DNA of 64,000 bases from NCBI RefSeq assembly GCF_900100925.1, contig NZ_FNKO01000002.1, positions 992,001 through 1,056,000 on the forward strand, in the 5' to 3' direction. Positions 1-64,000 of this stretch are shown here, in pieces. A program made the translations under genes and the position numbers. Each line of letters starts with the position of its first letter. The stretch's first letter is position 1. The notes under the pieces are model-generated. The model did no database searches. It saw nothing but the letters and a program-made list of their open reading frames with translations, and was not told the origin of the DNA. Source of the stretch: Actinopolyspora saharensis. Its GTDB lineage: Bacteria; Actinomycetota; Actinomycetes; Mycobacteriales; Pseudonocardiaceae.

Positions 1-739
1 ACTCCATGGAAGGCCGGTCGCCCACGACCATTCCACTCTCGTGAATCTCGACCAGGCCTAAGCCGGCCATGTCGCCGATCAGCACCCGCACCACACCCAG
101 CGGTAACCGCAGGTGGGCCGAGATCTCGGCGACCGAGCGCGCATCGGTACACAGATTGCAGATGGACCGGTGCTCGGGACTGGCCTGAGCACTCTGGGCA
201 CGCCCCCGCTCGCTGGTCGAAACCAGTGTTTCGATCGCGAGCTCGTACTCGGTCCGGGTACGACCGCGCGTGCGGGCGTACGGCCGCATCAGCGAGCCCG
301 CTTCCTCCGAGTCGCCCTCCGGGGCAGCACCGTCCTGCCCCGGTATGGACGGCATGGAGGAGGACAGCGACGGCATCGACTGGGACAGCGGCGACATCGG
401 CTGCGAGATGGACGGCATCGACACGGGGCCGCCGTCCGCTCCCCCGCGCTCCGGTCCCGGCCGTTCGGGTCCACCGCGCTCCGGTTCCGCACCGCGGTCA
501 CCGGTTTCGGCGCCGGAGCCGTCGCGATCGGACCCGAACAGGTCCGCTCCCGGACCGCCGAACAGTCCGCGCTGGTACTCCTCCGTGCTGTCCTGATCCC
601 CTCCTCGGGCGGGGTGGTCGCCGGGGCCCCCACCCCGAGGACCGCCGAGGAAGTCGTCCTGCCAGTCGTCGGCTCCTGTGCGCTGACCGTAAAGACGGAA
701 CAGGTCGCCGTCCCAGTTCGGGTTGGCCCCCTCGCTCAT
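1..739 (-). CDS. DUF742 protein of a Roadblock/histidine kinase conservon, partial
   Basis: This reading frame starts at an ATG at 739 and runs off the left edge, about 246 residues in. The first 140 residues are low-complexity, rich in Gly, Asp, Pro and Ser. The rest matches the DUF742 pattern: an RPYARTRGRTR entry motif, then a winged-helix-like segment (ICNLCTDARSVAEISAHLRL, followed by PLGVVRVLIGDMAGLGLV). DUF742 proteins are the third member of four-gene conservons (kinase, Roadblock, DUF742, small Ras-like GTPase) found across actinomycetes. The kinase and Roadblock genes lie immediately upstream. The GTPase is expected just beyond the window. Only the last 20-30 residues are probably missing. 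Conservons are thought to act as membrane-associated signalling complexes; the signal here is unknown. Confidence 0.88.
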   Translation of the reverse strand, partial: MSEGANPNWDGDLFRLYGQRTGADDWQDDFLGGPRGGGPGDHPARGGDQDSTEEYQRGLFGGPGADLFGSDRDGSGAETGDRGAEPERGGPERPGPERGGADGGPVSMPSISQPMSPLSQSMPSLSSSMPSIPGQDGAAPEGDSEEAGSLMRPYARTRGRTRTEYELAIETLVSTSERGRAQSAQASPEHRSICNLCTDARSVAEISAHLRLPLGVVRVLIGDMAGLGLVEIHESGMVVGDRPSME

Positions 740-770
740 AATGAGCTCCCAACGTCAGCCGAGGCTGATC

Positions 771-1199
771 TCATCGACCCATCCCCTGCAACTGAGCACG
801 CAGCTCCGGGGTGAGCTGGCGCCCCACGCGTTCGACGAGCAGGGTCATCTCGTAGGCGACCAAGCCGATGTCGGCATTGGGCGCTGCCAACACGGCAAGG
901 CAGGAACCGTCGCTGATCGACATCAGGAACAGGTAGCCCTGCTCCATCTCGACGACGGTCTGGGTGACGTCGCCGGCCTCGAAGCATCGCGCCGCACCCT
1001 GGGTGAGGCTGACCAGACCTGATGCGACGGCCGACAACTGCTCGGCGCGGTCACGTGGCAAACCTTGGGAGCCTGCGAGCAGCAGGCCGTCCGCGGAGAC
1101 CACGACCGAGTGCGCTACGCCGGGCACCCGACGCACGAAGTCGGTAATCAGCCAACTGAAACTGTTGCTGCTCATGGGTTGCTGGACGGACCCGGTCAC
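771..1199 (-). CDS. Roadblock/LC7 domain protein of the conservon
   Basis: The protein has 142 residues, or 134 if translation starts at the second ATG at 1175. The Roadblock/LC7 fold is recognisable from the entry FSWLITDFVRRVPGVAHSVV, the SADGLLLAGS strand and the GSCLAVLA core. Roadblock proteins in actinomycetes pair with a small GTPase and probably modulate it, as MglB does for MglA. The gene overlaps the end of the upstream kinase gene by 4 bp (ATGA), so the two are translationally coupled. It lies 31 bp upstream of the DUF742 gene. The start at 1199 is chosen for this overlap; the start at 1175 is equally compatible with family length. Confidence 0.92.
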   Translation of the reverse strand: MTGSVQQPMSSNSFSWLITDFVRRVPGVAHSVVVSADGLLLAGSQGLPRDRAEQLSAVASGLVSLTQGAARCFEAGDVTQTVVEMEQGYLFLMSISDGSCLAVLAAPNADIGLVAYEMTLLVERVGRQLTPELRAQLQGMGR

Positions 1200-4100
1200 T
1201 CCTGCTCCTCGTGACGGCTCGGAATCGAGCGGGACTGTTCGGCCGAATCGGGTTCGACCTTGGCGTGCCTGCCACGCCGGACACCTTGCTGAAAGTTGGA
1301 CATTCTCCCACGCACGGCGGAAGCAGACCGCGGTACGGCCGGTTTGCTCGGTGCCTGCGACTGCGATTGTGCGGCCGATCCGGGAACCAGATGCGACTTG
1401 GGCTTGCGCTTGGGCAACCCCGCCGAGGTCTGTTCCGGTTCCTGCTCGGTCCGCTGCACGAGCGCCTCGGCGGCCTCCCAGCCTTCGTCACCGGCACCCC
1501 AGCCCGGGTCGTGTCCGGCCTGGCGCGCGTCGGCGGCCCGGTTGCGCTGCTCACGTGTCGCGGCCCTGCGCCCGGAGAAGGCCTGCATCGCGCCGGCCGG
1601 GCCGCTTCCGGGAGCCGAGCCGCTCTCGGCCCCGTTGGACGAGTGCTCGTTCGGCCCCCGTGCACTCGCTTCACCGTCCGCTGCGGACGACGTCGGACGA
1701 GGTGCTGCCGATCGATGCTGCTCCTCCTCCGCACGGGTTTCCGGTGGGAAGTCCCCCCGGTGCGATTCGGTGTAACCGTTCGTGTGCCGGCTGTCCGGGA
1801 ACTGCCCGCCTCCGTCGAGGGTCCCCGACGCCACCGGTGAGTAACCGTCACGGTACGGCACCTCGCCTCCTTCGAAGGCACCACCGGCCGAACCGCCCGC
1901 CGACCAGCCGATGGCGTCGTCGACGAGCTCGGAGTCGGACGGAAGGTCCGTGTTCCGGTCGAAGGCGGACATGCCGGCCGCCGGGGCCTGCTCCTCGTCC
2001 TCCTCCCGGAACCACTGGGACAGCACGGCCTCGTAGATGGGCAGACGTTCCGTGGGAGCGTCGTCCGCCTCCGACGTGCTGCCGGGAGGTGGACCGCTCC
2101 CGAGCGGGGGTGCCGCCCGTTCCTGCCACTGCTCGGTCGGTTCCGGAGCCGGTTCGCCCTCGGCTTCGCGGGACTCCGGCTCCTGGTCCGGCCAGGACAT
2201 GTAGTCGGTCTTTTCCGGTTCGAACGGACTCTGGAACAGGTCCGCGGCCTCGCCCACACCGGGCGGGGGGCCGCACTGACCCTGGTAGTCCGTGGCGTCG
2301 CCCCCGACCGCGTGCTCCGCCGTGGCATCGGAATCGGGCCACCCCATGGCGGACCAGTCCGAGTCCGGCCACCCGCGCTCGGAGCGCTCCGGCTCGCTCA
2401 CGGGGTGCCCGGAGTCCTCGAGCGAGCCGCTCCGGTCCTCCCACAGGGGAACCTCGGCGGCCCCGTAGGCCTCCCCCGGGGACAGCTGGACCGAGTAGTT
2501 CGGCGGTTCGACGGCGGCGTCCTGCTGCTCGGCGTCCTGCTGCTCGGCACCCTGCTCGGGGAAGTAGTGCTCCTCCGAGTCGTGGCGGTCGAACTCCCGC
2601 TGCTCCGCGCTCTCCTGGGCGGAGGAACTGTCCGCACCCGACCGGTGCTCGAGCTGGTTGCGGTCGCCCGCCGCGCCGAAGGCCGCGGCGAGACCGGAGT
2701 GGGCTCCCGTGTCGGTACTGCCCTCCCGCGGTTGGTCGTCGCGCGGGACGTCCGGCATCGGCATGGGGCCGTTCGGAGTGAGCTGCACGATCAGCTCGCC
2801 CGGCAACCGAACCGTGGCGGTCGCACCGCCCTCGAGGTCGTCGTTGTTCTCCAGCTCCACCGTGACGTTGTGCCTGCGGGCGAGCTGCCCGACCACGTAC
2901 AACCCCATGCGGCGGGAGACGGAGACGTCGATGTCCGGAGGACGGACCAGCCGGTCGTTGATCTCGTCGAGCTGCTCGACGTCCACACCGACCCCGCGGT
3001 CCCGGATCTCCAGCACGAGCTCCTGCCTGCGGTAGGCGCTCCGGACGCTGACCTCGGTGTCCGGGTTGGAGTAGACGGTCGCGTTCTCCAGCAGCTCGGC
3101 GATCAGGTGGACGATGTCGTTGACCACGCGCCCCTGCATGGCCAGGTCCGGGGTCTCCCCGATCGCCACGCGTGCGTACTGCTCGACCTCGGAGACCGAC
3201 GCGCCGATGACCTCGGCGAGCGGCACCGGGCGCACCGTCCTGCGGGTGAGGTCGGTGCCACCGAGGACCAGCAGGTTCTCGTTGTTGCGCCGCATCCGGG
3301 TCGCGAGGTGGTCCAGCTCGAACAACTGGCTGAGCTGGTCCGGGTCCTGCTCGTCCTGCTCCAGCCGGTCGATCAACGAGAGCTGGCGCTGCACCAGCGT
3401 CTGGCTGCGCCGGGCCAGGTTGACGAACAGGTCGTTCACGTTGTTCCGCAGCAGGGCCTGCTCGGAGGCCAGGCGCAGTGCCTGCGCGTGCACGGCGTCG
3501 AAGGAACGGGCCACCCTGCCGATCTCCTCGGTGGTGTGCACCGGGATCGGGTCTATGCCGCTGCGGGTGGCCAGGTCCGGGTTCTCGTCGTCGAGGATGG
3601 ACTGCACGGCTTCCGGGAGCCGGTTGTCGGCCACGTTCAGCGCGGAACGGCGCAGCGTGCGCAGCGGAAGCAGCAGGGACCGCGCCACGAACAGGGCGAT
3701 CGCGATGGCCAGGATCAGCACCGACAGCACGACCACGACCGCGATGTAGGTCTGGGTCCGCGCGGCGCCTGCGAGGCTGTCCGTCTTGTTCTGCAGCTGG
3801 TCACGCAGCTGCTGCTCGACCTGGTAGGTGCGGTTGACCAGCTCGGTGGAGCTGCGCATCCACTCCTGCGGATCGAGGTTGCCGATCCCCTCGCCCTCCT
3901 GCGCGCGGACCAGCGCTGTCTCCTCCAGGGAGTGCGCCTTGTCCACGGCCAGCCCGGCGACCGTGTCCTCGTAGGTCTGGATCTGGCTGTTGTCGGCCCA
4001 CTTGCGGAAGTCCTCCATCGCCGCGCGCAGCCCGGCGTCGGCCGTGAGCAGCTGGCGCTGTCCGTTGACTTCGAACTCCCCGCTCTCCATGGCGGCGAGC

Positions 4101-4897
4101 AGGCGGGCGCGCTTGACCGACTCCTGCTCCTTGGCGCGCGCGATCGCGTTGGTGGCGAGGTAGAGCTGGGAGACCTCGGGGTTGTTGATCCGCGTCACAC
4201 CCCTTTCCCCGAGGTTGATCAGGTTGTCCACGGAGTCGCTGTAAGCGCGCAGCGCGGCCGTGGCCGGGTAGGAGGTCTCATCGGTGACCGTGCGCAGCGC
4301 CTGCAGCCGGTCCAGCCTCTCCAGGGCCTGGCGGTACGGTTCCACGAGCTGGTCGCGGTTCGCCTGCTCGGACTGCTCGACGGCGTTGCGCAGACCCGCG
4401 ACCGCGTCGTCGACGGCGTTGCGCTGCTCGACCAGCTGGCTGCGGTCGCCGTTACGCCCCGCCGCGATGTGGGCCACAGTGAGGTCACGCTCGCGCTGCA
4501 GTTCCTGGACGACCTCGTCCGCGCTCGTGTCGAGCGTCACCTGCTCGCGAATCTTCAGCAGTTGCTGGGCCTGGTTGTAGTCGGAGGCGACCTGGAACGC
4601 CCCGAAGACCATGGCCGCCACCGTCGGCACCAGCAGGACCACGAGCAGCTTGGTGCGCAACCGCCAGTTGCGCATGCGCAGCCCGCCGGAGGGCCGGTTC
4701 TCGGCGCGCTCGTCGGCCGGACCGCCGCTGCTGCTCGCAGAGGGTGCTTCCCCTACCACACCCTGATCGCTCGCGGTGGCGGTTTCCCCACCCGTCATCA
4801 GCGGGTGCGAATCCGCGGATCCCCTCCCGGTCGACCGATCGGGGCCTTTGTTTCCTCCGGCCACTCGTGGCTTCCTCATTCCGACAGTTACGGGCAC
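1196..4897 (-). CDS. Nitrate/nitrite-sensor-type membrane histidine kinase of the conservon
   Basis: This 1233-residue sensor kinase heads the conservon. About 80 N-terminal residues are polar and cytoplasmic. A first membrane helix lies near 83-102, a roughly 270-residue helical extracytoplasmic sensor of the NIT type follows, and a second membrane helix lies near 385-408. A HAMP segment comes next, then a HATPase_c domain at about 590-720, seen from the N-box region LIAELLENATVYSN and the G-boxes IRDRGVGVD and MGLYVVGQLARRH. The last 500 residues are disordered and rich in Glu, Gln, Ser and Pro. The first codon used is GTG at 4897; ATG at 4879 is an alternative. As usual for these conservon kinases I see no clear phosphoacceptor H-box, so the signalling chemistry is uncertain. 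Confidence 0.9.
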   Translation of the reverse strand: MPVTVGMRKPRVAGGNKGPDRSTGRGSADSHPLMTGGETATASDQGVVGEAPSASSSGGPADERAENRPSGGLRMRNWRLRTKLLVVLLVPTVAAMVFGAFQVASDYNQAQQLLKIREQVTLDTSADEVVQELQRERDLTVAHIAAGRNGDRSQLVEQRNAVDDAVAGLRNAVEQSEQANRDQLVEPYRQALERLDRLQALRTVTDETSYPATAALRAYSDSVDNLINLGERGVTRINNPEVSQLYLATNAIARAKEQESVKRARLLAAMESGEFEVNGQRQLLTADAGLRAAMEDFRKWADNSQIQTYEDTVAGLAVDKAHSLEETALVRAQEGEGIGNLDPQEWMRSSTELVNRTYQVEQQLRDQLQNKTDSLAGAARTQTYIAVVVVLSVLILAIAIALFVARSLLLPLRTLRRSALNVADNRLPEAVQSILDDENPDLATRSGIDPIPVHTTEEIGRVARSFDAVHAQALRLASEQALLRNNVNDLFVNLARRSQTLVQRQLSLIDRLEQDEQDPDQLSQLFELDHLATRMRRNNENLLVLGGTDLTRRTVRPVPLAEVIGASVSEVEQYARVAIGETPDLAMQGRVVNDIVHLIAELLENATVYSNPDTEVSVRSAYRRQELVLEIRDRGVGVDVEQLDEINDRLVRPPDIDVSVSRRMGLYVVGQLARRHNVTVELENNDDLEGGATATVRLPGELIVQLTPNGPMPMPDVPRDDQPREGSTDTGAHSGLAAAFGAAGDRNQLEHRSGADSSSAQESAEQREFDRHDSEEHYFPEQGAEQQDAEQQDAAVEPPNYSVQLSPGEAYGAAEVPLWEDRSGSLEDSGHPVSEPERSERGWPDSDWSAMGWPDSDATAEHAVGGDATDYQGQCGPPPGVGEAADLFQSPFEPEKTDYMSWPDQEPESREAEGEPAPEPTEQWQERAAPPLGSGPPPGSTSEADDAPTERLPIYEAVLSQWFREEDEEQAPAAGMSAFDRNTDLPSDSELVDDAIGWSAGGSAGGAFEGGEVPYRDGYSPVASGTLDGGGQFPDSRHTNGYTESHRGDFPPETRAEEEQHRSAAPRPTSSAADGEASARGPNEHSSNGAESGSAPGSGPAGAMQAFSGRRAATREQRNRAADARQAGHDPGWGAGDEGWEAAEALVQRTEQEPEQTSAGLPKRKPKSHLVPGSAAQSQSQAPSKPAVPRSASAVRGRMSNFQQGVRRGRHAKVEPDSAEQSRSIPSRHEEQE

Positions 4898-5388
4898 GTG
4901 CCGTTCCGTCGATGGACTGACGGCATCAAAACACGGGATGTGCAGCTCAGGGGATGGTCGCCACCCTGGCGTCCCGAACCCACTCCCCCCCGGGAATCCG
5001 GGGCTGCGCGACTCCCGCGGGCAGCATCAGCGTACTGACGAGCACCACGATCGGAAAAGTGGGGCGCTATACGTAGCGTTATTCACACTATTGCCAGTTT
5101 TCCCCCGTTAGAAGGCATAACCGGGTCAAGCGGGTACGGTGAGCGACTTGTCATCGCCATTGTGAGATAACCCACCACACGGCGTGCCGCGGCAGAACAG
5201 CGCCGAGCCGTTTCCGACCATGGTCATGCATCGGCGGTATGTGAATAGTTAACTAACCAGCGTTAACTCTTCCGGACGAAACAACTCGCACTGTTGACTC
5301 TTCGTACCGGAACCGTGAAAGTAATGAGCTGCCTCATCCCGTCGTCCAACAACCTGTCGCCCAACCACTCGAAAGAGCATTGCTGACC
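4898..5388. other. Intergenic region between divergent kinase and importer genes
   Basis: No convincing gene was found in these 490 bases. The part near 5040-5290 is visibly less GC-rich than its surroundings and should hold promoters for both divergent operons. It also contains the paired GTTAAC sites described separately. Confidence 0.6.
5247..5268. promoter_or_regulatory. Paired GTTAAC palindromes, candidate operator
   Basis: AGTTAACT at 5247-5254 is followed by GTTAACT at 5262-5268. The two self-complementary GTTAAC hexamers are 14 bp apart. They lie about 120 bp upstream of the importer's first gene, in an AT-richer patch. The arrangement looks like a binding site for a dimeric regulator on both faces, but no regulator gene is adjacent. 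The function is inferred. Confidence 0.35.
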
Positions 5389-6411
5389 ATGGTTCGATCC
5401 GATGTGCGAGCCGGCCGGAGAGGCCGCTCGTTGTTCCGGACCGCGCTGGCTCTCTCCACCAGCCTCGGTCTCTTCCTCGTTTCCGGCTGCGGCCTGCTCA
5501 GCGGCTCGGAAGGCGAAGCGAACTCGGAGTCGGGGAGCACGACGATCAACCTCGGCACCATGCCCGCCGTGGACGTGGCCCCGCTCCACCTGGCGAAGAA
5601 GAAGGGCTACTTCAAGGACGCCGGACTCGAGGTCAACCTGAGCACCATCCCCGGCGGCGCGCGCGGCATCCCCAAGATCGCCAGCGGGGAGCTGGACATC
5701 ACCTTCGGCAACTGGGTCTCGTTCATCCGCGCCCAGCAGAAGGGAACGGCCGACATCAAGGCCCTCTCCGACGCCTACCAGGCCGAGGAGGGCACCTTCC
5801 TGCTGATGCACATGCCCAACGGGCGCGCGCAGGAGATCTCCGACCTCAAGGGCGAGAAGATCGCGGTCAACACCCGGGGCAACCTCAACGAGCTGACGGC
5901 ACGGACCACTCTGAAGACCCACGGGGTCGATCCGGACAGCGTCGAGTTCGTCACGATGGACTTCCCCGACATGCCCACCGCGCTGCGCAACGGCGACGTC
6001 GCTGCGGCCTCGGTGATCGAGCCCTTCATCTCGCGCGCCAACCAGCTGGGCGCCCAGACCCTTGCGGACCAGACCTCGGGACCGACGGCCAACATGCCCA
6101 TCGCCGGCTACGCGGCCACCAACGATTGGGTGCAGAACCACCAGGAAGCCGCGGCCGACTTCCAGCGGGTGATGGCCAAGGCGCAGGCCGAGGCCAACGA
6201 CGACCGCAGCCAGGTCGAGCAGCTCCTGCCGCAGTACACCGAGATCGAGCCGAAGACCGCCTCGCTGGTGACCATCGGCTCCTACCCGTCCACGCTCGAG
6301 GCCAGCAGGCTCAAGAGCGTGGTCAGCCTCATGCAGAACAACGGGGAACTGCCCTCGGGGGAGTTCGACATCGAGTCGATGCTCTTCCACGCTCCGGACG
6401 AGCAGCAGTGA
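5389..6411 (+). CDS. ABC importer substrate-binding lipoprotein, NMT1/SsuA type
   Basis: The 340-residue protein has a twin-arginine-free lipoprotein signal: a basic N-terminus, a hydrophobic stretch and the lipobox LVSGC near residue 34. The mature part opens with NLGTMPAVDVAPLHLAKKKG, the typical first lobe of NMT1/SsuA/TauA-like periplasmic-binding proteins. These deliver nitrate, sulfonate, taurine or pyrimidine precursors to a membrane pump. ATG at 5389 is preferred because GAAAGAG lies 11 bp upstream; an in-frame TTG at 5380 sits too close to it. Two permease genes and an ATPase gene follow. The substrate cannot be told from sequence; nearby thiamine genes do not by themselves make it a thiamine-precursor importer. 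Confidence 0.9.
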   Translation: MVRSDVRAGRRGRSLFRTALALSTSLGLFLVSGCGLLSGSEGEANSESGSTTINLGTMPAVDVAPLHLAKKKGYFKDAGLEVNLSTIPGGARGIPKIASGELDITFGNWVSFIRAQQKGTADIKALSDAYQAEEGTFLLMHMPNGRAQEISDLKGEKIAVNTRGNLNELTARTTLKTHGVDPDSVEFVTMDFPDMPTALRNGDVAAASVIEPFISRANQLGAQTLADQTSGPTANMPIAGYAATNDWVQNHQEAAADFQRVMAKAQAEANDDRSQVEQLLPQYTEIEPKTASLVTIGSYPSTLEASRLKSVVSLMQNNGELPSGEFDIESMLFHAPDEQQ

Positions 6412-6480
6412 TCACGACCTGACCGGAGTTCCCCGGCTCGGGCGCCGCGGGTGGTTCAGCGGAGAGAAGAACCTCCCCGC

Positions 6481-6539
6481 GGCGGTGCCGGTGACTCGGG
6501 AGCGGCCCCTGCGCCGCGGCCCGGACCACCGGCACCGCC
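6481..6539 (+). terminator. 13-bp inverted repeat between binding protein and permease genes
   Basis: GGCGGTGCCGGTG at 6481-6493 pairs perfectly with CACCGGCACCGCC at 6527-6539 across a 33-nt loop. It lies 70 bp after the binding-protein stop and 70 bp before the first permease. No U-tract follows. It may stabilise the upstream mRNA or cause partial termination, giving more binding protein than pump, which is a common arrangement. That role is inferred. Confidence 0.5.
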
Positions 6540-6609
6540 GAGCGAACCGAGCCGACACCTGTCCATCCGCTGAACGAGCGGGCCGACCGTCCGGACGATT
6601 CGGGAAACG

Positions 6610-7374
6610 ATGCGCAACGCCCTCCGCGCACTGATCGGGGTCGCGGTCTTTCTCGTGCTCTGCGAGATCGTGGGCCGCTCCGGCCTGGCCCCGCAGCGCT
6701 ACCTCCCCCCTCCCTCGATCGTGCTCACCGAGCTGGTCGAGCTGCTCGGTCAGCGCGACTTCCTGCTCGACGTGATCGCCACCGTGCTCTCCTGGCTGAT
6801 CGCCCTGGGCCTCTGCGCCCTCGTGGCCGTGCCAGCCGGGCTGCTGCTCGGCAGCGTTCCGCTGCTGCGGACGGCGGTGACCTCCCTCATCGAGTTCCTG
6901 CGCCCCGTTCCCTCGGTGGCGCTGATCCCCCTGGTCGTGGTGGTCTCGGCGGGAAGCCCGGCCGGCAAGATCTTCCTCGCCTGCTACGCCGCCGTCTGGC
7001 CGCTGCTGTTCAACACGATCTACTCCGCGGGCCAACTCGACGAGCAGCTGCTCGAATCGGCGCGCGCCTTCCGCATCTCGCGCCTCCAGCGGGTGCTCAG
7101 GATCAAGCTCCCCCACGTGATCCCGTTCGTGTTCACCGGCCTGCGGCTCGCGGCCAGCACCGCGCTGATCGTGCTGATCAGCGTGGAGATGCTGAACCCC
7201 AGCAGCGGAGGCATCGGAAGCTTCATCTACGTGGCCAGCAGCGGAGCGGGCCGCATGGACCAGGTCCTGGCCGGAACCCTGCTCGCGGGCGTGCTCGGCT
7301 ACCTGGTCAACGCGGGGATGTCCGGGGCCCAGCGCAAGTGGATCACCTGGGCCCCTTCGGGAGGGACGACATGA
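6610..7374 (+). CDS. ABC importer permease 1 (BPD_transp_1)
   Basis: The 254-residue integral membrane protein belongs to the SsuC/TauC-like permease family. Hydrophobic helices are visible at about 6-24, 55-80, 95-125 and 180-235. The EAA loop that contacts the ATPase is seen at ESARAFRISRLQRVLRIKLP. It forms the channel with permease 2, encoded directly downstream with a 4-bp ATGA overlap. The length is normal for the family. Confidence 0.9.
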   Translation: MRNALRALIGVAVFLVLCEIVGRSGLAPQRYLPPPSIVLTELVELLGQRDFLLDVIATVLSWLIALGLCALVAVPAGLLLGSVPLLRTAVTSLIEFLRPVPSVALIPLVVVVSAGSPAGKIFLACYAAVWPLLFNTIYSAGQLDEQLLESARAFRISRLQRVLRIKLPHVIPFVFTGLRLAASTALIVLISVEMLNPSSGGIGSFIYVASSGAGRMDQVLAGTLLAGVLGYLVNAGMSGAQRKWITWAPSGGTT

Positions 7375-8180
7375 GCGGCGCCGCTGTTTCGTCGAGCACG
7401 CGCGCGCACCGCGCGACGGGAGCGCTCTCCCAGCTGGGCGTTCTCCTCGGTGCGGTACTGCTGTGGCAGCTGCTCACGGCGGGCAACGACAGCCCGTTCT
7501 TCCCCACTCCGCTGCGCGTGGTCACGGAGATGTGGCGGCTGTGGTTCAGCGGCGGGATCGGGACGCTGTTCCTGACCGAGGCCGCCTTCGACGACGTGCT
7601 GCCCAGCGTGGGCAGACTGCTCCTCGGCTGGACGCTGGCCGGGGTGGTCGGCGTGGGGATCGGGCTGCTGCTGGGCCGTTCCGGCAACGCGCTGGCCTAC
7701 GTGGGCCCGCTGCTGTCCTTCGCCCGCTCCATTCCCCCGCCCGCGCTGCTCCCGGTCTTCATGGTGCTGTTCAGCATCGGCTTCAAGCTGCAGCTGGTGA
7801 CGATCGTGTTCGGCTGCCTCTGGCCGATCCTGCTCAACAGCGCCGACGGAGCCCGCGCCGTGGACCCGGTCAAGGCGGAGACGGCCCGCGCGTTCGGGAT
7901 CTCCCGCACTCATTGGATCGGCTCGGTCGTGCTCCCGGGAGCACTGCCCAAGATCTTCGCCGGTCTGCGGATCAGCCTCTCGCTGGCCCTGATCATGATG
8001 GTGATCTCCGAGCTCGTCGGCGCCAGCGACGGTCTCGGGCACGCCATGATGCTGGCACGCGACCAGTTCGACTACGCACAGCTTTGGAGCGGGATCGTGC
8101 TGCTCGGCATTCTCGGTTATCTGCTGAACACCGCCCTGTCCATCGTGGAGCGACGTGTCCTGGAGGCGGTGCCGCAATGA
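7371..8180 (+). CDS. ABC importer permease 2 (BPD_transp_1)
   Basis: The 269-residue second permease is paralogous to permease 1. Its EAA loop reads AETARAFGISRTHWIGSVVL. The start at 7371 is chosen because GGGAGG lies 6-10 bp upstream and the ATG overlaps the preceding stop (ATGA). The next gene overlaps its stop in the same way. A heterodimeric channel with permease 1 is expected in the cytoplasmic membrane. Confidence 0.9.
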   Translation: MSGAAVSSSTRAHRATGALSQLGVLLGAVLLWQLLTAGNDSPFFPTPLRVVTEMWRLWFSGGIGTLFLTEAAFDDVLPSVGRLLLGWTLAGVVGVGIGLLLGRSGNALAYVGPLLSFARSIPPPALLPVFMVLFSIGFKLQLVTIVFGCLWPILLNSADGARAVDPVKAETARAFGISRTHWIGSVVLPGALPKIFAGLRISLSLALIMMVISELVGASDGLGHAMMLARDQFDYAQLWSGIVLLGILGYLLNTALSIVERRVLEAVPQ

Positions 8181-9223
8181 CCGGCGAGCGGAACGAACCG
8201 ACGACGGACGGGAGCGCAGGAACCGTGCCGAGCATGCTGGAAGTCTCCGACCTGGGGCACACCTACACGGGGCAGCAGGAGCACACCGCCATCGGCGGAG
8301 TCACCTTCGACGTCGATGCCGGGCAGCTGACCTGCATAGTCGGCCCGTCCGGGTGCGGCAAGTCCACGCTGCTGCGCTGCATCGCCTCGTTGATCCGGCC
8401 GAGCAGCGGCGAGGTCCGGATGCACGGGCAGCCCGTGCGCGGGGTCCCCGAGGACCTGGCCGTGGTCTTCCAGGACTACGGTCGTTCGCTGTTCCCGTGG
8501 ATGAGCGTGCGCGGGAACGTCGAGTTCCCGCTGCGCTCCGAGAACGTCCCCAAGGAGCAGCGCCGCGAGCGAGTGCGCCAGACCCTGGAGTGGGTGGGGC
8601 TGTCCGGTTCGGAGCGCAAGTACCCGTGGCAGCTCTCCGGAGGGATGCAGCAGCGGGTGGCCATCGCGCGGGCGCTGGCCTGCCGCCCCGCGCTGCTGCT
8701 CATGGACGAACCCTTCGCCTCCGTGGACGCGCAGACCCGCTTCGATCTGGAGGACCTGCTGCTGCGGGTCCGCGCGGAGCAGGACACCACGATCCTGCTG
8801 GTCACCCACGACATCGACGAGAGCGTCTACCTCGGGGACCGGGTGCTCGTGCTGTCCAGGACGCCGGCGAGCATCGTCGCCGATCTGCCGGTCGACCTCG
8901 GCGACGAGCGCGACCAGATCGGCACCCGCGAGTCGGAGACCTTCGTGCACCTGCGCGGTGAGGTCGCCCGCATGCTGCGCGGCGGCGGAGGAACCGAGCG
9001 GTTGGGCGGAACCACCGCTGGGAACTCCGGAGCGGGCTCCGGTCCCGCTCCGGAGGACGGAGCCGCTCCGGAGGAGGAACTCGGTTCGGACGGTTCCTCC
9101 ACTGCGGACGGTTCCTCCACTGCGGACGAGGAATCCGCTCCGGACGGTGAGCGCGCCGCCGACGCGACCGCGGGGCCCGTCCCGCTGGAGTCGGGGTCCG
9201 GAGCACGCGAACACCTCGAGTGA
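8177..9223 (+). CDS. ABC importer ATP-binding subunit with a repetitive acidic tail
   Basis: The protein has 348 residues. Residues 15-260 are a standard importer ATPase: Walker A GPSGCGKST, Q-loop VVFQDYGRSLFPW, signature LSGGMQQR, Walker B LLLMDEPFA and the switch His in VTHD. This is the SsuB/TauB family. About 80 further residues form an acidic, low-complexity tail rich in Ala, Glu, Ser and Gly. The tail includes an exact 18-bp tandem duplication (9089-9106 and 9107-9124) encoding DGSSTA twice. The tail is not needed for the fold and its role is unknown. The start overlaps the permease stop by 4 bp. Confidence 0.92.
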   Translation: MTGERNEPTTDGSAGTVPSMLEVSDLGHTYTGQQEHTAIGGVTFDVDAGQLTCIVGPSGCGKSTLLRCIASLIRPSSGEVRMHGQPVRGVPEDLAVVFQDYGRSLFPWMSVRGNVEFPLRSENVPKEQRRERVRQTLEWVGLSGSERKYPWQLSGGMQQRVAIARALACRPALLLMDEPFASVDAQTRFDLEDLLLRVRAEQDTTILLVTHDIDESVYLGDRVLVLSRTPASIVADLPVDLGDERDQIGTRESETFVHLRGEVARMLRGGGGTERLGGTTAGNSGAGSGPAPEDGAAPEEELGSDGSSTADGSSTADEESAPDGERAADATAGPVPLESGSGAREHLE

Positions 9224-9251
9224 CTCCGGTCCGCTCCGCCACCGGGGCCCT

Positions 9252-9995
9252 TCAGATCGCGGAGATCCGCTGGGCGCACAGCGTTTCACCCGGGTCCGGG
9301 TAGCTCATGTACCAGTTCGTCCCGATCGGGCAGCGCGTTTCGTCCGCGCCCGAGACGACCTTCGTGATCCGCAGGTCGGCCTCGGCGTCGACGCACCGCA
9401 CCTTGGTGCGGAACTCCGTGGGCGCACCGATCCGCATGCAGTCGCCCTTCCGGACGTCCGGGATCATGCAGTACCCGCTGCCCTCGCGGACCAGTCTGCT
9501 GTAGGCGTCGGAGGGGCACTCGAGCGGTGGGGAGGTGGTGGTGCGCACCACCTCGTAGTCCGAGTCCCGCGATCCGCAGGTGGCGGGGCGTTGCACCCCG
9601 GTCTCGATGTCGGGATCGACGATGTTCAGGCAGGGGCCCTCCGAGTCCTCGGCGCCACCGGCCTCCGAACCGAGCTCCTCGCTCGTCGTCCCGCCGAAGA
9701 CCTCCCCCGTCGGGTCGGTCCGCGCGCCCAGCCCGACCAGGGTGGCGACCAGCGCGACCAGCACGATCGGGGTGATCACGCTGAACAGCAGCAGCGGCGC
9801 CCCCGCTCTGAACCGCCGGGCGCGCGGTGCTCGCGCGTCCCACGACGCTCCGGGTCCGCCCCAGCCCAGCCCGAAGACGTCCCAGCCGGGAGTGCTCGGT
9901 CCACCGGGACCGCCGGGTGGGTTCTCCGCGCCGGCCCGAGCCTCGCCCGTCGGGTTCTGCTCGGGACCGCTCGACGGCTGTGGTGGAAAAGTCAC
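9252..9995 (-). CDS. LppU-like single-pass membrane protein A
   Basis: The 247-residue protein has a Pro/Gly-rich cytoplasmic N-terminus of about 60 residues, one membrane helix (about 66-90, APLLLFSVITPIVLVALVAT) and an exported domain of about 155 residues with six or more cysteines. The exported domain shares the pattern GSGYCMIPDVRKGDC and a closing YPDPGETLCAQ with the neighbouring gene. These match what I know of the actinobacterial LppU/SCO3897-type proteins, whose function is not established. Even cysteine spacing suggests disulfides outside the membrane. The gene converges with the importer operon, 28 bp away. Confidence 0.75.
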   Translation of the reverse strand: MTFPPQPSSGPEQNPTGEARAGAENPPGGPGGPSTPGWDVFGLGWGGPGASWDARAPRARRFRAGAPLLLFSVITPIVLVALVATLVGLGARTDPTGEVFGGTTSEELGSEAGGAEDSEGPCLNIVDPDIETGVQRPATCGSRDSDYEVVRTTTSPPLECPSDAYSRLVREGSGYCMIPDVRKGDCMRIGAPTEFRTKVRCVDAEADLRITKVVSGADETRCPIGTNWYMSYPDPGETLCAQRISAI

Positions 9996-10289
9996 GCGCC
10001 CCTCTTCCCAAGATCATGCTTTCGAGTTAAATCTAACCGATGTCGCGGGGCTGCTCCTCCCGTCGGGCACTTCCGGAGGAGCGCGAAGTCGTGCGATCGA
10101 GGACCACGCCGGAGGTGCTCCGCGCGGGAGCGGGCGGGGAGCCACGCTGCTCCCCACCGCGCGCCTCGACGGTTCTCCAGCTCGAGTCGCGGACCGAGCC
10201 GGGCCGCGCCGAGGTCGGGGCACCCGTTCCCGCCCCCGCGGGAGGCTTCCGCTCCGGCGTCCCGCGACGAACGAGGCGGAAGGATCGCA

Positions 10290-10994
10290 CTAGTCCCGGG
10301 ACAGTTCCGCGAAGCACAGCGTCCGCGCGGGTTCGGGATAGGTCTGGTACATGGCCCCCGCGGCGCACTCCTCGGAATCGGCCACGTCGGCCACTCCGGT
10401 GACCCGCCACCCCGCGGCCTCGTCGGCACAGTTCACCTTGGTCAGCAGTGTCGTCTCACCCTTGAGATCGGCCACGCAGTCGCCGACCTCCACGTCGGGG
10501 ATCATGCAGTACACGTCCTCGTTCACCAGCAGCGCACCGTAGGACTCCTTGGCGCACCTCTGCGAGTCCTCCCGCAGCTCGACCACGCGGAAGTCCGAGC
10601 GGGCCGAACCGCACCCGGCCTTTTCGAAGTCGACGTTCTTCCCGCCCCTGGGGAGGTGCACGCAGTCCCCCTCAGCGAGGTCCACCCCGCCGATGTCGGA
10701 CAGCATCTCCTCGACCGCTCCTGCGGAGCCGGACTTCCACGCGTTCCAGCCGAACAGCGCACCGCAACCGAGCAGCACCACGACGGCGAGCGCGACCAGG
10801 GAACCGAGCAGCTTCCTGCGCTTCCCGCCTGCCGGATGGGGATCCGGTTCCTCGTCCTCCTCGTCCACCTGCCGCTCGGCACGCGGTTCCGCCTCCGCGC
10901 TCTCCTCGGAGGTCTCCTCGGTGCTCCCCTCGGGAGGTTCCACGTCCCACGTCGAAGGATCCTCCGAGTCCGGTGTGTCTGGTGGAGTGTTCAC
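10290..10994 (-). CDS. LppU-like single-pass membrane protein B, paralogue of A
   Basis: The 234-residue protein begins at a GTG at 10994, preceded by AGAGGA. An acidic N-terminus of about 55 residues is followed by a membrane helix (KLLGSLVALAVVVLLGCGAL). An exported cysteine-rich domain follows, containing DVYCMIPDVEVGDC and YPEPARTLCFAEL. The last two motifs align with protein A, so the pair arose by tandem duplication and has diverged strongly. A 294-bp gap separates them. A 16-bp palindrome lies 22 bp upstream of the start. The reading frame stays open far upstream, but that extension has no family similarity. Confidence 0.75.
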   Translation of the reverse strand: MNTPPDTPDSEDPSTWDVEPPEGSTEETSEESAEAEPRAERQVDEEDEEPDPHPAGGKRRKLLGSLVALAVVVLLGCGALFGWNAWKSGSAGAVEEMLSDIGGVDLAEGDCVHLPRGGKNVDFEKAGCGSARSDFRVVELREDSQRCAKESYGALLVNEDVYCMIPDVEVGDCVADLKGETTLLTKVNCADEAAGWRVTGVADVADSEECAAGAMYQTYPEPARTLCFAELSRD

Positions 10995-11536
10995 GCCGTC
11001 CTCTCTGCCTTTTGTTTCACTCGTCCGAGTGAGCAAATTACTGGATGTCCGCGGAGCAGCGGGCCAGTCGTGACGAGAACTGAAACGAAGCGTTGTGCCA
11101 ATGGAATTTTCCGGCAGTAACGCGATCACCCACCGGTGACGATGCCGCGAGAACGAGCTCGCCCCGGAACGCGGCAAGCTCCGGAAAGCACCGGCCGCTT
11201 CGCGTCGACCAGGTCGGCCGGGCAGGACCGCCCGCTTTCGCGAGAAGCGGTCGTGCGGCCGCCCGCGCGGAGGAAGCCACTCGCGTGAACGGGTGATCAG
11301 CACCGTCCGGGCCTTTCCGAGTCCACCGAGCCGACCGCGAACTCGGTCCACAGACCGTCCGGTGCCGCGCGGGCCGAAGAACACCCCGCCCGGGAGGGTC
11401 CGACACCGCGGTGTCCACGCCCTGAACCACACGAACCGCTCCTCCGGTGGAATACTCGACGGCCGGAATCCCGTTGGTCCCCGCGGCACACACCGCCACG
11501 AGCCAGCAACAATCCAGTCCAGCCAGGAGCCAGCCC
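10995..11536. other. Divergent intergenic region, LppU-like B and XPB helicase
   Basis: Apart from the palindrome at 11017-11032, no gene or repeat was seen in these 540 bases. Short frames on both strands lack ribosome-binding sites and family similarity. Confidence 0.5.
11017..11032. promoter_or_regulatory. 16-bp palindrome TCACTCG-N2-CGAGTGA, candidate operator
   Basis: TCACTCGTCCGAGTGA is a perfect 7+7 inverted repeat with a 2-nt centre. It lies immediately upstream of the LppU-like gene B. The same core recurs in a longer 20-bp palindrome at 42961-42980. The size and symmetry suit a TetR- or GntR-type dimer, but no regulator is adjacent. Confidence 0.4.
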
Positions 11537-13201
11537 GTGACTGACGGACCACTGATAGTTCAGTCGGACAAGACGGTACTTCTCGAGGTGGACCACACCG
11601 GGGCCGAAGAGGCGCGTACCGCGATCGCACCGTTCGCCGAGCTCGAACGCGCGCCGGAGCACGTGCACACCTACCGGATCACCCCCCTCGCGCTGTGGAA
11701 CGCCCGCGCCGCAGGGCACGACCCCGAGCAGGTCGTGGACGCCCTGGTCAACAACTCGCGCTACCCCGTTCCACAGCCGCTGCTGGTCGACATCGTCGAA
11801 ACGATGGGCCGCTACGGCAGGCTGGAGCTGACCCACGACCCGGCGCACGGCCTCGTGCTCGGCGCACGTGACCGGGCCGTGCTCGAGGAGGTCCTGCGCA
11901 GCAAGAAGATCAAACCCATGGTCGGCGAGCGCCTGGACCAGGACACGGTGGTGGTCCACCCCAGCGAGCGCGGCCGCCTCAAGCAGGCCCTGCTCAAGCT
12001 GGGCTGGCCCGCCGAGGACCTGGCCGGGTACGTGGACGGCGAGGCCCACCCCATCTCGCTCGAGCAGCACGGCTGGCAGCTGCGCGACTACCAGCGCCAG
12101 GCGGTCGAGTCGTTCTGGGCCGGGGGCTCCGGGGTCGTGGTGCTGCCCTGCGGCGCGGGCAAGACCCTGGTCGGGGCCGCGGCCATGGCCGAGGCCGGTG
12201 CCACCACGCTGATCCTGGTCACCAACACGGTCGCGGGCAGGCAGTGGAAGCGCGAGCTCGTCGAGCGGACCTCGCTCACCGAGGACGAGATCGGCGAGTA
12301 CTCGGGTGAGCAGAAGCAGATCCGGCCGGTGACCATAGCCACCTACCAGGTGATCACCCGCAAGTCGAAGGGCGAGTACCAGCACCTCGACCTGTTCGAC
12401 TCGCGCGACTGGGGGCTGATCATCTACGACGAGGTGCACCTGCTCCCCGCGCCGGTCTTCCGGATGACCGCGGACCTGCAGTCCAGGAGGCGGCTCGGAC
12501 TGACCGCGACGCTGGTCCGCGAGGACGGGCGCGAGGGCGACGTGTTCTCCCTCATCGGGCCCAAGCGCTTCGACGCCCCCTGGAAGGACATCGAGGCGCA
12601 GGGCTGGATCGCACCCGCGGACTGCGTGGAGGTCCGGGTGACGCTGACCGAGAACGAACGCATCGAGTACGCCACGGCCGAGGCCGAGGACCGGTACAAG
12701 CTCTGCTCCACGGCGCACACCAAGGCCTCCGTGGTGCGGGCGATCCTCGACCAGCACCCGGGGGAGCCCGCGCTGGTGATCGGCGCCTACCTGGAGCAGC
12801 TGCACGAGCTGGGGCAGGAGCTGGACGCTCCGATCATCGAGGGCTCGACCAGGAACAAGGAGCGCGAGAAGCTCTACGAGTCGTTCCGGCGCGGCGAGAT
12901 CAACCGGCTCGTGGTCTCCAAGGTGGCCAACTTCTCCATCGACCTGCCCGAGGCCTCGGTCGCCGTGCAGGTTTCCGGGACGTTCGGCTCCCGCCAAGAG
13001 GAGGCGCAGCGGTTGGGCAGGCTGCTGCGGCCCAAGGCCGAGGGTGGGCAGGCCCACTTCTACTCGGTCGTGGCCCGGGACACGATGGACACCGACTACG
13101 CTGCCCATCGGCAACGATTCCTCACCGAGCAGGGATACGCCTACCGGATAGTGGACTCCGAGGACCTGCTCGGACCCGCCATTCCCGATGTGGACGCCTG
13201 A
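11537..13201 (+). CDS. DNA repair helicase XPB-like (ERCC3 family)
   Basis: The 554-residue superfamily 2 helicase matches the mycobacterial XPB type. An N-terminal damage-recognition-like region (about 1-180) precedes helicase domain 1. Walker A is LPCGAGKT near 205, the DEVH box is IYDEVHLL near 297, and the RED motif is seen in LVREDGREGDVF. Domain 2 ends with the arginine-finger motif QEEAQRLGRLLRP. The enzyme unwinds DNA 3'-5' with ATP and probably serves DNA repair. The GTG at 11537 is chosen because AGGAG lies 8 bp upstream and the protein then begins TDGPLIVQSDKTV, as in relatives; an ATG at 11447 would add 30 unlike residues. Confidence 0.93.
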   Translation: MTDGPLIVQSDKTVLLEVDHTGAEEARTAIAPFAELERAPEHVHTYRITPLALWNARAAGHDPEQVVDALVNNSRYPVPQPLLVDIVETMGRYGRLELTHDPAHGLVLGARDRAVLEEVLRSKKIKPMVGERLDQDTVVVHPSERGRLKQALLKLGWPAEDLAGYVDGEAHPISLEQHGWQLRDYQRQAVESFWAGGSGVVVLPCGAGKTLVGAAAMAEAGATTLILVTNTVAGRQWKRELVERTSLTEDEIGEYSGEQKQIRPVTIATYQVITRKSKGEYQHLDLFDSRDWGLIIYDEVHLLPAPVFRMTADLQSRRRLGLTATLVREDGREGDVFSLIGPKRFDAPWKDIEAQGWIAPADCVEVRVTLTENERIEYATAEAEDRYKLCSTAHTKASVVRAILDQHPGEPALVIGAYLEQLHELGQELDAPIIEGSTRNKEREKLYESFRRGEINRLVVSKVANFSIDLPEASVAVQVSGTFGSRQEEAQRLGRLLRPKAEGGQAHFYSVVARDTMDTDYAAHRQRFLTEQGYAYRIVDSEDLLGPAIPDVDA

Positions 13202-13308
13202 CCTCGCCGCGGTGCCCACGGCCGGCAGCGAATCGACCGGGACCACCGGTCGCGCCCGTGCAGCGCCCGTGACGTGTTCGCGTCCACCGGACGTCGCTGG
13301 AGGCCAGG

Positions 13309-13905
13309 ATGAGCACCGATAACAAGGAAACTCCTCCCATCGGGGGCGCCCACCGGTTCGTCGGTCTCGCGGAGAACCTGGAACGGTACGCGGGGAGGCC
13401 GTCGGAGGCGGAGCCACCGAACGTGAACGGTCCGGACCGCGGCTACGGGCTGGTCTTCTTCCACCTGGACGAGTACCACCTGACCTCCGTGATCAGCTCG
13501 GGGCTGCGCTTCCAGCCCATCGGGGCCGAGCCGGCCCAGGAGCTGGCGTGCACGGTCTACCGGGAGCAGGCCGAGGCGGCCCGCTACCTGGTGGACATCT
13601 CCTCCGAGCTGCTGGTGCGCAACAGCACCCACCTCGTGCCGGACCAGCTCGTTCCCAACAACCAGCCGCTGCTGGCCGGGACCGAGTTCCACGCGCTGCT
13701 CGCGGGTGGGCACCCGATGTTCCCTCCCGAATTCACCAGGTTCACCGACGCCCAGGGCGTGGAACAGCTGCAGGTCTTCACGCTGCTTCCGGTGACGCTC
13801 GGCGAGCTGAACTTCGCCCTCGACCGGGGGGTCTCCGCGCTGCGCAAGCAGTGGGCCCGCTTCGAGGTGGACGTGTTCGACCTGGGCAGGCCCAGCGTGG
13901 CTTGA
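13309..13905 (+). CDS. Suppressor-of-fused-like (SUFU) domain protein A
   Basis: The 198-residue soluble protein begins at an ATG with GGAGG 5 bp upstream. The stretch GYGLVFFHLDEYHLTSVISSGL, QELACTVYREQ and QVFTLLPVTLGELNFA matches the SUFU-like domain. In bacteria this domain often occurs in proteins linked to toxin immunity or of unknown function. A second copy of the family lies at 29772-30329 and shares the overall order and the final PSVA residues. No toxin gene is adjacent here. The function is not assigned. Confidence 0.7.
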   Translation: MSTDNKETPPIGGAHRFVGLAENLERYAGRPSEAEPPNVNGPDRGYGLVFFHLDEYHLTSVISSGLRFQPIGAEPAQELACTVYREQAEAARYLVDISSELLVRNSTHLVPDQLVPNNQPLLAGTEFHALLAGGHPMFPPEFTRFTDAQGVEQLQVFTLLPVTLGELNFALDRGVSALRKQWARFEVDVFDLGRPSVA

Positions 13906-13929
13906 GGGATCTCCGCGGGTCGTCCGTCC

Positions 13930-14060
13930 GGCGAGCGGCCACTCGGCGGAATCTCTCGCGGCGATGCCGATTGCTCGGGTGGTGCGTCCCGGCGCTGCCG
14001 CGCCGAAAGGGCAACCCCGGAACCAACCGTCGACCGGTCGGAGAGCATCAGCGTGAGTTC
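13930..14060 (-). repeat. Degenerate copy of the dispersed intergenic repeat
   Basis: Read on the minus strand, this stretch contains CCCGAGCAATCGGCATCGCC and TTTCGGCGCGGCAGCGCC. These match the central module and the small hairpin of the repeat family found at 19.7, 47.9, 52.3 and 57.7 kb. The large hairpins are absent. Confidence 0.5.
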
Positions 14061-14134
14061 CTCGCGGGAGGACCTGGCCGGTAGCGGGGTGTGCGGTGAG
14101 CCGTAATCGGATGCCGCGGGTGGTACGCGCGTGC

Positions 14135-14140
14135 CAGGAT
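14135..14140 (+). promoter_or_regulatory. Putative -10 box of leaderless menC
   Basis: CAGGAT ends 7 nt before the ATG at 14148, with no ribosome-binding site between. This is the spacing expected if transcription begins at the start codon. Confidence 0.45.
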
Positions 14141-14147
14141 CGTGAGC

Positions 14148-15140
14148 ATGGACTCCTACCCCGGCAAGAAGGACCTGTCCGAGCTCGATGCGGTACGCGT
14201 CTACAGCCTGCCGATGCGCACCAGATTCCGGGGAGTGACGGTGCGCCGGGGAGTGCTGCTCAGCGGTCCTGCCGGCTGGGGGGAGTTCTGCCCGTTCGAG
14301 GACTACTCCGACTCCGACTCCGCCCCGTGGCTGGGGGCCGCGCTGGAGAGCTGCTTCGAGCGCTGGCCGGAGCCGGTGCGGGACGCGGTCCCGGTCAACT
14401 GCACCGTCCCCGCCGTGGGGCCGCAGCGCGCCCACGAGATCGCCGCGAACTCGGGGTGCGGCACGGCGAAGGTCAAGGTCGCCGAAGCGGGCCAACCCGC
14501 TTCCGCGGACGTGGAGCGGGTGGAGGCCGTGCGTGACGCGCTCGGTGACTCCGGGGCGGTGCGGGTGGACGCCAACGCCGCCTGGGACGTGGACACCGCG
14601 GTGCTGCGCATCCGGGAGCTCGACCGCGCGGCCCGCGGCCTGGAGTACGTAGAGCAGCCGTGCGCGAGCATCGCGGAACTCGCCGCCGTGCGAAAGCGGG
14701 TGGACGTGCGCATCGCGGCGGACGAGTCGATCCGGCGGGCGGAGGACCCGCTGCGCGTGGCCGTCGCGGACGCCGCCGACGTGGCGGTGATCAAGGCCGC
14801 CCCGCTGGGGGGAGTGCGCCGCGCCCTGCGGGTGGCCGAGGCCTGCGGCTTACCCTGCGTCGTCTCCTCGGCCGTGGAAAGCAGCGTCGGACTCGCCGCG
14901 CAGCTCGCGCTCGCCGGAGCGCTGCCCCGGCTGCCGTTCGCCTGCGGGCTGGGCACGATCTCGCTGCTCGACGGCGACGTCGTCACCGAGTCCCTGCTGC
15001 CCACCGCCGGAAGGATGCCCGTGCCCGAGCGAGCTCCCGAACCGGCTCCCGCGCTGGTCGCCGCCGCCACGCCGACCGCGGAGACCCAGCACCACTGGCT
15101 GGACCGACTGCGTCGGGTGCACGAGGAGATGGCCGGATGA
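14148..15140 (+). CDS. menC: o-Succinylbenzoate synthase
   Basis: The 330-residue enolase-superfamily enzyme dehydrates SHCHC to o-succinylbenzoate in menaquinone synthesis. Family signatures are visible in order: the catalytic lysine pair in AKVKV, metal ligands in RVDANAAW, EYVEQP and AADES, and the second-side lysine in VIKAAPLGG. The length suits the short actinobacterial MenC type. ATG at 14148 is preferred over GTG at 14142 because of the -10-like box 7 nt before it. The gene stands alone; no other men genes are in the window. Confidence 0.92.
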   Translation: MDSYPGKKDLSELDAVRVYSLPMRTRFRGVTVRRGVLLSGPAGWGEFCPFEDYSDSDSAPWLGAALESCFERWPEPVRDAVPVNCTVPAVGPQRAHEIAANSGCGTAKVKVAEAGQPASADVERVEAVRDALGDSGAVRVDANAAWDVDTAVLRIRELDRAARGLEYVEQPCASIAELAAVRKRVDVRIAADESIRRAEDPLRVAVADAADVAVIKAAPLGGVRRALRVAEACGLPCVVSSAVESSVGLAAQLALAGALPRLPFACGLGTISLLDGDVVTESLLPTAGRMPVPERAPEPAPALVAAATPTAETQHHWLDRLRRVHEEMAG

Positions 15141-15586
15141 GCTGTCCCGCACCGCGGCCGCCGTCGACACCGCGGGACGACGTCGACGAAGCGACGCGCT
15201 CCACCGGGACCGTCCCCTCGCACGGCAGCCGCGCAACTCTGCCCCGGCGATTCGTCGTCGACGCGCGGCGCCACGGCCCGGTATGTCCGATACCGGAAAA
15301 TCCCCGGAGGAAAAGTCGACATCTGGGTACACATTCCGCGAACATTTCCTCCCCGCCCGGAGTTCACATTCTTGATCAGTTGGTCCGCTGATCCGGAGCC
15401 GACCTCCCGGACACCGCGCTCGTCGAGCGCACCGCCGGCGAATGCGGGAAAAACCGCACACGGCCGACCGCGTGTGCGATAGCCTCTGATCACCGCACGG
15501 AGCGGCATCACGACGCGTAAGGAACCGAATGCCGTCGTCACGCGTCCGAGCAGGACGATTTCGCAATCAACTAGGGGGCAACACGC
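15141..15586. other. Intergenic region upstream of the SPFH pair
   Basis: No supported gene was found in these 446 bases. The last 140 hold an inverted repeat (CGCACACG at 15455-15462, CGTGTGCG at 15471-15478) directly upstream of a plausible -10 (TAGCCT near 15481), and an AGGGGG ribosome-binding site near 15573. These probably form the promoter and an operator for the SPFH operon. Confidence 0.5.
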
Positions 15587-17248
15587 ATGTCCGTTGCAGC
15601 GGCCGGGCGTCAAGCCATGTCCGCGGTTACCGAGAATCAGGGGTTTTCCGGTGACTCCGAGCAAAACCCGGTCGAAGGATTCACGACCGACCCGGCCGAC
15701 TTCCTCTCCGCTCGGGAGCAGGGCAGCTCTGCCGGAACCCGGATCGAGCAGCGAACCGCACCGATGGGCGAGATCAGCCAACTCGTCAACAGCAGCGTTT
15801 CCGAGCGCGGCAACGACGGCGAGTGGGTCAACGTCATCTGCCCCGTGGTCATCCCCAAGCGCAACGCCCTGACCAGCATCGCGCTTCCGGTGCTCGCGCT
15901 GGCCGTGATCGCCGTGCTCGGCACGGTCGCGGCGCAGGCCACCGGTGTGGGAACGGCGTGGTTCGGCCCGCACATCTGGGTGCTGCTGGCGATCGCCGCC
16001 GTCATGCTGTGGGCACGACGCAGCATCGTCATGGTGCCCGAGGGCTGCCACGCGATGATCACCAAGTTCAGCAAGCTGGACCGGACGGTCGGTCCGGGAC
16101 GCACCGTCCTGCTCGATCCGCGCAAGCAGGTCAGCTACGTGCTGAACACGACGCGGGAGTACCCGTTCAACGCACCGATCAGCGAGGCGCCCACCCGGGG
16201 CGGCATCAAGGCCTCGGTCGACCTGTTCCTGCAGTTCCGCATCGAGGACCCGACGCAGTTCATGTTCGCGCTCGGAGCGGTGTCCGGGTTCTCCGACAAG
16301 CTGACCAACGCGGTCAGCGAGGTAACGCGCAGCCTGATCTACCAGCAGCGCGCCGAGGACATCTACGACCTCGTGGGGGAGAGCACCCAGGAACTGCTGG
16401 ACAACCTGAACGAGCAGTTCCTGCCCGCAGTCCGGCTGACCAGCGCCAACATCACCCACGCCGAGCCGAGCAGCCAGCAGTACCGGGCTGACCTGGCCGC
16501 GCCGGAGATGGTGCGGATGGCCAAGGACGCCTACACCTACGAGTACGAGCTCAGCCTGCGCAAGGAGCAGGACGAGGGCGATCTGAACAAGGAACTGGCC
16601 TCGATGAACGAGAGCCTGTCCGGGATCAAGGCCGAGATCGCCAGCTACCAGGCTCAGATGGACACCTCCCTGGAGCGGGAGACCAACCGCGCCAAGGCCC
16701 AGGCGCGGCAGCGCTTCGTCGAGGCGGAGAGCACCGCCAACGCCAACGCCGCCCTGCTGGAGGCCCAGGCCCTGGACATCCGGGCGCTCAGCGCCGCGGA
16801 CAACCCGGAGATCCTGGAGTACCACTACGAGAAGGAGACCCTGGACAAGCTGGAGAGCCTCGCCGAGCACCTTCCGACGCTCCTCTCGCTCGGTGACGGC
16901 GAGAACATCGACTACCTGGCCACCGCGCGGCAGATGCTCGGGGCCACGGAGGACGGGGGCGGACTCTCCGAGGCGGACGTGGCCGCCATCCAACAGCGCG
17001 TCGAGACGATCCAGCAGCGCGTGCGCGAGCGCGAGGCCGAGATCGAGCAGCTGCTGGCCGCGGGCGGGCACACCGGGACCGATGCGGACCCGACCTCCGA
17101 TTCCGCGGACTCGGAGGAGGACCGGACCGCCACCCCGGCGTCAGCCGAGCCCGCGGACGCGCGGGAAGACCGGACCGCCGAGGCAGCCGAGGCAGCCGAG
17201 AACGGCGCGAGCCCGAGCGACGAGCAGCACCAGGCAGGTGAGCAGTGA
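15587..17248 (+). CDS. SPFH/Band 7 (flotillin-like) membrane protein A
   Basis: The 553-residue protein has a polar N-terminus of about 90 residues and two membrane helices (about 101-125 and 128-146). An SPFH domain follows (about 150-320), beginning RSIVMVPEGCHAMITKFSKL. A Gln/Glu/Ala-rich coiled coil (about 320-480) comes next, then an acidic low-complexity tail. SPFH proteins build large membrane rings that organise lipids or proteases. It overlaps its paralogue downstream (TGATG), so the two are probably made in equal amounts and may form a mixed ring like HflK-HflC. No NfeD or FtsH gene is nearby. Confidence 0.88.
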   Translation: MSVAAAGRQAMSAVTENQGFSGDSEQNPVEGFTTDPADFLSAREQGSSAGTRIEQRTAPMGEISQLVNSSVSERGNDGEWVNVICPVVIPKRNALTSIALPVLALAVIAVLGTVAAQATGVGTAWFGPHIWVLLAIAAVMLWARRSIVMVPEGCHAMITKFSKLDRTVGPGRTVLLDPRKQVSYVLNTTREYPFNAPISEAPTRGGIKASVDLFLQFRIEDPTQFMFALGAVSGFSDKLTNAVSEVTRSLIYQQRAEDIYDLVGESTQELLDNLNEQFLPAVRLTSANITHAEPSSQQYRADLAAPEMVRMAKDAYTYEYELSLRKEQDEGDLNKELASMNESLSGIKAEIASYQAQMDTSLERETNRAKAQARQRFVEAESTANANAALLEAQALDIRALSAADNPEILEYHYEKETLDKLESLAEHLPTLLSLGDGENIDYLATARQMLGATEDGGGLSEADVAAIQQRVETIQQRVREREAEIEQLLAAGGHTGTDADPTSDSADSEEDRTATPASAEPADAREDRTAEAAEAAENGASPSDEQHQAGEQ

Positions 17249-18609
17249 TGGCGAGCCAGGAACGCGGTTTCTCCAAGATCACCGACGCGGTCGCGTCGTG
17301 GTCGAACATCCGCCAGCTCATTCGCGGCGGTGACGAGGGCAAGCTCGTGCCGGTGGTGATCCCGAAGGACAACCGGGGCATCGGCTGGCTCGTGCTGCTG
17401 TTCGTGGCCCTCTACCTCGCCGGGACGGCGGCGTTCAGCAGCGGGCTGATCGCCGCGGCCACCGGAGCGGGGGCGGCCCTGGCCCTGGTGCTCGCCGCGA
17501 TAGCGCTGTGGCGCGGCTCGATCGTGGAGATCGAGCAGGGCACCACCGGCATCCGCAGCCGTTACGGCGCGTTCACCGGAACGCTCGACCCCGGCCGGCA
17601 CTACCTGTGGTGGCCCTGGGACAAGGTGGAGTTCATCGTGGACACCACCACCGAGATCCCCTACAGCGCACCGGTGGCCGCCTGCCCCACCGCGGAGGAC
17701 GTGCCGCTGAAGGCCATCGAGTTCTTCCTGAAGTTCCGCATCGACAACCCGATCGACTTCGTGCGCACGATCGGCGCGGGCAACTTCGACGCGGTGCTGT
17801 CCAGCGCGGTGCAGGACGCGATCCGGCAACGCGGCAGGCAGGTGCACACCGAGGACGCCTACGACCTGCGCGGCAGCGACGTCGAGGACATGCAGGCGAC
17901 GCTGAACCGCCAGCTGAGCAAGTACGGCGTGTGGATCCTCGGGGCCAACATCCCGGACGTCCAGCTCCCGGACCAGTACCAGCAGCACCTCGCCACGAGG
18001 GAGCGCGTCTCCAAGGAGCTCAGCGCCTACGAGCGCGAGTGGGAGCTGACCCGCAAGCGGCGCATCGACAACCTGTCGATGGAGATCGAGCGGGCGAAGA
18101 AGACGCGCGACGCCAAGCTGGTGGAGGTGAAGGCGGCCCGCAACCAGGCGCGGCGCGACGTCGCCCGCAGGTTGGAGGAGCAGGAAACCGAGGCCCAGCG
18201 GGCTCAGTGGGAGATCGAGGCCCGCGGCAGGGCCACGCTCACCGAGGCGCAGAACGAGGCGAAGTCCCGCGAGCGGCTGGGCCGCGCCTACCGGGACAAC
18301 CGCGCCGTGCTCAGCTACGAACTGGCGCAGCGCAGGCTCGAGGTCGGTGCGAAGCTGGCCGAGCGCGCGCCGCGTCCGATCGTCGTGCGCGGCGGTGGCG
18401 GTGAGCAGTCGACTCTGTCCACGCTGCTGGTGTCCCAGCTGCTGCCGAAGATGAGCGCGGAGGCGTTCGCGAACGATGACGCCGCGTCCCGCCCGGCTGG
18501 TTCCGGCGGCTCCCGGAGCGGGAGCTCCGTGGACGAGGCGATGCAGGCCGTCGACCGGACCGAGGAGTTCGCGCAGTCGATGCTGGACAACGACAAGGGC
18601 AACCAGTAG
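17248..18609 (+). CDS. SPFH/Band 7 (flotillin-like) membrane protein B
   Basis: The 453-residue paralogue of protein A has two close membrane helices (about 48-90), then an SPFH domain opening with GSIVEIEQGTTGIRSRYGAF. A long charged coiled coil follows, with YEREWELTRKRRIDNLSMEI at its start. The motif VPLKAIEFFLKFRIDNPIDF parallels the equivalent stretch of protein A. The tail is shorter and less acidic. The ATG at 17248 overlaps the stop of gene A. A strong hairpin terminator follows 44 bp downstream. Confidence 0.88.
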   Translation: MASQERGFSKITDAVASWSNIRQLIRGGDEGKLVPVVIPKDNRGIGWLVLLFVALYLAGTAAFSSGLIAAATGAGAALALVLAAIALWRGSIVEIEQGTTGIRSRYGAFTGTLDPGRHYLWWPWDKVEFIVDTTTEIPYSAPVAACPTAEDVPLKAIEFFLKFRIDNPIDFVRTIGAGNFDAVLSSAVQDAIRQRGRQVHTEDAYDLRGSDVEDMQATLNRQLSKYGVWILGANIPDVQLPDQYQQHLATRERVSKELSAYEREWELTRKRRIDNLSMEIERAKKTRDAKLVEVKAARNQARRDVARRLEEQETEAQRAQWEIEARGRATLTEAQNEAKSRERLGRAYRDNRAVLSYELAQRRLEVGAKLAERAPRPIVVRGGGGEQSTLSTLLVSQLLPKMSAEAFANDDAASRPAGSGGSRSGSSVDEAMQAVDRTEEFAQSMLDNDKGNQ

Positions 18610-18652
18610 TTCCCGTTGCCGGGGTTCCTCGCGCGATCCCGTCCGCACAGTT

Positions 18653-18686
18653 CGAGTGCCCGGTCCCCGCGGGGGCCGGGCACTCG
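18653..18686. terminator. Bidirectional hairpin terminator
   Basis: CGAGTGCCCGG at 18653-18663 pairs with CCGGGCACTCG at 18676-18686, with further C/G pairing inside the 12-nt loop. It sits between the converging SPFH-B and coxG-like genes and can serve both. Confidence 0.75.
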
Positions 18687-18711
18687 GCCGAGCCGTGCGA
18701 CGTCTCCCGTC

Positions 18712-19605
18712 TCAGCGCTTCCGGTTGGTTCTCCTGCGCAGCAGCACGAAGGCCACGGTCAATCCGACCACTGCGGCGGCCACCGGGGCGAGCCGCTTCA
18801 GCACCGGCATTCCCGCCGTGCCGAGCAGGTCCACCGCGTCCTCGGCCTCCCCGGATAACTCGGCGGCCTTCCGGTCACCACCGGCAGCGGCACCCGCCGC
18901 GCCCTCCGGGGAGGCCCCGTCCCCGGTCCCCGCGGTTTCCGGTCCCGGCCGCTGACCGGACGACTCGACACCGGTGACCTTCCAGCCGGTCCGCCCTTCG
19001 GAGCTCTCCTGCCGTTCCTGTTCGTCCGCCTGCTCGCTCGTCGCGGCGGGCTGTTCGCCGTCCGGGAGGTGCCCGTTCCGGGAGACCGCGGACCCGACGC
19101 CCTCCTCGGCCGCACCGGCGGCCTCCCCGGTGGTGGCCTGTGCTGCTTCCTGGCCGGACTCGGCGCCGGTCAGCCGCTCGGCCAGGCAGTTCGCGAACTG
19201 GTTGATCAGCTTCTCCGCCACGTCGGAGATCAGCCCGCGGCCGAGTTGGGCGGGCTTTCCGGTTACCTTCAGGTCCGTGTCCACGTGCACGGCGGTGCTC
19301 GTGCCCTCGGGGCGCAGCGTCGCGCTCACCGTGGCCGAAGCGGTGCCGTTGCCACGCGAGTCCTTGCCGTTGGCGTCCACGACGGCCCGGCGCGCCTCGG
19401 GATCCACCGAGGTGAAGCTGCCGCTGCCCTTGTACAGCAGCGAAACCGGACCGAGTTTGACCTTGACCGAACCGGAGAACTCGTTTCCCTCCACGCTCTT
19501 CAGCGTCGCCCCCGGCATGCACGGCGCCACCCGTTCCAGGTCGAGCAACGCCTGCCAGGCGTCGTCGACCGGAACCGGCACGGTGAATTCGTGCTCCAGC
19601 TGCAC
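18712..19605 (-). CDS. CoxG-like SRPBCC protein with C-terminal membrane anchor
   Basis: The 297-residue protein has a CoxG/SRPBCC domain at about 1-150 (MQLEHEFTVPVPVDDAWQAL, CMPGATL, and GRGLISDVAEKLINQFANCL). A disordered linker of about 100 residues and a C-terminal membrane helix near 268-290 with basic flanks follow. CoxG proteins recruit the assembled molybdenum hydroxylase to the membrane. Here the anchor fits that role for the CoxSLM-like enzyme encoded upstream on the same strand. A 454-bp stretch carrying a dispersed repeat separates it from that operon, so co-transcription is uncertain. Confidence 0.85.
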   Translation of the reverse strand: MQLEHEFTVPVPVDDAWQALLDLERVAPCMPGATLKSVEGNEFSGSVKVKLGPVSLLYKGSGSFTSVDPEARRAVVDANGKDSRGNGTASATVSATLRPEGTSTAVHVDTDLKVTGKPAQLGRGLISDVAEKLINQFANCLAERLTGAESGQEAAQATTGEAAGAAEEGVGSAVSRNGHLPDGEQPAATSEQADEQERQESSEGRTGWKVTGVESSGQRPGPETAGTGDGASPEGAAGAAAGGDRKAAELSGEAEDAVDLLGTAGMPVLKRLAPVAAAVVGLTVAFVLLRRRTNRKR

Positions 19606-20059
19606 TGGTCCTCCTCATCGCATCAGCCGGATGTCCGTCCGGATCGGCGGTCTCCTGACGGCGCAGGAGAGGTCCCGGGCATCTCCCTTCGGCCCCGCAG
19701 GCGCCGAAACCCTTGCCATCTACGCAGCCGGTATCACCGGAAAGCCGAGCTGCCGCTCCCACTCAGGAACTCCCAGCGCAAGGCTTCCGCTCGACGCAGG
19801 TGCTCTGAGCCTGAGCAACTGGCACCGCCGGAGGCTCCGCCACGCAACCACCCACGCCAAGCCAGTCCCTGAAAAAGCCTCACCCCAACGCGAGTGCTCT
19901 GAGCCTGCGCAGGAGGAGAAGATCCGGTGCGTGAGTCGGATGCATTGCAAGGCCGGGCCGCTCGCAGCGTAGGTCGCTACTCAAGAGCGGCCCAACACAG
20001 CAAGGCGCCGACTCACGTGCCGGCTAACCGACCATCCGGACAAAGCTCCGTCGGGAAAA
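19606..20059 (+). repeat. Dispersed intergenic repeat, copy with hairpin 1
   Basis: No gene is present. In order, the stretch contains the small hairpin TTCGGC/GCCGAA (19688-19708) and a CAGGAACTCCCAGCGCAAGG module. The shared CTCTGAGCCTGAGCAACTGG motif follows near 19805, with a second partial copy near 19900. Hairpin 1 (19924-20023) is described separately. The element separates the coxS-L-M-like operon from the coxG-like gene on the same strand. Confidence 0.8.
19924..20023 (+). ncRNA. Hairpin 1, copy A: 100-nt structured element
   Basis: The outer stem pairs 19924-19939 with 20008-20023: 16 consecutive pairs, two of them G-U, around the core GTGAGTCGG/CCGACTCAC. An inner 9-bp stem pairs GGGCCGCTC (19955-19963) with GAGCGGCCC (19985-19993). 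The internal-loop strands GCATTGCAAGG and CAACACAGCAAGGCG are almost unchanged in all three copies in the window. Copy C (52527-52626) is nearly identical. Copy B (47777-47878) keeps the outer core stem but changes the inner stem with compensation. Whether it is transcribed is unknown. Confidence 0.55.
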
Positions 20060-20911
20060 TTACGAACTAGCGGTGGTCAAAGCCCTCTTGGTCAACACCT
20101 CGGCCAAGTGCTCCCGATACTCCACATCGGCATTGGCGTCGCTGCCCGCGCTCGTTCCCTCGGTGGCCCGCGCTGCCGCCTGCCGTATCGCCTCCTCGGT
20201 GGGGGCCGCGCCGAGCAGCGCCTGCTCCACGCCCTCCGCGCGTATCGGGGTCGCTCCCATGTTGGTCAGCCCGACCCGCGCGCGGGCGACCTTGCCGCCC
20301 TCCACGAGCACCGTGGTCGCGACTCCCACCACCGACCAGGCCTGCGCCACCCGGTTGAACTTCTCGTAGTGCGCGCTCCACCCGGTGTGCTTGGGCACCC
20401 GGACCTCGACGAGGACCTCGTCCGGCTCGAGCGATGTGGTGAAGTAGTCGACGAAGAACTCGCGCGCCGCGATGTTCCTCCTGCCGGAGGGACCGGCCAC
20501 GACCATCTCCGCGTCCATGGCCAGCACCGGCGCCAGCAGGTCGCCCGCGGGATCGGCGTGGGTTATGGATCCCCCGAACGTCCCGCGGTGCCGCACCTGC
20601 GGGTCTGCGACGGTCCGCGTCGTCAGCGCGATCAGCCCGGCGTGCTCGGAAACCAGGTCGTCACGCAGCACGTCGTGGTGACTGGTCATGGCGCCGATCA
20701 CCAGGTCGTCACCTTCCTCGCGGATTCCGCGCATCTCGGCGACCTTGCCGAGGTCCACCACCAGCGCGGGATCGGCGAGCCTCATGCGCAGCACCGGGAG
20801 CAGGCTCTGCCCTCCGGCGAGGACCTTGGCGTCCTCCCCCGCGCTGCTCAGCGTCCGGACCGCCTCCTCCACCGTGGAGGGGGCAACGTAGTCGAACTCC
20901 GCGGGAATCAC
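20060..20911 (-). CDS. Molybdenum hydroxylase FAD-binding subunit (CoxM-like)
   Basis: The 283-residue flavoprotein begins MIPAEFDYVAPSTVEEAVRT. It carries the FAD-binding signatures AGGQSLLPVLRMRLADP and TFGGSITHADPAGDL of the xanthine dehydrogenase/CO dehydrogenase medium-subunit family. It passes electrons from the 2Fe-2S subunit to a quinone or other acceptor. Its ATG overlaps the stop of the large-subunit gene (ATGA). The order S-L-M differs from the classical coxM-S-L order. Confidence 0.92.
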   Translation of the reverse strand: MIPAEFDYVAPSTVEEAVRTLSSAGEDAKVLAGGQSLLPVLRMRLADPALVVDLGKVAEMRGIREEGDDLVIGAMTSHHDVLRDDLVSEHAGLIALTTRTVADPQVRHRGTFGGSITHADPAGDLLAPVLAMDAEMVVAGPSGRRNIAAREFFVDYFTTSLEPDEVLVEVRVPKHTGWSAHYEKFNRVAQAWSVVGVATTVLVEGGKVARARVGLTNMGATPIRAEGVEQALLGAAPTEEAIRQAAARATEGTSAGSDANADVEYREHLAEVLTKRALTTASS

Positions 20912-23364
20912 CTGTCACCTCCGGTCGCGAGACCACCGTCGTTGTCGCCGGATCCGAGCCCACCGTCGGATTCCGCCGCGGCGGAACTCGACCGGGCCTC
21001 GGACAGCGCTCGCCACACCCGCTGCGGCGAGCACGGCATCCGCACATCGTTAACCCCGTAGTGCCTGATCGCGTCGACCACCGCGTTGACCACGGCCGGG
21101 GTGGAGGCGATCGTGCCCGCCTCGCCCACTCCCTTGACTCCGAGCGGGTTGGACGTCGCCTCGGTCTCGGTGCGGTCCGTCCGGAACTCGGGCAGGTCCA
21201 TCGCGGAAGGGACCAGGTAGTCCGCGAAGGTGGCGGTCGTCAGCGTGCCGTCGTCGTCGTGAACCGCCTCCTCGTACAGCGCCTGGGCGATCCCCTGGGC
21301 CAGTCCACCGTGCACCTGTCCCTCCACGATGAGCGGGTTGACGACGCTGCCGACGTCGTCCACGCACACGTAGGACCTGATGCGCACCCCGCCGGTCTCG
21401 GTGTCGACCTCCGCGGCGCACAGGTGCGTGCCGTGCGGGAAGGAGAAGTTCTCCGGGTCGTAGCTGGCCTCGGCGTCGAGGTTCGGCTCCACCCCCTCGG
21501 GCAGGTCGTGGGCGGTGAACGCGGCCAGCGCCACGTCGGTGATGCCCATGCCCTTGTCCGTGCCGCGAACCGCGAAGCGCCCCGCGGTGAACTCCAGGTC
21601 CTGCTCGGAGCACTCCAGCATGTGCGCGGCGATCTTCCCGGCCTTCTCGACCACCCTGTCGGAGGCCTGAACAGCCGCGATTCCCCCGACCGCGAGCGAG
21701 CGGGACCCGTAGGTGTCCAAGCCGCGCGGTGAGGACTGCGTGTCCCCGTGCAGCACCTCGATGTCCTCGAAGGGCACGCCCAACCGGTCGGCGACGATCT
21801 GGCTCCATGCGGTCACGTGGCTCTGCCCGTGCGGCGAGGTGCCGGTGACCACCTCCACCTTGCCGGTGGGCAGCACCCGGACCTGGGAGTGCTCCCAGCC
21901 GCCCGCCCCGTAGGACAGCGAACCGAGCACTCTGGAGGGAGCAAGCCCGCACATCTCGGTGAAGGTGGAGATCCCGATGCCCAGCTGGACGGTGTCACCG
22001 CGCTGCCTGCGCTGCACCTGCTCGTCGCGCAGCTGCTGGTAACCGAACATCTCCATCGCCCGGTCCGTGGCCGCCTCGTAGTTCCCGGAGTCGTAGGTCA
22101 GCCCGGCGACGGTGTCGAAGGGGAACTCCTCGTGGCCGATCCAGTTCTTGCGGCGGACCTCCATCGGATCCATGTCGAGCTCGGCGGCCAGCTCGTCCAT
22201 CATCCGCTCGATCGCGAAGGTCGCCTCGGGACGTCCCGCTCCCCGGTAGGCGTCGGTCGGTGTCTTGTTGGTGAACACGTTCGTGCAGGTGAACCGGTAC
22301 GCGTCGAACTTGTAGATCGAGTTGAACATCAACGCGCCGAGAATCGGCACCCCGGGCGAGACCAGCCGCAGATAGGCTCCCATGTCGGCGAGCAGGTCGA
22401 CCTTGAGCCCGGTGACGGTTCCGTCCGCGCGCGCGGCCAGGGAGAGTCGCTGAACCTGGTCTCTGCCGTGGTGGCCGGACAGCATCGTCTCTGACCTGGT
22501 CTCGGTCCACTTGACCGGACGCCCGAGCTGCTCGGCCATAAGGAAGGTGAGCATCTCCTCGGGGGTGACCTGCAACTTGCCGCCGAACCCCCCTCCGACG
22601 TCCGGGGCGATCACCCGGATCTTGTGCTCGGAGGTTCCCAGCGTCATGGCGATCATCGTGCGCAGGATGTGCGGCACCTGAGTGGCCGACCAGACCGTGT
22701 ACTGCTCCCCCGTCGGGTCGACGAGCACCGAGCGGGGTTCCATGAAGGCGGGGATCAACCGCTGCTGCCGGAAGGTTCGGTCCACCCGAACCTCGGCGTC
22801 CCGCAGCGTCTGCTCCACGTCGCCTCCGGTCCCGGCCTCGACCGAGTCGAAGGTCCACGTCGCGCTGCGGTTGGTGCCCAGTCCCTCGTGGACCAGCGGG
22901 GAGTCGTCCCGCGCCGCCGACTCGATGTCGAGCACGACGTCGAGGTCCTCGTAGTCGACGTCGATCGCGTCCAGGGCGTCGCGCGCCTCGGCGGGGCTGC
23001 GCGCCGCGACCATGGCCACGGCCTCACCGGCGAAGTTGACCGAGTCGACCGCCATGGAGGGGGCCTCGGGGGCTTTCATGTCCTCGGTCACGGGCCAGGC
23101 GCACGGCAGGCTGCCCTGCCGCTGCGCGATGTCCGCCCCGGTAACCACCGCGTGGACCCCGGACATCCGGCGCGCTTCCGAGGTGTCGATGGAGCTGATC
23201 CGGGCGTGGGCCACCGGGCTGCGGAGCACGGCGAGGTGCACCGTGCCGGGAGGGTTCATGTTGTCGGTCCAGCGCGTCCTGCCGGTGACCAGCCGGGCGT
23301 CCTCCTTGCGCTTGCGCGCGCGACCGAGCTCGGGTTCGGACGGGCTCACTGGCGTGGCGGTCAT
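20908..23364 (-). CDS. Molybdenum hydroxylase large subunit, form II CoxL-like
   Basis: The 818-residue catalytic subunit holds the molybdopterin cytosine dinucleotide site. The aldehyde oxidase/xanthine dehydrogenase a/b hammerhead domain is at about 18-130. The Mo-binding domain follows, with DVGGGFGGKL and the active-site segment TPTDAYRGAGRPEATF. True CO dehydrogenases (form I) carry AYXCSFR there. AYRGAGR is the form II signature, whose substrate is usually unknown, so a CO-oxidising role should not be assumed. Near the C-terminus GVGEAGT carries the catalytic Glu seen in this superfamily. ATGA overlaps join it to both neighbours; ATG at 23364 is chosen on that basis. Confidence 0.92.
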   Translation of the reverse strand: MTATPVSPSEPELGRARKRKEDARLVTGRTRWTDNMNPPGTVHLAVLRSPVAHARISSIDTSEARRMSGVHAVVTGADIAQRQGSLPCAWPVTEDMKAPEAPSMAVDSVNFAGEAVAMVAARSPAEARDALDAIDVDYEDLDVVLDIESAARDDSPLVHEGLGTNRSATWTFDSVEAGTGGDVEQTLRDAEVRVDRTFRQQRLIPAFMEPRSVLVDPTGEQYTVWSATQVPHILRTMIAMTLGTSEHKIRVIAPDVGGGFGGKLQVTPEEMLTFLMAEQLGRPVKWTETRSETMLSGHHGRDQVQRLSLAARADGTVTGLKVDLLADMGAYLRLVSPGVPILGALMFNSIYKFDAYRFTCTNVFTNKTPTDAYRGAGRPEATFAIERMMDELAAELDMDPMEVRRKNWIGHEEFPFDTVAGLTYDSGNYEAATDRAMEMFGYQQLRDEQVQRRQRGDTVQLGIGISTFTEMCGLAPSRVLGSLSYGAGGWEHSQVRVLPTGKVEVVTGTSPHGQSHVTAWSQIVADRLGVPFEDIEVLHGDTQSSPRGLDTYGSRSLAVGGIAAVQASDRVVEKAGKIAAHMLECSEQDLEFTAGRFAVRGTDKGMGITDVALAAFTAHDLPEGVEPNLDAEASYDPENFSFPHGTHLCAAEVDTETGGVRIRSYVCVDDVGSVVNPLIVEGQVHGGLAQGIAQALYEEAVHDDDGTLTTATFADYLVPSAMDLPEFRTDRTETEATSNPLGVKGVGEAGTIASTPAVVNAVVDAIRHYGVNDVRMPCSPQRVWRALSEARSSSAAAESDGGLGSGDNDGGLATGGDR

Positions 23365-23921
23365 CACTGTCCTCCCGTCACACGTGCGTCGGCCTGCTCG
23401 GTGGAGGTGCGCGGGGCCGGTGCCTCCCCGGAGCGCTCCATGGCCGGTCCCGCGCCCGGCCGCATCTGCTCGGAGGCGTCCCGCACGGCGCGGACTATAT
23501 TCTGGTAACCCGTGCAGCGGCAGAGGTTGCCCTCCAGCCCTTCCCGGATCTGCTCGTCGTCCGGCTCGGGGTTCTCCGCGAGCAGGTCCAGGGCCTGCAT
23601 GATCATCCCCGGGGTGCAGAACCCGCACTGCAGCGCGTGGTTGTCGTGGAAGGCCTGCTGCAGCGGGTGCAGCCCTCCCTCCTGGGAGAGGGCTTCCACG
23701 GTGGTCACCTCGTGGCCGTCCGCCTGCACGGCCAGCACCGAGCAGGACTTCACGCTCTGCCCGTCCATGTGGACCGTGCAGGCCCCGCAGTTGCTGGTGT
23801 CGCAGCCGACGACGGTGCCGACTTTGCCGAGCTGTTCGCGCAGGTACTGCACCAGCAGGGTTCTGGGCTGCACCTCGTCGGTGTAGGTGGTTCCGTCGAC
23901 ATCGACGGTTATGCGCGGCAT
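23364..23921 (-). CDS. Molybdenum hydroxylase 2Fe-2S subunit (CoxS-like)
   Basis: The 185-residue iron-sulfur subunit holds two clusters. The plant-ferredoxin-type site is [13 protein letters not shown], with its fourth Cys in SCSVL. The second site is CGFCTPG with CRCTGYQN. The last 30 residues are a variable Ala/Pro/Glu-rich tail. It is the first gene of the S-L-M operon and its stop overlaps the large-subunit ATG. Confidence 0.94.
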
Positions 23922-24365
23922 TGGGCCTCCTCAACGGGCCTGGCCCGCGGTGCGCGGACGTACGTTCGAAACACCCCGCCCGAGTGACGGGAGTCACAAC
24001 TCAAGAGCCTGCTACTTCACTGCGCCTCAAGCAAGCCCACGATCGGTCGGGATCATGGTCCCGAACGACACGTGTCGTGTCCGAACAGCGACACAGCGGG
24101 ATTCCGGCCACGATCCGGTGAAACTCCGCAGCGACCGCGCGGTGCTCCTCACCGCGCGAACCACCGACACCACCGCGGGGTCTCGTGCCGCACGAGGGGA
24201 ACGTTTCGCGCGAAACCGTCACCCTGGAGCGATTCCAGAAAGAACGTCTCGCGCGAAACCGCGCGTCCCCCAGGGCTCCGGGGCACGGTCGCCATCCGAT
24301 GTCGGGGTACCCGCAGCCGGGCGCCGACCGAGGTTCCGCCACGCGACCCGCTCGCCAACCCTCAC
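23922..24365. other. Intergenic region upstream of the coxS-like gene
   Basis: No gene was found in these 444 bases. The half next to the coxS-like gene should hold its promoter. The other half carries a pair of parS-like palindromes and a partial copy of the dispersed repeat (24299-24350, CCGATGTCGGGGTACCCGCA and GCGCCGACCGAGGTTCCGCC). Confidence 0.6.
24203..24259. repeat. Pair of parS-like palindromes, site 1
   Basis: GTTTCGCGCGAAAC at 24203-24216 is a perfect 14-bp palindrome. GTCTCGCGCGAAAC at 24246-24259 differs by one base. Starts are 43 bp apart. The canonical ParB site is GTTTCACGTGAAAC, so only the two central base pairs of each half-site junction differ. The same pair with the same spacing is at 39065-39121, embedded in about 67 bp of shared sequence. 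Confidence 0.55.
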
Positions 24366-25478
24366 TCACCGGGACTGGCGGTGCACTTCCTCCCAGAGCG
24401 TCCGCAGAGCCTCCAAACTGTGCCCGGCCACCAGCACGTCCACATGAGGCAGTGCCGCGACTATCCCGGACTGCACGGGCGAGTACTCCGCGTGACCCGC
24501 GTGGGGGTTGGCCCACAGCACGGCGCGCGCCAGTCGGCGCAGCCTGGCCACCCCCTCGGCGAGCTCGGTCGTGTCCCCGCGCTCCCAGCCGTCCGAGAAC
24601 AGCACCACCACGGCCGATCTGGCGGCGCCGCGCTGCCCCCAGCGGTCCAGGAAGACCCGCAGAGTCTCCCCCAACCGGGTTCCCCCGGAGAAGTCCGGCA
24701 CGGCGCGACCGGCCGCGGCCAGCGCCACCTCGGGGTCGCGCTGCCGCAACTGGCGAGTGACCCTGGTCAACCGCGTTCCCAGGGTGAAGACCTCGGTGCT
24801 GGCCGGAGCCGCCCGCACCACCAGGTGCGCGAAGCGCAGCAGGGCGTCGGCGTAGGCGCTCATCGATCCGGACACGTCCACGAGCAGCACCACCCTGCGC
24901 GGCCTGCCCGCCCGTGCCCGCCGAGCGAGCCGCACCGGTTCCCCACCGGACCGGAGCATGGCACGCATGGTCCCGTCCGGATCCAGCGTTCCCCGACGAG
25001 CCGGGCGTCGCCGCAACGAGGAACGCCGCGGTGGACGGAGGTCCAGCCGGGACAGCATCCTGCGCAGGTGGGCCCGCTCCGCCTCGTCCAGCTCGGCCAG
25101 ATCTCTCCTGCGCAGGGTCTCCACGTCGCCCGCGACGGCCAGCTGGTCGGTGTCCGCGGCCGTGGACTCCCCGCTCGAGTCCCCGCCGAGCGGGGCCGCC
25201 CGCGGGCGGGCGGGACGCGTCCGGGCAGCCGCGCCACCGGACTGCTCGACTCCGCCGAACCAGGCGGCGAAGGCGGCGTCGAACAGCGGCAGATCCTCCG
25301 GCTCGGAGCACAGGGTCAACCTGCCCGCCCAGTACAGCCGCGTCCACTCGGCCAGGTCGACGTGGGCCGTGGCGTCCAGAAAGGTCCTGACCCGCTCCGG
25401 ACCGCAGGTCATCCCCGAGTGGCGCAGCGCCTCGGCGAAGCCGACGAGCCCCTCGAGCGTGTGATCCACCTCGTCCAT
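24366..25478 (-). CDS. VWA domain CoxE-like protein
   Basis: The 370-residue protein has an N-terminal helical region, a basic Arg-rich linker (about 140-190) and a von Willebrand A domain with an intact MIDAS motif DVSGSMS near 205. The later SGGTRLGETL and FSDGWERGD segments supply further metal-site residues. CoxE-like VWA proteins work with a MoxR/CoxD AAA ATPase to mature the metal site of form I and II molybdenum hydroxylases; a matching ATPase is at 28639-29538. An in-frame GTG at 25493 is the alternative start, but CACAAT 6 nt before the ATG suggests a leaderless message starting at 25478. Confidence 0.88.
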   Translation of the reverse strand: MDEVDHTLEGLVGFAEALRHSGMTCGPERVRTFLDATAHVDLAEWTRLYWAGRLTLCSEPEDLPLFDAAFAAWFGGVEQSGGAAARTRPARPRAAPLGGDSSGESTAADTDQLAVAGDVETLRRRDLAELDEAERAHLRRMLSRLDLRPPRRSSLRRRPARRGTLDPDGTMRAMLRSGGEPVRLARRARAGRPRRVVLLVDVSGSMSAYADALLRFAHLVVRAAPASTEVFTLGTRLTRVTRQLRQRDPEVALAAAGRAVPDFSGGTRLGETLRVFLDRWGQRGAARSAVVVLFSDGWERGDTTELAEGVARLRRLARAVLWANPHAGHAEYSPVQSGIVAALPHVDVLVAGHSLEALRTLWEEVHRQSR

Positions 25479-25484
25479 GTCCGC

Positions 25485-25490
25485 ATTGTG
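25485..25490 (-). promoter_or_regulatory. Putative -10 box of the leaderless VWA gene
   Basis: CACAAT on the minus strand ends 6 nt before the ATG at 25478. Confidence 0.4.
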
Positions 25491-25620
25491 CACCTCGCGG
25501 GGCGGTCACGGCCCGGTTCCGACTCCGGCGGGCACGCGCTGCGGAGCGGCGGGACCGGCCGGGGAGCTCGACAACGGCTCACCGCTCCCGCCTGCCGTTC
25601 CGCGGACTTCCGGTCCTCGA

Positions 25621-26541
25621 TCAGGCGAAGACGATGGTGTTGTTCTCGGTGCGGATCACGCGGTCCTCGCTGTGCCAGCGCACCGCGCGCGACAGCACGG
25701 TGCGCTCCACGTCGGCCCCCCGACGTCGGATGTCGGAGACGGTGTCGGCGTGGGTGACCCGCACGACGTCCTGCTCGATGATCGGGCCCTCGTCGAGATC
25801 CTCGGTCACGTAGTGCGCGGTGGCTCCGACGAGCTTGACCCCGCGCTCCTTGGCCTTGGCGTAGGGCGCGGCCCCGATGAAGGCGGGCAGGAACGAGTGA
25901 TGGATGTTGATCACCGGTACCCCGAGCTCGGACAGGAACTCGCCGGACAGGATCCGCATGTAGCGGGCCAGCACCACGAAGTCCACATTGCCCCGCAGCA
26001 GCCGCAGGTGCTCGGCCTCGGCGGCCGGTTTGCCCAGCTCACCCGTTGGCACGTGCACGAACGGGATGCCGAAGGCGCGCACTTCCTCCGCGGTGTCGGT
26101 GTGGTTGGACACGACCATCGAGATGGTCACCGGCAGCTGGCCCCTCCGGTGCCGCCACAGCAGGTCGAGCAGGCAGTGGTCCTCCTTGGAGGCGAAGATC
26201 GCGACCCGCTTGGGCACCGACATGTCGCGCAGCGTGAATCCGAGGTTGAACCCCTTGCCCAGCTCGGTCTCCAGGTCCCGCTCGATCGTGGGGAGCACGG
26301 CCTTGAGGTCGTCGAGACTGAACACCGTGCGCTGGTAGAACGCCCCGCCCTGCGGGTCGTCGGAGTACTGGTCCAGCGAGACGATGTTCGCACCGTGCCC
26401 GCTCAGCACCGCGCTGACCGCGGAGACGATGCCGGTGCGGTCCTCGCCCTGCACGATCAGCGAGGCGTGGTTCTCCCACAACGCGCGGTTCTGGGGCGAG
26501 GCGGACGAGTCCGTCCGCGACGTCGCCGATTCTGTCGTCAA
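25621..26541 (-). CDS. purU: Formyltetrahydrofolate deformylase
   Basis: The protein hydrolyses 10-formyl-THF to formate and THF. It has an N-terminal ACT domain (about residues 25-110, ASLIVQGEDRTGIVSAVSAV) and a formyltransferase-fold catalytic domain. The catalytic Asn/His/Asp set is seen in INIHHSFLPAF and TAHYVTEDLDEGPII. The TTG at 26541 is chosen because GGAAGG lies 5 bp upstream and it begins just after the metF-like stop. An ATG at 26598 would overlap that gene by 56 bp. With the metF-like gene and the truncated LigM-like gene it looks like the remainder of a THF-dependent O-demethylation operon. Confidence 0.9.
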   Translation of the reverse strand: MTTESATSRTDSSASPQNRALWENHASLIVQGEDRTGIVSAVSAVLSGHGANIVSLDQYSDDPQGGAFYQRTVFSLDDLKAVLPTIERDLETELGKGFNLGFTLRDMSVPKRVAIFASKEDHCLLDLLWRHRRGQLPVTISMVVSNHTDTAEEVRAFGIPFVHVPTGELGKPAAEAEHLRLLRGNVDFVVLARYMRILSGEFLSELGVPVINIHHSFLPAFIGAAPYAKAKERGVKLVGATAHYVTEDLDEGPIIEQDVVRVTHADTVSDIRRRGADVERTVLSRAVRWHSEDRVIRTENNTIVFA

Positions 26542-26542
26542 G

Positions 26543-27412
26543 TCAGCCTTCCTTCCGCCGGAACTCGGTGACCCAGTCCGAGGTGGCCTTGAGTCCACCG
26601 AAGGTGTAGAAGTGCAGTTTGAGCTCGCCGTGACGCTGCGCGTCGTAGTTCCGGGCCAGGTCGTGCAGGAACCGGTCGGGGCCCGCAGTTCCCATCAGAT
26701 TGGTCAGCGACAGCCCGTACTTCTTGGCGATGCCCGCGCTCGTGCCGACGCCGAACCGCGCGCCGTAGCGCAGCAGCCGCCGGATACCCGCGGGTCCCGG
26801 CACACCGACCCGGATCGGTAAGTCGATTCCACGCTGCCGAACGGCCTCCGCCCAACTCAGCACCGGGTCGACGTCGAACCCGAACTGGGTGATGATGCCA
26901 CCGACCAGCCCGCGCTGCCGGATCGTCCCGGACTTGTCCTCCAGCGCCGACCACAGCGCAGCGTCACTGATGAGCGGGTGCCCCTCGGGGTAGCCGCCGA
27001 TGCCGACGCACCGCACGCCGTACTGCTCCAGCAGACCGGAGCGGACGACCTCGAGGGAGTCCTCGTACGGCCCTCGGGGGCTCGCCGGGTCACCGCCCAC
27101 GACGAAGACCTCGTCACAGGAGCCGGCCTCCCGGATCGCGGCCAAGTACTCCTCCAGCTCCGCCCGCGATTCCAGTTGACGCGCGGAGATGTGCGGAACG
27201 GGCACGAATCCCGCGTCCCGGACGGCGCGCACGGCGCGCAGCCGCTGCTGCTGCTGTTCGTTGGCCAGGAAGGTCACGTTTATCCGACTGCCGCGCGGCA
27301 GGCTCTCCCGCGCACCGGTCAGACCGTCGATGTCCTTGCCCGTCATCTCGAACGAGACGTCCTCCAGGAGTCCGGCGAGCACGTGGGAGGGCGCGCTGGG
27401 GGCGGAACTCAT
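26543..27412 (-). CDS. Methylenetetrahydrofolate reductase family protein
   Basis: The 289-residue TIM-barrel protein resembles MetF: FEMTGKDIDGL, FVPVPHISARQLESRAELEE, VFVVGGDPASPRGPY and GGIITQFGFDVDPVLSW, where the Gln and Phe line the flavin/folate site. It interconverts methyl- and methylene-THF. The divergent sequence and its position with purU and a LigM remnant suggest a catabolic role, oxidising methyl-THF from aromatic methyl ethers, rather than methionine synthesis. That role is inferred. Confidence 0.85.
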   Translation of the reverse strand: MSSAPSAPSHVLAGLLEDVSFEMTGKDIDGLTGARESLPRGSRINVTFLANEQQQQRLRAVRAVRDAGFVPVPHISARQLESRAELEEYLAAIREAGSCDEVFVVGGDPASPRGPYEDSLEVVRSGLLEQYGVRCVGIGGYPEGHPLISDAALWSALEDKSGTIRQRGLVGGIITQFGFDVDPVLSWAEAVRQRGIDLPIRVGVPGPAGIRRLLRYGARFGVGTSAGIAKKYGLSLTNLMGTAGPDRFLHDLARNYDAQRHGELKLHFYTFGGLKATSDWVTEFRRKEG

Positions 27413-27565
27413 GCATTCTCCTCGGAAACGATGTGTGTGGGGCTCTCGGGGCCTTCCGGGAACACCTGCGCGAAGGCCTCTCCGGACCCCGGCGAGCGAA
27501 GCTCCCCGAGAGCGCGTTCGGCCGAGCCGACGCCCGCGGACGCGGAAGTCGCGAGGGACCGGTGC

Positions 27566-28010
27566 TCAGGCGTTGCCGCGGTCCAGCGTTCGGGCGTACT
27601 CGTCGTACGGGGCGGGAGCGACCGTGGCGCGGATGCGCGGGAGCCCGAGATCGGCCTCGGGATCGGTACCCGGCCCCGGGTGATCGCCCCACACCACGCT
27701 CACCTCGGTGCCCGGCTCGGCGAACCGGTTGTCGACCAGCGCCAGCGACAGCACGGTTCCCGCCGGGTCGAGCGAGGCGGAGTGGCAGGTGATGCCGACC
27801 AAGCCGTCGCGGGCCTCCACGCGCTGCCGAGCGTAGCTGAGGGCGAATTCCGGCTCGGTGCCCATCGCGGCCCGGGCGTCGGCGGGGTCGCAGACGAGCG
27901 TGACCTTGGTGCGCGAAACGGTGTCCTTCGCGCGCAGCAGGGCGTCCCTGCCGATGAAGTCGTGGTCGAACGAGATGATCCTGCCGTAGCCGAGTTCGTA
28001 CGGCGAGCTG
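27566..28010 (-). pseudogene. C-terminal fragment of a LigM/GcvT-type O-demethylase
   Basis: About 148 residues survive, from PYELGYGRIISFDHDFIGRD to the stop. These match the C-terminal half of THF-dependent aromatic O-demethylases of the aminomethyltransferase family (LigM/DesA): the DHDFIGR block, GITCHSASLDPAGTVLSLAL, and PGTEVSVVWGD. Full-length relatives have about 450-470 residues. The whole folate-binding N-terminal part is missing. Upstream, the sequence switches directly to the 3' end of a LacI-type gene on the other strand, so no start codon or promoter of its own remains. Confidence 0.72.
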
Positions 28011-28145
28011 GTCACGCCCGCCCTCACGACCGTCCACATCGATGCCGAATCGCACGGGCGCATGACGGCGCGCACCGTGCTGGACCTGGACACCGCCGGG
28101 CTCGACGCTACCCCCGGACGGGTGATCGTCCGCGAATCGACCTGA
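28005..28145 (+). pseudogene. C-terminal fragment of a LacI-family regulator
   Basis: On the plus strand, a frame ending in a TGA at 28143-28145 encodes LVTPALTTVHIDAESHGRMT and finishes with GRVIVREST. This is the typical C-terminus of LacI-family sugar-type regulators (LTTV, a Gly-Arg, then the closing V.REST). Only about 45 residues remain of an expected 330-350. The DNA-binding part is gone. It abuts the LigM-like fragment head to head. Confidence 0.65.
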
Positions 28146-28266
28146 CGCCGGTCGTTCCCCCGCCGCACAGCGGTGTCCCCGCTCCGGTGGCCCTCCGGTG
28201 CTGGAAGCCCCGCAGCGGCCCCGAGACGCGTCTCGCACACCCGTGGGCCGCCCGCCCCCGGTCTGG

Positions 28267-28272
28267 CAGGCT
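28267..28272 (+). promoter_or_regulatory. Putative -10 box of a leaderless small gene
   Basis: CAGGCT ends 7 nt before the ATG at 28280, without a ribosome-binding site. Confidence 0.35.
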
Positions 28273-28279
28273 GATCGGT

Positions 28280-28534
28280 ATGACTGGGCCAGAACACTTC
28301 AAGACCGCGCAGCGCCTGCTCACCGAAGCGACGGAGCAGAACGACCCGGAAAGCGAACGTACCTGCGTGGCGCGCGCTCAAGTGCACGCCACTCTCGCGC
28401 AGGCCGCCGCGACAGCGCAGGCGGGCGGGCCGATCTTCAACGAGGACGGCGAGTTCGTGATCGGCGGGATGACCGAACCGCAGGAGGCCGCCTGGAAAAC
28501 CGTGCTCGATCCGGACGAGGGCGAAGCGGAGTAA
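28280..28534 (+). CDS. Conserved small hypothetical protein
   Basis: The 84-residue acidic protein (MTGPEHFKTAQRLLTEATEQ...) is predicted mostly helical, with a heptad-like AQVHATLAQAAATAQ stretch that could pack as a helical hairpin. Its codon use matches neighbouring genes. I recognise this general type of short actinobacterial protein but know no function. It stands between the LacI remnant and the MoxR gene and is transcribed against both of its larger neighbours. Confidence 0.65.
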   Translation: MTGPEHFKTAQRLLTEATEQNDPESERTCVARAQVHATLAQAAATAQAGGPIFNEDGEFVIGGMTEPQEAAWKTVLDPDEGEAE

Positions 28535-28638
28535 CCCCAGCACCGGACGCACCGACGTTCGCCACTTCCCCTCCGCAGGTGCTCGCGTGGTCGCTCCGGC
28601 GCCCCGCTCCGGGGCGACCCCGACTCGGGGTCTCCCGT

Positions 28639-29538
28639 TCAGGTGCCGAACCCCAGCACCCCTTCGGAGGCGCGCACCCGCTGGGCGTCCTCGCGGTACT
28701 TCAGCACCGTTCCCAGGGTGTGCGCCGCGGTCGCTGTGTCCAGCTCCGTCCTGCCGAGCGCGAGCAGCGCACTCGCCCAGTCGATGGACTCGGCGACCCC
28801 CGGTGGTTTGAGCAGCTCCATGGAGCGCATCCGGCGCACCGCCTCGGCCACCTGCTCGGCCAGCCGCTCCTCCAGGCCGGGAACCCGGCTGCGCAGGATG
28901 GCCACTTCGCGCCGCAGGTCCGGGTGCTCCAGCCAGTGGTAGAGGCACCGGCGCTTCAGCGCGTCGTGCACCTCGCGGGTGCGGTTGGAGGTCAGCAGCA
29001 CGAGCGGGGGACGTCGCGCCCGGACGGTCCCGAACTCGGGGATGCTCACGGTGTAGTCGGACAGCACCTCCAGCAGGAAGGCCTCGAACTCGTCGTCGGC
29101 GCGGTCGATCTCGTCGACCAGCAGCACGCAGGGGGCCTGCCACAGCGCCCGCAGCAGCGGGCGGGCCAGCAGGAAGCGGGAGGTGTAGAGCTCGGCCTCC
29201 GCGCGATCGGTGTCGACGCCCCCCTCCGCCGTGGCCTCCAGCGTCCGCAGGTGCAGCAGCTGCCGCGGGAAGTCCCACTCGTAGAGCGCCTGGGCGGCGT
29301 CCATCCCCTCGTGGCACTGCAGCCTGATCAGCTCGACTCCGTAGGCGTTGGACAGGGCGTGCGCGAGCGCCGTCTTGCCGGTTCCCGGCTCCCCCTCGCA
29401 CAGCAGCGGCCGTCCCATGCTGGCGGCGAGGAAGGCCGCAGTGGCTATGCCCTCGTCCGGAAGGTAGCCGGTGTCCCGCAACGCGGTGGAGACGTCGGCG
29501 GGGGAGTCCGGCGCGGCGGAGCTGCGATCGTCGAACAT
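28639..29538 (-). CDS. MoxR-type AAA ATPase (CoxD-like)
   Basis: The 299-residue AAA+ ATPase has Walker A GEPGTGKT, Walker B VLLVDEIDRAD and sensor 1 VLLTSNRTRE. MoxR ATPases pair with VWA proteins as maturation chaperones. Here the likely partner is the CoxE-like protein at 24366-25478, and the client the molybdenum hydroxylase encoded upstream. In cox clusters the two genes are usually adjacent. In this window purU, the metF-like gene and the LigM/LacI scar lie between them. Confidence 0.9.
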   Translation of the reverse strand: MFDDRSSAAPDSPADVSTALRDTGYLPDEGIATAAFLAASMGRPLLCEGEPGTGKTALAHALSNAYGVELIRLQCHEGMDAAQALYEWDFPRQLLHLRTLEATAEGGVDTDRAEAELYTSRFLLARPLLRALWQAPCVLLVDEIDRADDEFEAFLLEVLSDYTVSIPEFGTVRARRPPLVLLTSNRTREVHDALKRRCLYHWLEHPDLRREVAILRSRVPGLEERLAEQVAEAVRRMRSMELLKPPGVAESIDWASALLALGRTELDTATAAHTLGTVLKYREDAQRVRASEGVLGFGT

Positions 29539-29544
29539 GCCGCG

Positions 29545-29550
29545 AGCGTA
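29545..29550 (-). promoter_or_regulatory. Putative -10 box of the leaderless MoxR gene
   Basis: TACGCT on the minus strand ends 6 nt before the ATG at 29538. Confidence 0.45.
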
Positions 29551-29771
29551 TGTGACGGATCACGTTCCGCGCTGCCCAACGGGGCCCCGCGAGCCGGTCG
29601 CGCCGGGAGGGCCCGGTGAACACCTCGGCGCGCACGCCCCGTCACCACCGAATCCCGCTCGGCCCAGCCGTCCTGTCGAGGCCGCGGGCCGCACCGAATC
29701 CCGCCCGTTCCCGCCGAAGGACCGGGCGCCATACTTACGCGGGTAAGGACCACGTACGGCCGAGGTGGATC

Positions 29772-30329
29772 TTGAACCGGTTCAGCGGATTCCCCGCCCA
29801 TGTCGAGAAGTACCTCGGCAGGATTCGCGGCGCGGACAGCCAGGAGACCGATTCGCGGGAACGGGGGTATCACCTCGTCTACTGCGACCCACCGCACGGC
29901 GCGCACATCTCGGTGCTCACCAACGGCCTGCGCTCGCACGCGGCCGGCGCACCACTGCCGCACGAGCTGGTCTGCACGCTGCACAGTGGACAGGAGCTGC
30001 ACGCGCGGCACCTGACCGGCGTCATCGCAGAGCTGCTGGAGGAGTCGAACAGCCGCGTCGGCCCCGGCGCACTGATCATGAACGACAGGGCGCTGCTCCC
30101 GGAAACCGAGATCAGCGGGGCCCTGGCCGCTCCCCACCCCTACCTCGGCGAGGACTTCGACATCCTCCGCGACGAAACCGGGGAGGCCGTGCTGCGCATC
30201 ATCACCCTGCTTCCGATATCGCGGGGCGAGGCGCAACTCGTGGCGCGCTACGGCAGCGACGTGCTCTACGACCGGTGGGAGCAGCACGACAGCGACCTGC
30301 TCGACGCCTTTCGCCCCTCCGTGGCCTGA
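29772..30329 (+). CDS. Suppressor-of-fused-like (SUFU) domain protein B
   Basis: The 185-residue soluble protein is paralogous to the one at 13309-13905. Alignable blocks are GYHLVYCDPPHGAHISVLTN, HELVCTLHSGQ and LRIITLLPISRGEAQLVARY. It also ends in PSVA. The TTG at 29772 is chosen because GAGGTGGA lies just upstream and homology with protein A begins there; the open frame extends further without similarity. No toxin or secretion gene is adjacent, and the function is unknown. Confidence 0.65.
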   Translation: MNRFSGFPAHVEKYLGRIRGADSQETDSRERGYHLVYCDPPHGAHISVLTNGLRSHAAGAPLPHELVCTLHSGQELHARHLTGVIAELLEESNSRVGPGALIMNDRALLPETEISGALAAPHPYLGEDFDILRDETGEAVLRIITLLPISRGEAQLVARYGSDVLYDRWEQHDSDLLDAFRPSVA

Positions 30330-30464
30330 CCGGGCGCGGTTCTCCGCACGCGGGACGCGGCGCGCCCGGAGCCGCCGGCCCCGAGCCGGAGGTGGCCGAA
30401 CTCCGGGTAGCCCGGGGGTTGTCCCCCGAGGCGGGCGCGGGGGTTCGCGCCGTTCCATGGAGCC

Positions 30465-30719
30465 ATGACGCACCAGAACGAGAACAGCGAGCACACCGCC
30501 GCCACAGGCGACCTCAGCCCCCACACCGCCACGAAGTACCGCAGGTTCCGCCGCTCCCGCGACGAACGCATGATCGCCGGGGTGTGCGGCGGACTGGCGG
30601 AACTGTTCGACGTGGACGCCGCGATCGTCCGCATCGTTCTGGTCGCCGCGACGTTGCTCGGCTTCGGGGTCGGCCTCCTGCTCTACCTCGCCTGCTGGAT
30701 CGTAGTTCCCGAGCGGTGA
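30465..30719 (+). CDS. PspC domain membrane protein
   Basis: The 84-residue protein has a polar N-terminus, then the PspC core RRSRDERMIAGVCGGLAELF with one long membrane helix (about 55-80). PspC-domain proteins sense or counter envelope stress. No PspA gene is adjacent, so a phage-shock-type pathway is not shown. The gene converges with the GH84 gene. Confidence 0.88.
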   Translation: MTHQNENSEHTAATGDLSPHTATKYRRFRRSRDERMIAGVCGGLAELFDVDAAIVRIVLVAATLLGFGVGLLLYLACWIVVPER

Positions 30720-30741
30720 CCACGACCGCGCGGAGCGGAGC

Positions 30742-32808
30742 TCAGCGCATGTCCGGGGCCTGCCGGATGAACTCGTCGAGCACCCCCTCGGCGACGCGCA
30801 CCCGCCCCTGGGGACGCGTCTCACCGGGCACGGTGCGTATCGACTCGGCGCGGTCGGCGAGCTCGGCCGCCTGATCGAAGCGGTCCGCGGCGGTCCGCGA
30901 ATCACCGTCCGCCCGCGCGGAGAAGCCGTCCAGGGTGGTCAACAAGGCCTCGCCCCAGGCATCGGTGGCGCGCAACCACGGTCGCACGTCCGAGACGAAG
31001 TCCTGCGGCGCGTTCTCCTCGATCCGCTCCGGCGCGTCCGCGATCGACCGGGCGTAACCGCGCAGGTCGGCCACGGCCTGCTGTCCGTCCGCTCCGTCCG
31101 AGTTCCAGGCCTTCCGGAATTCCTCCAGCCTGTCCCGCAGCTCGGGGGCCGCACTCAGCCACGGCTCACCGCTCGGCAGGGGAGCCATGCGGTTCAGGTC
31201 GAAGAACACCATCAGCGAGTCGACGGTGGCACCGTCGGCCTCGAAGCCGCTCACCTCGTCGGTGAACCGGTCCCCCGCGAGGTACTCAGCCGCCTGGCGC
31301 CACGCGCGCTCGGCGTCGAAACCCGTGCTGTTCCACGCGAAGGCGGCGGCCGAGATCTCGACGACCTTGCTCGCGGCGGCCTGGTTCATCGGGTTGATGA
31401 TCAGCCCGTCGAGCTGCTTCGTCAGCCCCTTCTCCCGCTTCGCGTACGGACCGAGCATGATTCGACCCTCGGTGGCGTCGAAATCGTTCACCGGGTAGTT
31501 GTCCCACAGCAACGGTTCCCGGCCCCACACCTCGGTCGCCGCCGCGGCGTCGGAGACCGAGACGCCCTCCGGGATCACCCCGTCACCGGTCCACATCACC
31601 TCGACCGAGGAGGACAGCTCCTCCCGCAGCGCGGTCTTGTAGGGCGTCCGCTCCGCGTCCGAGTACTCGGTGGGCACGGTCTGCAGCGGCTGGGTCCCCG
31701 GATGGGTCTCGACGAACTCGCTCTCGAGCCCGTTGAGCAGCTCGGCCTGGGCGCGACCCGCCGCTGCCGGTGAGGGTTCCCCGTAGCGGTCCCGGTCGGC
31801 GGAGCAGTTCCACTCGGTGTAGGAGATGTCGTCGAACGGCACCGCGAAACTGCGCACGCCGATGTCGTACATCGCCTGCAACTTGGCGATCAGCGCCTGC
31901 CGGTCCTGCTCGTCGCTGAAGCAGATCGACTGCCCCGGCGACACGGCGAAGACGAACTTCACGTGGTGCGCGGCCGCCTGCTCCACGAGTTCGCGAAGTC
32001 GCTCGAACCGGTCGGTCGGATAGGGTTCCCGCCACTTCGCACGGTGGTAGGGATCGTCCTTCGGGGCGTAGACGTAGGTGTTGAGCTTCATGGAGCCGTA
32101 GAAGGCCAGCTGGTCCATCCGCTCCGCGTGGGTCCACGGGCTTCCGTAGAACCCCTCGATCGTCCCGCGCGTGGGCACGTCCGGCTCGTCCAGGATGCTC
32201 ACCCCGGCGATATGCCCGCCGGAAGTGATCTGCCGCAGCGTCTGCACCGCGTAGTAGGCGCCGGCCGCGTCGACCCCGCCGAGCACCACCGCGGGGTCCT
32301 GCCCGCTGTGCACCGTGATCGCGTAGCTCTCCCCGGCCAGCTTCTCGTCCTCGTCCTCGTCGTTGCGGTCCGGGAAGTCCAGCCCCGAGTGCTGGAGCTC
32401 CTTCCGGATCATCGGGGCCCAGCGGCTCCCGAGGCGCACCTTCAGGGTCGATCCGTCGACGGGATCGCCGGGCTGGCGCACCACCACGTCGGTGGCGCCG
32501 GCCTCGGTCAGCACGCGCACCGCGAGATCACGGGTCTGCGGATCGACCATCGGGTCGACGACGAGCTCCACCTTGCCCTCGACCTGCACGTCCTCGCCCT
32601 CGGAACGCAGCTGGCTCGGCTTCGGAACCACCTCGGGCAACCCGTTGTCGGTCTGCTCGCCGGCCCGGGACTGCCGCGCGGGCTCGGTGGTCCCCTCCGA
32701 GTCGGAGGAGGTCGTACCGTCCGTACAGCCCACCGCGAGGAGCGCCAGCACGCACGACAACGCCACCAGCAGCACCGGGCGGCGGGCGGTTCGCCGGAAA
32801 CGGCCCAC
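30742..32808 (-). CDS. GH84 beta-N-acetylglucosaminidase lipoprotein
   Basis: The 688-residue exported enzyme has a lipoprotein signal with lipobox LLAVGC (Cys near 28) and a Ser/Thr-rich spacer. An N-terminal GH20b-like domain (about 55-180) precedes the GH84 barrel beginning TRGTIEGFYGSPWTHAERMD. The catalytic Asp pair is in PFDDISYT near 325. C-terminal helices follow. The enzyme releases N-acetylglucosamine, probably from glycans or glycoproteins outside the cell, by substrate-assisted catalysis. Bacterial relatives include NagJ/OGA-like enzymes. The palindrome TCACTGAAGTGA lies about 60 bp upstream (32867-32878). Confidence 0.9.
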   Translation of the reverse strand: MGRFRRTARRPVLLVALSCVLALLAVGCTDGTTSSDSEGTTEPARQSRAGEQTDNGLPEVVPKPSQLRSEGEDVQVEGKVELVVDPMVDPQTRDLAVRVLTEAGATDVVVRQPGDPVDGSTLKVRLGSRWAPMIRKELQHSGLDFPDRNDEDEDEKLAGESYAITVHSGQDPAVVLGGVDAAGAYYAVQTLRQITSGGHIAGVSILDEPDVPTRGTIEGFYGSPWTHAERMDQLAFYGSMKLNTYVYAPKDDPYHRAKWREPYPTDRFERLRELVEQAAAHHVKFVFAVSPGQSICFSDEQDRQALIAKLQAMYDIGVRSFAVPFDDISYTEWNCSADRDRYGEPSPAAAGRAQAELLNGLESEFVETHPGTQPLQTVPTEYSDAERTPYKTALREELSSSVEVMWTGDGVIPEGVSVSDAAAATEVWGREPLLWDNYPVNDFDATEGRIMLGPYAKREKGLTKQLDGLIINPMNQAAASKVVEISAAAFAWNSTGFDAERAWRQAAEYLAGDRFTDEVSGFEADGATVDSLMVFFDLNRMAPLPSGEPWLSAAPELRDRLEEFRKAWNSDGADGQQAVADLRGYARSIADAPERIEENAPQDFVSDVRPWLRATDAWGEALLTTLDGFSARADGDSRTAADRFDQAAELADRAESIRTVPGETRPQGRVRVAEGVLDEFIRQAPDMR

Positions 32809-32866
32809 GGCGCCTCCTCGAGTTCGTCAACCGAAGCAGGTCGGTTGTTCGCGTTCGCAAGTGGCC

Positions 32867-32878
32867 TCACTGAAGTGA
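32867..32878. promoter_or_regulatory. 12-bp palindrome upstream of the GH84 gene
   Basis: TCACTGAAGTGA (5+5 with a 2-nt centre) lies in the 5' region of the GH84 gene and could be an operator. It is short, so chance is possible. Confidence 0.25.
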
Positions 32879-32958
32879 ATCATGAGGGCGGGGACGGGTT
32901 CGAATCACCCGACCCGTTCAGGGGACGGATCCCACAGTCGTCCGGAAATCGGGGAGGT

Positions 32959-33975
32959 TCAGCGGACGAGCTCGACGAGACCGGCGGAAAGCCCCGCTCG
33001 CAGCCGCGCGCGCAGCTCCTCCTCATCGGAGATGTCGAGTGTCTGCTCCCCGCTCGCGGGGGATCCGGAGGCGTCCTCGCAACTGACGAAGAACCGCCCG
33101 CGGCCGCTCTCGCCTGCGGGTTCCAGCCGGGCGTGCACACTCCCGCAGGGGGTGGTGATTCGGGCCTCGCCCCGGCCCAGCAGCTCGATCACGGCGTTGT
33201 CGACCTCCGCGACCAGCCACTCGGGAAGGGTCCGTAGCGGTATCTCGTCCTGCGGATCCGTCGGAAAGGCCTCCAGCCGCCGGTCGGCCAGCACCCGCTC
33301 CACCAGGAAGCGAGAACCGGCCAGATAGGTCTCCCCGAGGTCGATCTCGGTGGCCACGCACCAGGACCGGTCGGCGGGCCACCACAGGTTCGCGGTCTGC
33401 CCGTGCTCCGGCACGAAGGCCGACACCGCTTCCACCGGGCCAGTGTAGAGCAGGTGGTCGCGCTCCGGCAGCCGCACCCGCGGTCCCGAGCGGACCCACG
33501 CGGGCACCGGGTCGGGCGGCCGGGCTCCCGGGAGAACGGACCCGTCGTCGGTGATGTGATAAGCCGCGATGTCGTCCCAGCCGTGGCCGTCCCACAGGCA
33601 GAACCAGCAGTCCTGCGGGTCGGTGGTGCTCTCCCGGAGGATCTCGGCCAGCACGGCCGCGTCCCCGCGCGGCAGCGTCCCCTCAGCGGGTCCCTCCCCG
33701 TTCCAGGGCATCGGTTCCTCCGGCAGGTCCCGCGGCAGGGCGATCTCGGGGAAGCTCGCCCGGTCGTGCAGCTCGATCCCGCTCCACGCCGCCACTTCGG
33801 ACCAGCGCACAGTCCTGCCCTCCGGGGAGAGCACCGGGTGCGGCAGGCGCGCGTAGCTCTCGAAACCGGAGGGGATCACCGAGAGCACCCGCGGGTCGGT
33901 CAGCTCGCCCATCGCCGGGGCGAGCCACGCGGCGCGCTCCGTGTCGGTGCTCCACTCGAACGTCGGCCGGTCCAC
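32959..33975 (-). CDS. Hypothetical protein
   Basis: The 338-residue protein is acidic and soluble, without a signal peptide or membrane helix. Tryptophan- and proline-rich stretches (CWFCLWDGHGWDDI, NLWWPADRSWCVATEIDLGE) suggest a compact globular domain of the general type seen in actinobacterial hypothetical proteins. I do not recognise a catalytic motif. GTG at 33975 is chosen because AGAGGAGA lies just upstream; an ATG at 34065 would add 30 unlike residues. It lies downstream of groEL, beyond a strong terminator. Confidence 0.75.
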   Translation of the reverse strand: MDRPTFEWSTDTERAAWLAPAMGELTDPRVLSVIPSGFESYARLPHPVLSPEGRTVRWSEVAAWSGIELHDRASFPEIALPRDLPEEPMPWNGEGPAEGTLPRGDAAVLAEILRESTTDPQDCWFCLWDGHGWDDIAAYHITDDGSVLPGARPPDPVPAWVRSGPRVRLPERDHLLYTGPVEAVSAFVPEHGQTANLWWPADRSWCVATEIDLGETYLAGSRFLVERVLADRRLEAFPTDPQDEIPLRTLPEWLVAEVDNAVIELLGRGEARITTPCGSVHARLEPAGESGRGRFFVSCEDASGSPASGEQTLDISDEEELRARLRAGLSAGLVELVR

Positions 33976-34093
33976 ACGCTCTCCTCTGGTGAGTCGTGGC
34001 GTAAGTCCGCGCAGCAGGATAGGGGCCTCGCGTGAGTCGGCGCAGCGGGAGCACCGGAGGTGCACCTCGAGCAGCGGGGGATCGACTCATACG

Positions 34094-34131
34094 CGAAAGG
34101 GCCGCTCCCCGGGCGGGGAACGGCCCTTTCG
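34094..34131. terminator. Strong hairpin terminator after groEL
   Basis: CGAAAGGGCCG (34094-34104) pairs with CGGCCCTTTCG (34121-34131). Inside it TCCCC pairs with GGGGA around a 4-nt loop. It lies 77 nt downstream of the groEL stop and ends in TTTCG on either strand. Confidence 0.85.
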
Positions 34132-34207
34132 TCCAGCGTGCTCGTTCACGCCTCGGCACGAGTGCCGGGACGGACGGTGGCAGCGCCGATGTTCGTCCCG
34201 GAGGACG

Positions 34208-36077
<1,870 letters not shown>

Positions 36078-36125
36078 GCCGCCGGGCGGAAGGAGACGCG
36101 GAACAGCCACCGCGAGCCGCCACGC

Positions 36126-37430
36126 TCACCCGAACGGTGCAGCGCTCGGCCCGTCCCCACCCGGGGAGGAACTTCCCGCGCTCCCACCGTTGCCGCCGAA
36201 CCCACCGTCCAGCGGCGGCGCGGAGCTGACCGTCTCGCTCATGATGATGAACATCACCACGATCACGGTCACGGCCACGATCACCAGTATCGGAACCAGC
36301 CACCTGGCCGGACCGTCCGACTTCCGCGCGAAGGAGGTCGACTGGGCGGGCATCGGAGGCCGCACCCGAACCGGTTCCCCCCTGGGCTGCGGAGGCGGTT
36401 GCTGCCCCGGGGGAACGGGCTGACCGGGTCCGGGAGCCGCCGGCCCCGGGAACGGCTGCCCTCCAGGAACCTGCGCGCCAGCCGGAGGCGGACCGGCTCC
36501 CGGGGTGCCGCCCGGAGGCGTGCCCGGCTGCGGCGGCTGCGGGACGGGTCCCGACTGGGCAGGAAACGGCCCGGACTGCGGGGACTGCTCACTGCGCTTG
36601 CCCGATTCCAGGGCACTTCTCGCCGCGGAGATCAGCTCCTTGCACGTCCCGTAGCGCTGATCCGGGGTCTTGCCCATCCCGCGGCGCAGCACCTCGTCCA
36701 CCGCGGGCGGCAGCGGTACCCGCGAGGTGACCCGCGGCGCCTCCGTCCGCAGGTGCCCCTGGATCACCTCCTGCACCTCGCCCTTGTACGGAGGACCGCC
36801 GGTCAGGCACGCGTAGAGCATGCAGGCCAGCGCGTAGAGATCGGTCCGCCCGTCCACCGACTCGCCACGGAGGTGTTCCGGGGCGGCGTAGGTGGGCGAA
36901 CCGAGGAAGTCCCCGCTGCTGGTGCGGTGCCCGGTGGCCCCTCGCCTGGTCAGCCCGAAGTCGGCCAGGTAGACGTGCTCGTGGGCAGCCTCGCGCGAGG
37001 TGACCAGCACGTTGGCCGGTTTCAGATCCAGGTGCACGAGCCCCTGCTCGTGCAGCGTGTCGAGAGCCTCGGCCGCCTGGCCCAGCAGGTCGACCGCCCG
37101 CTCGGGGGCCATCGGCCCCTCCGAGATGAGGCTCGCGAGGTCGGAGCCGTCGACGAGCCGCATGGCGATGTAGAGCATCCCGTCGACTTCCCCGAAGTCG
37201 TACAGCGGGACGATGTTGGCGTGGTCGATGGCCGAGGTGTTGCGCGCCTCGTCGACGAACCGCTCGCGGAACTCGCTGTCACCGGTGATGTGCTCACCCA
37301 TCACCTTGAGGGCGACCTTGCGTCCCAGACGGACATCGGTGGCGCGGTACATGACGCTCATGCCACCGCGACCGAGCACTCCTTCGATCTTGTAGTGGCC
37401 GAGACGGCTCCCGGTGAGGTCTTCCGACAC
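36126..37430 (-). CDS. Membrane Ser/Thr protein kinase (PknB-like, non-RD)
   Basis: The 434-residue protein has a kinase domain at about 10-275: glycine loop LGRGGMSVMY, Lys42, catalytic loop HLDLKPAN, DFG near 157 and the APE-like YAAPEH. A Pro/Gly/Gln-rich linker, a membrane helix (about 374-396) and a short Gly-rich outer tail follow. The Arg of the usual HRD motif is Leu here, so activation may not depend on activation-loop phosphorylation. The catalytic Asp is intact. There are no PASTA repeats. The substrate is unknown. Confidence 0.9.
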   Translation of the reverse strand: MSEDLTGSRLGHYKIEGVLGRGGMSVMYRATDVRLGRKVALKVMGEHITGDSEFRERFVDEARNTSAIDHANIVPLYDFGEVDGMLYIAMRLVDGSDLASLISEGPMAPERAVDLLGQAAEALDTLHEQGLVHLDLKPANVLVTSREAAHEHVYLADFGLTRRGATGHRTSSGDFLGSPTYAAPEHLRGESVDGRTDLYALACMLYACLTGGPPYKGEVQEVIQGHLRTEAPRVTSRVPLPPAVDEVLRRGMGKTPDQRYGTCKELISAARSALESGKRSEQSPQSGPFPAQSGPVPQPPQPGTPPGGTPGAGPPPAGAQVPGGQPFPGPAAPGPGQPVPPGQQPPPQPRGEPVRVRPPMPAQSTSFARKSDGPARWLVPILVIVAVTVIVVMFIIMSETVSSAPPLDGGFGGNGGSAGSSSPGGDGPSAAPFG

Positions 37431-37546
37431 AACGGCAGCCTAACGTTTCCGCACCGCCGACGTCCGCAGGTACGGCTCACCGATTCCGGTCCTGTCGGGA
37501 TTCACGACTCACGACCGAACTTAGGCAGAACTTCGCGCGGCCGGCC

Positions 37547-37602
37547 GGTCAGCTCTCCCCGGTCAGCTCTCCCCGGTCAGCTCACCTCGGTCAGCTTGCC
37601 GG
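37547..37602. repeat. Tandem 14-bp repeat, four units
   Basis: GGTCAGCTCTCCCC occurs exactly at 37547-37560 and 37561-37574, then with changes at 37575-37588 (GGTCAGCTCACCTC) and 37589-37602 (GGTCAGCTTGCCGG). It lies about 120-170 bp upstream of the kinase start. Confidence 0.8.
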
Positions 37603-37627
37603 AGCCCCGCGCGACCTCGCGGGCGGG

Positions 37628-37680
37628 CGCCCCGACATCGGGTGGTGGCATCGGGCCGCGGTCCACATGACGTCGGGGCG
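37628..37680 (-). repeat. Hairpin 2, inverted copy with enlarged loop
   Basis: CGCCCCGAC (37628-37636) pairs with GTCGGGGCG (37672-37680). Read on the minus strand, the order CCCCGACGT, an inner stem GTGG/CCAC, then CCCGATGTCGGGGC matches hairpin 2 at 57948-57983, where the inner stem is GTAG/CTAC. Both strands of the inner stem have changed together. It may also act as a terminator for the cold-shock gene 114 bp upstream. Confidence 0.6.
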
Positions 37681-37793
37681 ATCCGTACGGCACTGGCGAG
37701 AATTGTGCGAGCTCCCCGCGACAGCGCGAACTGCTCGGATGGTGCTTTCCGGCGCCGCCCGCACCGGGAGAGCACCGTTCTGCGGGCGATTTC

Positions 37794-37997
37794 TCAGAGT
37801 TTGCGGACGCCGTCGGCCTGACTGCGACCGTCCCGTCCCGGCTTCACCTCGTACTCGACCCGGTCCCCTTCGTCGAGAGTCCGGAAACCGTCCATGTCGA
37901 TCGCCGAGTAGTGCACGAAAACGTCCGAACCGTTGTCCGTGGCGATGAATCCGTACCCCTTCTCGGGATTGAACCACTTGACCGTGCCGACTGCCAC
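37794..37997 (-). CDS. cspA: Cold-shock domain protein
   Basis: The 67-residue OB-fold protein carries the RNA-binding motifs [12 protein letters not shown] (RNP1) and VFVHYSAI (RNP2). It binds single-stranded RNA or DNA and acts as an RNA chaperone. The length is typical. It is transcribed alone. The usual long cold-induced leader cannot be defined here; 167 bp separate the start from the AIM24 gene. Confidence 0.95.
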
Positions 37998-38164
37998 GGC
38001 GTCCTCCTAGAAATATGATGCGCGACGCCGCCAGGCGCCGATGTAGCAATCGCCACGTTACCGCACGCGGACGGATCCGTCCCGTTCTCGATCGTGCGGT
38101 TTTCCTCCCGGAGTTCGACGCGCTGCGTGACGCGGCTGCTCGTCCGGAAAGGCGGGGATCCCGC

Positions 38165-38836
38165 TCACCGTGCGCTTCCGCCGCGCTGCGACCAGGAGCT
38201 CATCCGATGCGGGTTGCGGCTCTGCGCCACCACCCGTCCAGGCCCGGCGAAGTCGACGACCAGCCCGTCGCCCGTGCGCATGGACTGCGCGCGTCCCTGC
38301 TCGGACTGGCGGAGCCTGCACTGCAGCGTGTCCACATAGGCCACCAGGTGACCGGCGTCCATGGTCACGAACTGCCCGGGCTGGAGCTCGTGGACGTCCA
38401 GCGCCCCGCAGCAGGCCAGCACGAGCTGCCCCTGCCCGCTCGCGTGGGCGAGGAACCCGGGTTGTCCCCCGAAGAGCTCGCGGAACCCGTTCCAGCCCGC
38501 GTCGAGTCGAACGGTTCCGGCCGCGGCGAGCCAGGACCGCCTGGCCACGCACCAACCCCGTCGGCCGTCCATCTCGACGGTGTGCACGTCCCCGGGAAAG
38601 CTGGGGGCCACGTCGACCCAGCCGCCCTGCGGACCGGCCGTGTAGCTCCATTCCGAGGCCGAACCGCCCCCGAGCCCGAACCGTCCGGGACCGCGCTTTC
38701 CCGCACCGCGCGCCGAAGAGCTCGTCACCCCGTAACTGTTGGCCATGGCCTCGGATCCGGTGCGCGCGACCTCGCCGGCCGCGAGCACGAGTCGCGCCAC
38801 CCCGAACGAAGGCGAATGTCGAGTTCGGACCTGCAC
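38165..38836 (-). CDS. AIM24 family protein
   Basis: The 223-residue beta-rich protein (VQVRTRHSPSFGVARLVLAA..., PQGGWVDVAPSFPGDVHTVE, ARRSWLAAAGTV, GFLAHASGQGQLVLACCGAL) matches the AIM24/TIGR00266 family. Bacterial members have no firmly known function. GTG at 38836 is chosen because GGAGGGG lies 4 bp upstream and the family length then fits; the open frame extends far upstream without similarity. Confidence 0.85.
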   Translation of the reverse strand: MQVRTRHSPSFGVARLVLAAGEVARTGSEAMANSYGVTSSSARGAGKRGPGRFGLGGGSASEWSYTAGPQGGWVDVAPSFPGDVHTVEMDGRRGWCVARRSWLAAAGTVRLDAGWNGFRELFGGQPGFLAHASGQGQLVLACCGALDVHELQPGQFVTMDAGHLVAYVDTLQCRLRQSEQGRAQSMRTGDGLVVDFAGPGRVVAQSRNPHRMSSWSQRGGSAR

Positions 38837-39415
38837 TACCCCTCCAGGCAGGGCGACGACGCCCCGCGGACACGCTCGTCCCGACGGAGGGAAGTCTGGC
38901 ACGCACGCAGCTCGTCCACCGAACGGGTGAGGCAGGCAGTGCGCTCCGCGGGGCGCTCCGCGGGCGCGGCTCGCAGCGGTGACCCGCGCGAACGGCCGAA
39001 GGCACCCGTGCCGACGCCGGACTGCTCCGCCCAAGCGCACCCGGCAGAACCCCACCATTGGAACGTTTCGCGCGAAACCGTCACTCCGGAAAAACTCCAG
39101 AATGAGCGTTTCGCGCGAAACCGCGCACCGAAGGCCTCGGGGAGGCAGCCCTCGCCGAGCGAACCACGCCAGAAACCCGAGAGGAACTTCCAGCGGAAAG
39201 CTCAGTCCGACACAGGCGCTCACGAGCCCGAGCAGTCGGCACCGCCGCGGATTCCCAGTCAAGTGCCCGGCGGAGAAAGCCGCGACGTGGCGCAGCCCGC
39301 TAGCCGATGTCGGGCCTGGCCGCACCGAGAACCCGCGAGAGGTTCCGCCGCCCACACCGCCACGCGAAAAGACCCGTCGCCCCGAGGCGGTGCACCATGT
39401 CCGACCATCAGGGGC
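38837..39415. other. Divergent intergenic region, AIM24 and moeA
   Basis: No supported gene was found in these 579 bases. The stretch holds the second pair of parS-like palindromes (39065-39121) and a degenerate copy of the dispersed repeat (about 39180-39345). That copy includes CTCACGAGCCCGAGCAGTCG, GCACCGCCGCGG and GTGCCCGGC. The hairpin 2 stem there is mismatched. Confidence 0.6.
39065..39121. repeat. Pair of parS-like palindromes, site 2
   Basis: GTTTCGCGCGAAAC occurs perfectly at 39065-39078 and 39108-39121, starts 43 bp apart. The 67-bp block from 39059 matches the block at 24199-24265, including GGAACGTTTCGCGCGAAACC before and CGCGCGAAACCGCGC after. Confidence 0.6.
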
Positions 39416-40654
39416 GTGGCTCACACAACCGATCCCTCGGCACTGCTGTCGGTGGACGAGTACCGCAGGCGCGTAGCGGAACTGCTCGTCCCGACTCCGA
39501 CGGTGAACCTGCCACTGGACGAATGCCTGGGACTGGCGCTGGCCGAAGGTCTGACGGCGCCGATCTCCCTGCCGCCCTTCGACAACTCGGCCATGGACGG
39601 TTACGCCGTCCGCTCGGCCGATCTCGCGGAAGCGGCCCCGGACAGACCCGTGACTCTTCCCGTGACCGCCGACATCCCCGCGGGCCGGGTGCACGTCGAC
39701 GAGCTCGCCGCGGGGACGGCTCATCGGATAATGACGGGCGCGCAGCTGCCTCCCGGCGCCGACGCGACGGTCCCGGTGGAGCGCACCGACGGGGGCACGG
39801 AGCGGGTGAGGATCCACGCCACCGTTGCCGCCGGAGCCAACGTCCGCGGCAGCGGTGAGGACGTGACCGCGGGGCAGACCGTCCTCGACGCCGGGTGCAC
39901 GCTCGGGGCCGCCCAACTGGGCATGGCCTCGGCCGTGGGAAGCGCCGAGCTCCCGGTCCACCGCCCTCCTCGGGTGCTCGTGCTCTCGACCGGTTCGGAG
40001 CTGGTGCGTCCGGGAACACCGCTGCGCGACGGTGAGATCTACGAGTCCAACGGAACGATGCTCGCGGCGGCGGTGCGCCAGTGCGGCGGCACGGCCGAGC
40101 TGCTGCACTTCGTGCCCGACGACGTCGCGGCCTTCCACTCCGCGCTGGAGCCTTACCTGGAAGAGACCGATCTGATCCTCACCTCCGGCGGGGTGAGCGC
40201 CGGTGCCTACGAGGTGGTCAAGGACGCGCTGGAGGGCGACGAGGTCCGCTTCGAGAAGGTCGCCGTGCAGCCGGGCATGCCGCAGGGGGCGGGCCACTAC
40301 ACCGCGGGAGGGCGACGTGTCCCCGTGATCACGCTTCCGGGCAACCCAGTCAGCTCGATCGTGTCCTTCGAGGTGTTCGTGCGCCCCGCCCTGCGCCGGG
40401 CGGGCGGGCACAGCACAGTGGAACGCCCGCGCAGAAGAGCGACGCTGTCCGAGACCCTGCGCTCCTCGCCGAGCAAGCGCCAGTACCGGCGCGGGCTCTT
40501 CGACCCGGAGTCCGACACGGTCACGGCGCAGGGAGGACCGGGCTCGCACCTGCTCTCCGGCATGGCCGCCGCCAACTGCCTCATCCAGCTTCCGGAGGAG
40601 AGCTCCGAGGCCCCGGAGGGGATCACAGTGGACGTATGGCTCCTCGACGGCTGA
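39416..40654 (+). CDS. moeA: Molybdopterin molybdotransferase
   Basis: The 412-residue enzyme inserts molybdenum into adenylylated molybdopterin, the last shared step of cofactor synthesis. It serves enzymes such as the CoxL-like hydroxylase in this window. Signatures are PPFDNSAMDGYAVRS, the MoCF-fold VLSTGSELVRPG, TSGGVSAGAYE and LPGNPVSSIVSFEVFVRP. A GTG at 39416 is chosen with AGGGG just upstream. In M. tuberculosis the equivalent moeA2 lies near psd and pssA, as here. Confidence 0.93.
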   Translation: MAHTTDPSALLSVDEYRRRVAELLVPTPTVNLPLDECLGLALAEGLTAPISLPPFDNSAMDGYAVRSADLAEAAPDRPVTLPVTADIPAGRVHVDELAAGTAHRIMTGAQLPPGADATVPVERTDGGTERVRIHATVAAGANVRGSGEDVTAGQTVLDAGCTLGAAQLGMASAVGSAELPVHRPPRVLVLSTGSELVRPGTPLRDGEIYESNGTMLAAAVRQCGGTAELLHFVPDDVAAFHSALEPYLEETDLILTSGGVSAGAYEVVKDALEGDEVRFEKVAVQPGMPQGAGHYTAGGRRVPVITLPGNPVSSIVSFEVFVRPALRRAGGHSTVERPRRRATLSETLRSSPSKRQYRRGLFDPESDTVTAQGGPGSHLLSGMAAANCLIQLPEESSEAPEGITVDVWLLDG

Positions 40655-40992
40655 GCGTTCTCCACCGCAGTCGTCGGGAGAGTCCGGGTGGTGCCCGCAG
40701 GTTCCGAGGGCGCCGCAAGAGCACCACCGGCCGGTCCCCCGAGCTCTCCGGCGGGGTTCCGGACCGAAGACCTGGGGTGACACTTCTCCTTCCCGGGTTC
40801 CCTACCGCCGAACCCTCGGGGATGACTAGCCTGTGAGCTTGCGCGGTTCGGGTTGCGTGGCTGGTTGCTGCAGGTACTGGAAAGCCGCTGAGCCGCTTCC
40901 CGACGAGCGCCCCCGGCCGAGCGGGGAGTCACCCGATCCGCGCAGGCACCAAGCCAGCGTTCACGGACCATCGTCAGTCGGGAGTTGTCACT
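40655..40992. other. Intergenic region after moeA
   Basis: An inverted repeat GGTGGTGC (40687-40694) / GCACCACC (40721-40728) lies 33 bp after the moeA stop and may be a terminator. A TAGCCT box near 40828 is a candidate -10 for the next gene. No gene was seen. Confidence 0.45.
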
Positions 40993-42978
40993 GTGCGTGG
41001 CCCATGGCGTGCCGCTCTGACATCGGCACTGCACATCGGTTTCTTCGCCGTACCGGCAGTGCTGGTTCTCGGGCTGTTCGGAATCGCCGCCTACGCGGCC
41101 CGCTACGACTTCGGCAACGGAGCGCGCGCCGCGCTGGCCGGACTCGTGGTCGCGGTCTGCGTCCTCGTGATGTTGCGCGGTCTGCTCGGAGTCGACGACA
41201 GACCGCGCGGAGTCCTCGTCAGCGGTGACGCCCAGCCCCAGTTGTGGCGCACCGTCCGCAAGGTCGCCAAAACCGCCGAGGCGCCCGAACCGGACGAACT
41301 GCGCATCACCTGCGACACCGGAGTGCGGCTGCGGGAGCGGACCAGACTGCTCGGCCTGCTGCGCGGCACCCGGTGCCTGGAGATCGGCCTCCCGCTGCTG
41401 GCCGGCCTCACGGTCACCGAGTTGTCGGTCGTGCTGACCCAGGAGCTGAGCAAGGGCGGCGGCAGCTTCCCCGAGACGCTCGCCTGCCGCGTCCGCGACA
41501 CCGTCCTGGACACCGAGCGGAAGCTGACCGCGGGCCCCACCAAGTGGCTGTTCTCCGGCCACGCCCGGCTCTGCGCGGCGCTGACGACCCCGCTGGTGCG
41601 CACTCGGATCCTGCGCGGGGACGCGATAGCGACCCGTCTCGCGGGCAAGCGCACCACGATGGCGACCCTGCGCAAGCACGTGGGGCTGCAGCTGGGGTGG
41701 CGGGATTACACGAAGGAATACCTGAGCATGGCCGCCCGGATGGAGCACACCCCGGACGTGCTGCTCGGTTTCCGCTCGTTCCTCGACAACCAGCACCGCA
41801 AGAAGGACCTGGCCGAACGGGCGAAGGAGACCATCGCCGCCGAGCGGGCCGACGACCCCTCCCGCCCCACTGCTTCCCAACGCCTCGAAGCCCTCAAGCG
41901 GGCTTCCGCGAGCGAACCCGACGAAACGGACGACCGTCCCGCCGTCGCCCTGGTTCGCAACCCGCGCAAGAGCATCCCGTCCATCGAGGACCGCCTGCTG
42001 GTGGACGGTCTGGGCACGCGGGTTCCGTGGCCGGAGCTGGCGCGCATGGCCGCCGATCACGACGTCGCCGTGCAGGCGGGCAGGCTCAGCTCAGCCGTCG
42101 TCCAGAGCGGGGTGGAGGCCGAACCGAACCTGGCCGGGGTGTTGGCGGCCATGCACCGGGGCGAGATGAACGAGCTGATCAACCCGGCGCTCAACCCGGG
42201 GTTGTCGCCCGAGCTGGTGGACGAGGCCGTGGTGGACACGACGACGGAGCTGCTCGGGGCCACCGTGGTGGACGCCCTGGTTCAGGCTGGGCACGCGAAG
42301 CACGAGCTGGACTGGAGCGGTCCTCCGAAGCTCCAGCTCGCCGACGGCAGGGCGCTGGACCCGGACAAGCTGGTTCGGCCCGCCGTGGCCGATCCCCGAC
42401 TGGTGCCCGGGTTGCACCGGCATCTGCTGCACCTCGGGGTCGCGCTGGACCACGAGCGGCCGCCGAGCGAGGAACCGTCCCCGAAGCTCTCCGGTCTGGT
42501 CAGCCCGGTGCTGGTCGCGAAGAGTCCTCACGACCTGTTCGTCACCGACCGGGGGGTGCTGCTGCTGCCCAACCGGACGGGAACGCTCCGGCGGTTGTTG
42601 GCCGGGGCGTTCGCCCGCCTCCGCCGGACCGAGCACGAGCGCCTCGAGCGGTTGGCGGAGACCCCCGTGGCCGAGCTGCGCGAGCTGGAGGGTTCCCAGT
42701 GGGTGGACAGCCGGGACGTCGCCACGGCCGAGTTGCACCGGGACGTGAAATCCTGGGAGCTGACCATGGAGCTCTATCTGGACGACTACGCGGTCTCGGA
42801 ACTCTCCGAGTCCCTCACCGAGCCCGCTGCTGAGGATTCCGCGGGTGAGGAGGAATTGGCCAGGTTGCGCATATCCAGCGTCACCGACTCATTCGAGCGT
42901 GGGACGCCCTACTCGGGAGTGGGCGACCTCTTGGGGGCCCGGTTGAGCACTGACCAACCTTCTCACTCGGACGAGTGA
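40993..42978 (+). CDS. M48-like membrane protein lacking the zinc motif
   Basis: The 661-residue protein has two N-terminal membrane helices (about 12-36 and 47-65). A region then follows the M48/HtpX plan closely: a cleft strand, RCLEIGLPLLAGLTVTELSVV and the position of the HEXXH helix. There the sequence is VLTQELSKGGG: both zinc-binding His are replaced (Gln150, Lys154) while Glu151 stays. It therefore looks like a catalytically dead peptidase homologue. The remaining 450 residues are unlike anything I recognise. GTG start with GGGAG 8 bp upstream. Confidence 0.72.
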   Translation: MRGPWRAALTSALHIGFFAVPAVLVLGLFGIAAYAARYDFGNGARAALAGLVVAVCVLVMLRGLLGVDDRPRGVLVSGDAQPQLWRTVRKVAKTAEAPEPDELRITCDTGVRLRERTRLLGLLRGTRCLEIGLPLLAGLTVTELSVVLTQELSKGGGSFPETLACRVRDTVLDTERKLTAGPTKWLFSGHARLCAALTTPLVRTRILRGDAIATRLAGKRTTMATLRKHVGLQLGWRDYTKEYLSMAARMEHTPDVLLGFRSFLDNQHRKKDLAERAKETIAAERADDPSRPTASQRLEALKRASASEPDETDDRPAVALVRNPRKSIPSIEDRLLVDGLGTRVPWPELARMAADHDVAVQAGRLSSAVVQSGVEAEPNLAGVLAAMHRGEMNELINPALNPGLSPELVDEAVVDTTTELLGATVVDALVQAGHAKHELDWSGPPKLQLADGRALDPDKLVRPAVADPRLVPGLHRHLLHLGVALDHERPPSEEPSPKLSGLVSPVLVAKSPHDLFVTDRGVLLLPNRTGTLRRLLAGAFARLRRTEHERLERLAETPVAELRELEGSQWVDSRDVATAELHRDVKSWELTMELYLDDYAVSELSESLTEPAAEDSAGEEELARLRISSVTDSFERGTPYSGVGDLLGARLSTDQPSHSDE

Positions 42979-42980
42979 GA
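42961..42980. terminator. 20-bp perfect palindrome over the stop codon
   Basis: TCTCACTCG, GA, CGAGTGAGA: a 9+9 inverted repeat that includes the stop codon of the M48-like gene. It shares the core TCACTCG-N2-CGAGTGA with the candidate operator at 11017-11032, so a protein-binding site is as likely as a terminator. Confidence 0.45.
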
Positions 42981-43625
42981 CCAGCAGCACAATCAAACAC
43001 AAAATGTTATTGAATCTGTGACAGAAGTCCTCCGGTAGTGGCTACTCAACTCCTTGTGAGTTCCACTACACTGGACGCAGCATCACAAGCTGTCGAACAG
43101 TTACACCCACCCGTCACATCTACACAGCGTCGGATCTTTTCAGCACCCTGGTGCCCGCGAGAAGATCGGATCGGATTCGGATGCGTGTGCCGTCGGGGGG
43201 CGCACGGATCCACCGGGGGGCCGTTCGGAGTCAGCGGGGAGGCCCCGAGCGGTCGTGGTTCCGGGCGGTGCCGGCACTTCGGGGGTGCCGGCACCGTCCC
43301 GGAATCCGAGAAACCACCACTCCACCCCGCGGTCGCCCGATCACCGCCACCGCCGACGCAACCGCCGACGCAGCAGCGCTCCACGGCCGGACGAATCCAC
43401 GGGCCACCCCGGGGGGGCGGACCGCCCACGGCCGGAGACGGGGCCCCCGAATCAGGGCCGGCCGAGCACGAGCGGGAACCTCGAACGCCAGCACAGGCCG
43501 TGAATCCGCGCACAACCGCCCCCTGCTCACGGTCGGCAACCGGATATCAGCGATGCTGTAACCACGGCGACGCGAGCAAGCGACACGTCGCATCCTGACC
43601 GTCGACGCAGGGGCGAGCCACCTCG
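42979..43625. other. Intergenic region upstream of psd
   Basis: No supported gene was found in 647 bases. It starts with an AT-rich stretch (42990-43020). A hairpin with outer stem GTAGTGG (43035-43041)/CCACTAC (43063-43069) and inner stem AACTC/GAGTT follows. The rest is GC-rich, with nothing recognisable. Confidence 0.5.
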
Positions 43626-44357
43626 ATGAAGAACGCGGACTCCGCACCGACAACCGGCCCGTTACTCAAGCTGGCACAGCTGGCCCGCGAGACCCTCCCG
43701 CCCATGCACCGGGCGGGCAGACCGTTCGTGCTCGCGGGAGCGCTGGCCACCGTGCTGCTGCGCCGCCTCTGGCGTCCGGCGGGAGTGCTCGGTGCCCTCG
43801 CCACGGCCTGGTGCGCGTGGTTCTTCCGCGAACCGCGCCGAGTCACCCCCCGCAGGCCCGGCATCGCCGTCGCACCGGCCGACGGCACGATCGCCGGGGT
43901 GCAGGACGCCTGCCCCCCGCCCGAGCTCGGCCTGGGCCAGCAGCCGATGCGGCGGATCAGCATCTTCCTGACGGTGTTCGACGTGCACGTGCAGCGGATA
44001 CCGGCCGACGGGGAGGTCACCGCGCTCGCCTACCGCCCGGGCGCCTTCCTCCCGGCCGACCTCGACAAGGCCAGCGAGGACAACGAGCGCAACGCGATGC
44101 TGCTGCGCACCCCCGAGGGAGTGGACCTGGTGGCGGTGCAGATCGCCGGGCTGGTCGCGCGCAGGATCGTGTGCTCGGTTCAGGAGAAGGACTCCGTCTC
44201 GGCCGGGGACACCTACGGGCTGATCCGCTTCGGCTCCCGTGTGGACCTCTACGTCCCCGCGGACAGCCGAGTGGCGGTGGAACCGGGCCAGCGCGCCGTC
44301 GGCGGTGAAACGGTCCTCGCCGAGTACACCCGCGGGAACGGTGCGACAGCGGTATGA
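43626..44357 (+). CDS. psd: Phosphatidylserine decarboxylase proenzyme
   Basis: The 243-residue protein is the short archaeal-type class. It has membrane helices near 35-70, VAPADGTIAGVQD, FLTVFDVHVQRIPADG and the self-cleavage site in RFGSRVD, where Gly-Ser cleavage creates the pyruvoyl cofactor. It makes phosphatidylethanolamine from phosphatidylserine. It overlaps pssA by 4 bp, so substrate-maker and user are coupled. Confidence 0.95.
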   Translation: MKNADSAPTTGPLLKLAQLARETLPPMHRAGRPFVLAGALATVLLRRLWRPAGVLGALATAWCAWFFREPRRVTPRRPGIAVAPADGTIAGVQDACPPPELGLGQQPMRRISIFLTVFDVHVQRIPADGEVTALAYRPGAFLPADLDKASEDNERNAMLLRTPEGVDLVAVQIAGLVARRIVCSVQEKDSVSAGDTYGLIRFGSRVDLYVPADSRVAVEPGQRAVGGETVLAEYTRGNGATAV

Positions 44358-45286
44358 GCGAGACACGTAGTAACCCGCCCGGGGTCCGGTTCCTGCCCAA
44401 CGCGGTAACCGTGCTGGCGATGTGCGCGGGGCTGTCCGCCGTGCAGTTCGCGCTCAACCAGCAGTTGGAGGGAGCCATCGCCGCCACGGCGGTGGCCGCC
44501 GTGCTCGACGGCCTGGACGGCCGGATAGCACGGCTGCTGGACGCCACCAGCAAGATGGGCGCCGAGCTCGACTCGCTCTCCGACGCGATGTCCTTCGGGG
44601 TGGCGCCCGCCCTCACCCTCTACGCCTGGCAGCTGGCCGGGAACCGGGTCGGCTGGGTGGTGGCCCTGGTCTTCGCGGTGTGCATGATCCTGCGGCTCGC
44701 GCGTTTCAACACGCTGCTCGACGACGGGGAGCAGCCGTCGTTCAGCAAGGAGTTCTTCGTCGGGGTTCCCGCCCCGGCGGCGGGCCTGCTCGCGCTGCTG
44801 CCGATCGTGATCACCGCGGCCGCGGGCGGTGACGGCTGGTGGTCGGCCCAGCCGACCGTGATGGTCTGGATGCTCGCGATCGCCGCTCTCGCGGTGAGCA
44901 GGGTCCCGACGTTGTCGTTGAAAACGGTCAAGGTCCCGGCCAAGCTGGTCGCACCGCTGCTGGTGCTGGTGGCGCTGCTCGCGGCCGGCATCGTGACCTA
45001 CCCGCTGATCTCGCTGACGATCGCGCTGGCCGGTTACCTCGTGCACGTGCCGTACGCCGTGTACCGCCACCACTGGCTGGCCAACCACCCGGAGGCCTGG
45101 GAGGTCCCGCCGCGGGAGCGCAGGGCCATCCGCCGCAGTCAACGGCGGCTCGGGCTGCGTCCCCCGCTGCGTCGCCGGGTCGCCGGGGCCGCGCGGCGGG
45201 TCAGGTTGCCCCGTCGCAATGGTGACCGCGACCGGGAGAACAGGCGCAGCTACCGGGCGCTGGGGCTGCGGCACCGCTCGAAGTGA
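44354..45286 (+). CDS. pssA: CDP-diacylglycerol-serine O-phosphatidyltransferase
   Basis: The 310-residue integral membrane enzyme makes phosphatidylserine. The CDP-alcohol phosphotransferase motif is intact: DGLDGRIARLLDATSKMGAE followed by LDSLSD. About six to eight hydrophobic helices are visible. The C-terminus is a strongly basic tail of about 60 residues. ATGA overlap with psd. Confidence 0.95.
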   Translation: MSETRSNPPGVRFLPNAVTVLAMCAGLSAVQFALNQQLEGAIAATAVAAVLDGLDGRIARLLDATSKMGAELDSLSDAMSFGVAPALTLYAWQLAGNRVGWVVALVFAVCMILRLARFNTLLDDGEQPSFSKEFFVGVPAPAAGLLALLPIVITAAAGGDGWWSAQPTVMVWMLAIAALAVSRVPTLSLKTVKVPAKLVAPLLVLVALLAAGIVTYPLISLTIALAGYLVHVPYAVYRHHWLANHPEAWEVPPRERRAIRRSQRRLGLRPPLRRRVAGAARRVRLPRRNGDRDRENRRSYRALGLRHRSK

Positions 45287-45291
45287 GCCCG

Positions 45292-45329
45292 TCGGCGGGC
45301 GGTGTCCCGACTCCGGGGCCGCCCGCCGA
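45292..45329 (+). terminator. Hairpin terminator after pssA
   Basis: TCGGCGGGCGG (45292-45302) pairs with CCGCCCGCCGA (45319-45329) across 16 nt, five bases after the pssA stop. Confidence 0.7.
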
Positions 45330-45408
45330 ACGTGCTCGGCGGATCGGCACTGCCACGCACGGCGGGGGCCGGAGCGCACCACCCGAGCGGGCCGAGCCGT
45401 GCAGTCTC

Positions 45409-45414
45409 TACGCT
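45409..45414 (+). promoter_or_regulatory. Putative -10 box of the leaderless AAA ATPase gene
   Basis: TACGCT ends 6 nt before the GTG at 45421. Confidence 0.45.
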
Positions 45415-45420
45415 CGAGTC

Positions 45421-47703
45421 GTGAGCACGACTTCGTCGATCACCCTCACCGCCAGGTTGACCAACTCGGCCGCGGAGAACCGCCGCGGAGTGCTGCGGCT
45501 GCACCCCGAGGTGCTGGACGCCCTCGGGCTGAGCAGTCTCGACGCGGTCCGGATCACCGGATCCAGCGACACCGTGGCGCTGGCCGCGAGCACCAGGATC
45601 GGCGAGTCCACGGGCGCGGTGCTCGTCGACGACATCATCCTGCGCAACGCGGGTGCCACCGAGGGCAGCACGCTCCTCGTCACCCCTGAACGGGTGCACA
45701 CGGCCCGCTCGATCACCGTTTCCGGTTCGCGGATGGCCACCGCTTCGATATCCCCGGAAACGCTGCGTCTCGCGCTCACGGGCAAGGTGCTGCTGGCCGG
45801 GGACGCGGTTTCGCTGCTGCCCCAGGACCTCATCGGCGGAACCACCGGGGCGGCGGGGGCGGTCCGCGGCAGGCTTTCCGCCTCGTTCGGCAGCACCTGG
45901 ACCAACGAGCTGGTCACCATCGCAGCCACGGATCCGGCCGGGGCGGTGGCGGTCCGCCCCGGGACGCTGGTCGACTGGCAGCGCACCACTGGGGCTTCGG
46001 CGGGGTCGGAGGCGGGGCCGGAGGCTGCTTCGCCGTCGCCGACGACTTCACAGCGGCGAGCGCCCGATCGCTCCGCCGCGGAGCCCGCCGCTGCCCCGGC
46101 CGAGGTGGGCGGGCAGCGGATCCTGCCGCTTTCCGATCTGGTTTCCGGAAGACAGGCGGCCGCCCGGTTGGACGAGTGGCTGCGGCTCTCCTTCCGTCAA
46201 CCCGAGCTGCTGGAACGCCTCGGCACCACGGCACGGCTGGGGGTGCTGCTCAGCGGCCCCTCCGGGGTGGGCAAGGCGACGATGGTTCGTTCGGTAACCG
46301 CGGCCGTGGAGGCCGAGCTCGTGGAGCTGAGCGGTCCGAGCGTCGCCGCCCTGGAAGCCGCGACCGCTGCGGAACGGGTTCACGAGGCGGTGCGGCGGGC
46401 GCGTGCGGCGGCGAGCCGGAGCGGCGGTTGCGTACTGCTGGTCACTGATGTGGAGGAGCTCCTTCCCGCCGCTGACCCACCGCCGCTTTCCACGGTGGCG
46501 CTGGACGCGCTGCGCTCGGCCACGGCCGAGCGCGGGGTGGCGCTCGTGCTCACCAGCGCTTCCCCGCAGGAAGTGGCCCCGGGAGCTCGGGAGCCCGGGC
46601 TCGCCGACCGGGAGCTGACCGTCGGTCCTCCCGACGTGTCGACCCGCACCGAGCTGCTCCGGGTGCTGCTCGGGCAGACCCCGCTGCACCGCGATGTGGA
46701 CGTGGGCCGGCTCGCCGAACGCACCCCCGGTTTCGTCGCCGCCGACCTGGAGGCGTTGTGCGGGGAGGCGGCCGTGCAGGCCGCGCTGCGGCACCGCACC
46801 GAGCACGACGTGGAGGAACCCTGCGTGGAGGCCGAGGACTTCGAGCGGGCGCTGTCCTCCGTGCGCCCCATCTCGATGTCCACGACGGACACGCTGCGGA
46901 CCGGCGATCTCACCCTGGACGACGTCGGGGACATGACCGAGGTCAAGCAGGCGCTGAACGAGACGGTGCTCTGGCCGCTGAGCTACCCGGACTCCTTCGC
47001 CAGGCTGGGGGTTCGTCCGTCTCGCGGGGTGCTGCTGCACGGTCCGCCCGGCTGCGGGAAGACCTTCCTGGTGCGGGCGCTGGCCGGTTCTGGCGAGCTC
47101 AACGCGATAGCGGTCAAGGGGGCGGAGCTGCTGGACAAGATGGTCGGCGAGTCCGAGCGCGCGGTGCGCGAGCTGTTCGCCAGGGCCGCGGAGGCCGCCC
47201 CGACCCTGGTGTTCCTGGACGAGATCGACGCGCTCGCCCCGGTGCGGGGACAGTCCTCCAACTCGGGGGTCACGGACCGGGTGGTGGCCGCGCTGCTGAC
47301 CGAGCTGGACGGGGTGGAGCCGTTGCGCGACGTCGTGGTGATCGGGGCGACCAACCGGCCCGAGCTGGTGGACCCGGCGCTGCTGCGGCCGGGCAGGCTC
47401 GAGCGCTCCATCGGGGTTCCGCCGCCCGACGCGAAGGCGCGGGCCGAGATCCTGCGCTCCGCCAGCAGGAACACCCCGCTGGCTTCCGATGTGGACCCGG
47501 AGGTGCTGGCCGAGTCCCTCGAGGGGTACTCGGCCGCCGACTGCTCAGCGCTGATCAGGGAGGCGGCCCTCGCCGCGCTGCGGGAGAGCATGGACGCGAC
47601 CGAGGTGTCGGCCACGCACGTCGAGGCCGCGCGCTCCCGGGTGCGTCCTTCGCTGTCCGCGGAGCAGCTGGCCGCGTTCGAAGCGTACGAGCAAGGAGGG
47701 TGA
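45421..47703 (+). CDS. Tandem AAA ATPase, Cdc48/VAT-like
   Basis: The 760-residue protein has an N-terminal double-psi-barrel-like region (about 1-190) and two AAA modules. Module 1 is worn: Walker A is GPSGVGKAT and Walker B VLLVTDVEEL lacks the usual DE. Module 2 is intact: GPPGCGKTF, FLDEIDALAP, sensor GATNRPE and the Arg finger region LLRPGRLE. It resembles the mycobacterial Rv0435c-type ATPase that also neighbours pssA and psd. The probable role is ATP-driven remodelling or unfolding of proteins. GTG at 45421 is chosen for the -10-like TACGCT 6 nt upstream. Confidence 0.9.
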   Translation: MSTTSSITLTARLTNSAAENRRGVLRLHPEVLDALGLSSLDAVRITGSSDTVALAASTRIGESTGAVLVDDIILRNAGATEGSTLLVTPERVHTARSITVSGSRMATASISPETLRLALTGKVLLAGDAVSLLPQDLIGGTTGAAGAVRGRLSASFGSTWTNELVTIAATDPAGAVAVRPGTLVDWQRTTGASAGSEAGPEAASPSPTTSQRRAPDRSAAEPAAAPAEVGGQRILPLSDLVSGRQAAARLDEWLRLSFRQPELLERLGTTARLGVLLSGPSGVGKATMVRSVTAAVEAELVELSGPSVAALEAATAAERVHEAVRRARAAASRSGGCVLLVTDVEELLPAADPPPLSTVALDALRSATAERGVALVLTSASPQEVAPGAREPGLADRELTVGPPDVSTRTELLRVLLGQTPLHRDVDVGRLAERTPGFVAADLEALCGEAAVQAALRHRTEHDVEEPCVEAEDFERALSSVRPISMSTTDTLRTGDLTLDDVGDMTEVKQALNETVLWPLSYPDSFARLGVRPSRGVLLHGPPGCGKTFLVRALAGSGELNAIAVKGAELLDKMVGESERAVRELFARAAEAAPTLVFLDEIDALAPVRGQSSNSGVTDRVVAALLTELDGVEPLRDVVVIGATNRPELVDPALLRPGRLERSIGVPPPDAKARAEILRSASRNTPLASDVDPEVLAESLEGYSAADCSALIREAALAALRESMDATEVSATHVEAARSRVRPSLSAEQLAAFEAYEQGG

Positions 47704-47723
47704 ACGGGCCGCATCTTCGGGTA

Positions 47724-47754
47724 GGCCCCGCGGCGGCGCTTTGCGTGCGGGGCC
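47724..47754 (+). terminator. Hairpin terminator after the AAA ATPase gene
   Basis: GGCCCCGC (47724-47731) pairs with GCGGGGCC (47747-47754) around 15 nt, 20 bases after the stop. Confidence 0.65.
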
Positions 47755-47776
47755 GGTTGCTTGGGTGGCCGGGTGG

Positions 47777-47878
47777 CCGTCACGTGAGTCGGCGCCTTGC
47801 TGTGTTGGAGGGCACATCGAGTAGCGGCACGCCCCACGGTGCCCTGCCGCCTTGCAACGCGTCCGACTCACGCACCGG
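47777..47878 (-). ncRNA. Hairpin 1, copy B (inverted), with compensated inner stem
   Basis: The outer core GTGAGTCGG (47784-47792) pairs with CCGACTCAC (47863-47871). On the minus strand the inner stem is AGGGCAC/GTGCCCT (47839-47845 with 47809-47815). Copies A and C have GGGCCGCTC/GAGCGGCCC. The loop strands GCGTTGCAAGGC and CAACACAGCAAGGCG are retained. Confidence 0.55.
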
Positions 47879-48063
47879 ATCTCCTCGTCCTGACCGAGCT
47901 GAAGCACCTGCGCTGGGATGCGCCCCCGAGTTGAGCTTCTCGGGATTTCCCTTCGGCGCGCCAGCGCCGAACCCCCGGACAGGAACTCCCAATCGAGGGG
48001 GCCACGCCAACGCGAATGCTCTGAGCCCGAGCCATCAGCACCGCCGCGGGTTCTCAGTCGAGT

Positions 48064-48129
48064 GCCCGGCGAGGACAGCCTCGACGTTGTGTAGGTGCCT
48101 ACCCGATGTCGAGGATCCCGCAGCCGGGC
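48064..48129 (+). repeat. Hairpin 2 with compensated stems
   Basis: Three nested stems are visible: GCCCGGC (48064-48070)/GCCGGGC (48123-48129), CCTCGAC (48079-48085)/GTCGAGG (48108-48114) and GTAGG (48091-48095)/CCTAC (48098-48102). The copy at 57933-57998 has CCCCGAC/GTCGGGG and GTAG/CTAC at the same places. Confidence 0.65.
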
Positions 48130-48184
48130 GCCGAATGAGGTTCCGCCAAGCAACCACCCACGCAGGACGAGCCGTCGACCCTAA

Positions 48185-48862
48185 CTACCCCAGGCCGTCG
48201 TAGTTCTTGGTGACTATCACGATAACCCCGGGACTGGCGTCGGATATGCCGTCGAACCTGGGTTCGGTCCGCACGTCGAGTTTCCGCGCCACCGTTTCGG
48301 CCTTGGAGCGCTCGCCGGTGTCCGGTCGGTAGTACACGGTCGTGACGGGGATGCGCCCTCCCGAGTAGTTGTTCACCTCGGCCACGTCGAACCCGGCGCC
48401 GCGCAGGTCGTCCGCAGCGCGGTGCGCGAGCCCCTCGATCTTGCTGTTGTTGTACACCCGCAGGGAGACGCTCTCGGACTTCCCGGAGGAGTCCGAGCCG
48501 CCCTCCCGGGAGCCGGTGTTGTCCGGGCTCCGGTTCTCCGAGGTAACCCGCTGCGGTGGGGAGCTGGGCGCGCTCGACTCCTCGGGGGGTGCTGAGGAGG
48601 TGGACTGCTCCGCTTCCTCCGTGTTCTCCCCGCCGTTCTCCGCGCTCTCGGTGGGGCTCGTCCCCGTCGATGTGCTTTCGCTCTCGGAGGCGGTCCGCGA
48701 GCTCGTCGCCACCGGTCCGGTGGAGGGTTCGGCCACCGTGTCGCTCTCACCGGCGAACACCGAGGCCGTTCCGAAGACGAGCGCGAGCGCTCCGATTCCT
48801 ATGAGCGTGAAACCGCCGATCCGCGCTGCGGAGGGGCCGGTGGGGGGTTCTCCGGAGGTCAT
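48185..48862 (-). CDS. LytR C-terminal domain membrane protein
   Basis: The protein has about 225 residues: one membrane helix (about 16-38), a long disordered Ser/Glu/Thr-rich spacer (about 40-130) and a C-terminal LytR_C domain (VSLRVYNNSKIEGLAHRAAD ... VTTVYYRPDTG ... VIVIVTKNYDG). Similar proteins follow the DUF3263 gene in other actinobacteria, for instance Rv0431. The role is probably in the cell envelope but not established. ATG at 48862 shares TGATG with the upstream stop. Confidence 0.85.
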   Translation of the reverse strand: MTSGEPPTGPSAARIGGFTLIGIGALALVFGTASVFAGESDTVAEPSTGPVATSSRTASESESTSTGTSPTESAENGGENTEEAEQSTSSAPPEESSAPSSPPQRVTSENRSPDNTGSREGGSDSSGKSESVSLRVYNNSKIEGLAHRAADDLRGAGFDVAEVNNYSGGRIPVTTVYYRPDTGERSKAETVARKLDVRTEPRFDGISDASPGVIVIVTKNYDGLG

Positions 48863-49344
48863 CAACTACTCCCGTACGGGTCCGGGACGTGTGGGGCCGA
48901 GCCGAACGCGGCCGAGCGGCGTTCGCGACGCAGTCGCTTGATCAGCATCGGCTCGCTCCGCATCGCCGCGGGCTTGTCCAGCAGATCATCGAGCAGGTGC
49001 CGGTACTCGGACAGGGTGAGCGCGAACAGCTCCCGAACCGCTCGTTCCTTGCTGTCCGTGCCCTTCCACCACTGACGTTCGAAGGCGAGCACTTCGCGCT
49101 CACGCTCGGTCAGCTCGTCGGGGCGGACTTCCTCGCCGGTGTCGTCGACCGCGCTCCCCCTGGCCTGTTCGGGAACGCGCTCGATCGGCTGAGTCATAGG
49201 TTCGACGGCGCGTAAGTGCCCGCGGGGTCTCTCCTCGGCGGGTCCTTCAGCGCCGGATTCCGATTCGGGTCGCTCGGCGGTGCGCGCGCGCTGCTGGCAC
49301 TGCCGCGCGATCTCGTGTGCGGTCAACATCTGGGCGGCGTCCAT
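48862..49344 (-). CDS. DUF3263 protein
   Basis: The 160-residue protein carries the DUF3263 domain in its C-terminal half ([20 protein letters not shown], ... [15 protein letters not shown]... [11 protein letters not shown]), which has a helix-turn-helix look. Relatives are about 100 residues, so the first 75 residues are extra. ATG at 49344 is chosen because GAGGT lies 5 bp upstream; ATG at 49197 would give a 111-residue core protein but lacks a clear ribosome site. It is coupled to the LytR_C gene. Confidence 0.82.
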
Positions 49345-49543
49345 GTCGCACCTCGCCTCACGATCGACTATCCGCACCGGAAGGCACCGGTTCGTGCCCC
49401 CTACGCATTACACCATGTCTTGATCAAAACGGGGTCACGTCACGCTCCCGAGTGATGACATCAGCGTGGCGCTCCGCGTCGGCGCGAGGTGCGCCTGCGG
49501 TCGTGTTCACCTCGGGGGAACCCTCCGCTCCCGAAGTACCGGA

Positions 49544-49549
49544 TATGGT
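49544..49549 (+). promoter_or_regulatory. Putative -10 box of leaderless def
   Basis: TATGGT ends 7 nt before the ATG at 49557. Confidence 0.5.
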
Positions 49550-49556
49550 TTCGCGC

Positions 49557-50129
49557 ATGACCGTCCACCCGATCCGCATCGCGGGCGACCCGGTGCTGTA
49601 CACCGAGACCCGGCCAGTGACGTCTCACGACGAGCAGTTGCGCACCCTCATCGAGGACATGTTCGAGACCATGGACGCCGCCAACGGCGTGGGGCTCGCT
49701 GCCAATCAGATCGGGGTGGATCTGCGCCTGTTCGTCTACGACTGCCCGGACGACGAGGGGGTCAACCACCGCGGGGTGGTCGTCAACCCGCGCCTGGAGA
49801 CCTCGGAGGTGCCGTTGACCATGCCCGATCCGGACGAGGACTGGGAGGGGTGCCTCTCCGTGCCGGGCGAGTCCTTCCCCACCGGACGCGCCGACTGGGC
49901 CAGGGTTCGGGGAACCGACGGCGACGGTGCGGAGATCGAGGTGGAGGGGACCGGGCACTTCGCCCGGTGCCTGCAGCACGAGACCGATCACCTGGACGGC
50001 AGGCTGTACCTGAGCAGGCTGACGGGCAGGCACGTGCGGGCCGCGAAGAAGATGCTCAAGCGCAACGGCTGGACCGAGGCGGGGCACTCCTGGAATCCCG
50101 AAAGCGATCCGGACCCCTTCTCCGACTGA
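49557..50129 (+). CDS. def: Peptide deformylase
   Basis: The 190-residue metalloenzyme removes the N-terminal formyl group from new proteins. All three motifs are intact: [19 protein letters not shown] with the metal Cys, and QHETDHLDG (HEXXH). The start at 49557 follows a -10-like TATGGT; ATG at 49545 in frame is part of that box. It diverges from the DUF3263 gene, as in mycobacteria. Confidence 0.95.
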
Positions 50130-50392
50130 TCCGCGCGCCAGCCCTCGGGCACGTCCAGGTTCCGCCAGGTGTCGAGCAGCTCCCCGAACTCGCGGGCGAG
50201 AGTACCGGTGCGGGCGCCACAGCGCGCTCACCTCCCGCGTCATGGTCGTCACGCATCGTGTCCTCCCGCTGTCGCGCCGGTGCCCGCGCCTCTGCTCGGC
50301 AGCGTAGCGACTCCTCGCCCGGCCGTCAGCGGTTCGGAGTCGCGTTGCGGACGCTCCACCTGAGGGCTAAGGTCTGGCGCCGACAACTGAAA
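50130..50392. other. Gap between def and the thiC riboswitch
   Basis: No intact gene was found. On the minus strand 50133-50215 encodes a short open stretch with [24 protein letters not shown] and a downstream continuation. It resembles the N-terminus of some Uma2-type proteins but has no start codon and may be a remnant. Confidence 0.35.
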
Positions 50393-52192
<1,800 letters not shown>

Positions 52193-52202
52193 GGGGCGCA
52201 CC

Positions 52203-52232
52203 GCGGCCGCAGGCCCCGGGGCCGGCGGCCGC
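52203..52232 (+). terminator. Hairpin terminator after thiC
   Basis: GCGGCCG (52203-52209) pairs with CGGCCGC (52226-52232), with GGCCCC/GGGGCC inside, starting 10 nt after the stop. Confidence 0.65.
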
Positions 52233-52526
52233 TCTCGCCCGGAGGCGGGCCGCTCGCCGCGCAGGTGGCTGCTCGCGTGCCGGAAGTCCCCGAGAAGCCT
52301 GTCACCCCAACGCAGGCGCTCTGAGCCTGAGCAACCGGCACCGCCGCGGGTTCTCTCGGGGTGCTCTCGCGAGGAAGGCCCGACGTTGTGTAGGCCGCTA
52401 CCCGATGTCGGGGCACCCGCAGCCGGGCGCCGACCGAGGCACCGCCAAGTGCTACCTACGACAAGCGACTCCTCGAAAGAGCCTCACCCCAACGCGAGCG
52501 CTTCAGCCCACGCAGGAGGAGAAGCT

Positions 52527-52626
52527 CCGGTGCGTGAGTCGGATGCATTGCAAGGCCGGGCCGCTCGCCGCGTAGGTCGCTACTCAAGAGCGGCCCAACA
52601 CAGCAAGGCACCGACTCACGTGCCGG
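52527..52626 (+). ncRNA. Hairpin 1, copy C: 100-nt structured element
   Basis: Outer stem CCGGTGC plus GTGAGTCGG (52527-52542) pairs with CCGACTCAC plus GTGCCGG (52611-52626). Inner stem GGGCCGCTC (52558-52566) pairs with GAGCGGCCC (52588-52596). It is the same length as copy A (100 nt) and differs at only a few positions. It lies 40-150 bp upstream of thiD. Confidence 0.55.
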
Positions 52627-52666
52627 CTAACCGACCAACCGACCCAACTACCCCCGTACGGACTCC

Positions 52667-52672
52667 TAAAAT
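52667..52672 (+). promoter_or_regulatory. Putative -10 box of leaderless thiD
   Basis: TAAAAT, a near-perfect -10, ends 7 nt before the ATG at 52680. Its last bases overlap an in-frame ATG at 52671, which is therefore unlikely to be the start. Confidence 0.55.
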
Positions 52673-52679
52673 GAGTGGG

Positions 52680-53540
52680 ATGGACTCGACCTCAGGCACC
52701 CACCGCCCCGCCAACAACACGGCTCCGCCGACGGCGCTGACCATCGCCGGTTCGGATTCGGGTGGAAGCGCGGGGATGCACGCGGACCTGCGCACCTTCT
52801 TCTCCTGCGGGGTCCACGGGATGACCGCGGTCACGGCGGTGACCGTGCAGAACACGGTCGGTGTGAGCGATGTGGTCGAGATCCCCCCGGAGACCGTGGC
52901 GGCCCAGATCGAGTCCGTGGCCTCGGACATCGGGGTGCGCGCGGCCAAGACGGGGGTGTTGGCCTCGGCCGAGTGCATCGAGGCGGTGCTGCGGGCCTGC
53001 GACCGGCAGGGCATCGGCGGTGCGGGGCGGACGCCGTTGGTGATCGATCCGGTCGCCGCCTCGCGCAGCGGTGAGCCGCTGCTGCGCGACGACGCGCTGG
53101 AGGCGCTGCGCACCGAGGCCTTCCGGCGCGCGACCCTGGTCACCCCGAATCTGGACGAGGTGCGGTTGCTCACCGGGATCGACGTGCGCGGTCGGGAGCA
53201 GCTGTGGGACGCGGCGAAGGCGATCTACGACTTCGGGCCGAGCTACGTGCTGATCAAGAGCGGGCACCTGGCGGAGGACTCCGAGTGCGTGGACCTGCTG
53301 TTCGACGGGAACGAGGCCACGATGCTGCCGGGGCCGCGCTACTCCACCGTGCACACCCACGGGGCGGGGGACGCCTTCGCCTCGGCCACCACGGCCGCTC
53401 TCGCGCGGGGCGCTTCGGTGCCTCGGGCCGTGCGGATGGGCAAGCGGTTCGTCACGCGCTCGGTGGAGCACGCCTACCCGCTCGGCAGCGGGGTCGGCCC
53501 CGTCTCGACCTTCTGGCGGATCAGCAGTCGCTCGATCTGA
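52680..53540 (+). CDS. thiD: Hydroxymethylpyrimidine/phosphomethylpyrimidine kinase
   Basis: The 286-residue ribokinase-fold enzyme phosphorylates HMP and HMP-P for thiamine synthesis. [20 protein letters not shown] opens the domain. [12 protein letters not shown] and the anion-hole/catalytic [10 protein letters not shown] near the C-terminus are intact. It lacks the TPP riboswitch that controls thiC. Its start is set by the leaderless-type promoter described above. Confidence 0.94.
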
Positions 53541-53582
53541 TCGCTGTCCGGCGCTCGCTCCGGTGCGGAGGCCTCGCTCCGG

Positions 53583-53801
53583 TCAGCGCCGGTAGCGCTC
53601 GGAACGCAGGCCGTCCAGGAAGGCCTTCCACGCTCGCGGGGAGACCGCGAGCACGCCGTCCTCCGGGCTCTTGGAGTCCCGCACGGCCGTGAACCCCGCG
53701 CCGAAGGCCACCTCGACGCAGTTGCCGCTGCCGCTTCCTGCGCCGCCTGACCGGGTGCTCCTGCACCACGTGCTCGTCAGCGGAAGAAGTCGACTGGCCA
53801 T
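53583..53801 (-). CDS. DUF397 protein
   Basis: The 72-residue protein fits DUF397: TWCRSTRSGG, GNCVEVAFGAGFTAVRDSKS and VSPRAWKAFLDGLR. Such genes normally sit directly downstream of a paired XRE-family regulator with a DUF5753 domain, forming actinobacterial regulator pairs. Here only a 48-codon fragment of that partner remains upstream. ATG at 53801 has AGGAG 8 bp upstream. Confidence 0.85.
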   Translation of the reverse strand: MASRLLPLTSTWCRSTRSGGAGSGSGNCVEVAFGAGFTAVRDSKSPEDGVLAVSPRAWKAFLDGLRSERYRR

Positions 53802-53856
53802 GGTGTGTGCTCCTCGCACGCTCGGGAGCGGCTCTTCAGAACCTGCTCGACCAAAG

Positions 53857-54000
53857 CTACCGAATCAGTCTGCGAGTGGGAACGCTCCGTGAGGATACGG
53901 ATTCGTCCAGGACGACGTGGTGCTGCAGCGGCTCCGCGCGACGGAGGATCCGTTGGCGTGCCAACCGAGCGGTGACACGTCGTTCGACGATGTCCTCGGA
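53857..54000 (-). pseudogene. Fragment of an XRE/DUF5753 regulator
   Basis: A 48-codon open stretch ending in TAG encodes SEDIVERRVTARLARQRILR, then EPLQHHVVLDESV. These match the middle of DUF5753 (…ARLARQ… then …VVLDE…). The helix-turn-helix and the rest of the domain are absent upstream, and the C-terminal part is truncated. It lies 56 bp upstream of the DUF397 gene, the expected position of its partner. Confidence 0.55.
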
Positions 54001-54207
54001 AAGCCCCGGGTCCTTTCGGGAACACGCCCCCTCATCGAGTGATTTTCCTCGCTACCCAGTAACCCCGATCGTGGTGTGTGTCGACATCCCCGACGAAGGC
54101 GCGGATACCACGGACGGGTGGTTTCGCGGGCCACGGCCAACGTGGCCCGATCGTCGGCGCCGACGGCTCATCAGCACGACCATCAGCCGAAGCGTGGGGC
54201 GAATTCT

Positions 54208-56181
54208 GTGTTGAAACGACTGCAGGCGGAGTTGTCCACGGAAGCGGGTGCACCGGACCCCAGGCAACGGCAGTACACCACGGCCGTACTCCTCGCCGTC
54301 GCCGCGGCCGTGGTGCTCGGTTGGATGTTCGACCTCACGGGCCCGGCGATACTCGGCGGGCTGACGGCGGTGTTCGTGCTGATCACCTCCGAGGGGCACT
54401 CGTTGCGGGCGGATCTGCGCATGTTCGCCCGCTTCGCCCCGGCACTGACCCTGGTCATGGCCGTGGGGCCGCTGCTGGGAGAGATCCCGGTACTGGCCGG
54501 GACGCTGGTCACCCTCGTGGTGTTCGGCACCGGGATGCTGCCCGCCCTCGGCGAGCGCTACCGCACCTTCGGGCAGACCTTCGCCGCGGCCACCCTGGTC
54601 TCGACCACCACCGGAATCGGCGCGGACCAGCCGATCACGACCCTGGCCACCTGGGCCGTTCTCGGTTCCCTGTTCGCCCTGCTGCTGCGCGTGCTGCTCG
54701 GCCTGGGCGACCCCACGAGAACTATCCGGGTGACCGTCGCGCAGACCCTCACCACACCGGGCCCCGGTGTGGTGGCCGGGGCGGCCGCCGCGTGGCGCAC
54801 CGACGGCAGGGTGAGCTGGCTGGGCCAGGTGCTGGCCGGTGCGGCGCGCTTCCGCGCCGCCCGCGAGGTGCTGCTGGCCCAGGCCCAGCAGACCGGCGAG
54901 CCCGAAGCCGAGTGGTTGCGCAGAACGGTCGCCCGCGGCGACGAGATCGCGACCGAGCTGGCCACGGCAGTGCGCTCCCGCGTGTGCACCGGGCTGAACC
55001 GGCTCGCCCGCGCGCGTCCCGAGGAACTGTCCGGTAGCGAGCAGCACGAGCTTCCCGAGGCCGTGCGCGGGATGAACGAGGGACTCGACCGGGTGCGCGC
55101 CGCCGTGCTCGAGCGGGACACCAGCGCCGCGACGGCGGCCACCAGCGGAGGACGCAGGCAGCAGGCCCTGGGAGCGGTGCGCGCGCACCTCTCGCTGCGC
55201 TCGGCGCTGTTCCGCCACGCCCTGCGCTGCGCGCTGGCCGTGGCCGCGGGCATGGCGGTCGCGCTGCTGCTGCACACCCCGGCGGCCTCCACGCTGCTGC
55301 TCGGGCTCCACGTGGTGCTGCAACCGGCCGCGCGGGACAGCATGAACGGTGCCCTCGAGCGCACCGGAGGCGCGGTGCTCGGCGTCGTCCTGCTGTCGGT
55401 GCTGATCGTGCTCGTGCCCCACGCCGTGCTGCTCGTCCCGCTGACCATCGCAGCGATGCTGCTGCGCGTGCAGCTGCTGCGCGGCGATTACCGGCTGCTG
55501 CTCGCCGCGTTGATCGGGATCACCTTGCTCGACCGGGTGAGCGCGGCCGAACGGCAGTCCCTGGTGGACTCCACCATCGGTTTCGCGGCCAACACCGCCA
55601 TCGGGGCCGCGATAGCGCTGGCCGTCGGCTTCGTGAGCTACCTGGTGCTGCCGAGCAGCCTCCGTCCGGACGTGCACGGCACCATCCGCTCCACGGTGTG
55701 GTCCCTGTCCGAACTGCTGCGCAGCGTCCGCGCCGCGGGCAGGGGCGCCGAGGTACGGGCGGGCCTGCGGTCGGCGCACGTGCTCGCGCTGCGCCGCACC
55801 CAGGACCTGCTGGGACTTCCCGCGATGCTGGAAAGTTCGGAAACGGTGGACCAGCGCACCGCGAGCAGCACCAACAGCGCCGCGCTGGCCCTGGACGCGC
55901 TGCGGCAGGACCTGGCCACCCTGGCCTTTCGCCCCGACTCCGAACAAGCGCTGGCCACTCCCGCGCTGCGCGCGGTGGACGAACTGCTCGGCGGCAACAC
56001 CACGGCGCGGATCCCGGACGTGTCCGGGGCCCGTGCCCCGGCCACCGAGCTGCTGGCCGGGTCGCTGCTGGAGAACGGCCTGCACGCGCGATCCGCCATC
56101 GACGAGACGTTCGGCCACGCCGAGCCGTGGAAGAGCTACACCATCTCATTCGTCCGGACCGAACGCCTCCGGATCCGGTGA
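54208..56181 (+). CDS. FUSC-family membrane protein
   Basis: The 657-residue protein has two sets of hydrophobic helices (about 27-180 and 345-480) separated by a soluble helical region, then a C-terminal soluble domain. This is the arrangement of FUSC/aromatic-acid-exporter-like (YccS, AaeB) proteins. The second half contains RHALRCALAVAAGMAVALLL and LHVVLQPAARDSMNGALERT, a conserved FUSC block. The exported substrate is unknown. The GTG at 54208 (next codon TTG) is the best start, weakly supported by GGGG about 9 bp upstream. Confidence 0.82.
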   Translation: MLKRLQAELSTEAGAPDPRQRQYTTAVLLAVAAAVVLGWMFDLTGPAILGGLTAVFVLITSEGHSLRADLRMFARFAPALTLVMAVGPLLGEIPVLAGTLVTLVVFGTGMLPALGERYRTFGQTFAAATLVSTTTGIGADQPITTLATWAVLGSLFALLLRVLLGLGDPTRTIRVTVAQTLTTPGPGVVAGAAAAWRTDGRVSWLGQVLAGAARFRAAREVLLAQAQQTGEPEAEWLRRTVARGDEIATELATAVRSRVCTGLNRLARARPEELSGSEQHELPEAVRGMNEGLDRVRAAVLERDTSAATAATSGGRRQQALGAVRAHLSLRSALFRHALRCALAVAAGMAVALLLHTPAASTLLLGLHVVLQPAARDSMNGALERTGGAVLGVVLLSVLIVLVPHAVLLVPLTIAAMLLRVQLLRGDYRLLLAALIGITLLDRVSAAERQSLVDSTIGFAANTAIGAAIALAVGFVSYLVLPSSLRPDVHGTIRSTVWSLSELLRSVRAAGRGAEVRAGLRSAHVLALRRTQDLLGLPAMLESSETVDQRTASSTNSAALALDALRQDLATLAFRPDSEQALATPALRAVDELLGGNTTARIPDVSGARAPATELLAGSLLENGLHARSAIDETFGHAEPWKSYTISFVRTERLRIR

Positions 56182-56456
56182 TCCGCACACCGCGGAACAG
56201 AGCCGCGGAACGAGAGGATCTCCTCCGCGCAAATTTCCGACAACGAGAACGGGCAGCAGCGGAACCGGAAGGATGATCAGCCTCACAGGAGAACTGAAGA
56301 CCTGTCCCCGCCTCACGCCGGAAAGTACCGTGCGCTCGGATGTTCCCAACGCGTTCCCGGGAGCCTTCCACGACCGCGACGCGCGAGAACGCGCCCGGTC
56401 CGCGGAGAAATCACGCCGATCGCACGACGCGAACCTGCACACGGGAGGAGAAGAGA

Positions 56457-57661
56457 ATGCTGTGGCGGGCAGGACCGACCCGAAGACGTACGGACTCCCC
56501 GGCCCGGGCGACGCTGGGGACGCTGGTGGTGCTGACGATCCTGGTGAGCGCGCTGGCGAGCGTGACGTCGGGAGCTCGCTCGACGGTCGAGCGCGAGGTC
56601 CTCCGCGAGGGCGGATCGACCCAGGTCGAGCTGTCCGCGCTCGACAGCGGGCAATCGATCCGCACCCTCGACCCCGACAACCTCGACCGAGCGCGCGACG
56701 TGGAGCACGTGGACGGGGTCGTTCCCGACTACGTCTCGACCATCTACACCAGGAACTCGGATCCCGAGACCCCCACCTTCGACCTGACCACGCATTCCTG
56801 GAACCCCGCGACGCACCCCTCCGTCGTTCGAGGTGAGGTGCCGCGACCGCTCCGACCCGGCCAGATCGTGCTGCCCGCGCGCAGCGGGGGCGTCGACTTC
56901 ACCCCGTACGTGGGCGAGAAGCTGCCCGCCGCACACACCGAGGCCACCGGGGAGCGCTCGGGCTCCCCGGCCCACAGCACCTTCACCGTGGTGGCCACCT
57001 ACGACCCCGCGTGGCAGCTGGACGGGCCGGACGTCGCCTACGTCGCCCCGGAAACGGCGGCCGCCCTGGCAGCGGCCAAAGCGGGGGTCTCCCCCGAGCA
57101 CTACCGGTCCAGCGCGGGAGCCCTGTCCGCGGTGGTCTCGGTGACCGAACAACGACACGTGTCCGCGGTGACGCACGAGCTGCGCCGACTCGACTTCTCC
57201 GCCGCCCCGGTCGCCGACCGGGTGAACGAGGGGGTGCCCGGGATCGCCGGGTTCGGCTACCGGATCGGCCTGCTGGGCGTGCTCCTCGCCGCCGTGCTCA
57301 CCGGCCTGGCCCGCTCCCTCTCCGCGGGGTCCGCGCTCGGCTTTCCGAACGCGCTGTCCTGCGTCTGAGCGGCGACTCGGTGACCGGGCTGCGCCGGATC
57401 CTGCTCGGGGAGGCGATGCGGACCGGACTGCTCGCCGGAGCGCTCGGCAGTGTGCTCGGCATCGGCGGCGCGCTGCTCCTGCGCGGGCCTCTCGAGGGGG
57501 TTCTGGGGCTGGAAGTGCAGCTCACCGGCATGTTCCCCAGCCCGCTGTGGATCGCGGCCCTCGTGCTGACTCCCCCGGTCGGCTCCGCGCTCGGGGCATT
57601 CCTCGGAGGACGTGTCGCCCTCCGGCGCGGTCCCCGTCCGGCGGCCCGCGGGTGGGCCTGA
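56457..57661 (+). pseudogene. FtsX/MacB-type ABC permease broken by a frameshift
   Basis: Frame 1 starts at ATG 56457 with GGAGGAG 6 bp upstream. It encodes a membrane helix, a periplasmic MacB_PCD-like domain of about 240 residues and the beginning of a second helix (GYRIGLLGVLLAAVLTGLAR), ending at 57368. The continuing FtsX C-terminus (GLRRILLGEAMRTGLLAGAL, GMFPSPLWIAALVLTPPVGS) is in another frame that is open to 57661. Joining the frames near 57320-57350 would give about 400 residues, the length of one FtsX half. No ATPase gene is adjacent. Confidence 0.7.
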
Positions 57662-57689
57662 CCGAGGTTCCGCCACGGAGCAAACCGAG

Positions 57690-58030
57690 CAACCGGAACC
57701 GCCGAAGGGTCCGTGCTCTGATCCTGCGTCACCGGCACCGTCGAGTTCCCCGGGAACTTCCAGCGCAAGGCCTCACTCCGACGAAAGCGCTTACGAGCCT
57801 GAGCCATCGGCACCGCCGCGAGCCAGCCGAGTCGACGCAAAACCCGAACAGGAACTCCCGATAAAAGAGCGCTGTCCAACGAGAGCGCTCTGAGCCTGAG
57901 CAGGCCGACCGACCGCGGGTTCTCAGTCGAGTGCCCGGCGAGGACGGCCCCGACGTTGTGTAGGCCGCTACCCGATGTCGGGGCACCCGCAGCCGGGCGC
58001 CGACTGAGGTTCCGCCAAGCGACCCGCCGA
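57690..58030 (+). repeat. Dispersed intergenic repeat with hairpin 2
   Basis: No gene is present. It contains a double module (GGGAACTTCCAGCGCAAGG near 57748; ACAGGAACTCCCGATAAAAG near 57848, then CTCTGAGCCTGAGC). Hairpin 2 at 57933-57998 follows, then GCGCCGACTGAGGTTCCGCC. It lies between the converging permease and thiG genes. Confidence 0.82.
57933..57998 (+). repeat. Hairpin 2, reference copy
   Basis: The nested stems are GCCCGGC (57933-57939)/GCCGGGC (57992-57998), CCCCGAC (57948-57954)/GTCGGGG (57977-57983) and GTAG (57960-57963)/CTAC (57968-57971) around GCCG. Other copies are at 37628, 48064 and 52379, with degenerate or partial ones near 24299 and 39264. Confidence 0.7.
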
Positions 58031-58055
58031 GCACCCCGCACCGTCGACTCTGACC

Positions 58056-60129
<2,074 letters not shown>

Positions 60130-60133
60130 TGCT

Positions 60134-60222
60134 CGCTCCCTGCGCCGGCATGATCCGGATCAGGTTCGACGGTCGGGGCTTCAGCCCCCTCTCAGTCCGT
60201 TCGGCCGGACTCCCGCGCCTAC
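60134..60222 (-). promoter_or_regulatory. TPP riboswitch (thi box) of thiO-S-G
   Basis: On the minus strand CGGACTGAGAGGGGGCTGAA and GAACCTGATCCGGATCATGC are followed by GGCGCAGGGAGCGAG: the conserved CTGAGA and ACCTGA elements of the TPP aptamer. The aptamer's GGGAG edge doubles as the thiO ribosome site, so translation control is likely. Confidence 0.94.
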
Positions 60223-60336
60223 CCACCGCCAGACTAGGCGACGTTCGGCTTCGCGTCAGCCGAGGGTCGCCGGAGTCCTCGTCCGACACGGCCGGATTTG
60301 CGGTTTCCACGGCTCCCCGCCGGGCCGCACGTGGCC

Positions 60337-60342
60337 TACCCT
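60337..60342 (+). promoter_or_regulatory. Putative -10 box of leaderless thiE
   Basis: TACCCT ends 6 nt before the ATG at 60349. The thiE transcript would then lack any leader and any riboswitch. Confidence 0.5.
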
Positions 60343-60348
60343 GAGGGC

Positions 60349-61023
60349 ATGCCCGGAATGGACGGCTACGGAATGCGTGCCCGCCTCGAACAGGCGCGGC
60401 TGTACCTGTGCACCGACGCGCGCCGCGAACGCGGGGACCTCGCCGAGTTCGTCGACGCCGCGCTGTCCGGCGGGGTGGACATCATCCAGCTGCGCGACAA
60501 GGACGCGTCCGGGGCTCCGCTGGAGGCCCGGGAGGAGCTCGCCGCGCTGGAGGTGCTGGCCGACTCCTGCGTGCGGCACGACGCGCTGCTGGCGGTCAAC
60601 GACAGGGCCGACATCGCGCTGGCGGTCGATGCCGACGTGCTGCACCTGGGGCAGGACGACCTTCCGGTGAGCGCGGCGCGCCGCATCGTGGGCGACCAGA
60701 TGATCGTCGGGCGTTCCACGCACGACGTGGTGCAGGCGGACTCGGCCGCGACCGAGCGGGGGGTGGACTACTTCTGCACCGGACCGGTCTGGAGCACCCC
60801 CACCAAGCCGGGCAGGCAGGCCGCCGGGCTGGAGCTGGTGCGGCACACCGCCGAGCACCACGGCCACGGGCGGCCGTGGTTCGCCATCGGCGGCATCGGG
60901 CACGAGAACCTGGACGAGGTGCTGGCGGCGGGGGCCGAGCGCGCCGTGGTGGTTCGCGCCATCACCGAGGCCTCCGACCCGCGCGCCGCGGCGAGCGAAC
61001 TTCGTTCCCGCCTGGTCGGCTGA
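60349..61023 (+). CDS. thiE: Thiamine-phosphate synthase
   Basis: The 224-residue TIM-barrel enzyme joins HMP-PP and thiazole phosphate. Signatures are [51 protein letters not shown] and AIGGIG. It is divergent from thiO. The TPP riboswitch in the shared 219-bp gap is on the thiO strand only. Confidence 0.95.
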
Positions 61024-61067
61024 TCCGCCCCGGTCGACCCCCCGATCCGGCCGTCACCGCCGAGCCC

Positions 61068-61142
61068 CGAACAGGAACTCCCGGTCAGGGGGTCACCCCA
61101 ACGCAAGCGCTTACGAGCCCGAGCAACCGGCCCCGCCGACCC
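61068..61142 (+). repeat. Short copy of the dispersed repeat module
   Basis: GAACAGGAACTCCCGGTCAG and TCACCCCAACGCAAGCGC, TTACGAGCCCGAGCAACCGG match the central module of the repeats at 52.3 and 57.8 kb. No large hairpin is present. It lies between the converging thiE and protease genes. Confidence 0.7.
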
Positions 61143-61146
61143 TCCA

Positions 61147-62295
61147 TCACTCGGTGAGGAGTTGCACTCCGTAGTTGTCGAGCGCCTCGTTCACCGGCTG
61201 GAAGAAGGTGGTTCCGCCGTCGGTGCAGTTGCCCCAGCCGCCCGAGGTCACGCCCTGGGCCTGGTCTCCGGAGACGAAGGCCCCGCCGGAGTCCCCGGGT
61301 TCGGCGCAGACGTCGGTGCGGGTGAGCCCGTGGACCGTGCCCTGGTCGTAGCGCACCGCCTGGTTCTTGCTCACGATCGTGCCGCAGTGCCAGCCGGTGG
61401 TGGAGCCGGAGCGGCACACCGAGGAGCCGACCGGGGCCTCGGTCGAGCCCGCCACGGAGACGGTTCCGCCGCCGTAGTCGTTGACCGCGGGCCTGCCCCG
61501 CTCGGTGCTGGCGATGTAGGAGTAGTCGTTCTCCGGGAAGGAGGACCCCACGGCCGTGCCCCGGGGACTGCTGGTGCTGTCGCCTTCCTTCGCGCAGTGG
61601 CCCGCGCTGATGAATCCGCCCTGCACCGCGAATCCGACCGAGCAGCGTGCCCTGTCGTTGACGTAGTACGGGTTGCCGCCGACGATGTCGTTGTAGAGCC
61701 GCGGGCTGCGCTCGGTCTCCACTTGGACGGCGTTCGCCTCCACGCCCGAGGTGCGGAGGAAGTTCTCGGCCGCTCCGGTGTCGCCCCGATCGGTGGTGAG
61801 CACCACCGAGTTGTCCGCCGGATCGACGTAGTAGCCGGTGACCGAGGGGGGCGCTTCGGGCAGCAGCCCGGCGAGCCGGCCTGCGATGCCGTCGAGTTCG
61901 GCGGAGCTGTGCTCGACCAGCTCGGCTCGTGCTCCGGCGGAGCGGGCCTCGTCGAGTTTCGCCCGGTCGGTCACGCCGACCACGAGTTCTCCCGCGGTCG
62001 AGTCGTAGTAGGAGCCGCCGTAGGCGGCGCCCAGGCTTCCGCGCACGGTCCGCTGCACCTGTTCGGCGATGGACTCCTGCCGCAGTCGTTGGCGGGACTG
62101 CGCGAGCGTGAGTCCGAGGTCGCGCTGCATGGCTTCGAGCAACGTGCCCGCGCGGGCCTGCTGGTCGACCGCGGAAGTCCGGTCGGGGGGCGAAGCCTGC
62201 TCGGGGGCCGCACCCACCGGGGCGGCTGTCAGCGCGGCAGTGGCTGTCGCGAGGAGCATCGTGCCCGCGAGGCGACCGGCGAGCCGGAGCTTCAT
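61147..62295 (-). CDS. Secreted S1 serine protease (streptogrisin/alpha-lytic type)
   Basis: The 382-residue preproprotein has a signal peptide (about 1-29, ending APVGA) and a propeptide of about 160 residues that would act as folding chaperone. The chymotrypsin-fold protease follows. Catalytic His is in FISAGHCA, Ser in CAEPGDSGGAFVSG, and the Asp probably in ENDYSYI. ATG at 62295 has GGGAGG 8 bp upstream; an in-frame start at 62358 would spoil the signal peptide. The upstream region holds direct repeats. Confidence 0.92.
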   Translation of the reverse strand: MKLRLAGRLAGTMLLATATAALTAAPVGAAPEQASPPDRTSAVDQQARAGTLLEAMQRDLGLTLAQSRQRLRQESIAEQVQRTVRGSLGAAYGGSYYDSTAGELVVGVTDRAKLDEARSAGARAELVEHSSAELDGIAGRLAGLLPEAPPSVTGYYVDPADNSVVLTTDRGDTGAAENFLRTSGVEANAVQVETERSPRLYNDIVGGNPYYVNDRARCSVGFAVQGGFISAGHCAKEGDSTSSPRGTAVGSSFPENDYSYIASTERGRPAVNDYGGGTVSVAGSTEAPVGSSVCRSGSTTGWHCGTIVSKNQAVRYDQGTVHGLTRTDVCAEPGDSGGAFVSGDQAQGVTSGGWGNCTDGGTTFFQPVNEALDNYGVQLLTE

Positions 62296-62677
62296 GAACG
62301 TGGCCTCCCTGGACTGGGGCAAGTTTCCAACCGGCGGCGAGTTCCGTCGAATGCCCACCTAGCCAGCTCGACACGCAAAGTAGCAGATTTTTACCCGATC
62401 GCGGGACTATAACTCACAAATAACTCACTAAGTAGCAATTCGGCCACTTTGCGCATTCACCGCTCCTCCGCTCAATGCATCGTCACTCGTACGGCGGGGA
62501 GAAATGTCCAATTCGCCCCGAGATCAGGCTCCTCCCGAATTCCGCGTTCTCCCACGAAGCGGGAAAACTCACCGCGCGAGGCGCGGCGACGTGAGAACAC
62601 CCACTACGCGGGTCACTCCGCGGGCAGGAGTCCGACCCCGCGGAGTCCCGCTAGCGACGGTCGGCGAGGATTCCGAC
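62296..62677. other. Divergent intergenic region, protease and dehydratase
   Basis: No gene was found. An AT-rich patch at 62378-62440 carries ATAACTCAC twice, 11 bp apart (62409-62417, 62420-62428), flanked by AAGTAGCA at 62378-62385 and 62430-62437. TATAGT on the minus strand (62406-62411) is a candidate -10 for the protease. Confidence 0.5.
62666..62671 (+). promoter_or_regulatory. Putative -10 box of the leaderless dehydratase-like gene
   Basis: GAGGAT ends 6 nt before the ATG at 62678, with no ribosome site between. The match to TANNNT is weak. Confidence 0.3.
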
Positions 62678-63658
62678 ATGCAGCTGATCACCCACGCCGA
62701 TGCGCTGGCCGCACGGGAAACGCTGACCAGGCAGCTCGGAACCGCCGGGCCGGTGCGCACCCCGCTGCTTCCCGTTCCGGAGAGCGAGCGGGACCGCCCG
62801 CTGCTGCTCAAACCGGAAAGCCTGCAGCCGATCGGCGCCTTCAAGATCAGGGGCGCCCTGCACGCCACGGCCACCCTGGACGAGCGGACGCGCTCCAGGG
62901 GGATCGTGGCCTACTCCAGCGGCAACCACGCGCGCGCAGTGGCCTACGCGGGCAGGGCCTTCGACATCCCCACCACAGTGGTGGTCCCGCGCACCGCCCC
63001 GGAGACGAAGGTGGCCGCGGCGCGCGCGCTCGGCGCCGAGGTCGTCCTGGTCGAGGTGGCCGAGCGGGAAGCGCGCGCCGAGCGGATCGCCGCGGAGACC
63101 GGTGCCACCCTGATCCCCCCGTTCGACTCGCCGGCGGTGATCGCGGGTCAGGCCACGGTGGGGCTGGAGATAGCCGAGGACCTGCGGAGCCGCGAGGTGC
63201 CCGCGGCCACCGTGCTCGTCCCGATCAGCGGCGGCGGGTTGATCTCCGGGGTGGGCGCGGCCCTGGCCGGGGCCGACGCGCGGATTCGGCTCATCGGCGT
63301 CGAACCGCTGCTGGCCGCCGACACCCGCGAGGGCCTCCGCGCGGGCCACCGGGTGGACTGGCCGGTCGCGGAACGCACCAGGACCCGAGCGGACGGCCTG
63401 ACGGCCCAGCCCTCCGAGCTCACCTTCGAGCACATCAGAACGTTCGTCGACGACGTGGTCACGGTCACCGAGGAGGAGATCGGCGAGGCGGTCGGCCACC
63501 TCGCGACGACGTGCGGGCTGGTGGCGGAACCGAGCGGAGCCGTGACCACGGCCGCGCACCGGCACCGCTCCGCGGAGTTGCCCACCGGCACGACCGTCGC
63601 CGTGGTCAGCGGCGGCAACATCGACTCCGAGCGGCTGATCAGCTCGCTGGCGGGTTGA
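62678..63658 (+). CDS. Threonine/serine dehydratase-like PLP enzyme
   Basis: The 326-residue fold type II PLP enzyme has the Schiff-base Lys in [23 protein letters not shown] for substrate binding and the phosphate-binding loop SGGGLISG. This fits catabolic threonine dehydratase or serine racemase. The regulatory ACT domains of IlvA are missing. Substrate preference cannot be read from the sequence. Its stop overlaps the converging GntR gene by 20 bp. Confidence 0.88.
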
Positions 63659-64000
63659 GGCTGGCGACGAACTTGTAGCGGTCCCCGCGGTAGATCGAGC
63701 GCACCCACTCGACCGGGGTGCCGTCCTGGTGGAAGGAGTGCCTGGACAGCAGCAGCATCGGCAGCCCGACGTCGGCCCCGAGCAGCTCGGCCTCCTCCGG
63801 GCTGGCCAGCGCGGTCTCGATCGTCTCCTCGGCGCTGGCGAACGAGATCCCGTACTCCTGGCGCAGCACCTGGTACAGGGACCCGCCCTCCTCGATGAGC
63901 CTGGTCAACCCCTTGAAGCGGCTCAACGGCAGGTGGGTCGTCTCGATGGCCATCGCCTCCTCGTCGGCGAGCCGCAGCCTGCGCATCCGCAGCACCGGGC
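63639..64000 (-). CDS. GntR-family regulator (UTRA domain), partial
   Basis: Only the C-terminal 120 or so residues are in the window. These match the UTRA ligand-binding domain of HutC-type GntR regulators: [20 protein letters not shown], a [14 protein letters not shown] block, [20 protein letters not shown], then YRGDRYKF. The DNA-binding half lies past the right edge. It may control the dehydratase with which it converges, but that is not shown. Confidence 0.85.

Follow-up and report, generated by a model that had tools for sequence, protein, structure and literature searches.

According to the main text of a review (PMC10969869), bacterial MITEs such as Correia, ERIC, RUP, and SPRITE are short, non-coding, and stably folded, have inverted ends, and occur in many copies and in nested clusters. 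SPRITE is described there as terminator-like and Correia transcripts as being cut by RNase III, and the term "stop codon" is absent from that main text (PMC10969869). Palindromic repeats may also serve as targets: in the relevant passages of two papers, IS621 enters REP with a CT core (PMC1525189; PMC11208160).

In this work, we analyzed a 100-nt hairpin (HP1) and a second, related hairpin (HP2) in a window, which is the whole 64-kb stretch of DNA under study, from an Actinopolyspora genome (G000; 4.68 Mb, two contigs). Our reading, at a probability of about 0.72, is that Pseudonocardiaceae have a non-autonomous, MITE-like mobile repeat with HP1 as its conserved core. The repeat is probably transposon-derived and has spread through one actinobacterial family, where it lies at gene ends, often on stop codons. 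The preliminary description of HP1 was correct, yet it captured a small part of something larger. No description of this repeat was found among the open-licence papers searched. Pseudonocardiaceae is a family of antibiotic producers. If the reading is right, many gene-end intergenic spacers in this family would be transposon-supplied, and its hundreds of copies would form a natural experiment on the effect of a hairpin beside a stop codon and on why loops are fixed while stems and ends change. The repeat is also a palindrome that has been entered twice by an IS110 element.

HP1 and HP2 in the 64-kb window

Three HP1 copies are present in the window, at the positions and on the strands originally reported. 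Copy 1 (19924..20023, + strand) is a full hairpin. Its 5' tail (19878..19923, +) is kept in the near clade of G000, G001, and G005, and its 3' tail (20024..20059, +) spans the 36 nt from the hairpin end to a stop codon (TTA, 20060-20062) that belongs to an opposite-strand reading frame (20060-20911). Copy 2 (52527..52626, +), also a full hairpin, is flanked by two plus-strand genes, and copy 3 (47777..47878, −), an inner-stem variant, lies between convergent genes with its right end 73 nt from the stop codon at 47701-47703. As first described, the outer stem GTGAGTCGG/CCGACTCAC is present in all three copies, and the inner stem is GGGCCGCTC/GAGCGGCCC in copies 1 and 2 and AGGGCAC/GTGCCCT in copy 3. 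On these strands, the three copies fold better than shuffled sequences (z = −7.0, −7.8, and −4.6, respectively; 0/200 shuffles did as well).

HP2, absent from the preliminary description, is also present in the window. Copies are found at 48069..48150 (+), 57938..58019 (+), and 52351..52460 (+), the last being by eye a hybrid of two outer-stem types. Parts of HP2 are found at 24287..24341 (+, partial copy), 39273..39314 (+, 5' part only), and 37623..37649 (−, short piece of the apical part). By eye, the plan of HP2 is that of HP1 with other stems.

The window also contains a TPP riboswitch (RF00059, 61.6 bits) at 60120-60226 (−) and a second repeat at 24188-24264 and 39050-39126. The latter consists of two copies of a GTTTCGCGCGAAAC ... 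GTTTCGCGCGAAAC palindrome pair, the second palindrome of the first copy being partly altered. Similar ATTTCTCGCGAAAT palindromes occur to the left of HP1 in several other Actinopolyspora.

Copy number and taxonomic distribution

The preliminary count of three copies holds for the window only, and the genome has far more. A search of G000 gave 41 matches at E ≤ 0.01 (36 long and five short pieces; best other copy at 2.7e-62), which is a lower bound with 40 of 105 first-look candidates scored. The repeat is not a chance occurrence. The hairpin was found in all 10 genus genomes searched, with only three matches in G006. Of the 61 genomes covered by this search, 15 were matched, several of the others by short pieces only. 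An exact-match scan gave 100 stretches, all from Actinopolyspora, and nothing firm on other genera follows from it.

The covariance-model search proposed earlier was carried out with a model of 36 sequences from two genera, and relatives were detected in 24 of 120 Pseudonocardiaceae genomes, representing 15 of 46 genera; copy counts in this survey are lower bounds, with 33 candidates scored per genome. The best locus of each of 19 genomes outside the genus (L217-L235) was classified by eye: 14 have an HP1-type loop, four an HP2-type loop, and one is unclear. In its short size, lack of coding capacity, and many dispersed copies, the repeat resembles a MITE.

Structure and covariation of the hairpin

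From the outside in, HP1 consists of a 16-pair outer stem, a bulged A with a T.G pair, a short stem, an internal loop, a variable inner stem, a second loop, and an apical stem. The internal loop is GCAAGG / CAACRC, the second loop is GCMGC / TCAA, and the apical stem is GTAG/CTAC. Within the genus the sequence is nearly fixed among 146 full copies, but conservation of the apical part is partly by choice because many of these copies, including 100 named loci, were fetched by exact match to it. The clearest compensated changes in the genus are T-A to G-C at pair 13/88 (nine copies) and swaps of the entire inner stem.

Pair covariation, which had also been suggested as a check, exceeded that of shuffled alignments in two data sets. 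In the 36-sequence alignment of two genera, both sides changed in 13 of 36 pairs (40 cells versus 9.0 when shuffled, 0/500). In a cross-genus alignment of 18 HP1-type sequences, a two-sided change was seen in 17 of 23 outer pairs (66 cells versus 19.9 in shuffles, 0/500), and 92% of cells are paired compared with at most 49% when slid. This second alignment was built without structure from selected model hits with an HP1-type loop, leaving out the HP2-type L222, L223, L229, and L234 as well as L221 and L235. Dereplication of copies considered sequence identity alone, and copies that have been homogenised therefore do not count as independent. The internal loops GCAAGGC / CAACGC hardly vary across genera; in the 18 rows, AAGGC and most of CAACGC show little or no variation, and the T.G pair beside the bulged A stays T.G in 13 of them. 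These patterns support the initial proposal that the hairpin is maintained, with compensation in its stems and conservation in its unpaired segments.

Compensation may also arise without selection if long palindromes copy one arm onto the other in replication, such that a neutral repeat stays complementary. The arms of G015 copies, which vary between copies and remain complementary, would fit such copying, as would the central position of the break in most half copies and hybrids. However, arm copying fails to explain why unpaired loops are unchanged across genera and why a bulge and a wobble pair are kept in one place, and we consider it rather unlikely.

The preliminary description favored a selected RNA structure. 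In its more specific form, HP1 would be a selected regulatory or 3'-UTR RNA with a folded form that a protein or nuclease recognises, and it would have spread by its usefulness at gene ends. We regard this as possible but on the whole unlikely. The loops kept across genera, the compensated stems, the retained T.G pair, and the position at gene ends are consistent with it, and the strand given above folds better in 84 of 115 HP1 copies (15 of the 115 over-trimmed) and in 93 of 119 HP2 copies. However, the right-hand gene would transcribe the opposite strand, and the inverted ends and direct repeats described below are features of transposons. The use of G-U pairs as an argument for RNA also proved weak: three T.G pairs are fixed, but the other stem changes give more A.C (61, of which 29 are at a single pair) than G.T (34), such that G.T is not in excess among the newer changes. 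The strand evidence is mixed, with folding energy favoring one strand and the newer stem changes not doing so. Taken together, the hairpin with its compensated stems stands, but a stand-alone RNA family is not supported.

Consistent with the earlier statement that no named family was known, no Rfam family reaches its cut-off for the hairpin. The weak matches, four for copy 1 and one across eight loci, are far below cut-off and correspond to microRNA models and a snoRNA. An intrinsic terminator has a T run behind its hairpin, and such a run is lacking beyond the stem of HP1 copy 1 on both strands. The two T-run hairpins detected by a terminator scan lie at 19879-19896 and are not part of HP1.

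Gene context and comparison of sites between species

Based on gene calls from our own codon-usage caller, 191 HP1 places were classified as lying between convergent genes (104), between tandem genes (49 and 29), between divergent genes (8), or overlapping a called gene (1); 14 further places at locus edges are outside this set. For comparison, only 92 of 532 gaps of at least 150 bp are convergent in fetched loci of at least 7 kb. Of the 117 Actinopolyspora copies with an opposite-strand right-hand gene, 94 end 26-46 nt away from the stop codon of that gene, and 34 end 35-37 nt away. The distance peaks at 36 nt, the value of copy 1 in the window.

Hairpin type and presence at the window sites vary among G000, G001, G005, G003, and G009. 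In G001 and G005 (species about 90% alike), the copy 1 site has HP2 in place of HP1, and the copy 3 site has HP1 in both. At the copy 2 site, G005 has HP1 with a different inner stem, and G001 has HP2 together with half an HP1. The more distant G003 and G009 have HP1 at none of the three sites. No clean empty orthologous site was found among the sites compared. At 61119..61138 (+), a place without a hairpin in G000, HP2 is present in G005 and HP2 plus HP1 in G001, and in G000 a deletion between imperfect direct repeats has probably left a scar there.

Some copies are half hairpins or chimaeras of HP1 and HP2. Most of them break near the hairpin centre (L030 and L063-L066), and one breaks in the 3' arm (L026). 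The window itself has a half HP1 (positions 31-59) at 52246..52274 (+), downstream of a gene ending at 52192, and the central breaks in this copy and in L030 and L063-L066 look as if exchange or cleavage occurs at the tip. In clade-2 Actinopolyspora loci (e.g., L178 and L098), HP1 seems by eye to be nested within HP2 arms.

Mini-elements in other genera

Genomes in which the repeat is less worn have the hairpin in the middle of a palindromic element of about 160-210 bp with inverted ends. Terminal inverted repeats were found in G136, G033, G023, most copies of G022 and G015, and 4-5 of 13 copies in G068. In Actinopolyspora itself, no inverted ends or target repeats of HP1 were recovered. The ends of the elements vary between genera, and the loops do not.

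With the ends set by the inverted repeat alone, 30 of 33 elements were placed in four of the six genomes studied. Direct repeats are present at the ends of 18 of these 30 elements, compared with 9/600 in a control with 20 outward offsets. By genome, the counts are 6/10 in G033, 6/7 in G136, 2/6 in G023, and 4/7 in G022, where three more elements were not placed. The repeat words are TTA, TCA, TGA, TGT, and CTAG; each TNA word reads as a stop codon on one of the two strands, and the CTAG of G136 (six of the 18 repeats) is its own reverse complement and may belong to the element end. A coding stop codon lies at one or both ends of 16 of the 30 elements, compared with 7/420 when the ends were moved outward. 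In G136, three of seven elements have a coding stop codon at each end, which would fit two convergent genes that once used the same CTAG. An earlier end finder gave a coding stop in 29 of 54 elements, but this tool favors equal flanks, and the ends that it set in G068 are not reliable.

The preliminary description had set a transposase end against a selected structure. This explanation holds in part, because HP1 is a dispersed repeat and, in other genera, lies at the core of an element that resembles a transposon in its inverted ends and direct repeats.

Several copies differ from the common form. The G015 copies L230, L247, L254, L260, and L271-L274 have terminal arms that vary from copy to copy, yet are largely complementary within each, which is unusual for a transposon end. 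The longer mini-elements L308 and L309 (G033; ~198 bp end to end) and L315 (G115) carry an extra hairpin insert between the outer arm and the loop.

Candidate transposases and a model of spread

IS5 subgroups are known to use TNA or YTAR as targets. In the genus of G033, the end pattern of the G033 remnants was matched in nine of 12 genomes, with G141 having only the mini-element type. Among 30 fetched loci of this genus, 18 were inspected and 10 contain two-ended elements of 793-851 bp. The flanks of these 10 have direct TAA/TTA repeats in five cases, inverted ones in three, and neither in two; L373 and L380 are probably the same insertion in two species since their flanks agree. In both elements tested, the transposase matched DUF4096 and DDE_Tnp_1 over cut-off and thus belongs to the IS5 family. 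One end of the G151-G153 copies is identical to that of the G033 mini-element over all 17 bases, and one end matches in only 13 of 17. G033 itself has two broken remnants with that end, of which one has DUF4096 over cut-off; the remnant L313 has DDE_Tnp_4 below cut-off and not DDE_Tnp_1.

The hairpin core was not seen inside an IS5-type insertion sequence, where matches are of 10-17 bases only. HP1 shares 13 matching bases with one IS5 end, probably by chance because this stretch is located in the transposase frame. Searches with PF01797, PF01548, and PF13359 (not each in every genome, and with the DUF4096/DDE_Tnp_1 type outside their scope) revealed no insertion sequence with matching ends in Actinopolyspora, G022, G068, G015, or G023. 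PF13359 had matches in 17 of 22 genomes searched, and none was clearly matching among the three best inverted pairs of each of the 30 loci read; these elements were rejected as partners. In G136, the end pattern was found in mini-elements, truncated pieces, and an unrelated IS110, and eleven further G136 or G115 stretches with this pattern contain mini-elements, pieces, and single ends, with no two-ended insertion sequence.

Based on these observations, the following course of events may be proposed for the mobile repeat. The less worn form comprises inverted ends, an outer stem, an internal loop of fixed sequence, and a variable inner stem with an apical loop. Such an element lies at TNA or CTAG, and in roughly half of the elements whose ends are well defined, this sequence is also a gene's stop codon. 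With a copy of the sequence at either end, the stop codon would survive the insertion. In the genus of G033, the mini-element has an end like those of complete IS5-family insertion sequences, which suggests that it is probably mobilised in trans by a transposase of the IS5 type. The Actinopolyspora copies appear older or nested: their ends can no longer be recognised, and the hairpin still lies at about 36 nt from stop codons. The HP1/HP2 hybrids of this genus would be products of exchange close to the centre of the hairpin.

The core may be kept because it folds into a hairpin that makes insertion at a stop codon harmless, either by closing transcripts or by separating convergent genes. That the conserved core is a self-supplied transcript end or insulator is our guess: the position, the palindrome, and the harmless insertion fit, but copy 1 lacks a T run. 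A broader version, which is speculative and rather improbable, is a portable insulator in which one fixed-loop core would have acquired unrelated transposon ends in many genera. Its folded form would end or protect transcripts and make landing on a stop codon free of cost, and the copies would be interchangeable gene ends that are delivered by transposons and read by a specific loop-binding host factor.

Comparison with known systems

An origin of HP1 as a short derivative of an IS110 element carrying a bridge RNA was suggested by two G136 units of 1,675 and 1,674 bp, which have mini-element ends and an IS110 transposase between the hairpin arms. However, removal of the insert leaves an ordinary mini-element with 2-4 differences in 170 columns from six of seven copies and 23 from the seventh. 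The junctions share a CT core (by eye), which places the IS110 within the conserved loop, and PF01548 has no match in G000, G022, G068, G033, or G023. This origin is therefore extremely improbable, and IS110 was dropped as a partner since the junctions are those of an insertion into the hairpin and the IS110 is not part of the element. In two ordinary G136 copies (L302, about 610-2115, and L303), CCGC-CT-TGCG in the loop is the entry point of an IS110 of about 1.5 kb, and this loop is a possible new palindromic target for a bridge-RNA recombinase.

RAYT-type HUH transposases also use hairpins and GTAG motifs, and HUH transposition is not expected to produce direct repeats. If mobilised by such an enzyme, a REP/BIME element would share with HP1 the palindromic, extragenic, multi-copy character, the gene-end placement, and the GTAG in the apical stem. 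Y1_Tnp matches are present in eight of 10 genus genomes, but there are none in G000 or in G008, which has at least 32 copies. An HP1 copy lies 1.4 kb from a Y1 gene in L079, but it is missing beside an equal-scoring Y1 gene in L085. These two observations led us to reject RAYT/HUH mobilisation, and the direct repeats of 18/30 elements are also at odds with it; we find this origin very improbable.

The mobile repeat has partial counterparts in three described systems. It resembles IS5-family insertion sequences of the genus of G033 in the GAG.. ends and the short TAA/TTA direct repeats, which accompany a DUF4096/DDE_Tnp_1 transposase in the latter, but it differs in that the hairpin core was not seen in those sequences and no partner was found in Actinopolyspora by the searches with PF01797, PF01548, and PF13359. 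Like the REP/BIME palindromes, it is a target of IS110 with a CT core, as far as the cited passages describe the entry of IS621 into REP (PMC1525189; PMC11208160), but G000 has no RAYT gene and the HP1 hairpin is longer and has internal loops. With bacterial MITEs, as characterized in the review's main text, it shares short size, lack of coding capacity, folding, inverted ends, many copies, and nested clusters. Unlike those MITEs, it combines one fixed-loop core with different ends in different genera and lies at or beside stop codons.
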